Positions 1 to 44,120 of a DNA stretch of 44,120 bases are shown here, piece by piece; the stretch's first letter is position 1; each line of letters begins with the position of its first letter. The notes beneath the pieces were generated by a model that saw only the letters and a list, made by a program, of their open reading frames with translations, was not told the origin of the DNA and did not search any database. The translations under genes and the position numbers were made by a program. This DNA comes from Candidatus Poribacteria bacterium. Its GTDB lineage: Bacteria; Poribacteria; WGA-4E; PCPOR2b. The stretch lies in the NCBI GenBank assembly GCA_022822785.1, contig JAJEAL010000054.1, positions 1 through 44,120 on the forward strand, given 5' to 3'.

Positions 1-521
1 TGGAGGGCGGTCATTGGCTGACACTGTTCCGCTTTTTCAGTAACGCGGAGGTAAAATCGGTGACAGCACTCTGTGGACGGGGGACAGGCTTTATTGAAGA
101 GGACTTGGAGGACGTAGTAACGGTTGCCTTAGAGTTCGATAATGGTGTTCACGCCTGCTTACACATGGGGTATCTGCTATCCGGGGCGGGACCGCGAAAC
201 GATACCTATTTTGGACTTAGGGGGACGCTCGGTGCTGCTACGTGGCAGCCTACTGGTGAGGGCAACTTCACCGTCAACAGCATCGCACCAGGCTGGGAGG
301 CTGCGCCGGAGCGGCAATTCAGCATGGAGGTCGCACAGCGTCCGGTATATGCAGACCAGTGGGGCTACGAGTTCGTTGCCGAGTTTATCCGTGCGATTCG
401 TCAAGGGGCCAAGACGACTGTTAGCATCCACGATGCCTATCGGGTAATGCAAATTATTGATGCGAGCTACGAATCTTCTGAGACCGGGCAACGGATCGAG
501 TTGAATGGGTCTGTTGACTGA
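1..521 (+). CDS. Gfo/Idh/MocA family oxidoreductase, C-terminal part (5' end outside window)
   Basis: The reading frame is open from base 3 and runs to the TGA at 519-521, so the gene begins upstream of the window. An internal GTG at 60 is not a plausible start because typical C-terminal-domain sequence precedes it (E-G-G-H-W then a D/R-rich strand). The visible 172 residues match the alpha/beta C-terminal domain of the Gfo/Idh/MocA NAD(P)-dependent oxidoreductases: a GGH motif, a strand ending in V-T-A-L-C-G-R, the acidic E-E-D-L-E-D-V turn, and a late F-I-R-A-I-R-Q-G helix. The Rossmann domain with the EKP motif is missing, so the substrate cannot be judged. The gene is followed on the same strand by a sugar-acid dehydratase-like gene, which suggests a shared sugar oxidation role. 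Confidence 0.85.
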   Translation, partial: EGGHWLTLFRFFSNAEVKSVTALCGRGTGFIEEDLEDVVTVALEFDNGVHACLHMGYLLSGAGPRNDTYFGLRGTLGAATWQPTGEGNFTVNSIAPGWEAAPERQFSMEVAQRPVYADQWGYEFVAEFIRAIRQGAKTTVSIHDAYRVMQIIDASYESSETGQRIELNGSVD

Positions 522-616
522 CCGAACACCATAGAAGTAAGCCCCTTTCTTTGGCAATAGCGGATTGTAAACTGCCAAATTGCATCTTGATCTATCATAA
601 TAAGGACCTTAAAAAC

Positions 617-1741
617 ATGAAGATCACACATATTGGCTCCGTCCTGCTGCGTCCTACCGGATGGGTGCTAATCAAGGTTAAGACGGATGAGGGTATCACC
701 GGTATTGGGGAAGCCTACCACGGGGCAGGGGTACATCAAATTGCTGTGGACGAACGACTGACAAGGCCCTTAATCGGTCAAGATCCGCGCAACGTCGATA
801 AACTGTTCCGCGATATGATGAGTGCTATGTCCGCCTCCGGTTTTTATCAAGGTGCGGTAATGAGTGCTATCAGCGGGATAGAAAGTGCGCTGTGGGATAT
901 CGCCGGACAGGCGGCTGGCGTTCCGATTTGGCAGCTGCTGGGAGGCAAGTTTCGGGATAAGATACGGATTTATAACGATTGCCATGCCGGCGAAACAGAG
1001 ACCCCCGAAGCGTATGCTGCCAAAGCGCGAGAAGTTGAGGCACGAGGGTTTACTGCCATCAAATTTGACATTGATCCACTTCCGTCCCGTCGGGACCGAT
1101 ACAATCGGTGTATCAGCAATGATGATATTGCTCACTATGTTGAAGTGGTGACGGCTGTTCGTGAAAGCTTAGATTCTAACACCGACCTTGCGATAGATGC
1201 CCACTGGTTTTACGCCCCAGTTGACATCCTGAAAATCGCACACGCTTTTGAAGACCTAAATCTGCTCTGGTTGGAAGATCCCATCCCACCCGAAAATATA
1301 GCCGCGATGGAAGGGGTGACAAAATCCACACGGACACCGATCTGCACCGGCGAGAATTTTTACACTCGATTTGGCTTCCGCGACCTAATCGAAACCCAGG
1401 CAGCAGATATTATTTCGCCGGATATGGCAAAAGCGGGTGGACTGTTAGAGGGAAGACGCATCGCGGACCTGGCGGATATGTACTATATCCCCATCGCCCC
1501 GCACAATATCGGCAGTCCCGTCCAGACTGTTGCAAACTGTCATGTGATGGCAGCGGTGCCGAACTTCCTCGTTTTGGAGTTCCATCATTTGGACGATCTC
1601 TTTTGGGAGGGGATTATCAATGAGGGGTCCTTAATCCAAGAAGGTCATATTGATGTGCCAAATCTTCCGGGATTGGGAGTCACTTTGAATGAGGACCTAC
1701 TCAAAAATAACTTCAGGGAAGAATTCGGATTCTTTGATTGA
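617..1741 (+). CDS. Mandelate racemase/muconate lactonizing family (enolase superfamily) protein, sugar-acid dehydratase-like
   Basis: 374 residues from the ATG at 617. An in-frame ATG lies 66 bases upstream, but the family's N-terminus (M-K-I-T-H-I, then V-L-I-K-V-K-T-D-E-G-I-T-G-I-G-E) begins at 617. The enolase-superfamily capping domain is followed by the barrel with A-I-K-F-D, the D-A-H-W-F strand (metal Asp plus a His in the D-x-H spacing seen in D-galactonate dehydratase-type enzymes), L-E-D-P-I-P-P-E-N (second metal ligand), T-G-E-N (third ligand) and I-A-P-H-N-I-G-S-P (C-terminal catalytic His). These enzymes remove a proton alpha to a carboxylate, usually dehydrating a sugar acid. 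The exact substrate cannot be read from the sequence. It probably acts with the Gfo/Idh/MocA enzyme just upstream; the intergenic gap is 95 bases. Confidence 0.9.
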   Translation: MKITHIGSVLLRPTGWVLIKVKTDEGITGIGEAYHGAGVHQIAVDERLTRPLIGQDPRNVDKLFRDMMSAMSASGFYQGAVMSAISGIESALWDIAGQAAGVPIWQLLGGKFRDKIRIYNDCHAGETETPEAYAAKAREVEARGFTAIKFDIDPLPSRRDRYNRCISNDDIAHYVEVVTAVRESLDSNTDLAIDAHWFYAPVDILKIAHAFEDLNLLWLEDPIPPENIAAMEGVTKSTRTPICTGENFYTRFGFRDLIETQAADIISPDMAKAGGLLEGRRIADLADMYYIPIAPHNIGSPVQTVANCHVMAAVPNFLVLEFHHLDDLFWEGIINEGSLIQEGHIDVPNLPGLGVTLNEDLLKNNFREEFGFFD

Positions 1742-2042
1742 ATCGGAGATGATGACCAAATGGAGGGGTGGGAAGTGATGCAAACCGATGACACGACCGA
1801 TCCATGAGCGGACACTAATGAATATACAAACCGTCAGGGAATGGATAAGGGGATGGAGGGCTGAAAAATGAGAACCACAGATGCCCCTTAGACGCCCCTT
1901 TGACATCAATGTCTGGGCACAGCTCAAATACCCAGCAACACTTGGAATTAAGCGCAACGACGTGTGGGAAACCGTCTTTATTGCAGAAAATAGCGCAGAT
2001 TTAGAATTTCGGTTATCTGAGTACAATGAAAGGAGATTCATC
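1742..2042. other. Intergenic region before the TolB-like lipoprotein
   Basis: About 300 bases with no convincing gene. The reading frame of the following lipoprotein stays open back to 1881, but those 54 residues have no signal peptide and precede the natural lipoprotein start. A TTGACA at 1900-1905 lacks a matching -10 at 17 bases. The strong ribosome binding site for the next gene (AAAGGAGA, 2029-2036) is the only clear element. Confidence 0.5.
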
Positions 2043-3023
2043 ATGCTTCTTTGTCCCATTTCGGGGTTACGCACTTTGTTATTCATCTTATTCACAATTA
2101 CCTTAATTGCGTGTGGTGACAATGATACGAGTGAAATTGACCTGCTCCGAGAGGATATCACACGGCTCCAAGAGGATATTACACGACTCGAAGCTCTCAT
2201 CAGTGCGGAGAAACAACCCACCACCGAAGAAAACAATACCCCTTCCGACACATCACAAATCGTTTTTGTGCATGACGGTATCTATATCATGGGTGCTAAC
2301 GGACAGAATATAAAGCTCATTTATAACCGTCTTGCCTCTGTTACCTATGGTTCTGAATTTATCGTCCGGCCGAAATGGTCTCACGACGGTACGAAAATCG
2401 TGTTTATGAGTCCAAGCATGCGAGAAGGGTTCAGCCATAATGATATTTGCATTATCAGTGCCGACGGCAGTAACCCAACGCCTTATACCAATCGGGTTGT
2501 CTCCTCGGTCCGTAATCCCGTTTGGACAAGTCAAGGCGAAATTGTTTATGAGGGCAGTGATAACGGAGGATATTGGCAAGGATTGTTGTTAGGGTTTGCC
2601 CGCATTCGTGGGGATTCTTTTCAGGCAGATTATCGGGCTGACGGGACTCTTGTGTTTGTGAAAGATCGCAAAAGGAAAGATAGCAAACCAAATATTTATA
2701 CATTTGATCCGCTAATGGAAAGGGAGCGCCGCCTGACATTTGAATCTGATTCCTATCCCACATGGTCACCGGACGGCACAAAAATCGTTTTCGTGCGGAC
2801 TATAGCACAGAACGACATCTTTGTGATGAACGCCGATGGCAGCTTCCCTCGCAACTTAACGCAGCACCCGGCAGACGATAAAGAACCCACCTGGTCGCCT
2901 GACGGAACGCATATCGCTTTCGTTTCTGACCGTGAAACCTTCGAGCCGCATATCTGGACGATGGAAACCGACGGAACCAATCTCAACAAATTGCACCCCG
3001 GCCGTGCGCCCGATTGGAGGTAA
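2043..3023 (+). CDS. Lipoprotein with WD40-like (TolB-type) beta-propeller repeats
   Basis: 326 residues from the ATG at 2043, which has AAAGGAGA seven bases upstream and begins a classic lipoprotein signal: a hydrophobic stretch ending in L-I-A-C with Cys24 as the lipidation site. A short coiled coil follows (R-E-D-I-T-R-L repeated at a seven-residue interval). The rest holds PD40-type blades, recognisable by the recurring P-x-W-S-x-D-G-T-x-I-x-F signature, seen three times (two near the C-terminus). Such propellers, as in TolB, bind partner proteins in the periplasm; the partner here is unknown and no tol/pal genes are nearby. The gene converges on the aldo/keto reductase. The family assignment is firm; the function is not. 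Confidence 0.85.
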   Translation: MLLCPISGLRTLLFILFTITLIACGDNDTSEIDLLREDITRLQEDITRLEALISAEKQPTTEENNTPSDTSQIVFVHDGIYIMGANGQNIKLIYNRLASVTYGSEFIVRPKWSHDGTKIVFMSPSMREGFSHNDICIISADGSNPTPYTNRVVSSVRNPVWTSQGEIVYEGSDNGGYWQGLLLGFARIRGDSFQADYRADGTLVFVKDRKRKDSKPNIYTFDPLMERERRLTFESDSYPTWSPDGTKIVFVRTIAQNDIFVMNADGSFPRNLTQHPADDKEPTWSPDGTHIAFVSDRETFEPHIWTMETDGTNLNKLHPGRAPDWR

Positions 3024-3301
3024 CTGATAAAACGCGTCCGAGGCACACTCAATCCAGATGGGTTAAGCGTCAAAGCCGTAAAGCCTATTACCCACCCCGC
3101 CATTTGGGGACGGCGAAACCTTCGTCAGGCCGCACGACCGCGGTAAGATAGAGCAATTGCAGAATTATCGCGTACTGTTGGGTCTGCATGGCGAGTAACT
3201 GGGACAAGCGTTCATTCTGATTACTCAGCGGTTCGTTATGTTGGGTGAGCTCTTTAATCCGAATCTCCGATGGGGCAATCCCAATTTTCCAAATCTGTGT
3301 G

Positions 3302-4291
3302 CTAATCGGTTCGTTCCACCCATTTGTTAGGAGCGGTGTCAATTTCGTATTCAGCGAAGACCTGATCAATTTCAGCTCGCACATCGTCTCCCAACTGCCA
3401 ACCGACCGCTCCCATATTATCCTCAACCTCGGAGGCGCGCCTTGCGCCAACAAGCGATACGCTCACCCCAGGGTTGGAGAGCGTCCAATTGAGTGCGAGG
3501 TGGGGGAGTTTTTTTCCAAGCCGTTCTGCGATCAGCTTGAGTTCGTTTACGGCTTGAACGTTGCGCTTGAACACCTCTGGCATGAACAACCTCAGCGACA
3601 TGTCCCAGCCACCGCCGCGCCGCCAGTCCCCTTCCTCAAATGTGGTTTCTTCAGTGAATGCACCTGTCAGCAAACCGTAGGCGAGTGAGCCATACGTCAT
3701 AACGCCGATTCCGTTTTTTTCGGCGTAAGGGAAGATCCATTTTGCCATACGCCGATCAAAAAGATTACAGCTATACTGTAAAACCTCAACCCGACGCATT
3801 GCCGTGCAGGTCTGAATTTCATCGCGCGTAAAATTCGATAGACCAACGTGGCGCACCTTTCCCTGTTGGACAATCTCCTCTAACGCCTGCATTGTTTCGT
3901 CAAAGGGAGTTGTGCGGTCGGGCCAATGAACTAGATACACATCGACATAATCGGTGTTCAGTGCTTTCAGACTCCGATCGATCGCAGCGTGTGCGGTGGA
4001 TCTCCGGCTATCCCTCCCTTTCGGGCGGTCATCGTAACCTACGCCGAACTTGGTCACCACAATAACGTCTTTCCGCCGGGCACCCAGTGCCTTTGACAAT
4101 AACGCCTCAGATCTGCCCTTCCCGTAGCCTTCAGCGGTGTCAAAGCAGTTGATGCCAAGATCGAGGGCGCGGTGAATTGCCCCAATGACCTCCGATTCCT
4201 CAATGGAACCGTAACCGCCCCCCATCTCCCAGCAACCAAATCCAATCGCTGATACCTGCAGCCCTGTTTGACCAAACGGACGATATTCCAT
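3302..4291 (-). CDS. Aldo/keto reductase
   Basis: 329 residues from the ATG at 4291, chosen because a GGAGG lies just upstream and the family N-terminus M-E-Y-R-P-F-G-Q-T-G-L starts there. The frame extends further up only through a palindromic repeat. The catalytic tetrad of the aldo/keto reductase superfamily is complete: Asp in F-D-T-A-E-G-Y-G-K-G, Tyr in the same loop, Lys in V-V-T-K-F-G and His in Y-L-V-H-W-P-D. It should reduce or oxidise a carbonyl or sugar with NADP(H) in the cytoplasm. Conserved cofactor-loop sequence near the C-terminus (S-L-V-G-A-R-R-A-S-E-V-E-D-N) is also present. The substrate is unknown; the sugar-catabolism neighbours suggest a sugar or a sugar-derived aldehyde. 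Confidence 0.92.
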   Translation of the reverse strand: MEYRPFGQTGLQVSAIGFGCWEMGGGYGSIEESEVIGAIHRALDLGINCFDTAEGYGKGRSEALLSKALGARRKDVIVVTKFGVGYDDRPKGRDSRRSTAHAAIDRSLKALNTDYVDVYLVHWPDRTTPFDETMQALEEIVQQGKVRHVGLSNFTRDEIQTCTAMRRVEVLQYSCNLFDRRMAKWIFPYAEKNGIGVMTYGSLAYGLLTGAFTEETTFEEGDWRRGGGWDMSLRLFMPEVFKRNVQAVNELKLIAERLGKKLPHLALNWTLSNPGVSVSLVGARRASEVEDNMGAVGWQLGDDVRAEIDQVFAEYEIDTAPNKWVERTD

Positions 4292-4313
4292 AGCTTGCCT
4301 CCAGTAATACAAC

Positions 4314-4346
4314 AGAAACCGGGTTTTTGCCAAAAACTCGGTTTCT
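4314..4346. repeat. Palindromic repeat, copy 1 (AGAAACCG...CGGTTTCT)
   Basis: The left arm AGAAACCGGGTTTTTG (4314-4329) pairs with CAAAAACTCGGTTTCT (about 4331-4346), with one G-T mismatch. A second copy with the same arms lies at 27763-27796. Both sit 20-200 bases upstream of minus-strand genes. No transposase or T-tract is attached. Confidence 0.75.
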
Positions 4347-4465
4347 CTGAGTTGCTCTGTACTTTCCTTTTGACATGGACCCTCTAAGTCGGACTTCCTC
4401 GACCAACTGCATCAATGAACCAATGAACTATAGTGGTTTTCACGTTTTACACATCACGTTTCATT

Positions 4466-5314
4466 TTACTGAAGGATCCGTTGATCGCTGAGATCCTTGC
4501 CGCCAACGCTCTTAGAGATAGTTGCACCACGGTATTCCTTAATTTCCAGCTCGTGAAAGGCATTGACTATATGATACTGGGTCGGCAAATCTTCCCATCT
4601 TGCTTTATGAAATTCGACCGTTCCTTCACCCCGCCACAGTTCTTTGGTAACGCTGTTGCTTCCCTCTGCGGGTGTGAGTACAGCATAGCCGACATCGCCT
4701 TGTCCCCATTCCCCGGTTCGCGGCATATATTTATAGTGTAAAGTACCTCGCAACACACCGTCGTTCGGAGGGGTTACCACCGGCGCAGGATTTGTATCCA
4801 GTCCTATCTGTGTCATGTGAGTTAGTTTCATATCCAAGAACTTGAATCCGAGCCAGCTAGCGATGCAGTGTGTCTCTCCACGAAGTACAATCGGCTCTGG
4901 TAGTTCGCAATAGATTTTGGAGAACCCTAACTGTTCACGACCTGTAAGAATCGGATCGCACAGATTTTCCCAAAGCACTGTCAGCAACCCACCTTCAGCA
5001 CGGTCTCGTTCCCCATTGAAGACTGCGGGAAAGCTAACGCCGAGCACATTATATCCACGCCCCGCCAACCACTCAATCTCTGTCATATAGGAAGCGGATA
5101 CACTGACCACCGGCTCCGCACCAACCTCAAAGCGTTCCGGTAAAAATTTCTCAAGTTGTTCACGATTCGTCAAAAAGCTGACCGATATGGATGTCGACTT
5201 CGGACTGTCTTTGCACTCGAATTTACGTCCATCAGGCCCTTGCCTCGGCCCCATGCTTGGACCAAAGTGTGTTGGCATCATGTACATCCTGTCAGGTCGA
5301 AGTTTGTAAGGCAT
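4466..5314 (-). CDS. Acetoacetate decarboxylase family protein
   Basis: 282 residues from the ATG at 5314, which has an AGGAGA about five bases upstream; the longer frame to 5359 has no ribosome binding site. The sequence follows the acetoacetate decarboxylase fold: an early S-V-S-F-L-T-N-R-E-Q-L-E-K-F-L-P-E block, the G-Y-N-V-L-G strand, then D-P-I-L-T-G-R-E-Q-L-G-F-S-K. The Lys of that last motif aligns with the Schiff-base lysine of Clostridium acetoacetate decarboxylase. Family members decarboxylate or dehydrate small beta-keto or pyruvate-derived acids. The actual substrate is unknown and members of this family often do not use acetoacetate. It sits 174 bases upstream of the aldo/keto reductase on the same strand and may be co-expressed with it. 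Confidence 0.82.
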   Translation of the reverse strand: MPYKLRPDRMYMMPTHFGPSMGPRQGPDGRKFECKDSPKSTSISVSFLTNREQLEKFLPERFEVGAEPVVSVSASYMTEIEWLAGRGYNVLGVSFPAVFNGERDRAEGGLLTVLWENLCDPILTGREQLGFSKIYCELPEPIVLRGETHCIASWLGFKFLDMKLTHMTQIGLDTNPAPVVTPPNDGVLRGTLHYKYMPRTGEWGQGDVGYAVLTPAEGSNSVTKELWRGEGTVEFHKARWEDLPTQYHIVNAFHELEIKEYRGATISKSVGGKDLSDQRILQ

Positions 5315-5502
5315 AGTATTCTCCTGTTGATTTGAACGCTGGTTGTTGTGTGCCTGCATATTCTATCGGGTGTAATATATCGGAGGCTAAACCGCTCTTT
5401 CAAATCAACGTACCATCTCGACACGAAAAAGTCAACAAAAATAACTCCGATTTACTTCTTTGCTTTCAACGCCGAATTGAAAAAAACGATCTGTTTTTAT
5501 TG

Positions 5503-5531
5503 TTGACAAAAAAATCTATATATGCTATGCT
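5503..5531 (+). promoter_or_regulatory. Sigma-70-type promoter of the small RNA/leader unit
   Basis: TTGACA at 5503-5508 and TATGCT at 5526-5531 are separated by exactly 17 bases in an A/T-rich stretch. A start near 5538 is expected. Confidence 0.75.
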
Positions 5532-5567
5532 ATCTGTATCCTTTGAAATGAAAGGAGGTGATCATTC

Positions 5568-5612
5568 TTGTTACCATCTAGTGGAATGATCAAGGGAGGT
5601 GCTGTCTTTTAG
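5568..5612 (+). CDS. Possible 14-residue leader peptide
   Basis: A TTG at 5568 lies nine bases after the AGGAGG core of a 13-base perfect anti-16S match, which is ideal start spacing. The frame reads L-P-S-S-G-M-I-K-G-G-A-V-F after the initiator and stops at a TAG (5610-5612) in the loop of the second hairpin. An alternative in-frame ATG at 5587 is too far from the ribosome binding site. A 13-residue alternative reads from the ATG at 5548, but that start codon precedes the Shine-Dalgarno sequence. Only the ribosome site argues for translation. Confidence 0.3.
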   Translation: MLPSSGMIKGGAVF

Positions 5613-5689
5613 GAGACAGTACTTCCCTCATCAAGGGAGATACTCTCGTAGAAGACGGTTCTTCCCTTGATCTCAACCGTAGATGCAGA

Positions 5690-5720
5690 GCAGGGCTAAT
5701 TTTTTAGCCCTGCTTTTTTT
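5690..5720 (+). terminator. Intrinsic terminator of the small RNA/leader unit
   Basis: GCAGGGCTAA (5690-5699) and TTAGCCCTGC (5704-5713) form a perfect 10-pair stem with a 4-base loop, followed by seven T. Confidence 0.92.
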
Positions 5721-5741
5721 ATTTCTTAATGGAGGAGACAA

Positions 5742-6371
5742 TTGATGATGCAGACACTACCGGAAACCGCAGTTATCCTGTTTGATGGTAAAGACCTCAG
5801 TAATTGGACGAAGCTTGATGGAGAGGCACCGGCCTGGGAGGTTGCCGACGGCGCAATGACGGTGACCGCCGGCGGGGGCGACATTGTGAGTCAGGAGAAG
5901 TTTACCGATTTTCTACTGCACCTGGAATTCATGACGCCAGACATGCCAGACGCAACGGGGCAAGCAAAAGGGAACAGTGGCGTCTTTCTTCAGGGACGGT
6001 ATGAAATCCAGGTCTTGGATTCCTATGGGATTGATGTGCCGGGCAAAGGAGACTGTGGTGCAATTTACAACCAATTTGCATCGTTGGTCAACGCTTGCAA
6101 ACCGCCGCTCGAATGGCAAACCTACGACGTGATATTCCGCGCCGCTCGCGTGAGTGAGTCGGGAGAGGTAGAAGAAAACGCCCGTGTGACCGTGCTACAG
6201 AACGGGATTGTGATACAAAATAATGTCGAGATGCTAGGAGCTACAGGTGGGGCGACGGACGGAGAGGCCGCAGAGCCAGGGCCCCTACGACTGCAAGACC
6301 ACGGCAATCCGGTAAAGTATCGCAACATCTGGGTGGTCCCGCTCCCATTGAAGGGGTCAGACGTATACTAG
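5742..6371 (+). CDS. DUF1080 (3-keto-disaccharide hydrolase-type) protein
   Basis: 209 residues. Two adjacent ATG codons (5742, 5745) follow a GGAGGAG; either may start the protein. The domain begins at once with V-I-L-F-D-G-K-D-L-S-N-W, the DUF1080 hallmark, and continues with the jelly-roll strands F-L-L-H-L-E-F, N-S-G-V-F-L-Q-G-R-Y-E-I-Q-V-L-D-S and a late Y-R-N-I-W-V. Members of this family hydrolyse 3-keto-glycosides made by Gfo/Idh/MocA-type sugar oxidases. No signal peptide is visible, so it is probably cytoplasmic. It lies just after the small RNA unit's terminator and its stop is only five bases from the end of the converging pst operon, with no terminator between them. Confidence 0.9.
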   Translation: MMMQTLPETAVILFDGKDLSNWTKLDGEAPAWEVADGAMTVTAGGGDIVSQEKFTDFLLHLEFMTPDMPDATGQAKGNSGVFLQGRYEIQVLDSYGIDVPGKGDCGAIYNQFASLVNACKPPLEWQTYDVIFRAARVSESGEVEENARVTVLQNGIVIQNNVEMLGATGGATDGEAAEPGPLRLQDHGNPVKYRNIWVVPLPLKGSDVY

Positions 6372-6376
6372 GTTGA

Positions 6377-7165
6377 TTATCCGTATCGTCCTTCGATGTA
6401 GTCCGCTGTTTTTGAGTTCTGGGGGGTTAGAAACAGATCTTCAGTGTGGCTATGTTCAATAATCTCGCCAAGCAGCATAAAGATACATTCATTGCTTACA
6501 CGACGCGCTTGTGCCATGTTGTGTGTAACAATTAGGATTGTGTATTGCCCTGCCAGCTCCAACATCAATTCTTCAACAGTTCGGGTGCCTTTAGCGTCAA
6601 GAGCAGAGCACGGCTCATCCATCAAAATTACTCGCGGTTTCAACGGCAGCAGCCGGGCGATGCACAATTTCTGTTGTTGTTCAAGTTGTAGGGTGGTTGC
6701 CTTGACCTTTAGTTGGTCTTTCAGATCATCCCACAGATGGACTTCCCTTAGCGCTGTCTCAACAATATTGTCGGTGTCCGATCTTTTCCGTATACGGCGT
6801 TCAGAGTGGACACGTAGACCGAAGATGATATTTTCGTAGACGGAAATTGGCAGTGGATTTGGGCGCTGAAACACCATGCCGACATTTTTTCGCAGCTCCG
6901 GTAGCGAGACGTCCGCATCGTAAATATTTTTACCAAGAATTTCTACCTCGCCGGTCGTCGTGACGTTTCCGTAGCGCTCGTTCACACGGTTGAAACAACG
7001 CAGCAAGGTGGTCTTACCGCATCCGGAGGGACCAATCAGCCCAGTTATTAAGCCATCGACAACCTTCACGCTTACATTAATCAAAGCCTGAAAGTCGCCG
7101 TACCATAGATTAAGCTGACGGGTTTCGACGCTGTAGCTTTTGCTCTGTTTTTTATCTGGGCTCAT
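6377..7165 (-). CDS. pstB: Phosphate ABC transporter ATPase, PstB-type (degenerate signature motif)
   Basis: 262 residues; its ATG overlaps the stop of the upstream pstB copy by four bases (ATGA). It is a PstB by its length and by V-F-Q-R-P-N-P-L-P and M-D-E-P-C-S-A-L-D. Walker A (GPSGCGKTT, 45-53), the Q-loop Gln100, Walker B (LMDE, 181-184), the D-loop (187-190) and the switch His215 are intact. The ABC signature is not: PstB proteins carry L-S-G-G-Q-Q-Q-R, while this one has L-Q-L-E-Q-Q-Q-K (159-166). The signature normally contacts ATP bound by the partner subunit, so this copy should not build a normal site on its partner. It most likely pairs with the second ATPase just upstream. Last gene of the phoU-pst operon. 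Confidence 0.9.
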   Translation of the reverse strand: MSPDKKQSKSYSVETRQLNLWYGDFQALINVSVKVVDGLITGLIGPSGCGKTTLLRCFNRVNERYGNVTTTGEVEILGKNIYDADVSLPELRKNVGMVFQRPNPLPISVYENIIFGLRVHSERRIRKRSDTDNIVETALREVHLWDDLKDQLKVKATTLQLEQQQKLCIARLLPLKPRVILMDEPCSALDAKGTRTVEELMLELAGQYTILIVTHNMAQARRVSNECIFMLLGEIIEHSHTEDLFLTPQNSKTADYIEGRYG

Positions 7166-7926
7166 CCAAAGGTTCCATTCACGTAGTCGTAAGTTAGTCT
7201 GCTCGCCGGTGTGTTGGAGAAGATGACATCGTTGTCGCCAATTTCTATTAATTTACTCTCAAATATGAAAGCGGTGCGGTCCGCCAAACGACGCGCCTGT
7301 TGGACCAAGTTGGTGACGAGAAGGATGGTAATCTCAGACCGTAATTCTTTGAGGATATCCTCAATTCGCATTGTTGTTACCGGATCAACGGCAATCGAAA
7401 ACTCGTCGAGGCAGAGGATTTCGGGCTGGTGTGATAGGGCCCGGGCAATGGTCAGGCGTTGCTGCTGTCCGCCCGACAGCTTCGTGCCAAGGCTATTAAG
7501 TCGGTCTTTAACCTCATCCCACAGTGCCGCTTGTTGCAGACAACGCTCAACAAGTTCATCTAACTCGCTCCGCTTACGAATGCCCGCAGTCCGAGGCGCG
7601 AAGGCAACATTATCGTAGATAGACATTGGCAGGCCGACCGGCAGCGGAAAAACCATCCCAATACGTCGGCGCAACTGATTGACGTTTTTAATCCTTTGTA
7701 CATCTAGACCATCGATTTTCACCGAACCGCTAACGTGCGCTGTCGGCTCAAATTCAATCGTGCGGTTGATAGTTTTCAACAGCGTTGTTTTGCCGGATTG
7801 CGCCGGCCCAATGATGCCCAGTATTTCATTCTCGTATACGTCGAAAGAAATCCCTTTGAGCGCCTCCATTGTCCCGTATCGGACAGCGAGATCGGTGATT
7901 TCAATTTTCTTTTTAGAATTATGCAT
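7162..7926 (-). CDS. pstB: Phosphate ABC transporter ATPase, PstB-like (degenerate Q-loop and switch His)
   Basis: 254 residues from the ATG at 7926; a GTG at 7932 is an alternative start. PstB-like over the full length, with M-S-I-Y-D-N-V-A-F and an intact signature L-S-G-G-Q-Q-Q-R (150-157). Walker A reads G-P-A-Q-S-G-K-T-T (40-48) and the Walker B Glu (175) is present. Other ATP-site residues differ from the family: the Q-loop Gln is Pro94 (V-F-P-L-P), the D-loop reads S-I-A-V-D instead of S-A-L-D, and the switch His is Asn206 (V-T-N-L-V). The changes are complementary to those of the neighbouring PstB. Sequence decay in a dying gene would hit both sites at random, and the open frame and translational coupling argue that the protein is used. 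Confidence 0.88.
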   Translation of the reverse strand: MHNSKKKIEITDLAVRYGTMEALKGISFDVYENEILGIIGPAQSGKTTLLKTINRTIEFEPTAHVSGSVKIDGLDVQRIKNVNQLRRRIGMVFPLPVGLPMSIYDNVAFAPRTAGIRKRSELDELVERCLQQAALWDEVKDRLNSLGTKLSGGQQQRLTIARALSHQPEILCLDEFSIAVDPVTTMRIEDILKELRSEITILLVTNLVQQARRLADRTAFIFESKLIEIGDNDVIFSNTPASRLTYDYVNGTFG

Positions 7927-7999
7927 CTTCACCCATGTCTTAGTTAGCTAAACAACCCGAAATCGGGTCTGAATCGCCACTGATTTTTAATCTTAGTGC

Positions 8000-8941
8000 C
8001 TACCACCGCTGTCGAGACCGCAAATACACACGCAACACAATTGCTAAGGCGTTTACCATCAGGACAGCCCCCAAAAGTACAACGGCTGTGCCGTACTCCA
8101 AAGCTTCAGGGACCCCCGGCACTTGCGTCGAAAGTTGGTACAGGTGCATTGAGAGTGCCATAAACCGATCGAGCAGGCCGTAGGCAAAAACGTCTCCTTC
8201 AGAAATAGCCTTAAAAAATACTGCGCCGGTAAACATAATTGGTGCAGTCTCACCTGCTGCCCGTGACACCTGTAAGATCACGCCGGTCAGTATACCGCTG
8301 ATTGAATTTGGTAGGACAATGCCCCGAATCGTTTGCCACCGTGTCGCGCCGGTGTTCCAACAGGCTTCCCGGAACGCCATCGGAACAGCGCCGAGCGCCT
8401 CCTTCGTGCTGGCGATGATAACCGGCAGGGTCATGATTGCCAACGTAAGCGAGGCAGCTAAAACCGAGCGCCCCATCCTTGCAAAATACACAAAAGCGCC
8501 CACACCAAAAAGCGCATGCACAATACTGGGCACCCCGGCGAGATTAACCACTGCAAGATTGATTATTCGGGTGAACCAGCTTTCGCGCGCGTATTCATTC
8601 AGATAGACCGCTGCTAACACTCCGATTGGTGCGGAAACAAGCAGCGAGATTATCACGATGTAAATCGTTCCAAGCAAGGGTGCCCATATCCCACCGGCTC
8701 TCATCCCTTTTGCAGGGTTTGAGAAAAAGAACTCGAGAGACAGAATCGGTGCTGCCTTGACAAAGAGATATACAACGATGAGAATTAGTGGCAAGATCAT
8801 CAACAGCGTCATCGCGAAGAAAACGCCGCGTGCAACGTTCTCTGTCAGCTGTCTTTTACGACTGTGCTTAGTTGCAGTGAACATCAATTCAGGTGAGACG
8901 ATTTTTGGCGAGGTGGGAGCGGGATTTATATCTGTTGCCAT
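8000..8941 (-). CDS. pstA: Phosphate ABC transporter permease PstA
   Basis: 313 residues, slightly longer than usual because of a cytoplasmic N-terminus of about 35 residues. A first membrane helix (F-F-A-M-T-L-L-M-I-L-P-L-I-L-I-V) is followed by the PstA-typical periplasmic stretch A-P-I-L-S-L-E-F-F-F. Further helices and the permease coupling loop with E-A-C-W-N-T-G-A-T-R-W-Q-T (the EAA-type loop that docks on the ATPase) follow. A late R-A-A-G-E-T-A-P-I-M-F-T-G matches the conserved PstA segment. It forms the inner-membrane channel with PstC, 19 bases downstream of it; 67 bases separate it from the next pstB. Confidence 0.95.
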   Translation of the reverse strand: MATDINPAPTSPKIVSPELMFTATKHSRKRQLTENVARGVFFAMTLLMILPLILIVVYLFVKAAPILSLEFFFSNPAKGMRAGGIWAPLLGTIYIVIISLLVSAPIGVLAAVYLNEYARESWFTRIINLAVVNLAGVPSIVHALFGVGAFVYFARMGRSVLAASLTLAIMTLPVIIASTKEALGAVPMAFREACWNTGATRWQTIRGIVLPNSISGILTGVILQVSRAAGETAPIMFTGAVFFKAISEGDVFAYGLLDRFMALSMHLYQLSTQVPGVPEALEYGTAVVLLGAVLMVNALAIVLRVYLRSRQRW

Positions 8942-8960
8942 GTAATTTTCTATATGAACG

Positions 8961-9869
8961 TTATGCCTTTTCGCGAATGCCTTTAATCACAAGGTCAGTG
9001 ACAAAATTCACAATAAATGTAATTGAAAATAGCAAAACACCGATGATAAATAGTACTCGATAGTGGTCACTTCCCACCGCTGCTTCACCTAATTCGGCTG
9101 CAATCGTGGCGGTCAATGTGCGGACGGAATCGAACGGACTGGTCGGCATCTTCACCGCATGACCTGTTGTCATCAACACCGCCATCGTTTCACCTACTGC
9201 ACGGCCAACGCCCAACAACACCGCTGCGAGCAACCCATTCTTTGCTGTGGGCAACAACACACGATAAACTACCTGCCAGCGCGTTGCACCGAGCGCTTCA
9301 GCCGCTTCTCGATATGAATCCGGAACAGCCTTCAGAGCGTCTTCACCGATAGAAACGATAATGGGGACGCTCATCAGCGCTAGAATAATACCACCATTTA
9401 ACATCGTTAAGCCAATCGGTACGTTGAACAAATCTATAATCAGTGCATTCATCACCGTCAAGCCTATGAATCCCCACACGACAGACGGAATCGCCGCGAG
9501 TAATTCAATGACGATTTTGAGCGTCTCCTTCAGTTTCGGTCCACAAAATTCAGACACAAAGATAGCTGCCCCGAGCCCAAACGGCACAGCGAGAAACATC
9601 GCCAAAACCGTCACACTAAAGGTCCCTGCGATTAATGCCAATACACCGTAACGTTTGTTACTTACTGAAGTGGGGTACCATTCGGGGCTTGTGAGAAATT
9701 CAACGATGTCCAATCCCCCGAAGAAAAACCCCATCCCTTCGCGGAAGACAAAGAAAAATATGCCAAAGACGAAGATAATTGCGCTGATACCACACAGACG
9801 AATAATTCCTTCGATTACTGGCTCACCCCAACGGCCTAGTTGGTGAAAAATGTTAACGATTGTTCGCAT
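8961..9869 (-). CDS. pstC: Phosphate ABC transporter permease PstC
   Basis: 302 residues. Membrane helices alternate through the protein (for example S-A-I-I-F-V-F-G-I-F-F-F-V-F). The conserved PstC features W-Y-P-T, P-S-V-V-W-G-F-I-G and the coupling loop E-A-A-E-A-L-G-A-T-R-W-Q-V are all present. The late segment G-V-G-R-A-V-G-E-T-M-A-V-L-M corresponds to the charged, phosphate-contacting helix of PstC. It pairs with PstA in the inner membrane. The start ATG at 9869 has only a weak ribosome site, so coupling to pstS, 57 bases upstream, may matter. Confidence 0.95.
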   Translation of the reverse strand: MRTIVNIFHQLGRWGEPVIEGIIRLCGISAIIFVFGIFFFVFREGMGFFFGGLDIVEFLTSPEWYPTSVSNKRYGVLALIAGTFSVTVLAMFLAVPFGLGAAIFVSEFCGPKLKETLKIVIELLAAIPSVVWGFIGLTVMNALIIDLFNVPIGLTMLNGGIILALMSVPIIVSIGEDALKAVPDSYREAAEALGATRWQVVYRVLLPTAKNGLLAAVLLGVGRAVGETMAVLMTTGHAVKMPTSPFDSVRTLTATIAAELGEAAVGSDHYRVLFIIGVLLFSITFIVNFVTDLVIKGIREKA

Positions 9870-9926
9870 AATTGATGGTCATCCACTGACGCTTTGACAC
9901 CGTAATTCGATAAACGCTATCGCGCC

Positions 9927-10835
9927 TCATTTCTGCCCGACTGGCACGTAACCCGTCTTCTCAACGATTGCCTGGCCCGCTGGCGAAAAGATCCAATCTA
10001 GGTAAGACTGTTCCTGCGGTTCTGGAGTTCCGAGCGAATACATATACAAGGGCCTTGCGATTGGATATGTACCATCAAGCACACCTTGGGCGGTGGGACC
10101 ATAGGCGAGATCACTAGTAGCCTGGGCTATTTTGAGCATTTTCACCTCTTCCGTAGCGTACCCCATACCGCTATAGCCAATGGCACACGGTGTATGTGCG
10201 ACAAGTTCGACAACATCCTTAGAGCCGTGTAGATCTCTTGAACCGAGTTTATAGTCGCGATTCTTACCGAGAATTGCTGCACGGAAATAAACGAATGTCC
10301 CGGAATTCGATTGTCGGCTCACCCGAATAATCTCGTCATTAGCACATTCGCTATTATCGATCCCCAGTTGAGACCATTTCGTTATGTTTCCACCTTCTCC
10401 GTAGATAGCAGCAAGTTGATCTATTGAGATTTCAGTCAGTGGGTTGTCCTTGTGGACGTATACAGCGAGCGCATCGTACCCAACGATGAACTCTTTCGGC
10501 GCTTCGCCGGTGTGCTCTATCACCCGTTCCCTTTCCTCTGGGGTCATTTGACGGCTACAGTTTGCGATGTCTACCGTGCCGCTGACTAGTGCAGCGATAC
10601 CAGTGCCTGAACCGCCACCGGAAACTTCAAGAGACACATCGGGCTGGACTGTCGCATACTCCTCTGCCCACGCCTGTGCGAGATTGACCATCGTATCAGA
10701 GCCCGCATTCTGAATCACGGACTTTGCCGCTGTGTTAGCCTCGCTCTCTTCGCCGGTCTCGTTCTTCTTTGTACATCCGTTTGAAAATAAACAGAGCCCT
10801 ATCGTAACCATAGCGCACAATACTTTATTAAACAT
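9927..10835 (-). CDS. pstS: Phosphate-binding lipoprotein PstS
   Basis: 302 residues from the ATG at 10835, which has AAGGAGAAGG just upstream; the longer frame to 10865 lies inside phoU. The signal peptide ends with F-S-N-G-C (Cys21), so the protein is probably anchored as a lipoprotein. Phosphate-contact segments are clear: A-G-S-D-T-M, G-G-G-S-G-T-G-I, S-R-Q-M-T-P-E-E and R-Q-S-N-S-G-T-F. It captures phosphate in the periplasm and delivers it to PstC/PstA. The start codon overlaps the phoU stop (ATGTTTAA), indicating translational coupling. Confidence 0.96.
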   Translation of the reverse strand: MFNKVLCAMVTIGLCLFSNGCTKKNETGEESEANTAAKSVIQNAGSDTMVNLAQAWAEEYATVQPDVSLEVSGGGSGTGIAALVSGTVDIANCSRQMTPEERERVIEHTGEAPKEFIVGYDALAVYVHKDNPLTEISIDQLAAIYGEGGNITKWSQLGIDNSECANDEIIRVSRQSNSGTFVYFRAAILGKNRDYKLGSRDLHGSKDVVELVAHTPCAIGYSGMGYATEEVKMLKIAQATSDLAYGPTAQGVLDGTYPIARPLYMYSLGTPEPQEQSYLDWIFSPAGQAIVEKTGYVPVGQK

Positions 10836-11955
10836 CAGTTTCCTTCTCCTTATCAATATCATCACCGAGAATTGCTTGAGTTAATTCTCGGAGGTGTGTG
10901 TCTAAGAATTCAAATGTTTTTTGGTACGCAGCTTGAACTGCCTTTTCAGTGTCTTCAATTTTTGATGGATCTTGCACTTCCCAACTGATGTGAACTGGCC
11001 TCGACGCTAGCGATGGGAGTGCTTTGTCGGCTGCCTCACAGAGCGAGACAATGATTGCATAATCTTCGAGATCTAAAATCTGACTTAAATATTTGGATGT
11101 CTGACCAGTAATATCAATCCCCTTCTCTGCCATGAATTCTACAGTTTGTGGATCCAGTGGTTGAGACGCCACGCCGGCACTACTGAAATGGATTCTTTGC
11201 GGTTCAAGCGTATTGCCGATACCGACTGCCATCTGCCCCCTGCAGGCATCATGCTCGGCGACACAAAGCACCCGCAATACCTGTTGATAGTCATGTCTGA
11301 GATCTTCACCGGTACACATATACAAGATTTCTTCACAAATATTGCTTGACTGATTCGCTACCCGTTCTAAGCAACTGACTATCGTCACGAGTGGCACCAA
11401 TGCCTCTGATGGCAGCTCACCATTGTTGTGCAATTGAATTAAGTCACTATGAATTTCATAGCGCAGATTATCTATCGCCCGTTCTTTTTCTTTTTGCCTT
11501 GTTGCCTTTGCCAATTCAGCATTACGGTCGGTAAAGGCTTGTAGTGCATTACGAAGAAAAGAGATTGCGAGGTTGGCAATGTCGGTAAGCTTGGGGTGGG
11601 ACGCATGTGCACCCAGATCAGTAACGGTCAAAAATCGCCGAGCAATGGATTTTGCATAATCACCGACGCGTTCCAATTCAGTGTTTATCTTGATGACCGA
11701 ATAAACGAAACGCATCTGGCCCGCGACTGGCAGGTGCTTAATCAGGAACCTTTGGCAAAGTGATTGTAGGTTGGCCTCTAACTCATCAATATACCGGTCC
11801 CTTAAAATCACAGCGTAAGCGAGTTGTCGGTTATTCTGCTCAATCGCACCCAGACAGGTCTCTAACGCTTGTTCAGCCAATGCGCCCATCCTAATTACCT
11901 CGCTGCGGATTAAATCGATGTCCTGCTGCATGTTTTCTTCTAAGTGAGATTGCAT
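10828..11955 (-). CDS. phoU: PhoU fused to a low-molecular-weight phosphatase/ArsC-like domain lacking its nucleophile
   Basis: 375 residues; PhoU alone is normally about 220-240. Residues 1-215 are PhoU: two three-helix repeats with the metal-binding motif E-R-V-G-D (96-100) in the first. In the second repeat the equivalent reads E-R-V-A-N (197-201), with Asp replaced by Asn. Residues 227-330 match the LMW-phosphatase/thioredoxin-linked arsenate reductase fold: a P-loop strand L-R-V-L, C-R-G-Q-M-A, S-S-A-G-V, D-I-T-G-Q-T-S-K and the W-E-V-Q-D-P loop with the general-acid Asp329. The expected nucleophile of the C-X5-R loop is Ala233 (A-E-H-D-A-C-R), so the domain should not be catalytic. It heads the pst operon, whereas phoU usually comes last. 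A regulatory phosphate or arsenate sensor is an inference. Confidence 0.9.
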   Translation of the reverse strand: MQSHLEENMQQDIDLIRSEVIRMGALAEQALETCLGAIEQNNRQLAYAVILRDRYIDELEANLQSLCQRFLIKHLPVAGQMRFVYSVIKINTELERVGDYAKSIARRFLTVTDLGAHASHPKLTDIANLAISFLRNALQAFTDRNAELAKATRQKEKERAIDNLRYEIHSDLIQLHNNGELPSEALVPLVTIVSCLERVANQSSNICEEILYMCTGEDLRHDYQQVLRVLCVAEHDACRGQMAVGIGNTLEPQRIHFSSAGVASQPLDPQTVEFMAEKGIDITGQTSKYLSQILDLEDYAIIVSLCEAADKALPSLASRPVHISWEVQDPSKIEDTEKAVQAAYQKTFEFLDTHLRELTQAILGDDIDKEKETDV

Positions 11956-12048
11956 CGCGTGTCTCCCTCAATTTTGTCGCGTCCCGACGCTTGTCACGAT
12001 ACACGGCAGCATATCATGGTTGAGGAACAATAGACAAAACATCCATGG

Positions 12049-13095
12049 CTAGAATCTAAAAAACGCCGTCAAACGTGGCATAACGGTTTCGTCAGGTTTA
12101 GTACCGTTATCCGGTTCATCGTAAAAAATGAAGACCAGATTGGGCATGACATGAAACGCTTCAGTTGGCGCCCAATCTAGCCCGATCAGAATCATATTCG
12201 GGGCTGCAGTTTCATCAAAAGGGATATAAGAAATTACCTTCGCATCGGGATTTGACTCAAACAGTCGATCAAATCGAGCGAAAGCCCATACCTTGTTCTT
12301 GACCAATTGCACTGCACCGAAGGCCGAGCCCACCAAAATATTGAGGTCGTCCTCGTTTTCCCGCTGCCGCGTCTGGTTGGCAAGCTGAACACCGAGTCGA
12401 AATTGCTCCCGTTGATAACCGAGAAAACCTTGTAATGTATACCATCTGCCCAAGTCCACCGCGTTTTCCAAATCAGCATATCCTTCAAGGATAACGCCCA
12501 TAACGGGCTTGGCTGCGAGCGAAAAGGCGATTTTCTTGTTCTTATCAATTTCCGCCTTTGTGCTCATGCCATTTGCAAATGTCAGATGATAGCTGACTAT
12601 CTTTGATTTATCGACATCGCCTTGTAACCCTATACCAAAGTCGGTGCTGCTTCCCATTTTCTGAAGGTCAATCACCGTTTTTGCAACAGAGCGGTAGCCC
12701 CATACCTTTTCAATATTCTTCCAAGTCGGTGTGCCAAGTAATCCCAAATAAATGTTTGTTCGCCACTTGGATTGCTTCCATCTCAGATAGCCGTTTTTGA
12801 GAAATGGTTCAAATTTCGCGCTTGTCTGACGGGCTGTGGGAAATGATGAGCTATTCATCTCCAGACGAAACCGTACAGAGACTGCTTCTGACAGATCTTT
12901 GTCGTAATCAAAGTAAACGCGTCGATACTGAAATCCATTCCGATTCTTAAGTCCAACCTCATGAGACTTTAACACATAGTAATAATCGCCAAAAAAGTAA
13001 CCGCTAATCCTACCTTCATCGGCCCTTGATATGGAAGCGCTGCTCAATAATAAATAGATAAAAAACAAAAAACCGTATCGAAAATATCTCTTCAT
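12049..13095 (-). CDS. Outer-membrane porin-like beta-barrel protein
   Basis: 348 residues from the ATG at 13095, with GGAGG seven bases upstream. A signal peptide (M-K-R-Y-F-R-Y-G then a hydrophobic run ending S-R-A-D) precedes alternating aromatic strands such as G-Y-F-F-G-D-Y-Y-Y-V and R-R-V-Y-F-D-Y-D. The chain ends in F-F-R-F, the terminal Phe typical of outer-membrane barrels inserted by BamA. The overall pattern resembles phosphate-selective (OprO/OprP) or carbohydrate porins, but no specific signature was recognised. Its place between tonB and phoU, and the TGTCACA repeats in front of it, make a role in phosphate passage across the outer membrane likely. Confidence 0.8.
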   Translation of the reverse strand: MKRYFRYGFLFFIYLLLSSASISRADEGRISGYFFGDYYYVLKSHEVGLKNRNGFQYRRVYFDYDKDLSEAVSVRFRLEMNSSSFPTARQTSAKFEPFLKNGYLRWKQSKWRTNIYLGLLGTPTWKNIEKVWGYRSVAKTVIDLQKMGSSTDFGIGLQGDVDKSKIVSYHLTFANGMSTKAEIDKNKKIAFSLAAKPVMGVILEGYADLENAVDLGRWYTLQGFLGYQREQFRLGVQLANQTRQRENEDDLNILVGSAFGAVQLVKNKVWAFARFDRLFESNPDAKVISYIPFDETAAPNMILIGLDWAPTEAFHVMPNLVFIFYDEPDNGTKPDETVMPRLTAFFRF

Positions 13096-13165
13096 AAGAC
13101 CTCCGTTCGATAACATGTTTGTGCAACGCCATTCTGGTAAGTTGCTTAATGTCGCTCAACCTAAA

Positions 13166-13200
13166 ACTATACCATAAATGTCACAAATTGTCACAAAAAA
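13166..13200 (-). promoter_or_regulatory. Candidate Pho-type operator/promoter of the porin gene
   Basis: On the minus strand two TTTGTGACA repeats ten bases apart (plus-strand TGTCACA at 13179-13185 and 13189-13195) lie seven bases upstream of TATAGT (13166-13171). The spacing is seven rather than the nine seen at the other sites, so this is a weaker match. Confidence 0.5.
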
Positions 13201-13245
13201 GCATGCTATGAAGCAGGAGCCTATGAAAAGAGGGGTTGTCAGTTT

Positions 13246-14265
13246 CTAATGTGTCTGTAGCTGAAAAGCAATCGGGATTTCTAAGCGAAGTGTTAAACCT
13301 TCTTTACCTTCAGGAAATGGCGGGTATGGCGCGGCGTCGCGTACCGCGGACAAAGCAGCGGCGTCAAGCGATTTGGAGCTAGAGGAGCCGACAACTTTAG
13401 CATCAAGAAGGCTGCCATCACGACGAATCGTAAATTGTACCTGTACCTCGCTACCGTCATCTAAACTTCGTACCGCTCGTGGATAACGTTGAGAGCGTTT
13501 GATTTTGTCTCGTATTGACTGGAGAAACTCCGTAAACGATTGGGTTGCATCCCTTAGCTCTGCTGTGATTGGATCAATCGCCTCCGGATCGAAATCCACT
13601 TGTGCAAAATTACTGCCTGTGTCAATCTTGGTGGCTATTGAGGTGCTCATAAATTTTGGAGCTTCAAACTGAGGGGTTATCGCAACGACTTGTGCTTGGC
13701 GTGCTCCACCAAATAGCCCCCTGTTAAGCTGGGTGGTCGGCTCACCCATTGCTCCAACGGAAAGATTGCTCGCCGGAATTGTGAATCTTTCGCTGCCGAT
13801 TGGGAGGCGGGCGCTTGTTGTAGCAATGTGTTGAAGCTGCGGTTTAGGTGTTGCCACTGCTTTTCGAGGAGTGGTAGTTTTAGCAACGCGCGGGCGAGAC
13901 CGGCGTTTAAGTGTCGGTTTGGGGGCAGGTTTCATGAGCACCCCTTGTATTAGTTCTTCATTTGCAATCTTTTCTTGAACAACGTACGCTGTCGCAATCA
14001 ATGCCGCGACAAGGTGCAGCACAAGTGACACAAAAAACGCTCCGCCTCTCTTGCCGGCCTGCTTGCGGGTGGCTTGGATTTGAACCGGCGCACTGTGTTC
14101 CTTAAGTTCACTGGCAGCAGGCGCACTCACGTGAGATACAGATGCTTGTCCACTGCTAGCGGACGTCGAGGCTGCACTCGCACTCGTTGCCTGTACTGGA
14201 CGTGTGACTTTCTTTATCTTCTTTTTACCTTTGCTTGCCTTATAATTAGAAATGTAACCACTCAT
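13246..14265 (-). CDS. tonB: TonB energy-transducing protein with extended N-terminus
   Basis: 339 residues. The single membrane helix (about 75-97) contains S80-L-V-L-H84, the S-x-x-x-H pair that TonB uses to couple with ExbB/ExbD. It is preceded by about 70 low-complexity cytoplasmic residues (Lys-rich, then Ala/Ser-rich), much longer than in classical TonB. A Pro/Lys/Arg-rich periplasmic spacer follows. The last 85 residues are the TonB C-terminal domain: I-R-R-D-G-S-L-L-D-A-K-V and A-P-Y-P-P-F-P-E-G. No exbB/exbD is in the window. It starts six bases after the upstream small gene and probably energises the receptor at 16246-19086. Confidence 0.92.
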   Translation of the reverse strand: MSGYISNYKASKGKKKIKKVTRPVQATSASAASTSASSGQASVSHVSAPAASELKEHSAPVQIQATRKQAGKRGGAFFVSLVLHLVAALIATAYVVQEKIANEELIQGVLMKPAPKPTLKRRSRPRVAKTTTPRKAVATPKPQLQHIATTSARLPIGSERFTIPASNLSVGAMGEPTTQLNRGLFGGARQAQVVAITPQFEAPKFMSTSIATKIDTGSNFAQVDFDPEAIDPITAELRDATQSFTEFLQSIRDKIKRSQRYPRAVRSLDDGSEVQVQFTIRRDGSLLDAKVVGSSSSKSLDAAALSAVRDAAPYPPFPEGKEGLTLRLEIPIAFQLQTH

Positions 14266-14271
14266 ATCTGT

Positions 14272-14772
14272 TCAATCCTCATAGCTTAAAAGTTTATAAC
14301 GATTGTATTTCTTTACGATAGATCCCAGAATTCGCAACTCGACTTTTCTGCCATCCGGTTTCTGGACTGTAAGTACTGTGCCACGTAGCAGCTTAAAACC
14401 GTTATATGTTTCGGTTGGGCGGTCAAATTCCATGTTCACGAAAGCTAAATTTTGGCTGCCATATTTTTCAATCCAGCTGCTAGCGCCGAGTACGCACTTC
14501 TTATTTAGATTTGACCATGCAAAGTCAGGGGTAAAATTATATGGAGGACGGCTCGCAGGGAAAGCGGGCCATACCCATGAATAGTACTCATCCTGATTCA
14601 CCCTCAGCTGATGTAATGCATCAATATCCCCACGATTCAACGCATCAACGATAGCATGACCAAGGGCAGCCGGGGAAGTCAAGCTGCCCTCCCATGCGCT
14701 TTTTCTTTGCCAACCGATTGATACGATCAGCACAATGAGGGGAATTATCCCTAACGCAATTCGCCATTTCAT
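14272..14772 (-). CDS. Conserved-context hypothetical membrane-anchored protein
   Basis: 166 residues; the family was not recognised. An N-terminal hydrophobic segment (I-A-L-G-I-I-P-L-I-V-L-I-V-S-I-G-W) would anchor or export it. The rest is soluble, Trp/Tyr/Asn-rich, with a possible NTF2-like start (A-I-V-D-A-L-N-R-G-D-I-D-A-L). It contains a single Cys after the helix, so no disulfide is expected. No clear ribosome binding site precedes the ATG at 14772. It lies six bases upstream of tonB and 77 downstream of the beta-helix gene, all on the same strand, suggesting a role in the TonB-linked uptake system. That role is inferred from position only. Confidence 0.65.
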   Translation of the reverse strand: MKWRIALGIIPLIVLIVSIGWQRKSAWEGSLTSPAALGHAIVDALNRGDIDALHQLRVNQDEYYSWVWPAFPASRPPYNFTPDFAWSNLNKKCVLGASSWIEKYGSQNLAFVNMEFDRPTETYNGFKLLRGTVLTVQKPDGRKVELRILGSIVKKYNRYKLLSYED

Positions 14773-14849
14773 GTGATAAGATAAAGTGGATTCAAGGATT
14801 GAACGAGATCATTTAACATCTTAATCCTGAACCTCCTTGAATCCATAGA

Positions 14850-16178
14850 TTAGTTTTGAGCAGTTGTTGTCCAACCTGCGGTCCAGTTATCGTTGGGGCC
14901 CATGCCACCAATGAAATTCACCGGTTCAAAGAAGCCATCTCCAGGCGGTGAGGCGACCGGAACTGTCCCGTCGACTGCAGGAGAACCCGCTTGCGGACGG
15001 AAATCCGGCCCGGTTAAGTTGAATGGATTGGTCAACATAGCATCCGCTTCAAGGTTATTGAATGTAGGATTCATTGCCCATGCAGCTTCATCAAAATCTT
15101 CGTCCGGGTCGGCAAAATTGCTTGGTTGGTTATTGGAGAAGATAGTATTCTGAACAGTGAGACCACCACTGTTCGCTTGTGCAATCGTGGACGCATTGTC
15201 AATATCAAGCCCAGCTTTGTTTTTGAAGCCGTGTACAATGATATTGCGGTAAATTCCCGCTGCGCCTTCACGAATCAACATACCGGTGTCACTCGTCGGA
15301 CCCTTGGGGTCACCGACAAGCGTGACGTTATAGATTGTCGGTGCAGAGCGTGGCGTCGCATCATTGTTCTTACTGCTGTTGTCATTTTCAAAACCGTTAT
15401 CAGCTTCATCTCCGCGCTGCTGTGCAATCCAGAACTGGCCCTTGCCTGTCCAACCATCCGTCCAATCGAAGGAATCATCGCGTGCGCCAGTGACGAGTGC
15501 ATGTTTGATGTTGACCGTACCGCCGAACATCTCAATGCCGTCATCCTGATTGAAATGCACCTGCACATAATCAACGACTGTGCCAGAGCCAACGCCTTGG
15601 AACGCGATACCGTTTAACTCGTTATCCGGGCTAAACTCAATACCAGCGTATTCGACGCGAACATACTTGAGAACGCCGCTGTTATCTGTCGGATTGTTTC
15701 CACCGAAAGCCCCTGTGTCCCCTTCACCAAACGTGACGCCTTGGTTACTCGGAGCGCGGCCATTAATGATCAAACCGCCCCACTGACCGCGACCTCGCGA
15801 CCCTTCGAGCGCATCGCTTGTGAAAACAATTGGCGCGTCCTGTGTTCCTTCAGCCATAATTTTTGAACCTTGTGTGATAATGAGAGTGCCGTTGGAAATG
15901 CCTTCGCCATAAATGGTAGTTCCCGGCTCAATTGTCAGTGTAGCACCGTTCTCCACAAACACAGCACCACGTAATACGTGTTCCCGGGTTGCTGTGAGAG
16001 TGAGGTCTTCGGTGATTTTACCTTCGAGGAGGTTTGGCCCGCTCGGTTCCTCTTCGGTAACGATATCTTCGCCTGTGTCGTTGTTGTCGTCGTCATCGTC
16101 GCCGCCACAACCCACAAGCAGAAGGGCGAGGCAGATACAAAAGACGGACAACAACCGAAAAACCAAAAGATTACTCAT
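14850..16178 (-). CDS. Outer-surface lipoprotein with right-handed parallel beta-helix
   Basis: 442 residues. The signal peptide ends L-L-V-G-C (Cys24), followed by an acidic Asp/Asn linker typical of surface-exposed lipoproteins. The body shows regular beta-helix turns: V-F-V-E-N-G-A-T-L-T-I-E-P-G-T-T-I-Y-G, repeated V-x-N-I-x-F/V-x-N patterns and a W-G-G-L-I-I-N-G-R segment. This family is found beside TonB-dependent receptors in several phyla; its molecular job is unknown. Here it stands 67 bases downstream of the receptor in the phosphate island, so a ligand-capture or partner role for the receptor is plausible but inferred. Confidence 0.85.
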   Translation of the reverse strand: MSNLLVFRLLSVFCICLALLLVGCGGDDDDDNNDTGEDIVTEEEPSGPNLLEGKITEDLTLTATREHVLRGAVFVENGATLTIEPGTTIYGEGISNGTLIITQGSKIMAEGTQDAPIVFTSDALEGSRGRGQWGGLIINGRAPSNQGVTFGEGDTGAFGGNNPTDNSGVLKYVRVEYAGIEFSPDNELNGIAFQGVGSGTVVDYVQVHFNQDDGIEMFGGTVNIKHALVTGARDDSFDWTDGWTGKGQFWIAQQRGDEADNGFENDNSSKNNDATPRSAPTIYNVTLVGDPKGPTSDTGMLIREGAAGIYRNIIVHGFKNKAGLDIDNASTIAQANSGGLTVQNTIFSNNQPSNFADPDEDFDEAAWAMNPTFNNLEADAMLTNPFNLTGPDFRPQAGSPAVDGTVPVASPPGDGFFEPVNFIGGMGPNDNWTAGWTTTAQN

Positions 16179-16245
16179 TGAGTTGAGATTCCTTTCTTTG
16201 TTGTTAAATTAAGTGTGAAACATAAAGAGATGTCTTTGTTCCTCT

Positions 16246-19086
16246 TTACAAATTGTAGCTCAAGCCGAACGAGAAGGTCCGACCCGTGCGATACCGCACG
16301 TAGGTTTCGCCACCTTGCTCTAAGGTAACGTCAGGATTCAGCAGATTCTTTGCTGAAAGGCTCAAACGAAGAAATGGAAGCAGTTGTCTTCCAAATGTTA
16401 CGTCCAATTGCGAACGCGGCAGTTCAAACACATCTGGGCTGCCGTGGTTGCCGACCTCCGCGATTCGCTTGCCAAAGATATGATACGCAAGCGCAGCGGT
16501 TATCTCTAAGTCAGGATTGTCATAGCCTAGACTGGCGTTCACGACGTAAGGTGACTGCCCTTGCAATGCACGTTCAGAAGATGTTTGGATACCAACATCG
16601 GGTAGTTCAACCCTAGAGGAGATAAGCGCGACATTGGTGTTCACCGATAGATGTCTCAAAGCTGATGCCAAGATACTGAGATTTTGGCGTATTTCCAATT
16701 CAAGTCCGAAGTTATTCGCTGCTTCGGCATTCTCATAAGTAATTCGGACTTCAGCCGCTGGCTGGATTATCTGCTCAATTGGTTTATGGAATTTCTTGTA
16801 GAAACCACTAACCGCGACCACGCCTCCTAATTCTGGGAACGCTTCCCACCGGATATCGTAGTTATCAATCTTAGTGCGTTCGAGCCCTGGATTGCCGAAA
16901 ATCGTTCTGCCACCAACGAAATCCGTAAACTCGAAGGGTGCCAATTCCCGAAGATCTGGTCTCGTCACCGTGCGAGAGGCGGCTAAACGGAGATTCATCC
17001 GCTCGGTCAGGCGATATGTTAGGTTCAGACTTGGTAGTATATCGGTGGTATCAAGGTTTGCTTCTATCGCTTGCTGCCCTACAACGAAGGGATCGAAGGT
17101 GGTGACGTTCTGATCAGATACCTCCAACCGCGCCCCGGTTGTCACGCGAAACTTCTTCGATAGCGGTAAATCGACCATGCCGTAACTAGCCCATACGCTA
17201 TGAGCGGCAAGGTAGTTATCGGTTGCCCGTGTTGATTCCCTTAGCTCAAAGAGACCAGGAGCGATATGCTCTAGTGCGAATAGATCCTCCGGTGGAGCGG
17301 TTCGGTCTAGGAATAATTCGATATTATCGGAGGGCAGAAATCGGAAACGACGGGCATCAAACGTCCGGTCACGATCTCTCCACATCCCGCCAACTTTGAA
17401 CAACCCCGTTCTCACAATCGGCATCGACCAGTCTAGGCGACCGCTAACTTCATCATCTTGCAAATTAAAAAAGAACCGGCTGCCGCTCTGAGTAATGTCG
17501 CGGAAAAGCCATTCGTCCCGACGTTTTTCATAGATGACCTCGCGGGTATCGGGCTCGCTTCTAGTTGCACGAGAGAAGGTCAGCCGCCAAGAAAGGGTGG
17601 GGACAGGAATAAGCTCCGGTTCAGCATCATCGCTGTCCGCTGCTGCTTCTAATTCCGAATCTCCATCTAGACTTTTGGACCCAAAGTCAAACTCATGATC
17701 GCCGGCAAGTTGGCTAGAAAGCAAACCACGTTCAACATAGAGTAGGCGTGAACTTCGCATATCTGTGTCACGGTCCGCGTTATACCCTTCCCAGGTCCGT
17801 GTTTCATCTTCAGCTGTATGGCTGTATAGCGTTCTCAAACTCACCTTATGTCCCGGGGAAAAGCGCATGCTTGTATTCAGCACCCCACCCCAACTAACAT
17901 CGTTGGCACTTCGCTCTACCAAATATTTTGTCACCGGGGTCAGCTCATCTAAGCCTAATCGAAACGCGTTCTGTTCTTCCTCTGGACGATGACTGTGTCC
18001 ATTACTATATGAGATAATCCCTAGGTATCCGAAATCTTTTCCAACCAGTTGACTCGAATTTCCAATGCTGAACTTATAACTCTGGTTCGCTGGTGCGGTG
18101 TATCTCCCGGGTGACCAGACGTTGTCGAAGGCTTGACCAAGCTCTTGAATTTCCTCTGGTGTGAATCCACCTTTGGTGAAACGACCACGTTCGCGAATTG
18201 GAACGTCAGCAGGTAGATCTGCGATAATATCCGGAAGCGCGCGTGTGCCATCATCAAACCCGAATCGATCTAAGGTTCCACCCGGATATTCGAGTAGCTC
18301 ATTGCCGGTTGTTTCCGTATTGAAGCTGCTAGACATGGATAGTGACATCGTGAATGCGTCCGGGAAATCTTTCGTGAACACCTGTACGGATCCACCAGCG
18401 AAGTTGCCCGGTTGATCGGGAGAGAAGGTTTTAACGGTCTGGAGGCTTTCCAGAAGGTTGGCAGGAAAAATATCCATCGGTACAACGCGGCGGTTAGGTT
18501 CAGGACTTGGAATCTGAACGCTGTTCAGTAAGGTGTTACTATAACGTTCCCCGAGTCCGCGCACGAAAACGTAGCGTCCACCCACAATGCTGATACCGGT
18601 GACCCGTTTTAACGCATCTCCAGCATCGGAGACAGGGAGTTTAGCCATTAGCTCTGTACTAATGCTATCTTCAACGGCGAAACTTAATCGTCGCTTCTCC
18701 AAGAGACCCGTTTCGCTAGATTCAGTTAAACGGACCGGAAGATGGATGGGACCCAGCTTAATGACTTGCGGAGTGAGGACAACGTGGAGGGTTTGCTTCG
18801 GCTGCGATTCAGTGACTTCAATACCAGATACGGTTTGTGTGAGGTAGAAAGGACACCGGACACTGATGTTGTAAGTGCCTAAGGGTACTTCAAGCATGAA
18901 TGCTCCGTCCTGATCTGTTGATGCACGCTGTCCAGTTGCACTCAGCGTGATGGATACATCTGCTATCGGTGTTTCTGTCGCTTCATCAAGGACAACCCCT
19001 GCAATGTGTCCAGTCTGTTGTGCCAAGAGTGTTGATGGAACCCAACAGAGCCATACTATCAACATTCCCCAAAATAGATGTTTCAT
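16246..19086 (-). CDS. TonB-dependent outer-membrane receptor (carboxypeptidase-regulatory-like + plug + barrel)
   Basis: 946 residues from the ATG at 19086, preceded by AAAAGGAGAACG. A signal peptide of about 22 residues ends in L-L-A-Q-Q. Residues 24-110 are a carboxypeptidase-regulatory-like domain (G-H-I-A-G-V-V-L-D-E-A and later D-Q-D-G-A-F). A plug follows (about 125-245; V-F-V-R-G-L-G-E-R-Y-S and G-G-S-V-Q-V-F-T-K), then a 22-strand-type barrel, including R-L-A-A-S-R-T-V-T-R-P-D-L-R-E-L and G-N-P-G-L-E-R-T. Such receptors import scarce ligands with energy from TonB. Its two Pho-type promoters and position beside PhoX, TonB and pst suggest phosphate or an organophosphate as ligand; this is inferred. 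Confidence 0.93.
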   Translation of the reverse strand: MKHLFWGMLIVWLCWVPSTLLAQQTGHIAGVVLDEATETPIADVSITLSATGQRASTDQDGAFMLEVPLGTYNISVRCPFYLTQTVSGIEVTESQPKQTLHVVLTPQVIKLGPIHLPVRLTESSETGLLEKRRLSFAVEDSISTELMAKLPVSDAGDALKRVTGISIVGGRYVFVRGLGERYSNTLLNSVQIPSPEPNRRVVPMDIFPANLLESLQTVKTFSPDQPGNFAGGSVQVFTKDFPDAFTMSLSMSSSFNTETTGNELLEYPGGTLDRFGFDDGTRALPDIIADLPADVPIRERGRFTKGGFTPEEIQELGQAFDNVWSPGRYTAPANQSYKFSIGNSSQLVGKDFGYLGIISYSNGHSHRPEEEQNAFRLGLDELTPVTKYLVERSANDVSWGGVLNTSMRFSPGHKVSLRTLYSHTAEDETRTWEGYNADRDTDMRSSRLLYVERGLLSSQLAGDHEFDFGSKSLDGDSELEAAADSDDAEPELIPVPTLSWRLTFSRATRSEPDTREVIYEKRRDEWLFRDITQSGSRFFFNLQDDEVSGRLDWSMPIVRTGLFKVGGMWRDRDRTFDARRFRFLPSDNIELFLDRTAPPEDLFALEHIAPGLFELRESTRATDNYLAAHSVWASYGMVDLPLSKKFRVTTGARLEVSDQNVTTFDPFVVGQQAIEANLDTTDILPSLNLTYRLTERMNLRLAASRTVTRPDLRELAPFEFTDFVGGRTIFGNPGLERTKIDNYDIRWEAFPELGGVVAVSGFYKKFHKPIEQIIQPAAEVRITYENAEAANNFGLELEIRQNLSILASALRHLSVNTNVALISSRVELPDVGIQTSSERALQGQSPYVVNASLGYDNPDLEITAALAYHIFGKRIAEVGNHGSPDVFELPRSQLDVTFGRQLLPFLRLSLSAKNLLNPDVTLEQGGETYVRYRTGRTFSFGLSYNL

Positions 19087-19129
19087 CGTTCTCCTTTTCT
19101 GATTACATCTCTCCCTTTTTACTCACTTA

Positions 19130-19162
19130 AGTATAATCTGAGAATGTTACAGAATTGTGACC
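19130..19162 (-). promoter_or_regulatory. Pho-type promoter in front of the TonB-dependent receptor
   Basis: Minus strand: GGTCACA-ATTC-TGTAACA (two seven-base boxes 11 bases apart, as in classical Pho boxes), then nine bases, then TATACT (plus-strand 19130-19135). A start near 19123 leaves a leader of about 37 bases. Confidence 0.7.
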
Positions 19163-19240
19163 TTTCTTTCGATTTTTTGTGGCAACTGATTTTTATAGCG
19201 GGTATCCGCTGGGGCACGTTAGACTTAAAAACGGTAAAAC

Positions 19241-19282
19241 GAAATTTGGGATGGAGCACGACAACCCTCCATCCCAAATTTC
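19241..19282. repeat. Long perfect hairpin (16 bp) between phoX and the receptor gene
   Basis: GAAATTTGGGATGGAG (19241-19256) pairs without mismatch with CTCCATCCCAAATTTC (19267-19282); the loop has ten bases. On the minus strand it is followed by a broken T-rich stretch (CGTTTTACCGTTTTT), so it may slow or stop transcription from the promoter at 19308-19329, or be a mobile palindrome. Confidence 0.75.
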
Positions 19283-19307
19283 CTGATTTCCCCAACCAAC
19301 AAAAGCA

Positions 19308-19340
19308 AGTATAACCCAAAGATGTTACAAAAATTTATCC
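19308..19340 (-). promoter_or_regulatory. Second Pho-type promoter upstream of the receptor
   Basis: Minus strand: GGATAAA-TTTT-TGTAACA, nine bases, then TATACT (plus-strand 19308-19313). A transcript starting near 19301 would run first through the 19241-19282 hairpin. Confidence 0.6.
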
Positions 19341-19372
19341 TTCCTTTGGCTTTTTAATGAAGAACTCTTTTT

Positions 19373-20803
19373 TTATCCTTCCATAAACTTGCGCCAGGGA
19401 CCTGTGATAGCGAGTGTCATTCCAGCCCCTTGGATGTTGACAAACAGCGTGCTGCCATCCGGCGAGAACGTTGCACCGGCGAACTCCGACCTGTTGCGTG
19501 AGTTCTTGCCAAATCTGTAAAGTTGACCTTGGGGGGTTACACCCACAAGAAACTGCGTTCCTGGACCGTCCTCGCACAAGATGAGATCTCCCCACGGCGC
19601 AACTGTCACATTGTCACCGTTTTCTAAGAGATCGCTGTCGTTGGGTTCAATAAAGAGTTCAAGTGCTCCCGGTTGCTTATCTTCAGCGGCTGTCCCCTCA
19701 AACGGACTAGGAATATAACGCCAGACTTGTCCTTTCTTCCGGTAACCGCCGTTTGTGCAGACAAAGTAAATAGTATTGTCGCTATACCACATCCCCTCGC
19801 CTCGGGCAAATCTCGCTGCACCTTTCTCGAAACCCTGCAGACGCAGGTCGTCTTTGGGCGATTCAACGTTCTGAATATCAACCCACGCAGCCGCTATCTT
19901 TTGACCAACCGGAACCGTATCATAGGTCCAGGGGAAAATTTTATCTGTCCACTCTTTCCAATTTCGGGTGTCGGTACTTTTCATATCCCGGATTACCATC
20001 GCCTGAAGCCGTCCACCTTGTGCAAGCTTGCCGGGGACGTCCGGAATGAAGCGGTAAATCAGGCTATCGTGGCGATCTTCGGTCTGATATACGATTCCGC
20101 TCTTTGGGTCTACAGCGACAGCCTCATGGTTGAATCGCCCCATTGCTTTCAGCGGTATCGGTGTTGCTAAACCGATGCTAGCGGAGGCGGGCACTTCAAA
20201 ATTGTAACCGTGGTCTTTTTCGTAAGTGTCCTTTGCGAGCTGAACGCTTTCCTCACAGGATATCCAGGTGTTCCAAGGCGTTGCACCACCGGCGCAATTC
20301 CGGAGGGTGCCCATTAAACTCATGGAGTGGCTTTCCAATGTTTGGCTCTGCGTATTGTAGACAAGTGTTGTGGTACCACCAAGTCCCGGTTTCACCCCTT
20401 TTCCTGGATCGTACATCTTTTCGGGATCGACTTCTCGATATCTCTTGTCGTGTGCAAATGACTGAGCGTCCTTTGGCCCTATATTTAGTTCGTGGTTTCG
20501 GATTAGAACTGTCTTCCCATTGGGTCCGGGAAAAGCTGCCATGCCATCGTGTGCGCCGGGGACGAGGAATCCGTCGTTCATACGCTCTCCGACGGTAGAG
20601 AATGCGTGGTACGTAAAACCTTCAGGAAGATCGAGAATGCCGTAGGGATCTGGTAGGAAATCGCCATACCGATTGGCTGTCGGGGGTTGGGGAGCAGATT
20701 CAGTCAACAACCGGCTACAGCCGGAAAAACCGAGCGCAATCGCTCCTGAAGCAGTTGCCATTGCGGTAGAATGTAAAAAATTACGGCGGGATATTTTGTT
20801 CAT
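19373..20803 (-). CDS. phoX: PhoX-type alkaline phosphatase (Tat-exported)
   Basis: 476 residues. The N-terminus has a twin-arginine signal, S-R-R-N-F-L-H, with a hydrophobic stretch ending in G-F-S-G-C, so it is exported folded by Tat and possibly lipidated at Cys29. The PhoX hallmark N-C-A-G-G-A-T-P-W-N-T-W-I-S-C-E-E is intact; in characterised PhoX this Cys helps hold the iron of the active site. Other conserved segments are R-N-H-E-L-N, F-N-H-E-A-V-A-V-D and Y-Q-T-E-D-R-H-D-S-L-I-Y. PhoX cleaves phosphate from extracellular organophosphates using iron and calcium. It lies between a second PhoX-like gene and the TonB-dependent receptor. Confidence 0.92.
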   Translation of the reverse strand: MNKISRRNFLHSTAMATASGAIALGFSGCSRLLTESAPQPPTANRYGDFLPDPYGILDLPEGFTYHAFSTVGERMNDGFLVPGAHDGMAAFPGPNGKTVLIRNHELNIGPKDAQSFAHDKRYREVDPEKMYDPGKGVKPGLGGTTTLVYNTQSQTLESHSMSLMGTLRNCAGGATPWNTWISCEESVQLAKDTYEKDHGYNFEVPASASIGLATPIPLKAMGRFNHEAVAVDPKSGIVYQTEDRHDSLIYRFIPDVPGKLAQGGRLQAMVIRDMKSTDTRNWKEWTDKIFPWTYDTVPVGQKIAAAWVDIQNVESPKDDLRLQGFEKGAARFARGEGMWYSDNTIYFVCTNGGYRKKGQVWRYIPSPFEGTAAEDKQPGALELFIEPNDSDLLENGDNVTVAPWGDLILCEDGPGTQFLVGVTPQGQLYRFGKNSRNRSEFAGATFSPDGSTLFVNIQGAGMTLAITGPWRKFMEG

Positions 20804-20873
20804 AGTTGCACCTATGTAAAAAATTCAATAATTACTATTCTGTATCTATTTTTTACTATAAAAATATTTAGAT

Positions 20874-20910
20874 TGTAGGCATCAATCGTGAAAAATGACT
20901 GATGCCTACA
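20874..20910. repeat. Hairpin between the two PhoX-type genes
   Basis: TGTAGGCATCAATC (20874-20887) pairs with GACTGATGCCTACA (20897-20910) except one wobble; the loop has nine bases. On the minus strand an interrupted T-rich run follows, so it may act as a weak terminator or 3'-end stabiliser of the upstream transcript. Confidence 0.7.
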
Positions 20911-20926
20911 CCTTAGCGTTTTAGTT

Positions 20927-23356
20927 CTATTTCAGAATAACTAGCTTGCGGTTTGCGATATAATCCCCCGCAATGAGTTGGTAGAAATATACGCCACTTG
21001 CCATATGCTCACCGAGATTATTCCGACCATCCCAATAAGCAGCTCGGGATTTATCCAGATAATAGCCCGCGGCTTGGAACCCGAGGTCCATGTTACGAAC
21101 TAAATTGCCGGTCGTATCATAGATGCGGATTTGGACGTTTGCACTTTTTGCCAACTGATAGGGCAACCATGTTTCGGGGTTGAATGGGTTGGGATAGTTG
21201 GTGAACAACATGGTTTGGGTGGGACGTAACGATTCCGGTGTCAGATGCAGCTGAACAAATGCACGACGAATATCTTCTGTTGAGATCTCGTGGTTTAACG
21301 TGCCTACCACCTGTCCTATTTCGTCTTGAATTTGAATCTCTAGCACATCACCGACCTTGACCACCGAGCGACGGGTCAAGTCCGCCCAAATTGCATGGGA
21401 ATTACCGGACGAAGCGGTAGCAGCCATTGTTTCAATGCTATTCGTACGCGGATTATGTACACTTACGGTCATATTTCCTATATCCGCGGTATTCGCAGCA
21501 ACGACAAACGCCCAAGCACTGGCCTGTGTTTCTGGTGATGGTGCAGCAGCTATAGCTGGCGTATTGCGCCATGCACCGCCGACATACGTTACAATCCTTG
21601 CCTGCGGCGTATTGACGATGTAGCCCATACCGCCTTCTATAGGAAAGCCATCGCCGGAGTCAGCAGCGGTGAAACCGACAAAACGGCGATCCTTTGCTTC
21701 CAGCTGAATAATCGTTGTGGCACCAATCTCGTGCATGAAAGATCGTGCCGTATGCGGACGAGACGGCTTAAGGGGTAAGCTAATCATGTTTAAGCCTGCT
21801 TCCAACTCTTGGAAGAAAACGTTGTTTGTTGCATTTACTATCAGCCCGGCTGCGGCACTATCGGGATTGAACAACGCCAGCAGCTGCCCGTACTCCACCA
21901 ATTCTGGATCTTCATGTCTAGCGTGAGCTTGTGCATTAAGCAAGAACCAACCCGGCCCCAGAATATCCCAAGCATCAATAATGCCGGAAGATTCTTCGTT
22001 CGTAGTGAACGGAGGAACAGGATCTGCGCTGATATCACCGAACCGCCCGGGATCATGTTGAGCGATGATTTTGAGTGTGTCGGACGGAATGTTATATTGC
22101 CAGATTTTCGCTGTGCGAGGTGCACGCCCTGGATCTTCTTGGATTAGGACGTTACCGAAGCGATCGATGGTCATGTTGTCAAACATGACACCAGCAGTGC
22201 CATCGGTCATCCGGTCTACCTGACCGCCAAGGGTCGGTTCACTCGCATCGTCGAAGCGAAGACGATATAAACGGGAGCGTCCAATCACCGTGCCAATAGC
22301 ATCTTGCGTTTCATCGAAACGATCTGTTGTAACGAAGTAGAAATCATTTGGACGATTGGGGTCCCAAGCGCCATCCTCTGGACGGAGAAATAAGGTAACC
22401 CCCGCATCGCTACTTTCCATTTCAAGTGTTTCGCCGGTCATGTTGGTTACATTACCGAAGCCGTGAAGAGTGAACCGGGTTCCGGTGGGAATACCCGCTT
22501 CTCGCATTTCTTCCGGTATTCCATCAACCCTAATACCGTACAGTCTACCATTTGTTAAACCGGCTTTGTCAATGGTGCTGCCTTCGTTCTTTTTAGTGCC
22601 AACATAAACGTAGAGTTGTCCGGGTCTGGAATCATCAAGACCAATAACAACTGTGTTGTCTCCAGTATTCGGATGGGCGACTGAGTTTTCCCACGCGAAT
22701 CGTCCTAGATGTGGTAATTGGTAGCTGATACCAGCTTCAGTACCATCAATCACGTGTGCAAACCCGCGTCCTTCGCCATACTCTTCACCGTTCATATAAA
22801 TCCGCCCGTGATGTCCCCGGCCGGTAACCGGATTATAGAAGGCTGTGATAAGAGGAAGGTCTGCCGAGCAGAGACGGTTGAGCACAGCGCCCTTGGCCGG
22901 CGGATCAAAGCTGTTTGTCTCAGGATTCCATAATACTATTTGCTGAATTAAGTCTTCACCGCTCTGAACCGCGAGAATGCTTGGTGAGCTACCCGTAAAA
23001 CCATTGATAATCCATTTAGAGACAAAGGCTCCTCCGGAATCGGTACTGTGTGCACGTGGCACACCTTGGGAATTTCGGAGCTCATGATTAACAAGCCAAG
23101 TAAAGGTGCCATCCCCATTATTGAAGGCGCCCGTACCGTCAGGAATACCGACAAGGCGATAGCCGCCAAAATCATCACCTACCGTGGCGATTGACCATGT
23201 AATAACGCCTGGTGCCACCGGCACAATATAGGGTGAATCGGAACTGCTGACCCCCGTGATGGTTTGTCCAAACGCTGAACCGTAACCAAGGATCATTAAA
23301 GCAACTGATGCGGAAAGGAAGTGCAGCCATCTATGCTGCGCTTTTCTATTAAACAT
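20927..23356 (-). CDS. PhoX-like (DUF839) secreted phosphatase with FlgD/Por-type C-terminal domain
   Basis: 809 residues with a signal peptide ending around G-S-A-F-G-Q. Residues about 40-480 are the DUF839/PhoX fold of the second subgroup, marked by L-C-S-A-D-L, M-N-G-E-E-Y-G-E-G-R and W-E-N-S-V-A-H-P. A middle domain of about 200 residues (N-M-I-S-L-P-L-K-P to the beta-rich region) was not recognised. The last 85 residues are an FlgD-Ig/T9SS-type domain with N-Y-P-N-P-F-N-P-E-T, I-R-I-Y-D-T-T-G, G-V-Y-F-Y-Q-L and a final V-I-L-K. Such tails mark secreted or surface-attached proteins. It is probably a surface-exposed phosphatase. The assigned phosphatase activity is inferred from the fold. 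Confidence 0.85.
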   Translation of the reverse strand: MFNRKAQHRWLHFLSASVALMILGYGSAFGQTITGVSSSDSPYIVPVAPGVITWSIATVGDDFGGYRLVGIPDGTGAFNNGDGTFTWLVNHELRNSQGVPRAHSTDSGGAFVSKWIINGFTGSSPSILAVQSGEDLIQQIVLWNPETNSFDPPAKGAVLNRLCSADLPLITAFYNPVTGRGHHGRIYMNGEEYGEGRGFAHVIDGTEAGISYQLPHLGRFAWENSVAHPNTGDNTVVIGLDDSRPGQLYVYVGTKKNEGSTIDKAGLTNGRLYGIRVDGIPEEMREAGIPTGTRFTLHGFGNVTNMTGETLEMESSDAGVTLFLRPEDGAWDPNRPNDFYFVTTDRFDETQDAIGTVIGRSRLYRLRFDDASEPTLGGQVDRMTDGTAGVMFDNMTIDRFGNVLIQEDPGRAPRTAKIWQYNIPSDTLKIIAQHDPGRFGDISADPVPPFTTNEESSGIIDAWDILGPGWFLLNAQAHARHEDPELVEYGQLLALFNPDSAAAGLIVNATNNVFFQELEAGLNMISLPLKPSRPHTARSFMHEIGATTIIQLEAKDRRFVGFTAADSGDGFPIEGGMGYIVNTPQARIVTYVGGAWRNTPAIAAAPSPETQASAWAFVVAANTADIGNMTVSVHNPRTNSIETMAATASSGNSHAIWADLTRRSVVKVGDVLEIQIQDEIGQVVGTLNHEISTEDIRRAFVQLHLTPESLRPTQTMLFTNYPNPFNPETWLPYQLAKSANVQIRIYDTTGNLVRNMDLGFQAAGYYLDKSRAAYWDGRNNLGEHMASGVYFYQLIAGDYIANRKLVILK

Positions 23357-23526
23357 GGTGTTCTCCTTATTGAATTGTGGTCATCCAAATCCGGGTGAAT
23401 AGGTAAACAGTAGCGGGTTTCAGATCGCTGTCAAATGTATGTGCAAACGTATCTGGTTTCAACCGTATCAGCGCGGATTTAGAAGCTTTGGTTGTAAACT
23501 GAGAATTTCTCAGGTAAAACACCATA

Positions 23527-23548
23527 AATATAATAGTTAAATGTCACA
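23527..23548 (-). promoter_or_regulatory. Pho-type promoter of the secreted PhoX-like gene
   Basis: Minus strand TGTGACA (plus-strand 23542-23548), nine bases, then TATATT (23527-23532). The upstream box is poor (TGCCATG at an 11-base interval). The leader to the ATG is about 165 bases and includes a small palindrome (23499-23513). Confidence 0.55.
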
Positions 23549-23562
23549 ATGTCATGGCAATT

Positions 23563-23726
23563 CTGTGCCAAGTTCACGAACATTTTGTGACTAATTTTTA
23601 ACAGATTGTGGGAAACACAATTCAAAGTACAAAGCAAAGATATCCGAAGCGTTGCCCTACACATTTGCAATCTGCTCAATACCATAGCAGAACACAACCT
23701 GTATATGAGATTCCGGAGCGTGGCAG
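23563..23726. other. Intergenic stretch between phoB terminator and Pho-type promoter
   Basis: No gene was found here. A plus-strand TTGTGACTAA near 23590 resembles a Pho half-box but has no -10 at the right distance. Confidence 0.4.
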
Positions 23727-23765
23727 AAAAAAACCCGGTGAAAATTTGCTCCACCGGGTTTTTTG
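23727..23765 (-). terminator. Intrinsic terminator after phoB
   Basis: AAACCCGGTG and CACCGGGTTT pair perfectly; A- and T-runs on both sides make it work in both directions. It separates phoB from the PhoX-like gene, which therefore depends on its own promoter. Confidence 0.9.
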
Positions 23766-23806
23766 TGATTGTTATATTTAACTGAGATTCTGAGAGCTTT
23801 TCGCCA

Positions 23807-24493
23807 TCACTCCTTCAGCCGATAGCCGACCCCGTGCACTGTTTCAATCCGTTCCCCGAACTGTTTCAGTTTACGCCGTAACCGACTTACATGCGTATCC
23901 ATCGTGCGTTCAATGCCGTAGTACTCTTGCCCCCACACTGCATCCATCAGAATACTACGCGTGAATACCCGCCCCGGGGAGTGAGCAAATAGAGAAAGGA
24001 TTTTGAACTCGGTAGCCGTCAGATCGATTACATGTCCCTCGCTGAACACTTGGTGTCTATCTAAATCAATTTTTAAGCCATCAATCTGAATTTGATTTGC
24101 AGGTTTATTGCTCGGAGTGCTTGGTGCACGACGCAGCACAGCACGGATTCTTAAAATGACCTCTCGCGGACTAAAGGGTTTGGTGATGTAGTCGTCTGCA
24201 CCCAGTTCCAACCCAACAATTCGGTCTATCGCTTCGCCTTTTGCTGTTAGCATGATTATGGGAATATTTGCGGTTTCAGGATCGCGTTTCAACGTGCGGC
24301 AGATTTCCAAGCCATCCACCTCCGGAAGCAGTAAATCTAAGAGAACGAGATCCGGCTGCTGAATCTTGGCAGATTCAAAGGCTTCCGCTCCATTAAAGAC
24401 CGCTTCGGTTTTATAGCCCGCTTGATCCAAGTTGTACACTAACAGTTCGACAATATCGGGCTCATCTTCCACAATCAGAATCTTTGTTGCCAT
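23807..24493 (-). CDS. phoB: PhoB-type response regulator
   Basis: 228 residues from the ATG at 24493, with AAGGAAA before it. The receiver domain has the acidic pocket E9-D10, phosphoacceptor Asp53 (L-V-L-L-D-L-L-L-P) and the T-A-K block near 95-97. The C-terminal OmpR/PhoB winged helix shows L-T-A-T-E-F-K-I-L, R-S-I-L-M-D-A-V-W-G and T-M-D-T-H-V-S-R-L-R-R-K-L. PhoB-type regulators activate phosphate-starvation genes. A matching promoter lies in its own upstream region, suggesting autoregulation. The cognate PhoR-type kinase is not next to it, which is unusual for phoB. Confidence 0.9.
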   Translation of the reverse strand: MATKILIVEDEPDIVELLVYNLDQAGYKTEAVFNGAEAFESAKIQQPDLVLLDLLLPEVDGLEICRTLKRDPETANIPIIMLTAKGEAIDRIVGLELGADDYITKPFSPREVILRIRAVLRRAPSTPSNKPANQIQIDGLKIDLDRHQVFSEGHVIDLTATEFKILSLFAHSPGRVFTRSILMDAVWGQEYYGIERTMDTHVSRLRRKLKQFGERIETVHGVGYRLKE

Positions 24494-24593
24494 TTTCCTT
24501 CTCACAAATGTTATAAATTCTGCCTGCACGAGCAGAATCGGAACAAAAGGTTAAACATCGTTGCTGACTGAATTCGACATATACTCCAGTTAC

Positions 24594-24627
24594 AGTATAC
24601 ATAAGAGATGTTACAAAATTTTAGCAT
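24594..24627 (-). promoter_or_regulatory. Pho-type promoter of phoB
   Basis: Minus strand: TGCTAAA-ATTT-TGTAACA (boxes 11 bases apart), nine bases, then TATACT (plus-strand 24594-24599). The leader is about 95 bases. Confidence 0.7.
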
Positions 24628-24734
24628 TTCTATGACTTTGTTGTGTGAATTTACATCGCACCCTTCTTAATAAACTATTTCGAAATCCAGAACAATTTTC
24701 GCTTCACATATAGTTAAAGGTTTCAGAGTTATTC

Positions 24735-25736
24735 CTACCAAAACGACAGTACGCGTTTAACCTCATCTCTGCTGCCGACGATCAACGGTGTTCGCTCGTG
24801 AATGGACTGTGGCTGTTTTTCTAGGATACGCTGTTTCCCGTCGCTGGCAACTCCCCCCGCCTGCTCTGCCAAGAAAGCTATTGGGTTGGCTTCATACAAC
24901 AACCGCAGCTTACCGAATCGATCTTTCTGCGTTGATGGATAGAGAAACACACCGCCACGAAGAAGTGTACGATGAAAATCAGAAACCAACGAGCCGACGT
25001 ATCGAAGGCTGTAGCTCCCCGCCTCCTCTGATTTTACCCATTCAAGGTATTTCTGTACCTCTCGTGGGAACGTTGGGGAATAGGCTTCATTGACACTGTA
25101 AGTTTTGCCATTTTCCGGCATCTGCACGTTTTCCTGTGTCAACACGTACGCCCCAATTGATGAATCAAGGGTGAATATATGAACACCATTCCCTGCGGTA
25201 TAGACCATCACCGTGCTGCTGCCGTACAATACATAGCCAGCGGCGACCTGTTGAATACCGGACTGGAGGATATGCGGCATCGCATCGTTCCTGTCGATAT
25301 CGGGTTTGCGTCGAAGGATTGAGAAGATGGTCCCTATTGGTACGTTTACGTCAATGTTACTTGAGCCGTCTAACGGATCAAACAGGACCACATACCTCCC
25401 CTCTTCTCCGACATCTTGAACGATACGCGGTTCAGCGTCCTCCTCAGAAATCATCATGCCAACATTCCCGCGGTATCCCAAACATCGCATCAGCGTTTCG
25501 TTGGCAATAATATCAAGTTTTTGAACCATCTCTCCTTGAACGTTGTTTGCACCAGTTGCACCGAGAATGTCAAGGAGTCCCGCTTGACGGACCCGATCTT
25601 GTATTATCTTGGTTGCTAGCGTGATGCCTGACAACAGCCAACTGAACTCTCCTGTTGCACCGGGGTAGCGCTGTTGCCCCTCGATGATATACTGCTGGAT
25701 CGTTACAATTGGCTTATCTAGCGACACACTTGTCAA
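24735..25736 (-). CDS. fbp: Fructose-1,6-bisphosphatase, class I
   Basis: 333 residues if started at the TTG at 25736, which has AAAGGAG eight bases upstream and fits the usual N-terminus just before I-V-T-I-Q-Q-Y-I-I-E. An in-frame ATG lies 48 bases further up (25784) but has no such site. Conserved class I features are complete: T-G-E-F-S-W-L-L, G-A-N-N-V-Q-G-E, I-S-E-E-D-A, the metal site F-D-P-L-D-G-S-S-N-I-D and the Y-P-S-T-Q-K-D-R-F-G-K-L-R-L-L-Y-E substrate loop. It hydrolyses fructose 1,6-bisphosphate in gluconeogenesis in the cytoplasm. It follows a DUF1080 gene on the same strand, in keeping with sugar handling. Confidence 0.94.
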   Translation of the reverse strand: MTSVSLDKPIVTIQQYIIEGQQRYPGATGEFSWLLSGITLATKIIQDRVRQAGLLDILGATGANNVQGEMVQKLDIIANETLMRCLGYRGNVGMMISEEDAEPRIVQDVGEEGRYVVLFDPLDGSSNIDVNVPIGTIFSILRRKPDIDRNDAMPHILQSGIQQVAAGYVLYGSSTVMVYTAGNGVHIFTLDSSIGAYVLTQENVQMPENGKTYSVNEAYSPTFPREVQKYLEWVKSEEAGSYSLRYVGSLVSDFHRTLLRGGVFLYPSTQKDRFGKLRLLYEANPIAFLAEQAGGVASDGKQRILEKQPQSIHERTPLIVGSRDEVKRVLSFW

Positions 25737-25842
25737 TGTTTGCACTCCTTTTGTGGAAAGATGGTTCAAAAAAACGGAACACACGCCTGCCCGGGGAAGA
25801 TAGACAATCGAGGGCTGAGTTCAATCCGTTACTTCATACTCG

Positions 25843-26379
25843 TTATTCTAATTCCCGAATCCGGATATTACGGAATTGAACCGGACCATGGTCGCCTTGC
25901 AACATCAGGGGACCTTTAGGGGGGTTGTCATCACCGAGCTGTCCTCCTGTCGGTCCCTCAATAGTCACATCATCGTGAATCTTTACCCCATTCAAAAATA
26001 CCGTCAAGCTCATGCCCTTAAGGGTTGCCTCCACAGTCTGCCACTCCCCTGCCGGCTTGCTCGCTTCGGTGTCCACATGCTTCTGATTATAAAGGGCACC
26101 GTTTTCCGCCGGATATGAGTAGGTCTTTCCTAGGCTATCTAAAATCTGAAGCTCATATCGACCCCGGAGGTAGATACCACTATTACTATCTTCTGGAACA
26201 AGATACTCGATATGGAGTTCAAAATCGCCGAACTCTTGCTCTGTCATGATATCTACACCCTTATCGGTGTTGTCGAGGATACCATCATGAACAACCCATT
26301 TGTGTTCTTGGTCTGGATGGCGCATCCGCCAACCGGTGAGATCTGTTCCATTAAAGAGTTGAATGGATTCACTTGCCAT
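25843..26379 (-). CDS. DUF1080 (3-keto-disaccharide hydrolase-type) protein, second copy
   Basis: 178 residues. An AAGGAGG precedes the ATG at 26379. The domain begins with I-Q-L-F-N-G-T-D-L-T-G-W-R-M and shows F-G-D-F-E-L-H-I-E-Y, S-G-I-Y-L-R-G-R-Y-E-L-Q-I-L-D-S and the terminal V-Q-F-R-N-I-R-I-R-E-L-E. It lacks a signal peptide. It is shorter than the copy at 5742 and differs in the middle. The Gfo/Idh/MocA gene upstream could make the 3-keto sugar that it would cleave, but a strong terminator separates the two, so they are not simply one operon. Confidence 0.9.
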   Translation of the reverse strand: MASESIQLFNGTDLTGWRMRHPDQEHKWVVHDGILDNTDKGVDIMTEQEFGDFELHIEYLVPEDSNSGIYLRGRYELQILDSLGKTYSYPAENGALYNQKHVDTEASKPAGEWQTVEATLKGMSLTVFLNGVKIHDDVTIEGPTGGQLGDDNPPKGPLMLQGDHGPVQFRNIRIRELE

Positions 26380-26419
26380 AAATATTGCCTCCTTTATAGT
26401 GAGTTAAATCGTGTTTATG

Positions 26420-26470
26420 GGGGGTAATAATTTGCACGTACCCCCAAAAAATAAGGGCGGGATGCCCTTA
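26420..26470 (-). terminator. Double hairpin with intrinsic terminator after the Gfo/Idh/MocA gene
   Basis: On the minus strand TAAGGGC and GCCCTTA (26452-26458 with 26464-26470) form a perfect stem followed by six T (26446-26451). A second hairpin, GGGGGTA with TACCCCC (26420-26426, 26439-26445), lies just beyond. This stops transcription before the DUF1080 gene. Confidence 0.88.
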
Positions 26471-26495
26471 CCAATCTTCCAATTAGAATTAACTA

Positions 26496-27602
26496 TCAAC
26501 CGCCCGGTATGTAGAGATTCCGATCTGCCACAGGTAGTGCTACACGCGCACCGTCTTGCAGATGAGAATGTGCAATACCGAATTGTGCTTCGACCGATTG
26601 CATTGTTATGTCGATATTTCCGGCAGTACGCTCTCCCGTTTCGATCTCACGGATGATATCGCGAATCGTGCACACCGTAGGGCTCTCGCCGATTGGCTTA
26701 ATAACCGTTTCTTCGACCGCCGATCCACTTTTCGCGCTACGACGAACACAAAAAACATCACCATTGTCCCATGCGTAGGCGTGTCCGTCGGTGCCGTGTA
26801 TATCAACATTGAACGGTCCAGATATGGGTAGGAAAATTCCCTCTGTATCGTTCTCATAACCAATCCGGAAGAATCCAACCATGGGATCCGCAATCTCTTC
26901 TCCAAGGGGCGGGACAAAGCTATGTCTATCCGGATCGTACTCAGGGTACGCACGAGGACGTTGATCCGCGTTCGCAGCTAGGGGTTCACCTCGTTGCACG
27001 AGGCGTCCCTCGACCCAAATCGGCATCGGATCGCCGAGTAACATAGATACAAGGTCAAGCGTATGTGGGTGATGTTTAATGATATCGGTATAGCTAGACA
27101 TCACGGCATAACGCGGCTCGCCGATAGCTCCTCGAATAATAGCGTCGCGCAGCTGGATATAGCCATCATGGTGACGGCGCATTGCGCCCCAGTTGAAAGC
27201 AACGTTATTCGTTTTACAGGCGGCGGTAATACGATCCGCTTCCTCCAATGAGGCACACAGTCCTTTCTCGGAATATATCCCTCGTACACCATGCTCTGCC
27301 GCAAAGATAATCGGTTCAGCGCGTGCGAATGACGGCGTAGTCACACTCACGATGTCCGGTTTCTCTTGCACAATCATCTCGCGATAATCGAGGTAGGTGT
27401 TAGTAATACCGAACCTATCGGTGAACCGTTTTAGACGTTCTGCCCCACGATTGGCAACGGCGACGACCTCGGTCTGCTCAATAGCGGCATACGCGCTAAA
27501 GTGGCCATAAGGACTCGAAAATTGATTAACCGAGAGCTCATCCTCGATTAATCCGCCCATACGGCCTGTGCCGATAATAGCGACACGGTATAAATTAGTC
27601 AT
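26496..27602 (-). CDS. Gfo/Idh/MocA family oxidoreductase with EKG in place of EKP
   Basis: 368 residues from the ATG at 27602, preceded by AAGGAGAG; the longer frame to 27854 passes through a palindromic repeat and has no ribosome site. The Rossmann fold begins V-A-I-I-G-T-G-R-M-G-G. The usual C/V-E-K-P loop, whose Lys is catalytic, reads Y-S-E-K-G here; the Lys remains. A later H-H-P-H-T-L-D-L segment carries the expected His/Asp of the C-terminal domain. These enzymes oxidise or reduce sugars or inositols with NAD(P). The substrate is unknown. It is followed by an efficient terminator. Confidence 0.88.
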   Translation of the reverse strand: MTNLYRVAIIGTGRMGGLIEDELSVNQFSSPYGHFSAYAAIEQTEVVAVANRGAERLKRFTDRFGITNTYLDYREMIVQEKPDIVSVTTPSFARAEPIIFAAEHGVRGIYSEKGLCASLEEADRITAACKTNNVAFNWGAMRRHHDGYIQLRDAIIRGAIGEPRYAVMSSYTDIIKHHPHTLDLVSMLLGDPMPIWVEGRLVQRGEPLAANADQRPRAYPEYDPDRHSFVPPLGEEIADPMVGFFRIGYENDTEGIFLPISGPFNVDIHGTDGHAYAWDNGDVFCVRRSAKSGSAVEETVIKPIGESPTVCTIRDIIREIETGERTAGNIDITMQSVEAQFGIAHSHLQDGARVALPVADRNLYIPGG

Positions 27603-28063
27603 GTTCTCTCCTTCCAAAAGGTGTGAAAGCCCTGAATCGAAATGTGAACGGCGAAGAGAATACCAGGAGCCACACATAAACTGAGCTAGGTTCTGTTGAC
27701 ATTTCATTGTGGCCAGATAATAGAGAGACATAAATCGGTGCACTGACGTAACACCCCAGACAAGAAACCGAGTTTTGAAGAAAAAACTCGGTTTCTGGCA
27801 TCTTTTCCAATGATTTGAGGGTTTCTCGCGACAGCAAAAGCCAAATGTCAACACGCCCTAGATAAACACCTTATCTAGCACGGTTAAACTCTGCTTCTAA
27901 AACAACCCTAATTTCCACCTGATTTCCGAGGCAATCTCTACAATCAATTATCACTTACAACCAATTCATTTGTCAACTTGTATTCCACTTGCTAATTATC
28001 GCTGAGATGTGGTATCCTCATCTCCATTACGGTATTTTTTTATCAACGGAGGGATTTACTATT
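27603..28063. other. Divergent intergenic region between two Gfo/Idh/MocA genes
   Basis: About 460 bases with no gene. It holds the second palindromic repeat copy (27763-27796) and a possible plus-strand promoter, TTGTCA (27970-27975) with TAATTA (27993-27998) at 17 bases, for the gene at 28064. Confidence 0.5.
27763..27796. repeat. Palindromic repeat, copy 2 (AGAAACCG...CGGTTTCT)
   Basis: The left arm AGAAACCGAGTTTT (27763-27776) pairs perfectly with AAAACTCGGTTTCT (27783-27796). The arms are the same as copy 1 at 4314-4346; the loops differ. Confidence 0.75.
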
Positions 28064-29083
28064 ATGAAACCTGTTCGTTTGGGGTTTATCGGTTTAGGTC
28101 ATATCACGACCCGGGCACACCTGCCAGGTCTTGCACCGTTGGTCGAAGCGGGTGAGGTTATTCTACAAGCGTTCTGCGATATCAATGAAGATACTGTAAA
28201 AACGCAAGCCGCTGCCTTCGGTGCACAGGCAACCTATACCGATCACCATGAAATGTGTGATAAAGAGGATCTCGACGCAGTCTACCTCTGTATTCCACCG
28301 ACACTCCATACAGACCAAATCTTAGTAGCCGCGGATAAGGGATTTGGTATTTTTGTCGAAAAACCGCAAACATTGGACATGGCGCAAGCGGTTCGGTTCA
28401 ATGCCGCTATCCAAAAGGCAGGGATTGTCTCGCAAGTCGGCTTTATGAGCCGGTACTATCCGTCAGCGGAGGAGGTCTGCCAAAGATTACAGGAGCGTAC
28501 ACTGCGGCACGCCTTGGTGCAGCGACTCTATAGCGGTAACCCAATTCGGTATTGGACTAGCCGTTTTGAGTTATGCGGCGGCTCATTTGTCGAAAACACG
28601 ATCCACACAGTAGACCTGTTGCGCTATTTCTTAGGGGATATTGAAGCCGTATCGGCGTTTTACGTTGACCGTAAGCCCGGCGAAGGGCCCGAGCCGATGA
28701 ACCTGCCTCACGTATACAACGTCAATTACTGCTTCACTAACGGTGTAACTGCTAATGTGAGTGTGTCACGGGTGCTGACCAATGTGAGCGTTTCACGACA
28801 GCAGGTGATGCTGGTCAGCGATGATTCGCTGATTGAGTGGTCAGCACAAAAAGTTGCGGAGAATGGCGAGACCGTTTGGGAAACGGCGGAAAACCATAAC
28901 GCTTTTGCCTTGCAAGCACAGGCTTTTGTCAAAGCTGTGCGATCTGAAGATCCCGGTATGATGCGGAGCGCGTATCCGACTAGCATGAATAGCCTGGCGG
29001 CGGTCCTCGGTGCGAATGCGTCAGCAGCGCGAGGCGGTGAATTAATTCAACTGGAGGATTTTGTTACCGGAGACCTCCCATAA
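28064..29083 (+). CDS. Gfo/Idh/MocA family oxidoreductase
   Basis: 339 residues from the ATG at 28064, preceded by ACGGAGGG. The Rossmann motif is L-G-F-I-G-L-G-H-I-T-T-R-A-H-L. The catalytic loop reads F-V-E-K-P-Q, and C-G-G-S-F-V-E-N-T-I-H-T-V-D-L-L-R-Y holds the expected conserved His and Asp of the C-terminal domain. The dehydrogenase probably oxidises a carbohydrate with NAD(P). It is transcribed away from the neighbouring Gfo/Idh/MocA gene and is followed by the remnant of a dioxygenase on the other strand. Confidence 0.93.
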   Translation: MKPVRLGFIGLGHITTRAHLPGLAPLVEAGEVILQAFCDINEDTVKTQAAAFGAQATYTDHHEMCDKEDLDAVYLCIPPTLHTDQILVAADKGFGIFVEKPQTLDMAQAVRFNAAIQKAGIVSQVGFMSRYYPSAEEVCQRLQERTLRHALVQRLYSGNPIRYWTSRFELCGGSFVENTIHTVDLLRYFLGDIEAVSAFYVDRKPGEGPEPMNLPHVYNVNYCFTNGVTANVSVSRVLTNVSVSRQQVMLVSDDSLIEWSAQKVAENGETVWETAENHNAFALQAQAFVKAVRSEDPGMMRSAYPTSMNSLAAVLGANASAARGGELIQLEDFVTGDLP

Positions 29084-29370
29084 AACGTCGCTAGGTACTT
29101 TAAGTAGTTGTTTGTGTCAACTACATCTCTTGTTTCTTCTGTACAATCATAATCGTCCAAGCAGCCCGCCGGCGGATCACCCGTCTTAGCGTAAACGTTA
29201 TCCGAGGTGCGATACTTCCTGGCGACCCCCAAGACTGCTACCTGATCATCATTGAGCGTTTCAAGGTAATCGACGCCTTTGCTAAGTTAGTGGCATATAT
29301 TAGGGGACAATACACCACGCAAGACCAAGTATCCGCGAAGGTCAAACAGGTGTTTTTCTTCCGGTGTCAT
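29047..29370 (-). pseudogene. Decayed phytanoyl-CoA dioxygenase (PhyH) remnant
   Basis: The reading frame from the ATG at 29370 (with AGGAG nine bases upstream) gives M-T-P-E-E-K then L-F-D-L-R-G-Y-L-V-L-R-G-V-L-S-P, the usual start of a phytanoyl-CoA dioxygenase-like protein. It stops at a TAA after 27 residues. The same frame then continues with Y-L-E-T-L-N-D-D-Q, which resembles the family's tail, for about 78 residues. The central jelly-roll core with the H-x-D...H iron site is absent. An internal deletion that joined the two ends, plus a stop, explains this. The tail assignment is less certain than the head. It overlaps the end of the Gfo/Idh/MocA gene by 37 bases. Confidence 0.55.
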
Positions 29371-29473
29371 GCAATACGCTCCTATACTCAAGTTGGCGCT
29401 GTTGGATTATGATGCTGTCGGAAACTTTGGTGTGCTCGTTTGGAGAAGCTATCAGGAAGAATTAAGGCGTCGA

Positions 29474-29743
29474 CTAGTCTATCTCATCGAAACCACTCTC
29501 AACTAAATTTGATAACGTTTCAACAGCTTCTGTTTCGTCCGGTCCCTCTGCTCTAATTGTAAGTTGAGTGCCACGGCTAGCCGCTAACATCATGACGCCC
29601 ATGATACTTTTTGCGTTTACTTTCATCAGCCCTTTTTGGATGTAGATGTTAGCAGAGAATTCATTCGCTGCTTGGGACAGTACTCCGGCGGGACGTGCAT
29701 GCAGACCGTGGGCATTACGGATTGTTACCAATTTTTCGACCAT
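29474..29743 (-). CDS. ptsH: Phosphocarrier protein HPr
   Basis: 89 residues from the ATG at 29743, preceded by GGAAG. The active-site histidine His15 lies in N-A-H-G-L-H-A-R-P-A and the regulatory serine Ser46 in N-A-K-S-I-M-G-V. HPr passes phosphate in the sugar phosphotransferase system and is phosphorylated on Ser46 by HPr kinase, whose gene lies 34 bases upstream. No sugar permease (EII) or enzyme I is in the window, so a purely regulatory role is possible. It is the last gene of the lpt-rpoN-hprK block. Confidence 0.95.
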   Translation of the reverse strand: MVEKLVTIRNAHGLHARPAGVLSQAANEFSANIYIQKGLMKVNAKSIMGVMMLAASRGTQLTIRAEGPDETEAVETLSNLVESGFDEID

Positions 29744-29777
29744 AAATATCTTCCTTGTTGACTCATGAGGGCTGCGA

Positions 29778-30797
29778 TTAAATTTCTTTTGGCTTTGTTG
29801 GTTCCAAAATTTCACGATGAAGGGTGGTATGCTGCCATTCATCAAGTACCTCTTCAGCGTTTCGCTTTGCCATTTCTGCAATGAGAGTATCATTCAACTC
29901 TTTTGCCGGGTGGAACCCCAATTTTTGTCCCCAAAGGTTCATCGCTGCAACTTCGATTAGGTTTGAGATATTTCTGCCAGTTGCTACAGGGATGACGATG
30001 TATGGTATCCGTTCATTGTGAAAGCTGTAGACCTCTTCATCAAGGCCTGTTCGATTGTACGCCTTGGCTTCATCCCAATGTTCTAGGGTTATAACCAGCT
30101 CAACCTGTGTACGATCGCCAACCGCAGTGACACCAAAAAGCCCAATCACATCGACTATTCCTAATCCCCGTACCTCCATATAGTGTTTCAGTGGTTGCGC
30201 TCGCATGCCAAAAACACGGTGCCCGGATACACGTTTCAAAAGGACAGTATCGTCGGCAATGAGGCGGTGTCCCTTCTGCAGGAGCTCTAAAGCACATTCG
30301 CTTTTGCCAATACCACTTTCGCCAAGGATTAGGACGCCGACTCCAAACACATCAACTAAGTTTCCGTGGATATACTCCGATGGTCCGAATTCGTCTTCCA
30401 AAAACAGCAGCAGCCGAGTTGTAAGGACGGCAGACGATAGCCGAGTCGTCAAGATGGGTGTGTTCGTATGATTACCGATGGCGACAAGTTCTGAAGGGAT
30501 TGGTAGGTTGTTGGCAACAATCACGCAGGGAAGGTCATATGAGAAGAATGTCTGTAATACTTCATCTCGTTCTGAGGCCGGGAGGTTTTCGATATATGCA
30601 GTCTCACCGTGGCCCAAGATCTGAACCCGTTCATGCCCAAAATGGTCGTAATGTCCACACAGAGCGAGTCCTGGACGGTTCGATTCCGCGGTTTTGAGAA
30701 CACGATCTAGTCCATCATGCCCCGCCCTTACCTCAAGTTGTAGCTCGTGCCCAGCATATTTGATTAGCTGACGAACTGTCATTATGTGGTCTGGCAT
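29778..30797 (-). CDS. hprK: HPr kinase/phosphorylase
   Basis: 339 residues. The C-terminal kinase domain has H-G-N-L-V-D-V-F-G-V-G-V-L, the P-loop G-E-S-G-I-G-K-S-E-C-A-L-E-L-L, the metal pair A-D-D and the HprK signature M-E-V-R-G-L-G-I-V-D-V-I. It phosphorylates Ser46 of HPr with ATP and removes that phosphate again, according to metabolic state. The N-terminal domain (about 130 residues) is the usual MurF-like regulatory part. The order hprK-ptsH behind rpoN and hpf is also found in proteobacteria, where it usually serves regulation rather than sugar transport. Confidence 0.95.
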   Translation of the reverse strand: MPDHIMTVRQLIKYAGHELQLEVRAGHDGLDRVLKTAESNRPGLALCGHYDHFGHERVQILGHGETAYIENLPASERDEVLQTFFSYDLPCVIVANNLPIPSELVAIGNHTNTPILTTRLSSAVLTTRLLLFLEDEFGPSEYIHGNLVDVFGVGVLILGESGIGKSECALELLQKGHRLIADDTVLLKRVSGHRVFGMRAQPLKHYMEVRGLGIVDVIGLFGVTAVGDRTQVELVITLEHWDEAKAYNRTGLDEEVYSFHNERIPYIVIPVATGRNISNLIEVAAMNLWGQKLGFHPAKELNDTLIAEMAKRNAEEVLDEWQHTTLHREILEPTKPKEI

Positions 30798-30861
30798 CGG
30801 ACTGTTCCTCTCATGGATTCACCAAGATTCTCGGTTAATATGTCACTCCGTCCACCCGTTC

Positions 30862-31425
30862 CTAGACAAGCTGAGGTTCAACCCATCCATACTCACCGTT
30901 ATCATCTTCGTATACTAGGTTCACCTGATTTGTTTGTGCATTTAAGAAAAGCAACAACGTATCTTCAGCTATCTGAAGTTGCATGACAGCTTCACCCACA
31001 CTCATCGGCTTAGATGCAAATTTTTCAGGCGCGCGGAAGTGCGGTGCTGGCATGTTCTCGCCGGTATCAAGCGCCACAGGCGCGTTCTCCTCATTGCTGC
31101 TTAGCTGCACTGCGACCTCACGCCGAGATAGCCGGTGGCGCCGATCCTTGATTCGCTCTTTATGACGACGAATCTGTGCCTCAATTTTGTCGATTACATC
31201 GTCGAGCGATGAGAAAATGTCGTGTGTCTCGCCTTGGGCGTGGAAAGTTGCTTTCCGTGTCGCAAGTGTAATTTCTGTGCGGTAGCGACTTTTCTCTACC
31301 TCCATGACCACCTGAAAATCAATAACTGGACTAAAAATTGTTTCGATTTTCTTAGCACGTCTCTCAATATAAGTTCGAATATCATCTGTGGTTTCAAGGT
31401 GACGGCTAGTAATATGGATTTGCAT
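30862..31425 (-). CDS. hpf: Ribosome hibernation-promoting factor, long form
   Basis: 187 residues. The N-terminal ribosome-binding domain (M-Q-I-H-I-T-S-R-H-L-E-T-T-D and I-E-R-R-A-K-K-I-E) is followed by a variable linker of about 40 residues and the C-terminal dimerisation domain M-S-V-G-E-A-V-M-Q-L, F-L-N-A-Q-T-N-Q-V-N-L-V-Y and Y-G-W-V-E-P. Long-form HPF makes 100S ribosome dimers in stationary phase. It sits between rpoN and hprK, with an unusually wide gap of about 200 bases from rpoN that contains a small hairpin (31518-31534). Confidence 0.94.
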   Translation of the reverse strand: MQIHITSRHLETTDDIRTYIERRAKKIETIFSPVIDFQVVMEVEKSRYRTEITLATRKATFHAQGETHDIFSSLDDVIDKIEAQIRRHKERIKDRRHRLSRREVAVQLSSNEENAPVALDTGENMPAPHFRAPEKFASKPMSVGEAVMQLQIAEDTLLLFLNAQTNQVNLVYEDDNGEYGWVEPQLV

Positions 31426-31517
31426 GTACTTAGACTCCCTTTATTGAATTATGGTAGATTTTAGAATTACTTAAAGACTATGAACGAGCGAGGCCAGGAC
31501 GTTGTGCGCGGAGTTAC

Positions 31518-31534
31518 GGCACACGGAGTGTGCC
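31518..31534. repeat. Small perfect hairpin between rpoN and hpf
   Basis: GGCACAC-GGA-GTGTGCC. There is no T-tract on either strand. The plus-strand direction does not match the -24/-12 spacing of a sigma-54 promoter, so its role is unknown. Confidence 0.6.
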
Positions 31535-31627
31535 TACTACTTTTAATGTTTACTTATTTCTCTAATTCACCATAATACTGCGTTAGTTACTGCGGATTGA
31601 TAACAAATCAAACAGTGGTTAATCAAC

Positions 31628-33334
31628 CTACCATTTCCGTTTCCTTTTGGGGGATGATAGAATATTGAGTTCCTCACGGTATTTGGCAACAGTGCGTCTT
31701 GCCGCATGAATTCCTTGCGCTTTCAGCGCATCAGAGATCGCTTTATCGCTCAATGGTTTCGCCGCATCTTCGTTATCTATCATTTCTTTAATTTTTTCTT
31801 TGACGGTGGTTGCGGCCATATTTGACCCGGAATCGGTCGGGAGCTCGCCGCTGAAAAAATATTTCAACCTGTAGATGCCTTGGGGGGTTTCGACGTACTT
31901 ATTCGATGTGACTCGGCTGACCGTTGATTCATGAACACCCGCCATATCTGCTATCTGCTTTAACACTAAAGGCTTGAGTCCTTCAACACCATGCTCTAAG
32001 AAGTCCGCTTGTACCTCAAAAATTGCCTCCGTCACACGTGCAATCGTTTGCCGACGCTGAACAATGCTTTGTAACAGATCCCTGGCTTGAGTTCGACGCC
32101 CCTCTAGCCATTCCTTTGTTTTAGTATCTAAATTCTTATTTCCGTTAGTCATCCAATCAACATAGACCGGATTCAAACGCAGCCGGGGCATTCCATCGTC
32201 ATTGGTGATAATTCGATATTCGCCCTCAATCTTTTCAACGACGACGTCAGGTATTATCGTTTCAGCTGCTCTCGGATCTCTTGGATCCGAAAAATGGCGG
32301 CCCGGATAGGGATCCAAAGTGCCTATTAGTTCTCGTGCCTCGATAACTTTATCGATTGGAACTCCAAGTCCTTGAGCAATACGTTGTAAGTGGTTGTTCG
32401 TTAGATCCGCCCAATGACGCTTGATAATATCTTCTGCGAGTGGGTTATCAATTTGAGCCACTTTCAGCTGTGTAAGGAGCGTTTCCGGAATTGTTCGATA
32501 AGCGATGCCGATAGGCTCAAAATGGTTATGGATAAAGTGTAGAACAGCTTCTACATCATCTAAGTCACAACCGATAGTGGCTGCAATGTCTTTGAGGGTG
32601 ATACTATAGATATTTAGCCGCCCATCTTCCTTTTTGACTGTATAAGTTTGTGCTTCTACCGCATCGGTTATGAACCAACAGTTATCTTCTGATTCCATAG
32701 TGATAATCGCATTTTGAGATAGCGAAATTTCATCGCTTTCGAGCGCCCGGCGTAACCCTTTTTCAAGTGCTTTTCGCAGATTTTCTGGAGCGGTTTCTTC
32801 GTCTAAGTCGCTTTGAAATAAGGGATTTATATTAAACAGGGGCACGGTCTGTAACTGACCATCATCATCAAGATTGCCGATAATCTGTTCGCCAATTCTG
32901 CGTTCCATCTCTGATAGCGGGGCGACGCTAAGTTGTTGCATCAGGAAATCGTGCAGCGATTGGAAGCTCGCTGTATCGGTTGGGCGCTGATTCTCGTTGT
33001 TGTCCCAATGCTCAAACTCCCCACTTTCACCCCGATGGACGGAGTCGTCCAAGAAATCTGTCCAGTCAAAGTCGGGCTCCTTATCTTCACGATCTATAAT
33101 CTCTTCAGGTTCATTCCATTGAGTATCCGGATCTAGCCCTTCTAAATCGGCGATATCTTCAATTGTGCTATCATCGGGTATCTCGTCCAAAAGCGGATTT
33201 AGCTCCAATTGCTGGCTTAAATGTTGCTTCAGATCTAGCCGTGACATCAGAAGTACCTGAATCGCTTGCTGCAGCTTGGGGGTCATGACCAGCCGGTGCT
33301 GTAGATTCGCGGTTTGTCTCATTCCAATGTTCAT
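31628..33334 (-). CDS. rpoN: RNA polymerase sigma-54 factor with an insertion
   Basis: 568 residues, about 90 more than Escherichia coli RpoN. The start ATG at 33334 follows GAGGAGATT. Region I has M-R-Q-T-A-N-L-Q-H-R-L-V-M-T-P-K-L-Q-Q-A-I. Then come an acidic region II and the core-binding part I-G-N-L-D-D-D-G-Q. The RpoN box A-R-R-T-V-A-K-Y-R-E is intact at 545-554. Between I-G-N-L-D-D-D-G-Q and I-T-L-K-D-I-A about 80 extra residues (162-244) interrupt the core-binding domain. Sigma-54 needs enhancer-binding ATPases to open promoters; none lies in the window. It is within the operon with lptB and hpf, as in proteobacteria. Confidence 0.94.
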   Translation of the reverse strand: MNIGMRQTANLQHRLVMTPKLQQAIQVLLMSRLDLKQHLSQQLELNPLLDEIPDDSTIEDIADLEGLDPDTQWNEPEEIIDREDKEPDFDWTDFLDDSVHRGESGEFEHWDNNENQRPTDTASFQSLHDFLMQQLSVAPLSEMERRIGEQIIGNLDDDGQLQTVPLFNINPLFQSDLDEETAPENLRKALEKGLRRALESDEISLSQNAIITMESEDNCWFITDAVEAQTYTVKKEDGRLNIYSITLKDIAATIGCDLDDVEAVLHFIHNHFEPIGIAYRTIPETLLTQLKVAQIDNPLAEDIIKRHWADLTNNHLQRIAQGLGVPIDKVIEARELIGTLDPYPGRHFSDPRDPRAAETIIPDVVVEKIEGEYRIITNDDGMPRLRLNPVYVDWMTNGNKNLDTKTKEWLEGRRTQARDLLQSIVQRRQTIARVTEAIFEVQADFLEHGVEGLKPLVLKQIADMAGVHESTVSRVTSNKYVETPQGIYRLKYFFSGELPTDSGSNMAATTVKEKIKEMIDNEDAAKPLSDKAISDALKAQGIHAARRTVAKYREELNILSSPKRKRKW

Positions 33335-33485
33335 GCCTTAATCTCCTCACGCGATTGTGTAAGTTATCAACTTGCTAAAACCCGCTAAGATCTTTACGAA
33401 AACTTGATTACAATCAGGCGCTTCTAAACCTCTATGACTCGGAAGGGCTATCCAATAGTCGTGTTCTGAACCGGGGCCATCATGA

Positions 33486-34229
33486 TTATCTCTGAGGTTT
33501 GCGCAGTTCAAAATTATGTCCCAGATACTGTTCTCTAGCGATTTCACTCTCAACGAGTGCTTCAGGGGTCCCGCTCAACGTAATCTTTCCGTCAGTAATC
33601 AAATAAGCCCGATCCACAATCCCTAACATTTCTGCAGCATTGTGGTCTGTTATTAACACCCCTAGGTTTCGATCGCGTAAATGCAAGATAAGTTGCTTAA
33701 TATCTTGCACTGCAATTGGGTCTATACCTGAAAATGGTTCATCTAACAAAATAAACGACGGAGAAGCCGCTAGTGCTCTGGCAATTTCTGCCCGACGGCA
33801 TTCACCACCCGAAAGGGTGTATGCCTTACGATCTGCCAAGTCCGCAATACCGAGTTCTTCCATGAGTTGTTCGCTGCGCTGTTTACGCTCGCTTTTAGGA
33901 ATATCAAGCACCTCTAAGATCGCTTCGATGTTCTGCCTAACTGTCAACTTGCGAAAAATCGATGTTTCTTGAGCAAGATAACCTATACCCTGTCGGGCAC
34001 GTTTATACATAGGCAAGAATGTAATATCTTCATTATTATAAATAATTTGTCCTGCATTTGGGCGGATTAGGCCAACGACCATATAAAACGTCGTTGACTT
34101 GCCCGCGCCGTTTGGTCCCAGCAAACCGACAATTTCACCTGTCTCAACTTCCAGACTGACTCGATTGACAACAATGGGCCCACGTCTTGTATAACTTTTG
34201 ACAAGCTCATGGGTTTGAAGGAGTGCCAC
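33486..34229 (-). CDS. lptB: Lipopolysaccharide export ATPase LptB
   Basis: 247 residues, typical. Walker A G-P-N-G-A-G-K-S-T, Q-loop Y-L-A-Q-E-T-S-I-F-R-K-L, signature L-S-G-G-E-C-R-R, Walker B L-L-D-E-P-F-S-G-I-D-P and switch His in I-T-D-H-N are all present. LptB powers extraction of lipopolysaccharide from the inner membrane with LptF/LptG, which are not in the window. Its start overlaps lptA by 23 bases. It implies that this organism has an LPS-type outer membrane. Confidence 0.96.
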   Translation of the reverse strand: MALLQTHELVKSYTRRGPIVVNRVSLEVETGEIVGLLGPNGAGKSTTFYMVVGLIRPNAGQIIYNNEDITFLPMYKRARQGIGYLAQETSIFRKLTVRQNIEAILEVLDIPKSERKQRSEQLMEELGIADLADRKAYTLSGGECRRAEIARALAASPSFILLDEPFSGIDPIAVQDIKQLILHLRDRNLGVLITDHNAAEMLGIVDRAYLITDGKITLSGTPEALVESEIAREQYLGHNFELRKPQR

Positions 34230-34824
34230 TATTTTCTGCCCCCTCTTCTTCCACTGTCTGCGAACCAGACTCCGGCTCGCTTTGGGTTTTCACACGAAAC
34301 CGGACCTTTATATTTCCCTCGCCGGAGCGCTCCCCAGTACGGCGGTTATATCTGAAAGTATCCGCTTCTAACCGATCCTGATTTTGCAGAACGACAACGT
34401 TCTCGCGAAATTCTATAATATCGGTAACGTGATTCAACGTTGCATGGGCGCAAGTGACAAAGATATCACCATCCCGAAGTTCTACATTGCCTTCCGCGAC
34501 GGTTTGGACGGTTTCATTCGTTTCAACATTTTCGTAAATAGTCACTTTATCGGCGTTTAAGAAGCCATCAGGTCGTTCGATTTGAACGTTGCCGGTAAAA
34601 ATTGTCACCCCTTCTTTATCACGTTGCTCAAAGCGGTCTGCGTGCTTAACGTTAATCACCTCCTCTTCTTCACTTACCATCTCTTGTTGAGATGGATCTA
34701 TCTCCTGTTCATCAGCTGGGAGTGCGCGGTTCGTTATTAAAAAAATGCTGAAAAGCAAGCCGAACGCCCAAAGCGAAACTATGAGCGGACTAGGGATTAT
34801 GGTAGAATTAGTTCTCTGTCGCAT
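34207..34824 (-). CDS. lptA: LptA/OstA-like periplasmic LPS-transport protein
   Basis: 205 residues from the ATG at 34824, which has AAAGGATG about nine bases upstream; an earlier ATG at 34836 overlaps that site. An N-terminal hydrophobic segment serves as signal or anchor. The OstA-type beta-jellyroll follows: I-N-V-K-H-A-D-R-F-E, V-T-I-F-T-G-N-V-Q-I-E-R-P-D-G-F-L-N-A-D-K-V and E-G-N-V-E-L-R-D-G-D-I-F-V-T. It carries lipopolysaccharide across the periplasm between LptC and LptD. An acidic, Gln/Glu-rich segment follows the anchor, and the C-terminal tail is Glu- and Ser-rich. It overlaps both lptC and lptB. Confidence 0.9.
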   Translation of the reverse strand: MRQRTNSTIIPSPLIVSLWAFGLLFSIFLITNRALPADEQEIDPSQQEMVSEEEEVINVKHADRFEQRDKEGVTIFTGNVQIERPDGFLNADKVTIYENVETNETVQTVAEGNVELRDGDIFVTCAHATLNHVTDIIEFRENVVVLQNQDRLEADTFRYNRRTGERSGEGNIKVRFRVKTQSEPESGSQTVEEEGAENSGTPSNP

Positions 34825-35395
34825 CGAATTTCTCATCCTTTGGGTAAATTTTAGATCGAACATCTTTCATTATAACTGTTTCCAAGGTTGGATCGCCTTC
34901 CATCTCTTGACCGACCATTATTGAATCACCCCGCACAATTGTAGCAGTATTCGGCGCATACAACTTGCCATCATCATCTTGCCAGTGGAGTTCATCGGTA
35001 TATAATTTGCCATCTTGGCTCGTTCCAACGACGTTTTCAAAAATATGAATATCATTGTTGGACTCGATAAGCTGACCGCGATCACCTGTTAATGTTATTG
35101 CCCACTTGCCCTCTTGAAAGATTTGGACCGTTGGATTTTGAAGTTCTACAACCTCTTTCAGAAATACTGCCTTATCCGCAACGAGTATCCACCGCGTGAT
35201 ACCCCGTTCTGTGTCTCTCGTTGAAAAGCTAGACAGTATCTGTTGCGGGGTTTCTTGGACAGGTTGGGTCAGCTCGTCATCTGTTTTATCACAACCAGTC
35301 ACGAGCAAACTCAAAACTACCAAAAAGGGGTAGACGTGGAATGTGATACGTGAGCCTATATTTCGATTATTTGGGCTTTGTTTTCCAGCGCTCAT
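34808..35395 (-). CDS. lptC: LptC-like LPS export protein
   Basis: 195 residues from the ATG at 35395; the frame is open further upstream but only inside the acyltransferase gene. The N-terminal hydrophobic region ends L-L-V-T-G-C (Cys35), so it may be a lipoprotein instead of the usual membrane-anchored form. The LptC fold is visible in I-T-R-W-I-L-V-A-D-K-A, N-D-I-H-I-F-E-N-V-V and L-Y-T-D-E-L-H-W. It hands lipopolysaccharide from LptB2FG to LptA. It overlaps the acyltransferase by 29 bases and lptA by 17. Confidence 0.85.
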   Translation of the reverse strand: MSAGKQSPNNRNIGSRITFHVYPFLVVLSLLVTGCDKTDDELTQPVQETPQQILSSFSTRDTERGITRWILVADKAVFLKEVVELQNPTVQIFQEGKWAITLTGDRGQLIESNNDIHIFENVVGTSQDGKLYTDELHWQDDDGKLYAPNTATIVRGDSIMVGQEMEGDPTLETVIMKDVRSKIYPKDEKFDATEN

Positions 35396-36251
35396 GCATC
35401 CAAATCCACTGTTCTGGATAACGTCGAATGTAAGATTCAATAACTGTTGTGAACCGCTGCGTATTGACCAAGAGATCTTGTGCATTCTCTCCACTTTGTT
35501 GCAGAGATAATGGGGCTTCGACAACAACACGATGTGAGTCATCAGGTTGGCGAATGATAAAAGTTGGCAAAATTACAGCGCCTGTCTTGAGTGCAAACGC
35601 TACCGGACTATAAGGGGTATACGCGGGTCTTCGAAAAAAATTAACGAAGATTCCTGGAGTACGGGTGTCTACATCCGCAAGAATGGCAATTAGCTCATTC
35701 CGCTTCAGGCAGCGTAACACTTCGCGAATCGATCCGTCTCGATCTATACCTTGCCAGCCGACTTTTTCCCGGTAGCTGCTGACAATGGTATCCAGCCGTT
35801 TTGACCGTAACTGACGAGTGATGCCACGAATTACATACCCATTTGCAAGGATACTAGCGCCAAGCAGCTCCCAGTTGCCAAAATGAGCTGTCAGAATAAT
35901 CGCGCCTTTGCCCTGATCTAGTGCCCAATCAATATGTTCTCTGCCCTCGAAGGTAACGAGCTGATGGATGGCCTCAGAAGACATGCGTGGAATCTGCATA
36001 AATTCCATCAGATTCTTGCCTATGTTTTGAAAAGAACGTCGAGCAAGTTGCTCCGCCGCCGGCTGTTCAATCCCAAGACTCTGTCTCAGATGCTTACATG
36101 CCTTCTCTTTTTGGTGATGGGAAAACCAAAATACTGCTGTTGCAAGATACACGCCAACGGATAAAGCAAGCTTGCGAGGCAAGCAAGCAACGCATTGACC
36201 TATACATTTCGCCGTGAGTGCGTAACAATAATCTTTCAGGAGTCGCCACAT
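35367..36251 (-). CDS. lpxL: Lipid A acyltransferase, LpxL/HtrB family
   Basis: 294 residues. The catalytic H-x4-E motif is intact (T-A-H-F-G-N-W-E-L-L-G). Other family segments are R-S-F-Q-N-I-G-K-N-L-M-E, N-E-L-I-A-I-L-A-D-V-D and Y-P-E-Q-W-I-W-M-H-E-R-W. An early hydrophobic region (about 25-45) anchors it at the inner membrane, where it adds a secondary acyl chain to lipid A. A strong promoter sits only a few bases upstream of the start codon. It opens the lpt-rpoN block. Confidence 0.93.
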   Translation of the reverse strand: MWRLLKDYCYALTAKCIGQCVACLPRKLALSVGVYLATAVFWFSHHQKEKACKHLRQSLGIEQPAAEQLARRSFQNIGKNLMEFMQIPRMSSEAIHQLVTFEGREHIDWALDQGKGAIILTAHFGNWELLGASILANGYVIRGITRQLRSKRLDTIVSSYREKVGWQGIDRDGSIREVLRCLKRNELIAILADVDTRTPGIFVNFFRRPAYTPYSPVAFALKTGAVILPTFIIRQPDDSHRVVVEAPLSLQQSGENAQDLLVNTQRFTTVIESYIRRYPEQWIWMHERWKTKPK

Positions 36252-36263
36252 ATCTACCGCCTA

Positions 36264-36292
36264 ATTATAGCAAATCCAACCTGTAATGACAA
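36264..36292 (-). promoter_or_regulatory. Strong promoter of the lpxL-lpt-rpoN operon
   Basis: Minus strand TTGTCA (plus-strand 36287-36292), 17 bases, then TATAAT (36264-36269). The expected start, near 36257, leaves only about six bases before the ATG at 36251. Confidence 0.8.
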
Positions 36293-36393
36293 GGAAATTC
36301 ATGGCTGTAGATGCGTTGGCATAAAAATTGATGGCCGGTAGTAATCCGTGTGGGCAGTAAATTTGGATATGTGAAAATTGAGTGAATTTTTAC

Positions 36394-36422
36394 TTGAGGG
36401 TGGGATTTAAGTGTGTTAAAAT
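36394..36422 (+). promoter_or_regulatory. Promoter of the small unit upstream of rsgA
   Basis: TTGAGG (36394-36399) and TAAAAT (36417-36422) are separated by 17 bases. Confidence 0.6.
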
Positions 36423-36473
36423 AATTATGTCCCCTTAAATATTATCAATCATATCGAAAGGTGGTGCAAAGTC

Positions 36474-36590
36474 ATGAGAGAAATACTTGAACAAATTAAC
36501 TGTCGTAGACAACATGGTGTATTAGTAAATCGAGGAACTTATCTTGGCTCTGCCCACCTGTGTTTCAGGGTAACGGGAACCGCTACTTAA
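36474..36590 (+). CDS. Small ORF of 38 residues in its own transcription unit
   Basis: The ATG at 36474 has AAAGGTGGTG seven bases upstream, one mismatch from a near-complete anti-16S sequence. The peptide begins M-R-E-I-L-E-Q-I-N-C-R-R-Q-H, has two Cys and a glycine/threonine-rich end. Nothing in it was recognised. The unit is delimited by a promoter at 36394-36422 and a terminator at 36612-36651, so a transcript of about 220 bases is expected even if rsgA is not read through. It may instead be a non-coding or attenuator RNA. Confidence 0.45.
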   Translation: MREILEQINCRRQHGVLVNRGTYLGSAHLCFRVTGTAT

Positions 36591-36611
36591 ATCTCCTGTA
36601 GTGTAATGTCG

Positions 36612-36651
36612 AAAAGCCCGTAAGGATGAGTTTCCTTGCGGGCTTTTTCTT
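36612..36651 (+). terminator. Intrinsic terminator in front of rsgA
   Basis: AAAAGCCCG-T-AAGGA and TCCTT-G-CGGGCTTTT pair (one G-U), with a six-base loop, then a T-rich run. Confidence 0.88.
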
Positions 36652-36673
36652 TGATTTTGTGAGGTAATTGTTT

Positions 36674-37675
36674 ATGGATGAAGGAATCGTTATCAAAGCA
36701 CACAGTGGAGTGTATGATGTCCAATTCAGAGGCCAACTTTACCGCTGTTCATTGCGGCATCATATTATTGAAGCGGATAGACGCGAGCGTGCAGAAACCA
36801 AGGAGTTGCCTTACGTGGACCTCGTTTCCGTCGGTGATCGGGTGCACATTTCTCGGTCACAATCGGAAGCGGAGGTCGGTTATATTGAGGAAATTCTACC
36901 ACGTCAGACACAATTTGGTCGTACGCGTGTGAACAAATTGCCGCAGGTCATTGTAGCCAATCTCGATCTTCTATTAGTCATCTTTGCAGCACGAAACCCT
37001 CAACTCAAATTACGCATGTTAGATCGATTCCTTGTGACAGCAGAGGCCTCCGGGATGTTGCCCGTAATCTGCATTAACAAGATAGATTTAGTTCAATTAG
37101 AGAAGTTAAGAGTACAAATGGCACTGTACGAGGCTATCGGTTATCAAGTGATTTACACCAGTATTGTAACGGGCGCTGGAATCGATGAAATGCGCGCGGT
37201 GATGAAAGATCAGATTTCGGCTATCGTCGGATCATCTGGTGTTGGTAAATCGTCGTTGCTCAACGAAATTCAGCCGGGCTTGCGATTACGTGTCGGTGAC
37301 GTTGACGAACGGATGCATAAGGGACAACACACCACAACGGCGGTTTCACTTTTGCCGCTCCATTTTGGTGGATTCGTTGCAGACACACCGGGCATCCGTA
37401 CGCTGGGTTTATTTGAGATTGATGATGAGCAAGGACTAGATATCTATTTCCCCGAAATGCGTCCCTACATCCCCGAATGCAAATTCGCAGCATGCACCCA
37501 CCAACATGAACCGGGCTGTGCAGTCCAAGCCGCTGTCAAGGCGGGGGAAATTAGCGAGATACGGTACGATAGCTACTTACGCATATCAGGCTTGAGCGAA
37601 GGAAGATTTGAGCGTGAAGGGCCTCGGAAAGAGAAGAAACGTTACGAGAGGAGACATAAACGTGCAAGGCGATAG
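36674..37675 (+). CDS. rsgA: Ribosome small-subunit assembly GTPase RsgA
   Basis: 333 residues from the ATG at 36674 with GAGGT eight bases upstream; a TTG two codons earlier is possible. The OB-fold (V-G-D-R-V-H-I-S) is followed by the circularly permuted GTPase: G4 N-K-I-D-L first, then the P-loop G-S-S-G-V-G-K-S-S-L-L, G3 D-T-P-G. The zinc site C-K-F-A-A-C-T-H-Q-H-E-P-G-C-A-V closes the chain. RsgA checks the decoding region of the 30S subunit late in assembly. It lies just beyond the small unit's terminator and overlaps the next gene by 14 bases. Confidence 0.95.
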   Translation: MDEGIVIKAHSGVYDVQFRGQLYRCSLRHHIIEADRRERAETKELPYVDLVSVGDRVHISRSQSEAEVGYIEEILPRQTQFGRTRVNKLPQVIVANLDLLLVIFAARNPQLKLRMLDRFLVTAEASGMLPVICINKIDLVQLEKLRVQMALYEAIGYQVIYTSIVTGAGIDEMRAVMKDQISAIVGSSGVGKSSLLNEIQPGLRLRVGDVDERMHKGQHTTTAVSLLPLHFGGFVADTPGIRTLGLFEIDDEQGLDIYFPEMRPYIPECKFAACTHQHEPGCAVQAAVKAGEISEIRYDSYLRISGLSEGRFEREGPRKEKKRYERRHKRARR

Positions 37676-38492
37676 TGGACATCAAGTGATTGACAAGTTA
37701 AGACGAATCATCGAAAAGAACGAGCAGAAACTCACCTATTTTCAGAATCGACTGAAGCAAGCTGAGTTCATTGATCGGCCAAACCAGCGCCTAATTGGCA
37801 CCGCCGCCGGGCAAGCAGATTCATATACCAATCAGTTGGCGGTCCTACAAATCCAGCTACGTGAATTGGAACGGCTTTACGGCGGCCGCCTAGCATTGCG
37901 AACGACTGAGGAGCGGGATTTGCGGCGGATCTGGGGATGGACGAATGAGCCTGCTCTCCGCGATCGCCTGCATACCGAATTCGTACCGTTCCAAGCCTAT
38001 GTTGAGAACTGGCATCGTTGGCTTGCTGACGAAGATATGCATCCATTTTCAATTGACCTGCCTGGCGGTGAGCTAGTAGGTTTTATGTTAATAAGATGCA
38101 TCCATAGTCAGAATTGGAAAGCTGCGACACTTGAGTTTATTGTGGTTCGACCTGACTGCCGTTATCAGGGGTATGGTACGGAGGCGCTGCAGCAAGCAAT
38201 CGATTTGGCTTTTGAAAATCTCAGCGTGGACACTTTTGAACTTCAGGTCGATGTTGATAATTATGGTGCCTTTCTCTGTTTTGAGAAGTGTGGGTTGGAA
38301 TGCGTTGACCAGGGGTATTACCAAAACGTGGAGTGCTATCGTATGGAGATACGTCGTGAAGTCTGGGAAAGTGCTGCCTCTGTCGAATCGGCTTCAGGAC
38401 AAGGTGACCGTGAGGGTCCTGAGGGGAACCCCAATCCTTACCTCACTGCGAAACTGCTAGCTCCCTTAGAAGAACTGGTTTCTGATCGCTAG
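37662..38492 (+). CDS. GNAT-family acetyltransferase with N-terminal coiled coil
   Basis: 276 residues from the GTG at 37662, which follows GAGGAGA and overlaps the end of rsgA by 14 bases. The first 75 residues (Q-V-I-D-K-L-R-R-I-I-E-K-N-E-Q-K and L-Q-I-Q-L-R-E-L-E-R-L) look like a coiled coil. The rest is a GNAT domain of the RimJ/RimL type: L-R-T-T-E-E-R-D-L, R-I-W-G-W-T-N-E, and the acetyl-CoA loop R-Y-Q-G-Y-G-T-E-A. It likely transfers acetyl groups to a protein, amine or antibiotic; the target is unknown. It converges on the lipoprotein gene and overlaps its 3' end by 27 bases. Confidence 0.85.
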   Translation: MQGDSGHQVIDKLRRIIEKNEQKLTYFQNRLKQAEFIDRPNQRLIGTAAGQADSYTNQLAVLQIQLRELERLYGGRLALRTTEERDLRRIWGWTNEPALRDRLHTEFVPFQAYVENWHRWLADEDMHPFSIDLPGGELVGFMLIRCIHSQNWKAATLEFIVVRPDCRYQGYGTEALQQAIDLAFENLSVDTFELQVDVDNYGAFLCFEKCGLECVDQGYYQNVECYRMEIRREVWESAASVESASGQGDREGPEGNPNPYLTAKLLAPLEELVSDR

Positions 38493-39494
38493 ATGCGGCG
38501 CTTGTTCCTCTGCTAGCTCAAAGGACTCTAGCTCAAATACAACATCAACGGTAACATCCCCACGGGTCTGAGATTGAGTGAATTTGATGATGCCAACATT
38601 GGGGGCGAGCCATTTCTGTGCTACTGTTATGTCAAGGGGATGGTCGAAAATACTCCATTTAAACGACTCCTGCACCTGAAATACGTTCTCAAACGTACCT
38701 GCCGGAACGGTCAGTGTTTCCTCCGAAAGCACCTCAAATTCATCGGCACCGCCACCAATTGGGAACAATTCAGGGGCCAGCTTTGCCTGAAAATTAGTGT
38801 GCCATCTATTTTCCGGAATCAGCGGAAATTTGTAAAGCGGCAGAAAGGGGGAGAAAAGGATTGTGTCTTCCGTGCCGGAGGTGACACTCTGTGCGTGCTG
38901 GAGAATTCCTGTGACAACGCCATTTTCAATCTTGTGACCCAAGTATGAAAAGTTGACGATACCTTCTAACCCCGCATCAGGGCTCGATTTTTGTAAGACA
39001 TAGCTTTTAACCGTCCGATCGCTGGTAACTTGAATATCGATTGTGTCAACGATTTCAAAGATGACTCGATTCCCTGCATCATCGCGGTAGTTCCATGTAT
39101 TTCCAACAGCGAGTGGATAGTAATCCCCCGGACGGGTCCGCCACACACGGATGTCAATGGTGCTGGTGGTTGATTTCCTGCCGTCACTCACAGTGACTTC
39201 AATCAGGTATTTTCGTTCCTCTGCCGGCGCAGTCCAAATCGCACCGAGATCATCACCTTGAACCGTACCACCAGTCGCATACCATTCATAGGACAATTTG
39301 TCACCATCAATATCGGTAGCTTTAAGTTTAATGCCGACCTGTGTGCCGGGTTCAACGATATCGGATTCAGCTTCAAAAACAGAAATCCTTGGTGAGAAAT
39401 TCTCTTCGCGGTCGCCCTCACTGCATCCCAGAATCAGGACAAGAGGGATTGCCATCAACAGCGGGAACAGGTTTGACCGCTTGAGTAAAAGCAT
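38466..39494 (-). CDS. Lipoprotein with a PKD/Ig-like domain
   Basis: 342 residues. The signal peptide ends V-L-I-L-G-C (Cys24). A PKD/Ig-like domain follows: A-T-D-I-D-G-D-K-L-S-Y-E-W-Y-A-T-G-G and Y-L-I-E-V-T-V-S-D-G-R-K-S (about 40-115). The C-terminal 220 residues (Y-Y-P-L-A-V-G-N-T-W-N-Y onward) have a beta-rich pattern but were not recognised. It is probably surface- or periplasm-exposed; the ligand is unknown. The start ATG at 39494 lies 8 bases after a GAAGGAGC. Confidence 0.8.
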   Translation of the reverse strand: MLLLKRSNLFPLLMAIPLVLILGCSEGDREENFSPRISVFEAESDIVEPGTQVGIKLKATDIDGDKLSYEWYATGGTVQGDDLGAIWTAPAEERKYLIEVTVSDGRKSTTSTIDIRVWRTRPGDYYPLAVGNTWNYRDDAGNRVIFEIVDTIDIQVTSDRTVKSYVLQKSSPDAGLEGIVNFSYLGHKIENGVVTGILQHAQSVTSGTEDTILFSPFLPLYKFPLIPENRWHTNFQAKLAPELFPIGGGADEFEVLSEETLTVPAGTFENVFQVQESFKWSIFDHPLDITVAQKWLAPNVGIIKFTQSQTRGDVTVDVVFELESFELAEEQAPHLAIRNQFF

Positions 39495-39613
39495 AATAGA
39501 AGCTCCTTCGCAAATGTGGGATGGTTGCCGTCCCGATGGAATTGGGACTCAACGCAAGCATAAAACGTTGAGACTAGAGAAAAGATGACACGCGGAAAAA
39601 ATTTTACAGCGGT

Positions 39614-40693
39614 TTAACCCGACTCCCAACCGTATTCCCTTGCAGGGATGTATGGAAGCTGTCCGCTCTTAAGCATCAGCTCAAGCGGTGACGCTTTTTG
39701 AGTCAACGGAAACCTGATTTTAACGCGGCCGAGACGTTCCGATTCGTAGGCGGCAAGACACATCTCTAGCGCAGCTCGACCGTCGTATCCGTTGGAAATG
39801 CTCTCTCTATCCTCGTCGAGGCACACGACCATTTCCCATGCGCCTTCACTCGGTGGATTTCCCGTTGAATCTCCGATGATCTCGCTGCCTATTGCTTCAA
39901 TTTCGTCTCCCTCGCGGAAGGCTCCCAACCCCCTATCCCTCTTCCAAAGCCGAATTAGCGGCTGCCAGCCACGGTACGGACGAATCTCTATTTTCCCTTC
40001 GCTCCCCTCAAGGCTGAAACAGCCATCCAGCCGGTAATTCCAGTGTCCACCGGTCATAAACAACGCAGTGACACCGCTGTTGAGTCGAAAAAAACTCATA
40101 ATCCGTTCGCGTTCATCGCTCCGGTCAACGGTCGCAATTACCCATTCCGGGTCCCCACCGAACCACCGAATAGCATCGCAGCTGTGCGTCCCGTTGTGCA
40201 GTAATGTGCTGGTATCGCCATAATTCTGAACCTCGATATGTAGGAGTTCACCAATAACACCGTCATTCACCAGCTCCTTGACACGCCGCCAATTCGGTTC
40301 AAACCGCATGGTGTGGTCAATCGCCAGTTTTGTTCCAGAACGCTCACACGCTTCGATAACTCGGTCCGCATCCCTCATGTCCAATGCCATCGGTTTTTCG
40401 CAGAGGATTGCTCTGACTCCTGCTTGGGCTGCTGCAATAGTCGGCTCGACATGTTCCCGATTGTGCGTTGTCACACCAACGATATCAAGCCCTTCTTTGC
40501 TTAACATCTGTTGCATGTCCGTATACGCCGACGGGATCTTAAACCGCTCGACAAACACACTGACCTTCTCTTCAAGGATATCGCAGGCGGCGATAACCTC
40601 TACGCGGCCACCCAGCTGCTGAAACGCTGTCACATAATTCCCTCCAATACCGCCACAACCAATAATCCCAACACGATACTTGGTTTTGGGCAT
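39614..40693 (-). CDS. Gfo/Idh/MocA family oxidoreductase
   Basis: 359 residues. The Rossmann fold starts V-G-I-I-G-C-G-G-I-G-G. The catalytic loop reads L-C-E-K-P-M, and H-N-G-T-H-S-C-D-A-I-R carries the expected conserved His/Asp of the C-terminal domain. The NAD(P)-dependent enzyme probably oxidises a sugar or sugar acid in the cytoplasm. It lies between a PKD-like lipoprotein and an exported cyclase-family protein; no clear operon partner is visible. Fourth member of this family in the window, but the sequences are clearly distinct and not tandem copies. Confidence 0.92.
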   Translation of the reverse strand: MPKTKYRVGIIGCGGIGGNYVTAFQQLGGRVEVIAACDILEEKVSVFVERFKIPSAYTDMQQMLSKEGLDIVGVTTHNREHVEPTIAAAQAGVRAILCEKPMALDMRDADRVIEACERSGTKLAIDHTMRFEPNWRRVKELVNDGVIGELLHIEVQNYGDTSTLLHNGTHSCDAIRWFGGDPEWVIATVDRSDERERIMSFFRLNSGVTALFMTGGHWNYRLDGCFSLEGSEGKIEIRPYRGWQPLIRLWKRDRGLGAFREGDEIEAIGSEIIGDSTGNPPSEGAWEMVVCLDEDRESISNGYDGRAALEMCLAAYESERLGRVKIRFPLTQKASPLELMLKSGQLPYIPAREYGWESG

Positions 40694-40795
40694 ACTTATC
40701 CCCCTACTTGCAGCGTCTCGATTGGCTTGGCTGCACCAATTGCCTTAATCTCTATCTTTATCAATATTATCGGAAGGAAATATCTGTCTTTAGAT

Positions 40796-41758
40796 TCAGC
40801 GAATCGCAATCGGGTTGCCAGGAGATCCGGTGCCACCTTTCAGTCTTAGCGGCGCGAAGATGAAGGCAAACTCGTGAACCTTATCCGCCGCGAGCTCGGC
40901 GGTAATAAGATTTTCAATATTATAGATGCCATTCTTGGCAATGAACAGTTGGTGGACCGGGGCAAAAATTGATTCGTCAGGATTCGGAACTACCTCGATT
41001 GCCCAATTATCCGCACCCGCCATAGCAATCTGTTTGTCAACCAAATACTGCCCTGCTTCCATACCGATGCCGGGTTCCGATCCGTTATAGCGTTCATTAT
41101 CTGTCATCCAGAATTTACCCCAACCGGTATGTGTGACGACCACATCGCCCGGACGTATCTCTACACCTTGCTTTTTTAACGCGCCTTCTATATCTTCAAC
41201 CGTGATTTCGTAGCCGCCCTCCAGATGCTCCACGCCTTTATAGCCGGCAACGTCGATAAGTACCCCACGGGTGACGAAAACACCGACATTCTCCACGCCC
41301 AGTTTTTGCAATCCATCGGGCTTGGCAAAGTCGAGGCGATTGTTGCCGTTGTAGTAAAGGTCGCCGATACCGATGTGTCCCAGTCCATCGAATTGGGTGC
41401 CAATCTGTCCTATTTCGCCGCTGACAATCTCATCATGCCACGTAACTTTATTTGCGTGATTAGTGCTGCCGGTTTGAGGAATCAACAGGCTATAATGTCG
41501 TGTTCCAAACATCGGCATTCCCGCTTGGTAGACTCGACCAAGTTGGTAGACTTTTCCTTCTTTAATCAGGCTAGCAGCTTCTAAAACCTTAGCAGCTGTC
41601 AACAAATTCGCTGCGCCGCGTTGATCATCTTTTCCCCACTTGGAGGGATACCAGTTGGCTTCTTCCGTAAGTGTCCAAGTTGCTGTCAATGCGATTAGTA
41701 ATACCGCTGCACATAAAATGGCGAAAAATTTGACGATATTCTTGCGTTTGTGAGACAT
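40796..41758 (-). CDS. Cyclase/kynurenine-formamidase family protein, exported
   Basis: 320 residues. An N-terminal hydrophobic segment (F-F-A-I-L-C-A-A-V-L-L-I-A-L-T) suggests export or anchoring, which is uncommon for this family. The cyclase fold (PF04199 type) is recognisable from W-G-K-D-D-Q-R-G-A-A-N-L-L, V-Y-Q-L-G, G-T-Q-F-D-G-L-G-H and D-V-V-V-T-H-T-G-W-G-K. The metal motif H-x-G-T-H-x-D-x-P-x-H is altered: T-H-x-D-x-P reads T-Q-F-D-G-L, keeping the Asp and the last His. It may hydrolyse an amide or lactone; activity and substrate are uncertain. A promoter lies at 41893-41921. Confidence 0.8.
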   Translation of the reverse strand: MSHKRKNIVKFFAILCAAVLLIALTATWTLTEEANWYPSKWGKDDQRGAANLLTAAKVLEAASLIKEGKVYQLGRVYQAGMPMFGTRHYSLLIPQTGSTNHANKVTWHDEIVSGEIGQIGTQFDGLGHIGIGDLYYNGNNRLDFAKPDGLQKLGVENVGVFVTRGVLIDVAGYKGVEHLEGGYEITVEDIEGALKKQGVEIRPGDVVVTHTGWGKFWMTDNERYNGSEPGIGMEAGQYLVDKQIAMAGADNWAIEVVPNPDESIFAPVHQLFIAKNGIYNIENLITAELAADKVHEFAFIFAPLRLKGGTGSPGNPIAIR

Positions 41759-42080
41759 CGTTTTCTCCTTTCGTTTGAGGGGATCCTTGATTCATTAGGG
41801 TGACCTGCGCCATAGTAGAGGGCGATTTGCTTGATACCCTCCATAGCCGTTCTTTAGTCAATATACGGGCGTGTTCTTTTCCTAGGAAACCCAGTGTAGC
41901 AAAGTTCGTAAGCAAAGTCAAACAGATTTCTAAAAGCGCAGGTTTTGTCAGGGGTAGGAGAAGACTTGATATTGCTCTGCTTATATTGGCAGAGCGAGAC
42001 TTGAGATGTGCCTGTGAATGTTATATTTTGGAGGGATTTCGGCGTTTGGCTATCGCAGTTAGTTAGGTTGCAATCAGAAC
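41759..42080. other. Intergenic region upstream of the cyclase-family gene
   Basis: About 320 bases. It contains the promoter below, a small hairpin (GCTCTGC with GCAGAGC at 41974-41980 and 41989-41995) and no gene. Confidence 0.5.
41893..41921 (-). promoter_or_regulatory. Promoter of the cyclase-family gene
   Basis: Minus strand TTGACT (plus-strand 41916-41921), 17 bases, then TACACT (41893-41898). The leader is about 130 bases. Confidence 0.65.
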
Positions 42081-44111
42081 CTAAAACTTAACCGTCAATT
42101 CGCCCACGAACTGTTTTGCGCGATTGCGGCTACCAAAGACCTCGTACAGATTGCCCGAAGCATCGAAATAACGACGGACAAAATTACGACTTGTTTCCGC
42201 CGGATTCAGATCGGTGTATTCTAACCACAGATTGACGTCCGTAAATATATCCCAATTTCCTCCAATAGCTAGGGAGCTTGCATCGCCCTCACCCTCTTGA
42301 GCTTGGCGATTCAAATCTGGAAACAGTGCCTGTTGGTAAAGGTCTGTTGTCCCGTCAATCCGTTCCGCATACAGATTGAGTTCCTTATAGTGGTAAGCAT
42401 TAGGATTGATTATAAATTTCAGATTGGCAACGGCGGTATTCGTCAACGATTGAGTTTCAAAATCGTAGCTATCCTCTTCCTTCGGGGGCGTTATATAGCG
42501 TTCATCCTGCTCCCCATAGGTGAATACATCCGCGAGGGTGAAGTTCCATCGTTCTGAAAGGTTATATGTCCAGAAAAAGGAGTTGTTCAACTGCAAAAGA
42601 TTCAATGCGTCGTCAACATCTGCATCAGCGTCGATATCCTCGTAATCTTCGATAAAGGATTGATCACGATTGACGGCTCTGCTACTGTAAACTGCGTTCA
42701 TGTGCGATGGCTTAATCGTAAAACCTTCAATGGAATACTGACGGACGATTAAATCACTTCCGTCGCGAAGATAGATATGCCCGAGGGAATCTAAAGTAAG
42801 AAAAGCGAGATCATGGTCTTCTGCGCTCTGTCTATCCACTTCATAAACTACACGTCCTCTGTATCGTCCCGCACTATCAAATCGTTGTACTCGCGCAATG
42901 ATGTTGTGATAGATTGTTTCACGAATCTCTTTAACCTTCAGATCTTCCTCTTCCTCCCTCTTGTTTTCATCTTTTTCATCCGCTTCGTCGAGATATTCGT
43001 TGAGGTAACGGCGATATTCGGCTTCCTCAAGCAGACGGATTCGCTGGTGTAGGAGCACTACATCTGACGACTGTAAGCTTGAGTTTAGGGAGGCAGAGCG
43101 TGGACGAGTAGTGTCAATAACCGAATTAGCTAGACCGGTGCCGGTTGAATAAACATCAGCAAGCCCTTGCCCGGACGGTGAAACGACGTCCAAGAAATTT
43201 GCAAGTGGGCTGCCCAAAAACCGTTTGAACTGGCTCGTATCTTTAACTAGAATCTCACCCGTTTTCAAGGTGACAACTGCAATAGGTCTGATAAATTCTC
43301 CATTGTTACGCCCCTTTAATCCAAAGCTCAACACAAACTTTCCTGCCGCGTTAAACTTGACCACGCGGTGATTACCGGTGTCCGCAATGAGCACATTCCC
43401 TTCAGTATCAATTTCGATGTCCGAGGCATCGCTGTCAAACTCGCCGTCGCCTGCACCGTATCTGCCAAAGGCGCTTAATTTCTCCCCATCTGCTCCAAAT
43501 TTGTGAATCTTTGCATTTTTCGCATCTAGCAGATATAGCTGATTTTGGTTGTCTACATCAATGAGAACTGACCGGTCGTAGTTCCTTGGTTGATAGGCAA
43601 ATGCTGTTTTTCCCTCTTCATCTATCATCAGGCGTGTGGGCAGTACGACTTTGGGGCGGACGTCAATCATATCGACAACGTAGGTGTGTAGTAACTCACC
43701 ATCTGGACTGAACTTGTAAACACACGGGCCAAACCAATAGAGCCTCGGATTCGCAGTCTCTGGGATATGATGGGGGACAGCTTGATCGACGACATAAATA
43801 TTTCCATCTCCATCGACAGCAACATCGCCCGGTTTTCTGAGGATGTTGTCCACGGTTTTCTCTTTCGGGATTTGCATGATAAACTCACCCGTCGGTGATA
43901 GTTTCTGGACTAGCTGATTGTCCGCGTCGCTCACATAAATGTTGCCTGTCGCGTCAAATCCAATACGAATATTTTTGCTAAAAAATCCATCTGTCGAGCC
44001 TTTCCCGCCAAACTCTTGCTCAAATTTCAAAAAACCTACCGCAGATACCTCGCCTATTTGCCAGACAAACAACGCAGCGAGAAGCAATAGAATAATAACT
44101 AATTTTTTCAT
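42081..44111 (-). CDS. NHL-repeat protein with a C-terminal beta-barrel-like domain
   Basis: 676 residues with a signal peptide ending around G-E-V-S-A-V. At least five NHL-type blades are visible in the first 320 residues, for example D-A-T-G-N-I-Y-V-S-D-A-D-N-Q and D-T-E-G-N-V-L-I-A-D-T-G-N-H-R-V. A charged helical stretch (E-Y-L-D-E-A-D-E-K-D-E-N-K-R-E-E-E) and one more blade follow. The last 180 residues have alternating aromatic strands and a terminal K-F, as in outer-membrane barrels. It may therefore be a propeller fixed to a barrel. The ATG is nine bases from the end of the window, so an upstream partner cannot be seen. Confidence 0.8.
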   Translation of the reverse strand: MKKLVIILLLLAALFVWQIGEVSAVGFLKFEQEFGGKGSTDGFFSKNIRIGFDATGNIYVSDADNQLVQKLSPTGEFIMQIPKEKTVDNILRKPGDVAVDGDGNIYVVDQAVPHHIPETANPRLYWFGPCVYKFSPDGELLHTYVVDMIDVRPKVVLPTRLMIDEEGKTAFAYQPRNYDRSVLIDVDNQNQLYLLDAKNAKIHKFGADGEKLSAFGRYGAGDGEFDSDASDIEIDTEGNVLIADTGNHRVVKFNAAGKFVLSFGLKGRNNGEFIRPIAVVTLKTGEILVKDTSQFKRFLGSPLANFLDVVSPSGQGLADVYSTGTGLANSVIDTTRPRSASLNSSLQSSDVVLLHQRIRLLEEAEYRRYLNEYLDEADEKDENKREEEEDLKVKEIRETIYHNIIARVQRFDSAGRYRGRVVYEVDRQSAEDHDLAFLTLDSLGHIYLRDGSDLIVRQYSIEGFTIKPSHMNAVYSSRAVNRDQSFIEDYEDIDADADVDDALNLLQLNNSFFWTYNLSERWNFTLADVFTYGEQDERYITPPKEEDSYDFETQSLTNTAVANLKFIINPNAYHYKELNLYAERIDGTTDLYQQALFPDLNRQAQEGEGDASSLAIGGNWDIFTDVNLWLEYTDLNPAETSRNFVRRYFDASGNLYEVFGSRNRAKQFVGELTVKF

Positions 44112-44120
44112 TGAATTAGG

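Follow-up and report, generated by a model that had tools for sequence, protein, structure and literature searches.

Organisation of the locus

The window (the whole stretch of DNA analysed, 44,120 nucleotides) carries a phosphate-uptake operon on the minus strand. The gene order is porin, fusion phoU, pstS, pstC, pstA, pstB_a and pstB_b (Table 1), with the two pstB genes overlapping by four bases. The fusion of PhoU to an LMW-phosphatase/ArsC-like domain proposed in the preliminary description is borne out by Pfam and NCBIfam, and the coordinates given there (10828-11955) are correct. Two PhoX-type phosphatase genes (19373-23356, minus strand) lie between the pst operon and phoB, making up a phosphate-starvation gene cluster. 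A Pho box search of the whole window returned one weak match, against 3.5 expected.

Table 1. Coordinates of the pst locus and of the parts of the fusion gene
Feature	Position	Strand	Basis
Gene for an outer-membrane porin-like protein, immediately upstream of the fusion gene	12049..13116	minus	Weak Porin_O_P match; conserved in genus
Fusion phoU, PhoU plus pseudo-arsenate-reductase (pseudo-ArsC) domain, 375 aa	10828..11955	minus	Pfam, NCBIfam, genus-wide comparison
PhoU part, residues 1-221, two PhoU repeats	11293..11955	minus	Pfam PF01895 in two stretches; phoU_full above cut-off
Second PhoU metal motif E197-R-V-A-N201, Asp replaced by Asn	11353..11367	minus	Sequence
Pseudo-ArsC domain, residues 226-366	10858..11280	minus	LMWPc, 2l17 match, Foldseek, dN/dS
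P-loop A233-E-H-D-A-C-R239, replacing C-x5-R	11239..11259	minus	Sequence, alignments
Asp329 at the general-acid position (D329-P330)	10969..10971	minus	Asp in 30/36 clade members
pstS, ATG at 10835, 8-base overlap with the stop of the fusion gene	9927..10835	minus	TIGR02136 above cut-off
pstC	8961..9869	minus	TIGR02138, 284.5 bits, cut-off 196.45
pstA	8000..8941	minus	TIGR00974, 257.6 bits, cut-off 193.45
pstB_a, with LSGGQQQR but without the Q-loop Gln and the H-switch His (VTN)	7162..7932	minus	Motif reading; TIGR00972, 278.5 vs 343.2
pstB_b, Walker A, Q-loop, Walker B and His kept, signature LQLEQQQK	6377..7165	minus	Motif reading; TIGR00972, 319.5 vs 343.2
phoB-like response regulator, no adjacent kinase	23807..24529	minus	Profile match, neighbourhood

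Description of the fusion protein

Bidomain protein, classified by score as a PhoU, as a variant. The Pfam search finds PhoU in two copies (E 2.5e-33), and phoU_full (TIGR02135) is passed with 145.9 bits (cut-off 130.25). The first metal motif, ELERVGD, is intact, its E and D occurring in 36/36 clade members. The second E-x-x-x-D is altered; across the clade its last residue is Asp in 30/36 and Asn in 6/36, so that the loss is partial. With other PhoU proteins (TIGR02135, PF01895; structures 1t72 and 4q25) it shares the two repeats, the intact first motif, the above-threshold score and a place in a pst operon. It differs from them in its C-terminal pseudo-ArsC domain, in being the first and not the last gene of the pst operon, and, in this genus, in the sequence ERVAN.

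The C-terminal domain matches LMWPc at residues 229-358 (E 2.2e-9; PF01451, 38.1 bits, cut-off 23.2). It scores 70.8 bits (E 1.2e-19) with arsC_pI258 (TIGR02691), far under the cut-off of 174.3. Arsenate reductases are found on comparison with solved structures (ArsC of 2l17, E 6.3e-15) and fill all top 20 places of a Foldseek search made with a low-confidence model of the tail. The nearest kin are Trx-type arsenate reductases, not LMW-PTPs. With Trx-type ArsC (TIGR02691; 1jl3, 1ljl) and 2l17 the domain shares the fold family (sequence, Foldseek) and the motifs F-S-S-A-G, G-I-D-I and W...D-P; unlike them it is fused to PhoU and has an acidic P-loop, no nucleophilic Cys and no second relay Cys. 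The AlphaFold models of the full-length protein (pLDDT 66, C-terminal part mostly <50) and of the domain alone (pLDDT 45) are both too poor for judgement of the P-loop; the domain model allows no surface to be mapped and served solely to assign the fold class.

The residues named in the preliminary description (the loop A-E-H-D-A-C-R, Ala233, Arg239, Asp329 and E-R-V-A-N) were all verified in the sequence. When strand 1 and the P-loop are aligned, which takes no gaps, Ala233 falls exactly on the nucleophilic Cys of ArsC. Family membership and the general-acid Asp of a catalytic ArsC or LMW phosphatase are present; the C-x5-R nucleophile is absent. ALP stands where ArsC has CP, so that the second cysteine of the catalytic relay is missing. 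Cys306 varies among congeners, and a set of thiol-relay cysteines is not found.

Distribution and variation of the Cys-less domain

Sampling covered two phyla, Poribacteria and Verrucomicrobiota, and plasmid records. The fusion occurs in 6/6 genomes of this Poribacteria genus (82-84% identity), with the loop A-E-[HY]-D-A-C-R in all. Among 85 genomes of the phylum Poribacteria, none other than these shows a PhoU-pseudo-ArsC fusion. In Verrucomicrobiota the first finds were two Verrucomicrobiales records, from a scan of genome contigs; sampling around both raised the number to at least 33 genomes. One class has the fusion in 28/384 genomes, and a second class contributes five intact fusions and a broken one. 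Plasmid records yielded ordinary PhoU proteins alone, each covering less than 80% of the fusion protein.

In the domain tree the Cys-less fused domains form a single clade (support 100/100). At the nucleophile position, 36 aligned clade members have Asp (30), Ala (3, Poribacteria), Glu (2) or Gly (1) and never Cys, which is also absent there in the other three congeners of the Poribacteria genus. A local mutation, named beforehand as the reading that would undo the observation, is ruled out by this count. C-x5-R is intact in 18/18 out-of-clade sequences from the same phyla (14 free ArsC, 4 other PhoU fusions). The Cys is kept by no fusion within the clade; PhoU-ArsC fusions that arose separately do keep it.

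In the domain tree these Cys-keeping fusions branch at two or three points within the free ArsC; PhoU and ArsC have therefore been fused several times. Their operons hold one canonical PstB, with the fusion downstream of it. Four of them (L052, L053, L054, L055) have the same domain order as the window's protein and differ from it by separate origins, a canonical C-x5-R and a position as last gene of a one-PstB pst operon. Two loci (L086:1672-2457, L088:9346-10131) have a separate 261-aa ArsC-like gene just ahead of pstS, and a Cys-keeping PhoU-ArsC fusion after pstB.

The clade loop is acidic at position 1 in 32/36 members and at position 2 (Glu or Asp) in 26/36, with Asn at position 4 (27/36) and Cys at position 6 (26/36). 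The general-acid Asp is present in 30/36; the P-loop Arg is retained in 20/36 and gone in 16/36. A Cys-to-Ala change was weighed as founding event; Asp dominates the clade, and the Poribacteria loop lies two residues away from the commonest loop, D-E-H-N-A-C-R. In the domain tree, however, Poribacteria may branch first, and separate Cys-to-Ala and Cys-to-Asp events are possible.

Comparison within the genus gives a dN/dS of 0.098-0.104 for the pseudo-ArsC domain and of 0.097 for the PhoU part. The domain is under purifying selection and is not decaying, since its value of about 0.10 equals that of PhoU. Among seven-residue windows the P-loop ranks 6th of 133 for conservation in catalytic ArsC and 85th of 133 in the first seven fusion lineages; in a larger fusion set it is average (47/135). 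Because of this fall in rank, the oxyanion site is no longer among the most constrained parts; it is still constrained, because an acid is favoured at the old thiol position. Most conserved in the 36-member set are the helix following the P-loop and the core strands. A C-terminal L-x-x-A-x-x-G (L358, A361, G364) is present in all seven fusion lineages first compared and absent from catalytic ArsC. Loss of arsenate-reductase chemistry with retention of a function of the domain is held with high confidence.

Twin PstB ATPases

PstB of E. coli is treated as a homodimer. The two PstB proteins of the window, aligned to a solved PstB structure (9k3x), share its sequence family and operon position but differ from it in being a pair of unlike subunits whose motif losses complement each other, both scoring under the TIGR00972 cut-off. 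No PstB of this genome passes that cut-off; 13/14 control genomes have one that does. The complementary split of motifs recurs in 36/36 twin loci of two phyla, among them 29/29 fusion operons, with the PstB_b signature LQLEQQQK, once LQLDQQQK. In a head-to-tail dimer all losses map to one composite ATP site (36/36 twin loci), predicting a PstB_a-PstB_b heterodimer with one degenerate ATP site. Heterodimeric ABC exporters of the TM287/288 type have a degenerate site (reviewed in PMC7756269), and the combination of one consensus and one degenerate composite site is likewise predicted for the Pst pair; unlike those exporters, the Pst system is an importer with PstS and PstC/PstA, and its heterodimer is a predicted one. 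In L202 and L212 the Walker A of PstB_a reads GPAQSAKTS, a further degeneration of the same ATP site.

The fusion heads the pst operon, as the preliminary description had it: the order PhoU-PstS-PstC-PstA-PstBa-PstBb, PhoU being the fusion, was read in 29/29 fusion operons (5 Poribacteria, 24 Verrucomicrobiota). The idea that twin PstB goes strictly with the fusion was dropped, since some operons with twin PstB have a canonical PhoU, or none, instead. Seven twin-PstB loci are without the fusion, and for this reason the pseudo-ArsC domain is dispensable for the twin-PstB transporter. In the transporter tree the Poribacteria twins join the fusion operons from the two phyla in one supported group, and Verrucomicrobiota twins with canonical PhoU fall outside it. 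A shared origin, combined with losses or transfer, would fit this grouping.

In three loci of one Poribacteria family, f3 (L148, L150, L156), a second PstA-like gene comes after the twin pst operon, and then a third PstB-like ATPase and a canonical PhoU. The third ATPase has an altered Q-loop and H-switch (ATNKRRQ or VTNKRRQ). In genome G011 a twin pst operon is present and no PhoU was found; beside the operon (L149:4593-6530) a free ArsC with intact Cys adjoins a PhoR-like kinase gene and a porin.

Probable kinase partner

The fusion had been proposed to stand in for PhoR-linked sensing, there being no phoR near phoB. The absence of phoR is true within the window; the substitution is not supported. 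A HAMP-HisKA-HATPase kinase that comes closest to PnpS/PhoR is encoded on another contig of the genome, with both scores under the cut-offs (PnpS 380.8 bits vs 400; PhoR 302.6 vs 334.2). In two Verrucomicrobiota loci (L041, L194) the fusion is immediately preceded by phoB and phoR. From these kinase genes it follows that the fusion protein most likely works alongside a PhoR-type kinase and not in its place. The sole other PhoU match of the genome lies within a 596-residue frame, probably of the Na/Pi cotransporter type. PhoU of E. coli is in contact with both PstB and PhoR, and opposite signals come from PstB mutants predicted to be locked in one or the other conformation (PMC4423584, PMC5775613).

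Proposed role

The fusion protein is proposed to be a PhoU with a pseudo-arsenate-reductase docking domain serving an asymmetric Pst transporter; as a whole this explanation is held slightly above even. The transporter would run on one consensus ATP site, built from Walker A, Q, Walker B and His of PstB_b and the LSGGQ of PstB_a, the other site being degenerate. The fusion protein would bind the asymmetric PstB pair and signal the conformation of the pair to a PhoR-type kinase, in the way proposed for E. coli. Its ArsC domain would have ceased to act as an enzyme and would now serve as an accessory module for structure or docking. This module, whose former active site is acidic, would help to keep PhoU attached to the kinase or to one face of the PstB pair, and would not bind phosphate. 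By analogy, action on the asymmetric pair as in E. coli, with the pseudo-ArsC domain adding a contact, would be the most economical reading, the added contact being inferred. For docking as the role of the domain the chances are judged equal. The favoured Asp, Asn and Cys of the P-loop and the general-acid Asp suggest that the pocket itself keeps a role, which counts against docking. So does the occurrence of the twin-PstB transporter without the fusion.

Conversion of the P-loop from an anion hole to a cation site is unlikely. A divalent metal would be held by the new Asp (here by Glu234/Asp236) and Asp329, its state being coupled to PhoU, which is a metal protein too. The acids at position 1 (32/36), position 2 (26/36) and the general-acid position (30/36) agree with such a site, as does the metal binding of E. 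coli PhoU, reported at second hand in PMC4423584. Against it, position 1 is Ala in this Poribacteria genus, the predicted structures are of low quality, and no metal-binding relative of the ArsC fold was found in this analysis.

The preliminary description suggested that the dead P-loop may bind phosphate or arsenate without catalysis and report the filling of the site to PhoU. This is now judged improbable. Arg239 and Asp329 are kept in the genus, the loop varies among its six genomes only by H/Y, and the gene lies in a pst operon. The genus loop carries two acids, however, and in the clade the nucleophile is Asp in 30/36, position 2 is acidic in 26/36, Arg is lost in 16/36 and loop conservation drops from rank 6/133 in catalytic ArsC to 85/133 among seven fusion lineages. 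Oxyanion binding is therefore disfavoured in a loop that is acidic and often without Arg. In Poribacteria, which keep Arg239, weak binding may be possible.

A passive remnant, merely aiding the folding or dimerisation of PhoU, is more doubtful still. The peak of conservation in the post-P-loop helix and core strands is what fold maintenance would give, but the constraint equals that of PhoU (dN/dS 0.10), the domain is kept across two phyla, and canonical PhoU functions elsewhere without it. An assembly or sequencing artefact, conceivable in that the named source records are metagenome assemblies and two copies (L010, L112) look damaged, is refuted by the same architecture in independent assemblies from six species of the genus and more than 30 of another phylum. 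In L051/L112 (G139) the fusion gene passes, after its P-loop, into pstA/pstB sequence, a deletion or misassembly.

Significance

Neither a Cys-less PhoU-ArsC fusion nor a complementary twin PstB was found described in the open-access literature. Tentatively, and with the balance somewhat against it, Poribacteria and Verrucomicrobiota may share a distinct phosphate uptake-signalling module. It would consist of a Pst importer driven by a PstB heterodimer, obligate and with one of its ATP sites dead, and of a PhoU that reads it out through a non-catalytic, acidic reader or docking domain, an ArsC converted mostly by Cys-to-Asp.

It is still an open question by what means PhoU registers the state of the Pst transporter and signals this state to PhoR. 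In the present system symmetry is broken on both sides, by unequal PstB subunits and by the pseudo-enzyme added to PhoU. Should the heterodimer prove real, its ATP sites could be mutated singly, which is impossible in a homodimer, and the model of PstB conformation as the signal would therefore become testable. The fusion also offers a clear example of an arsenate reductase that was drawn into phosphate signalling and afterwards lost its chemistry.
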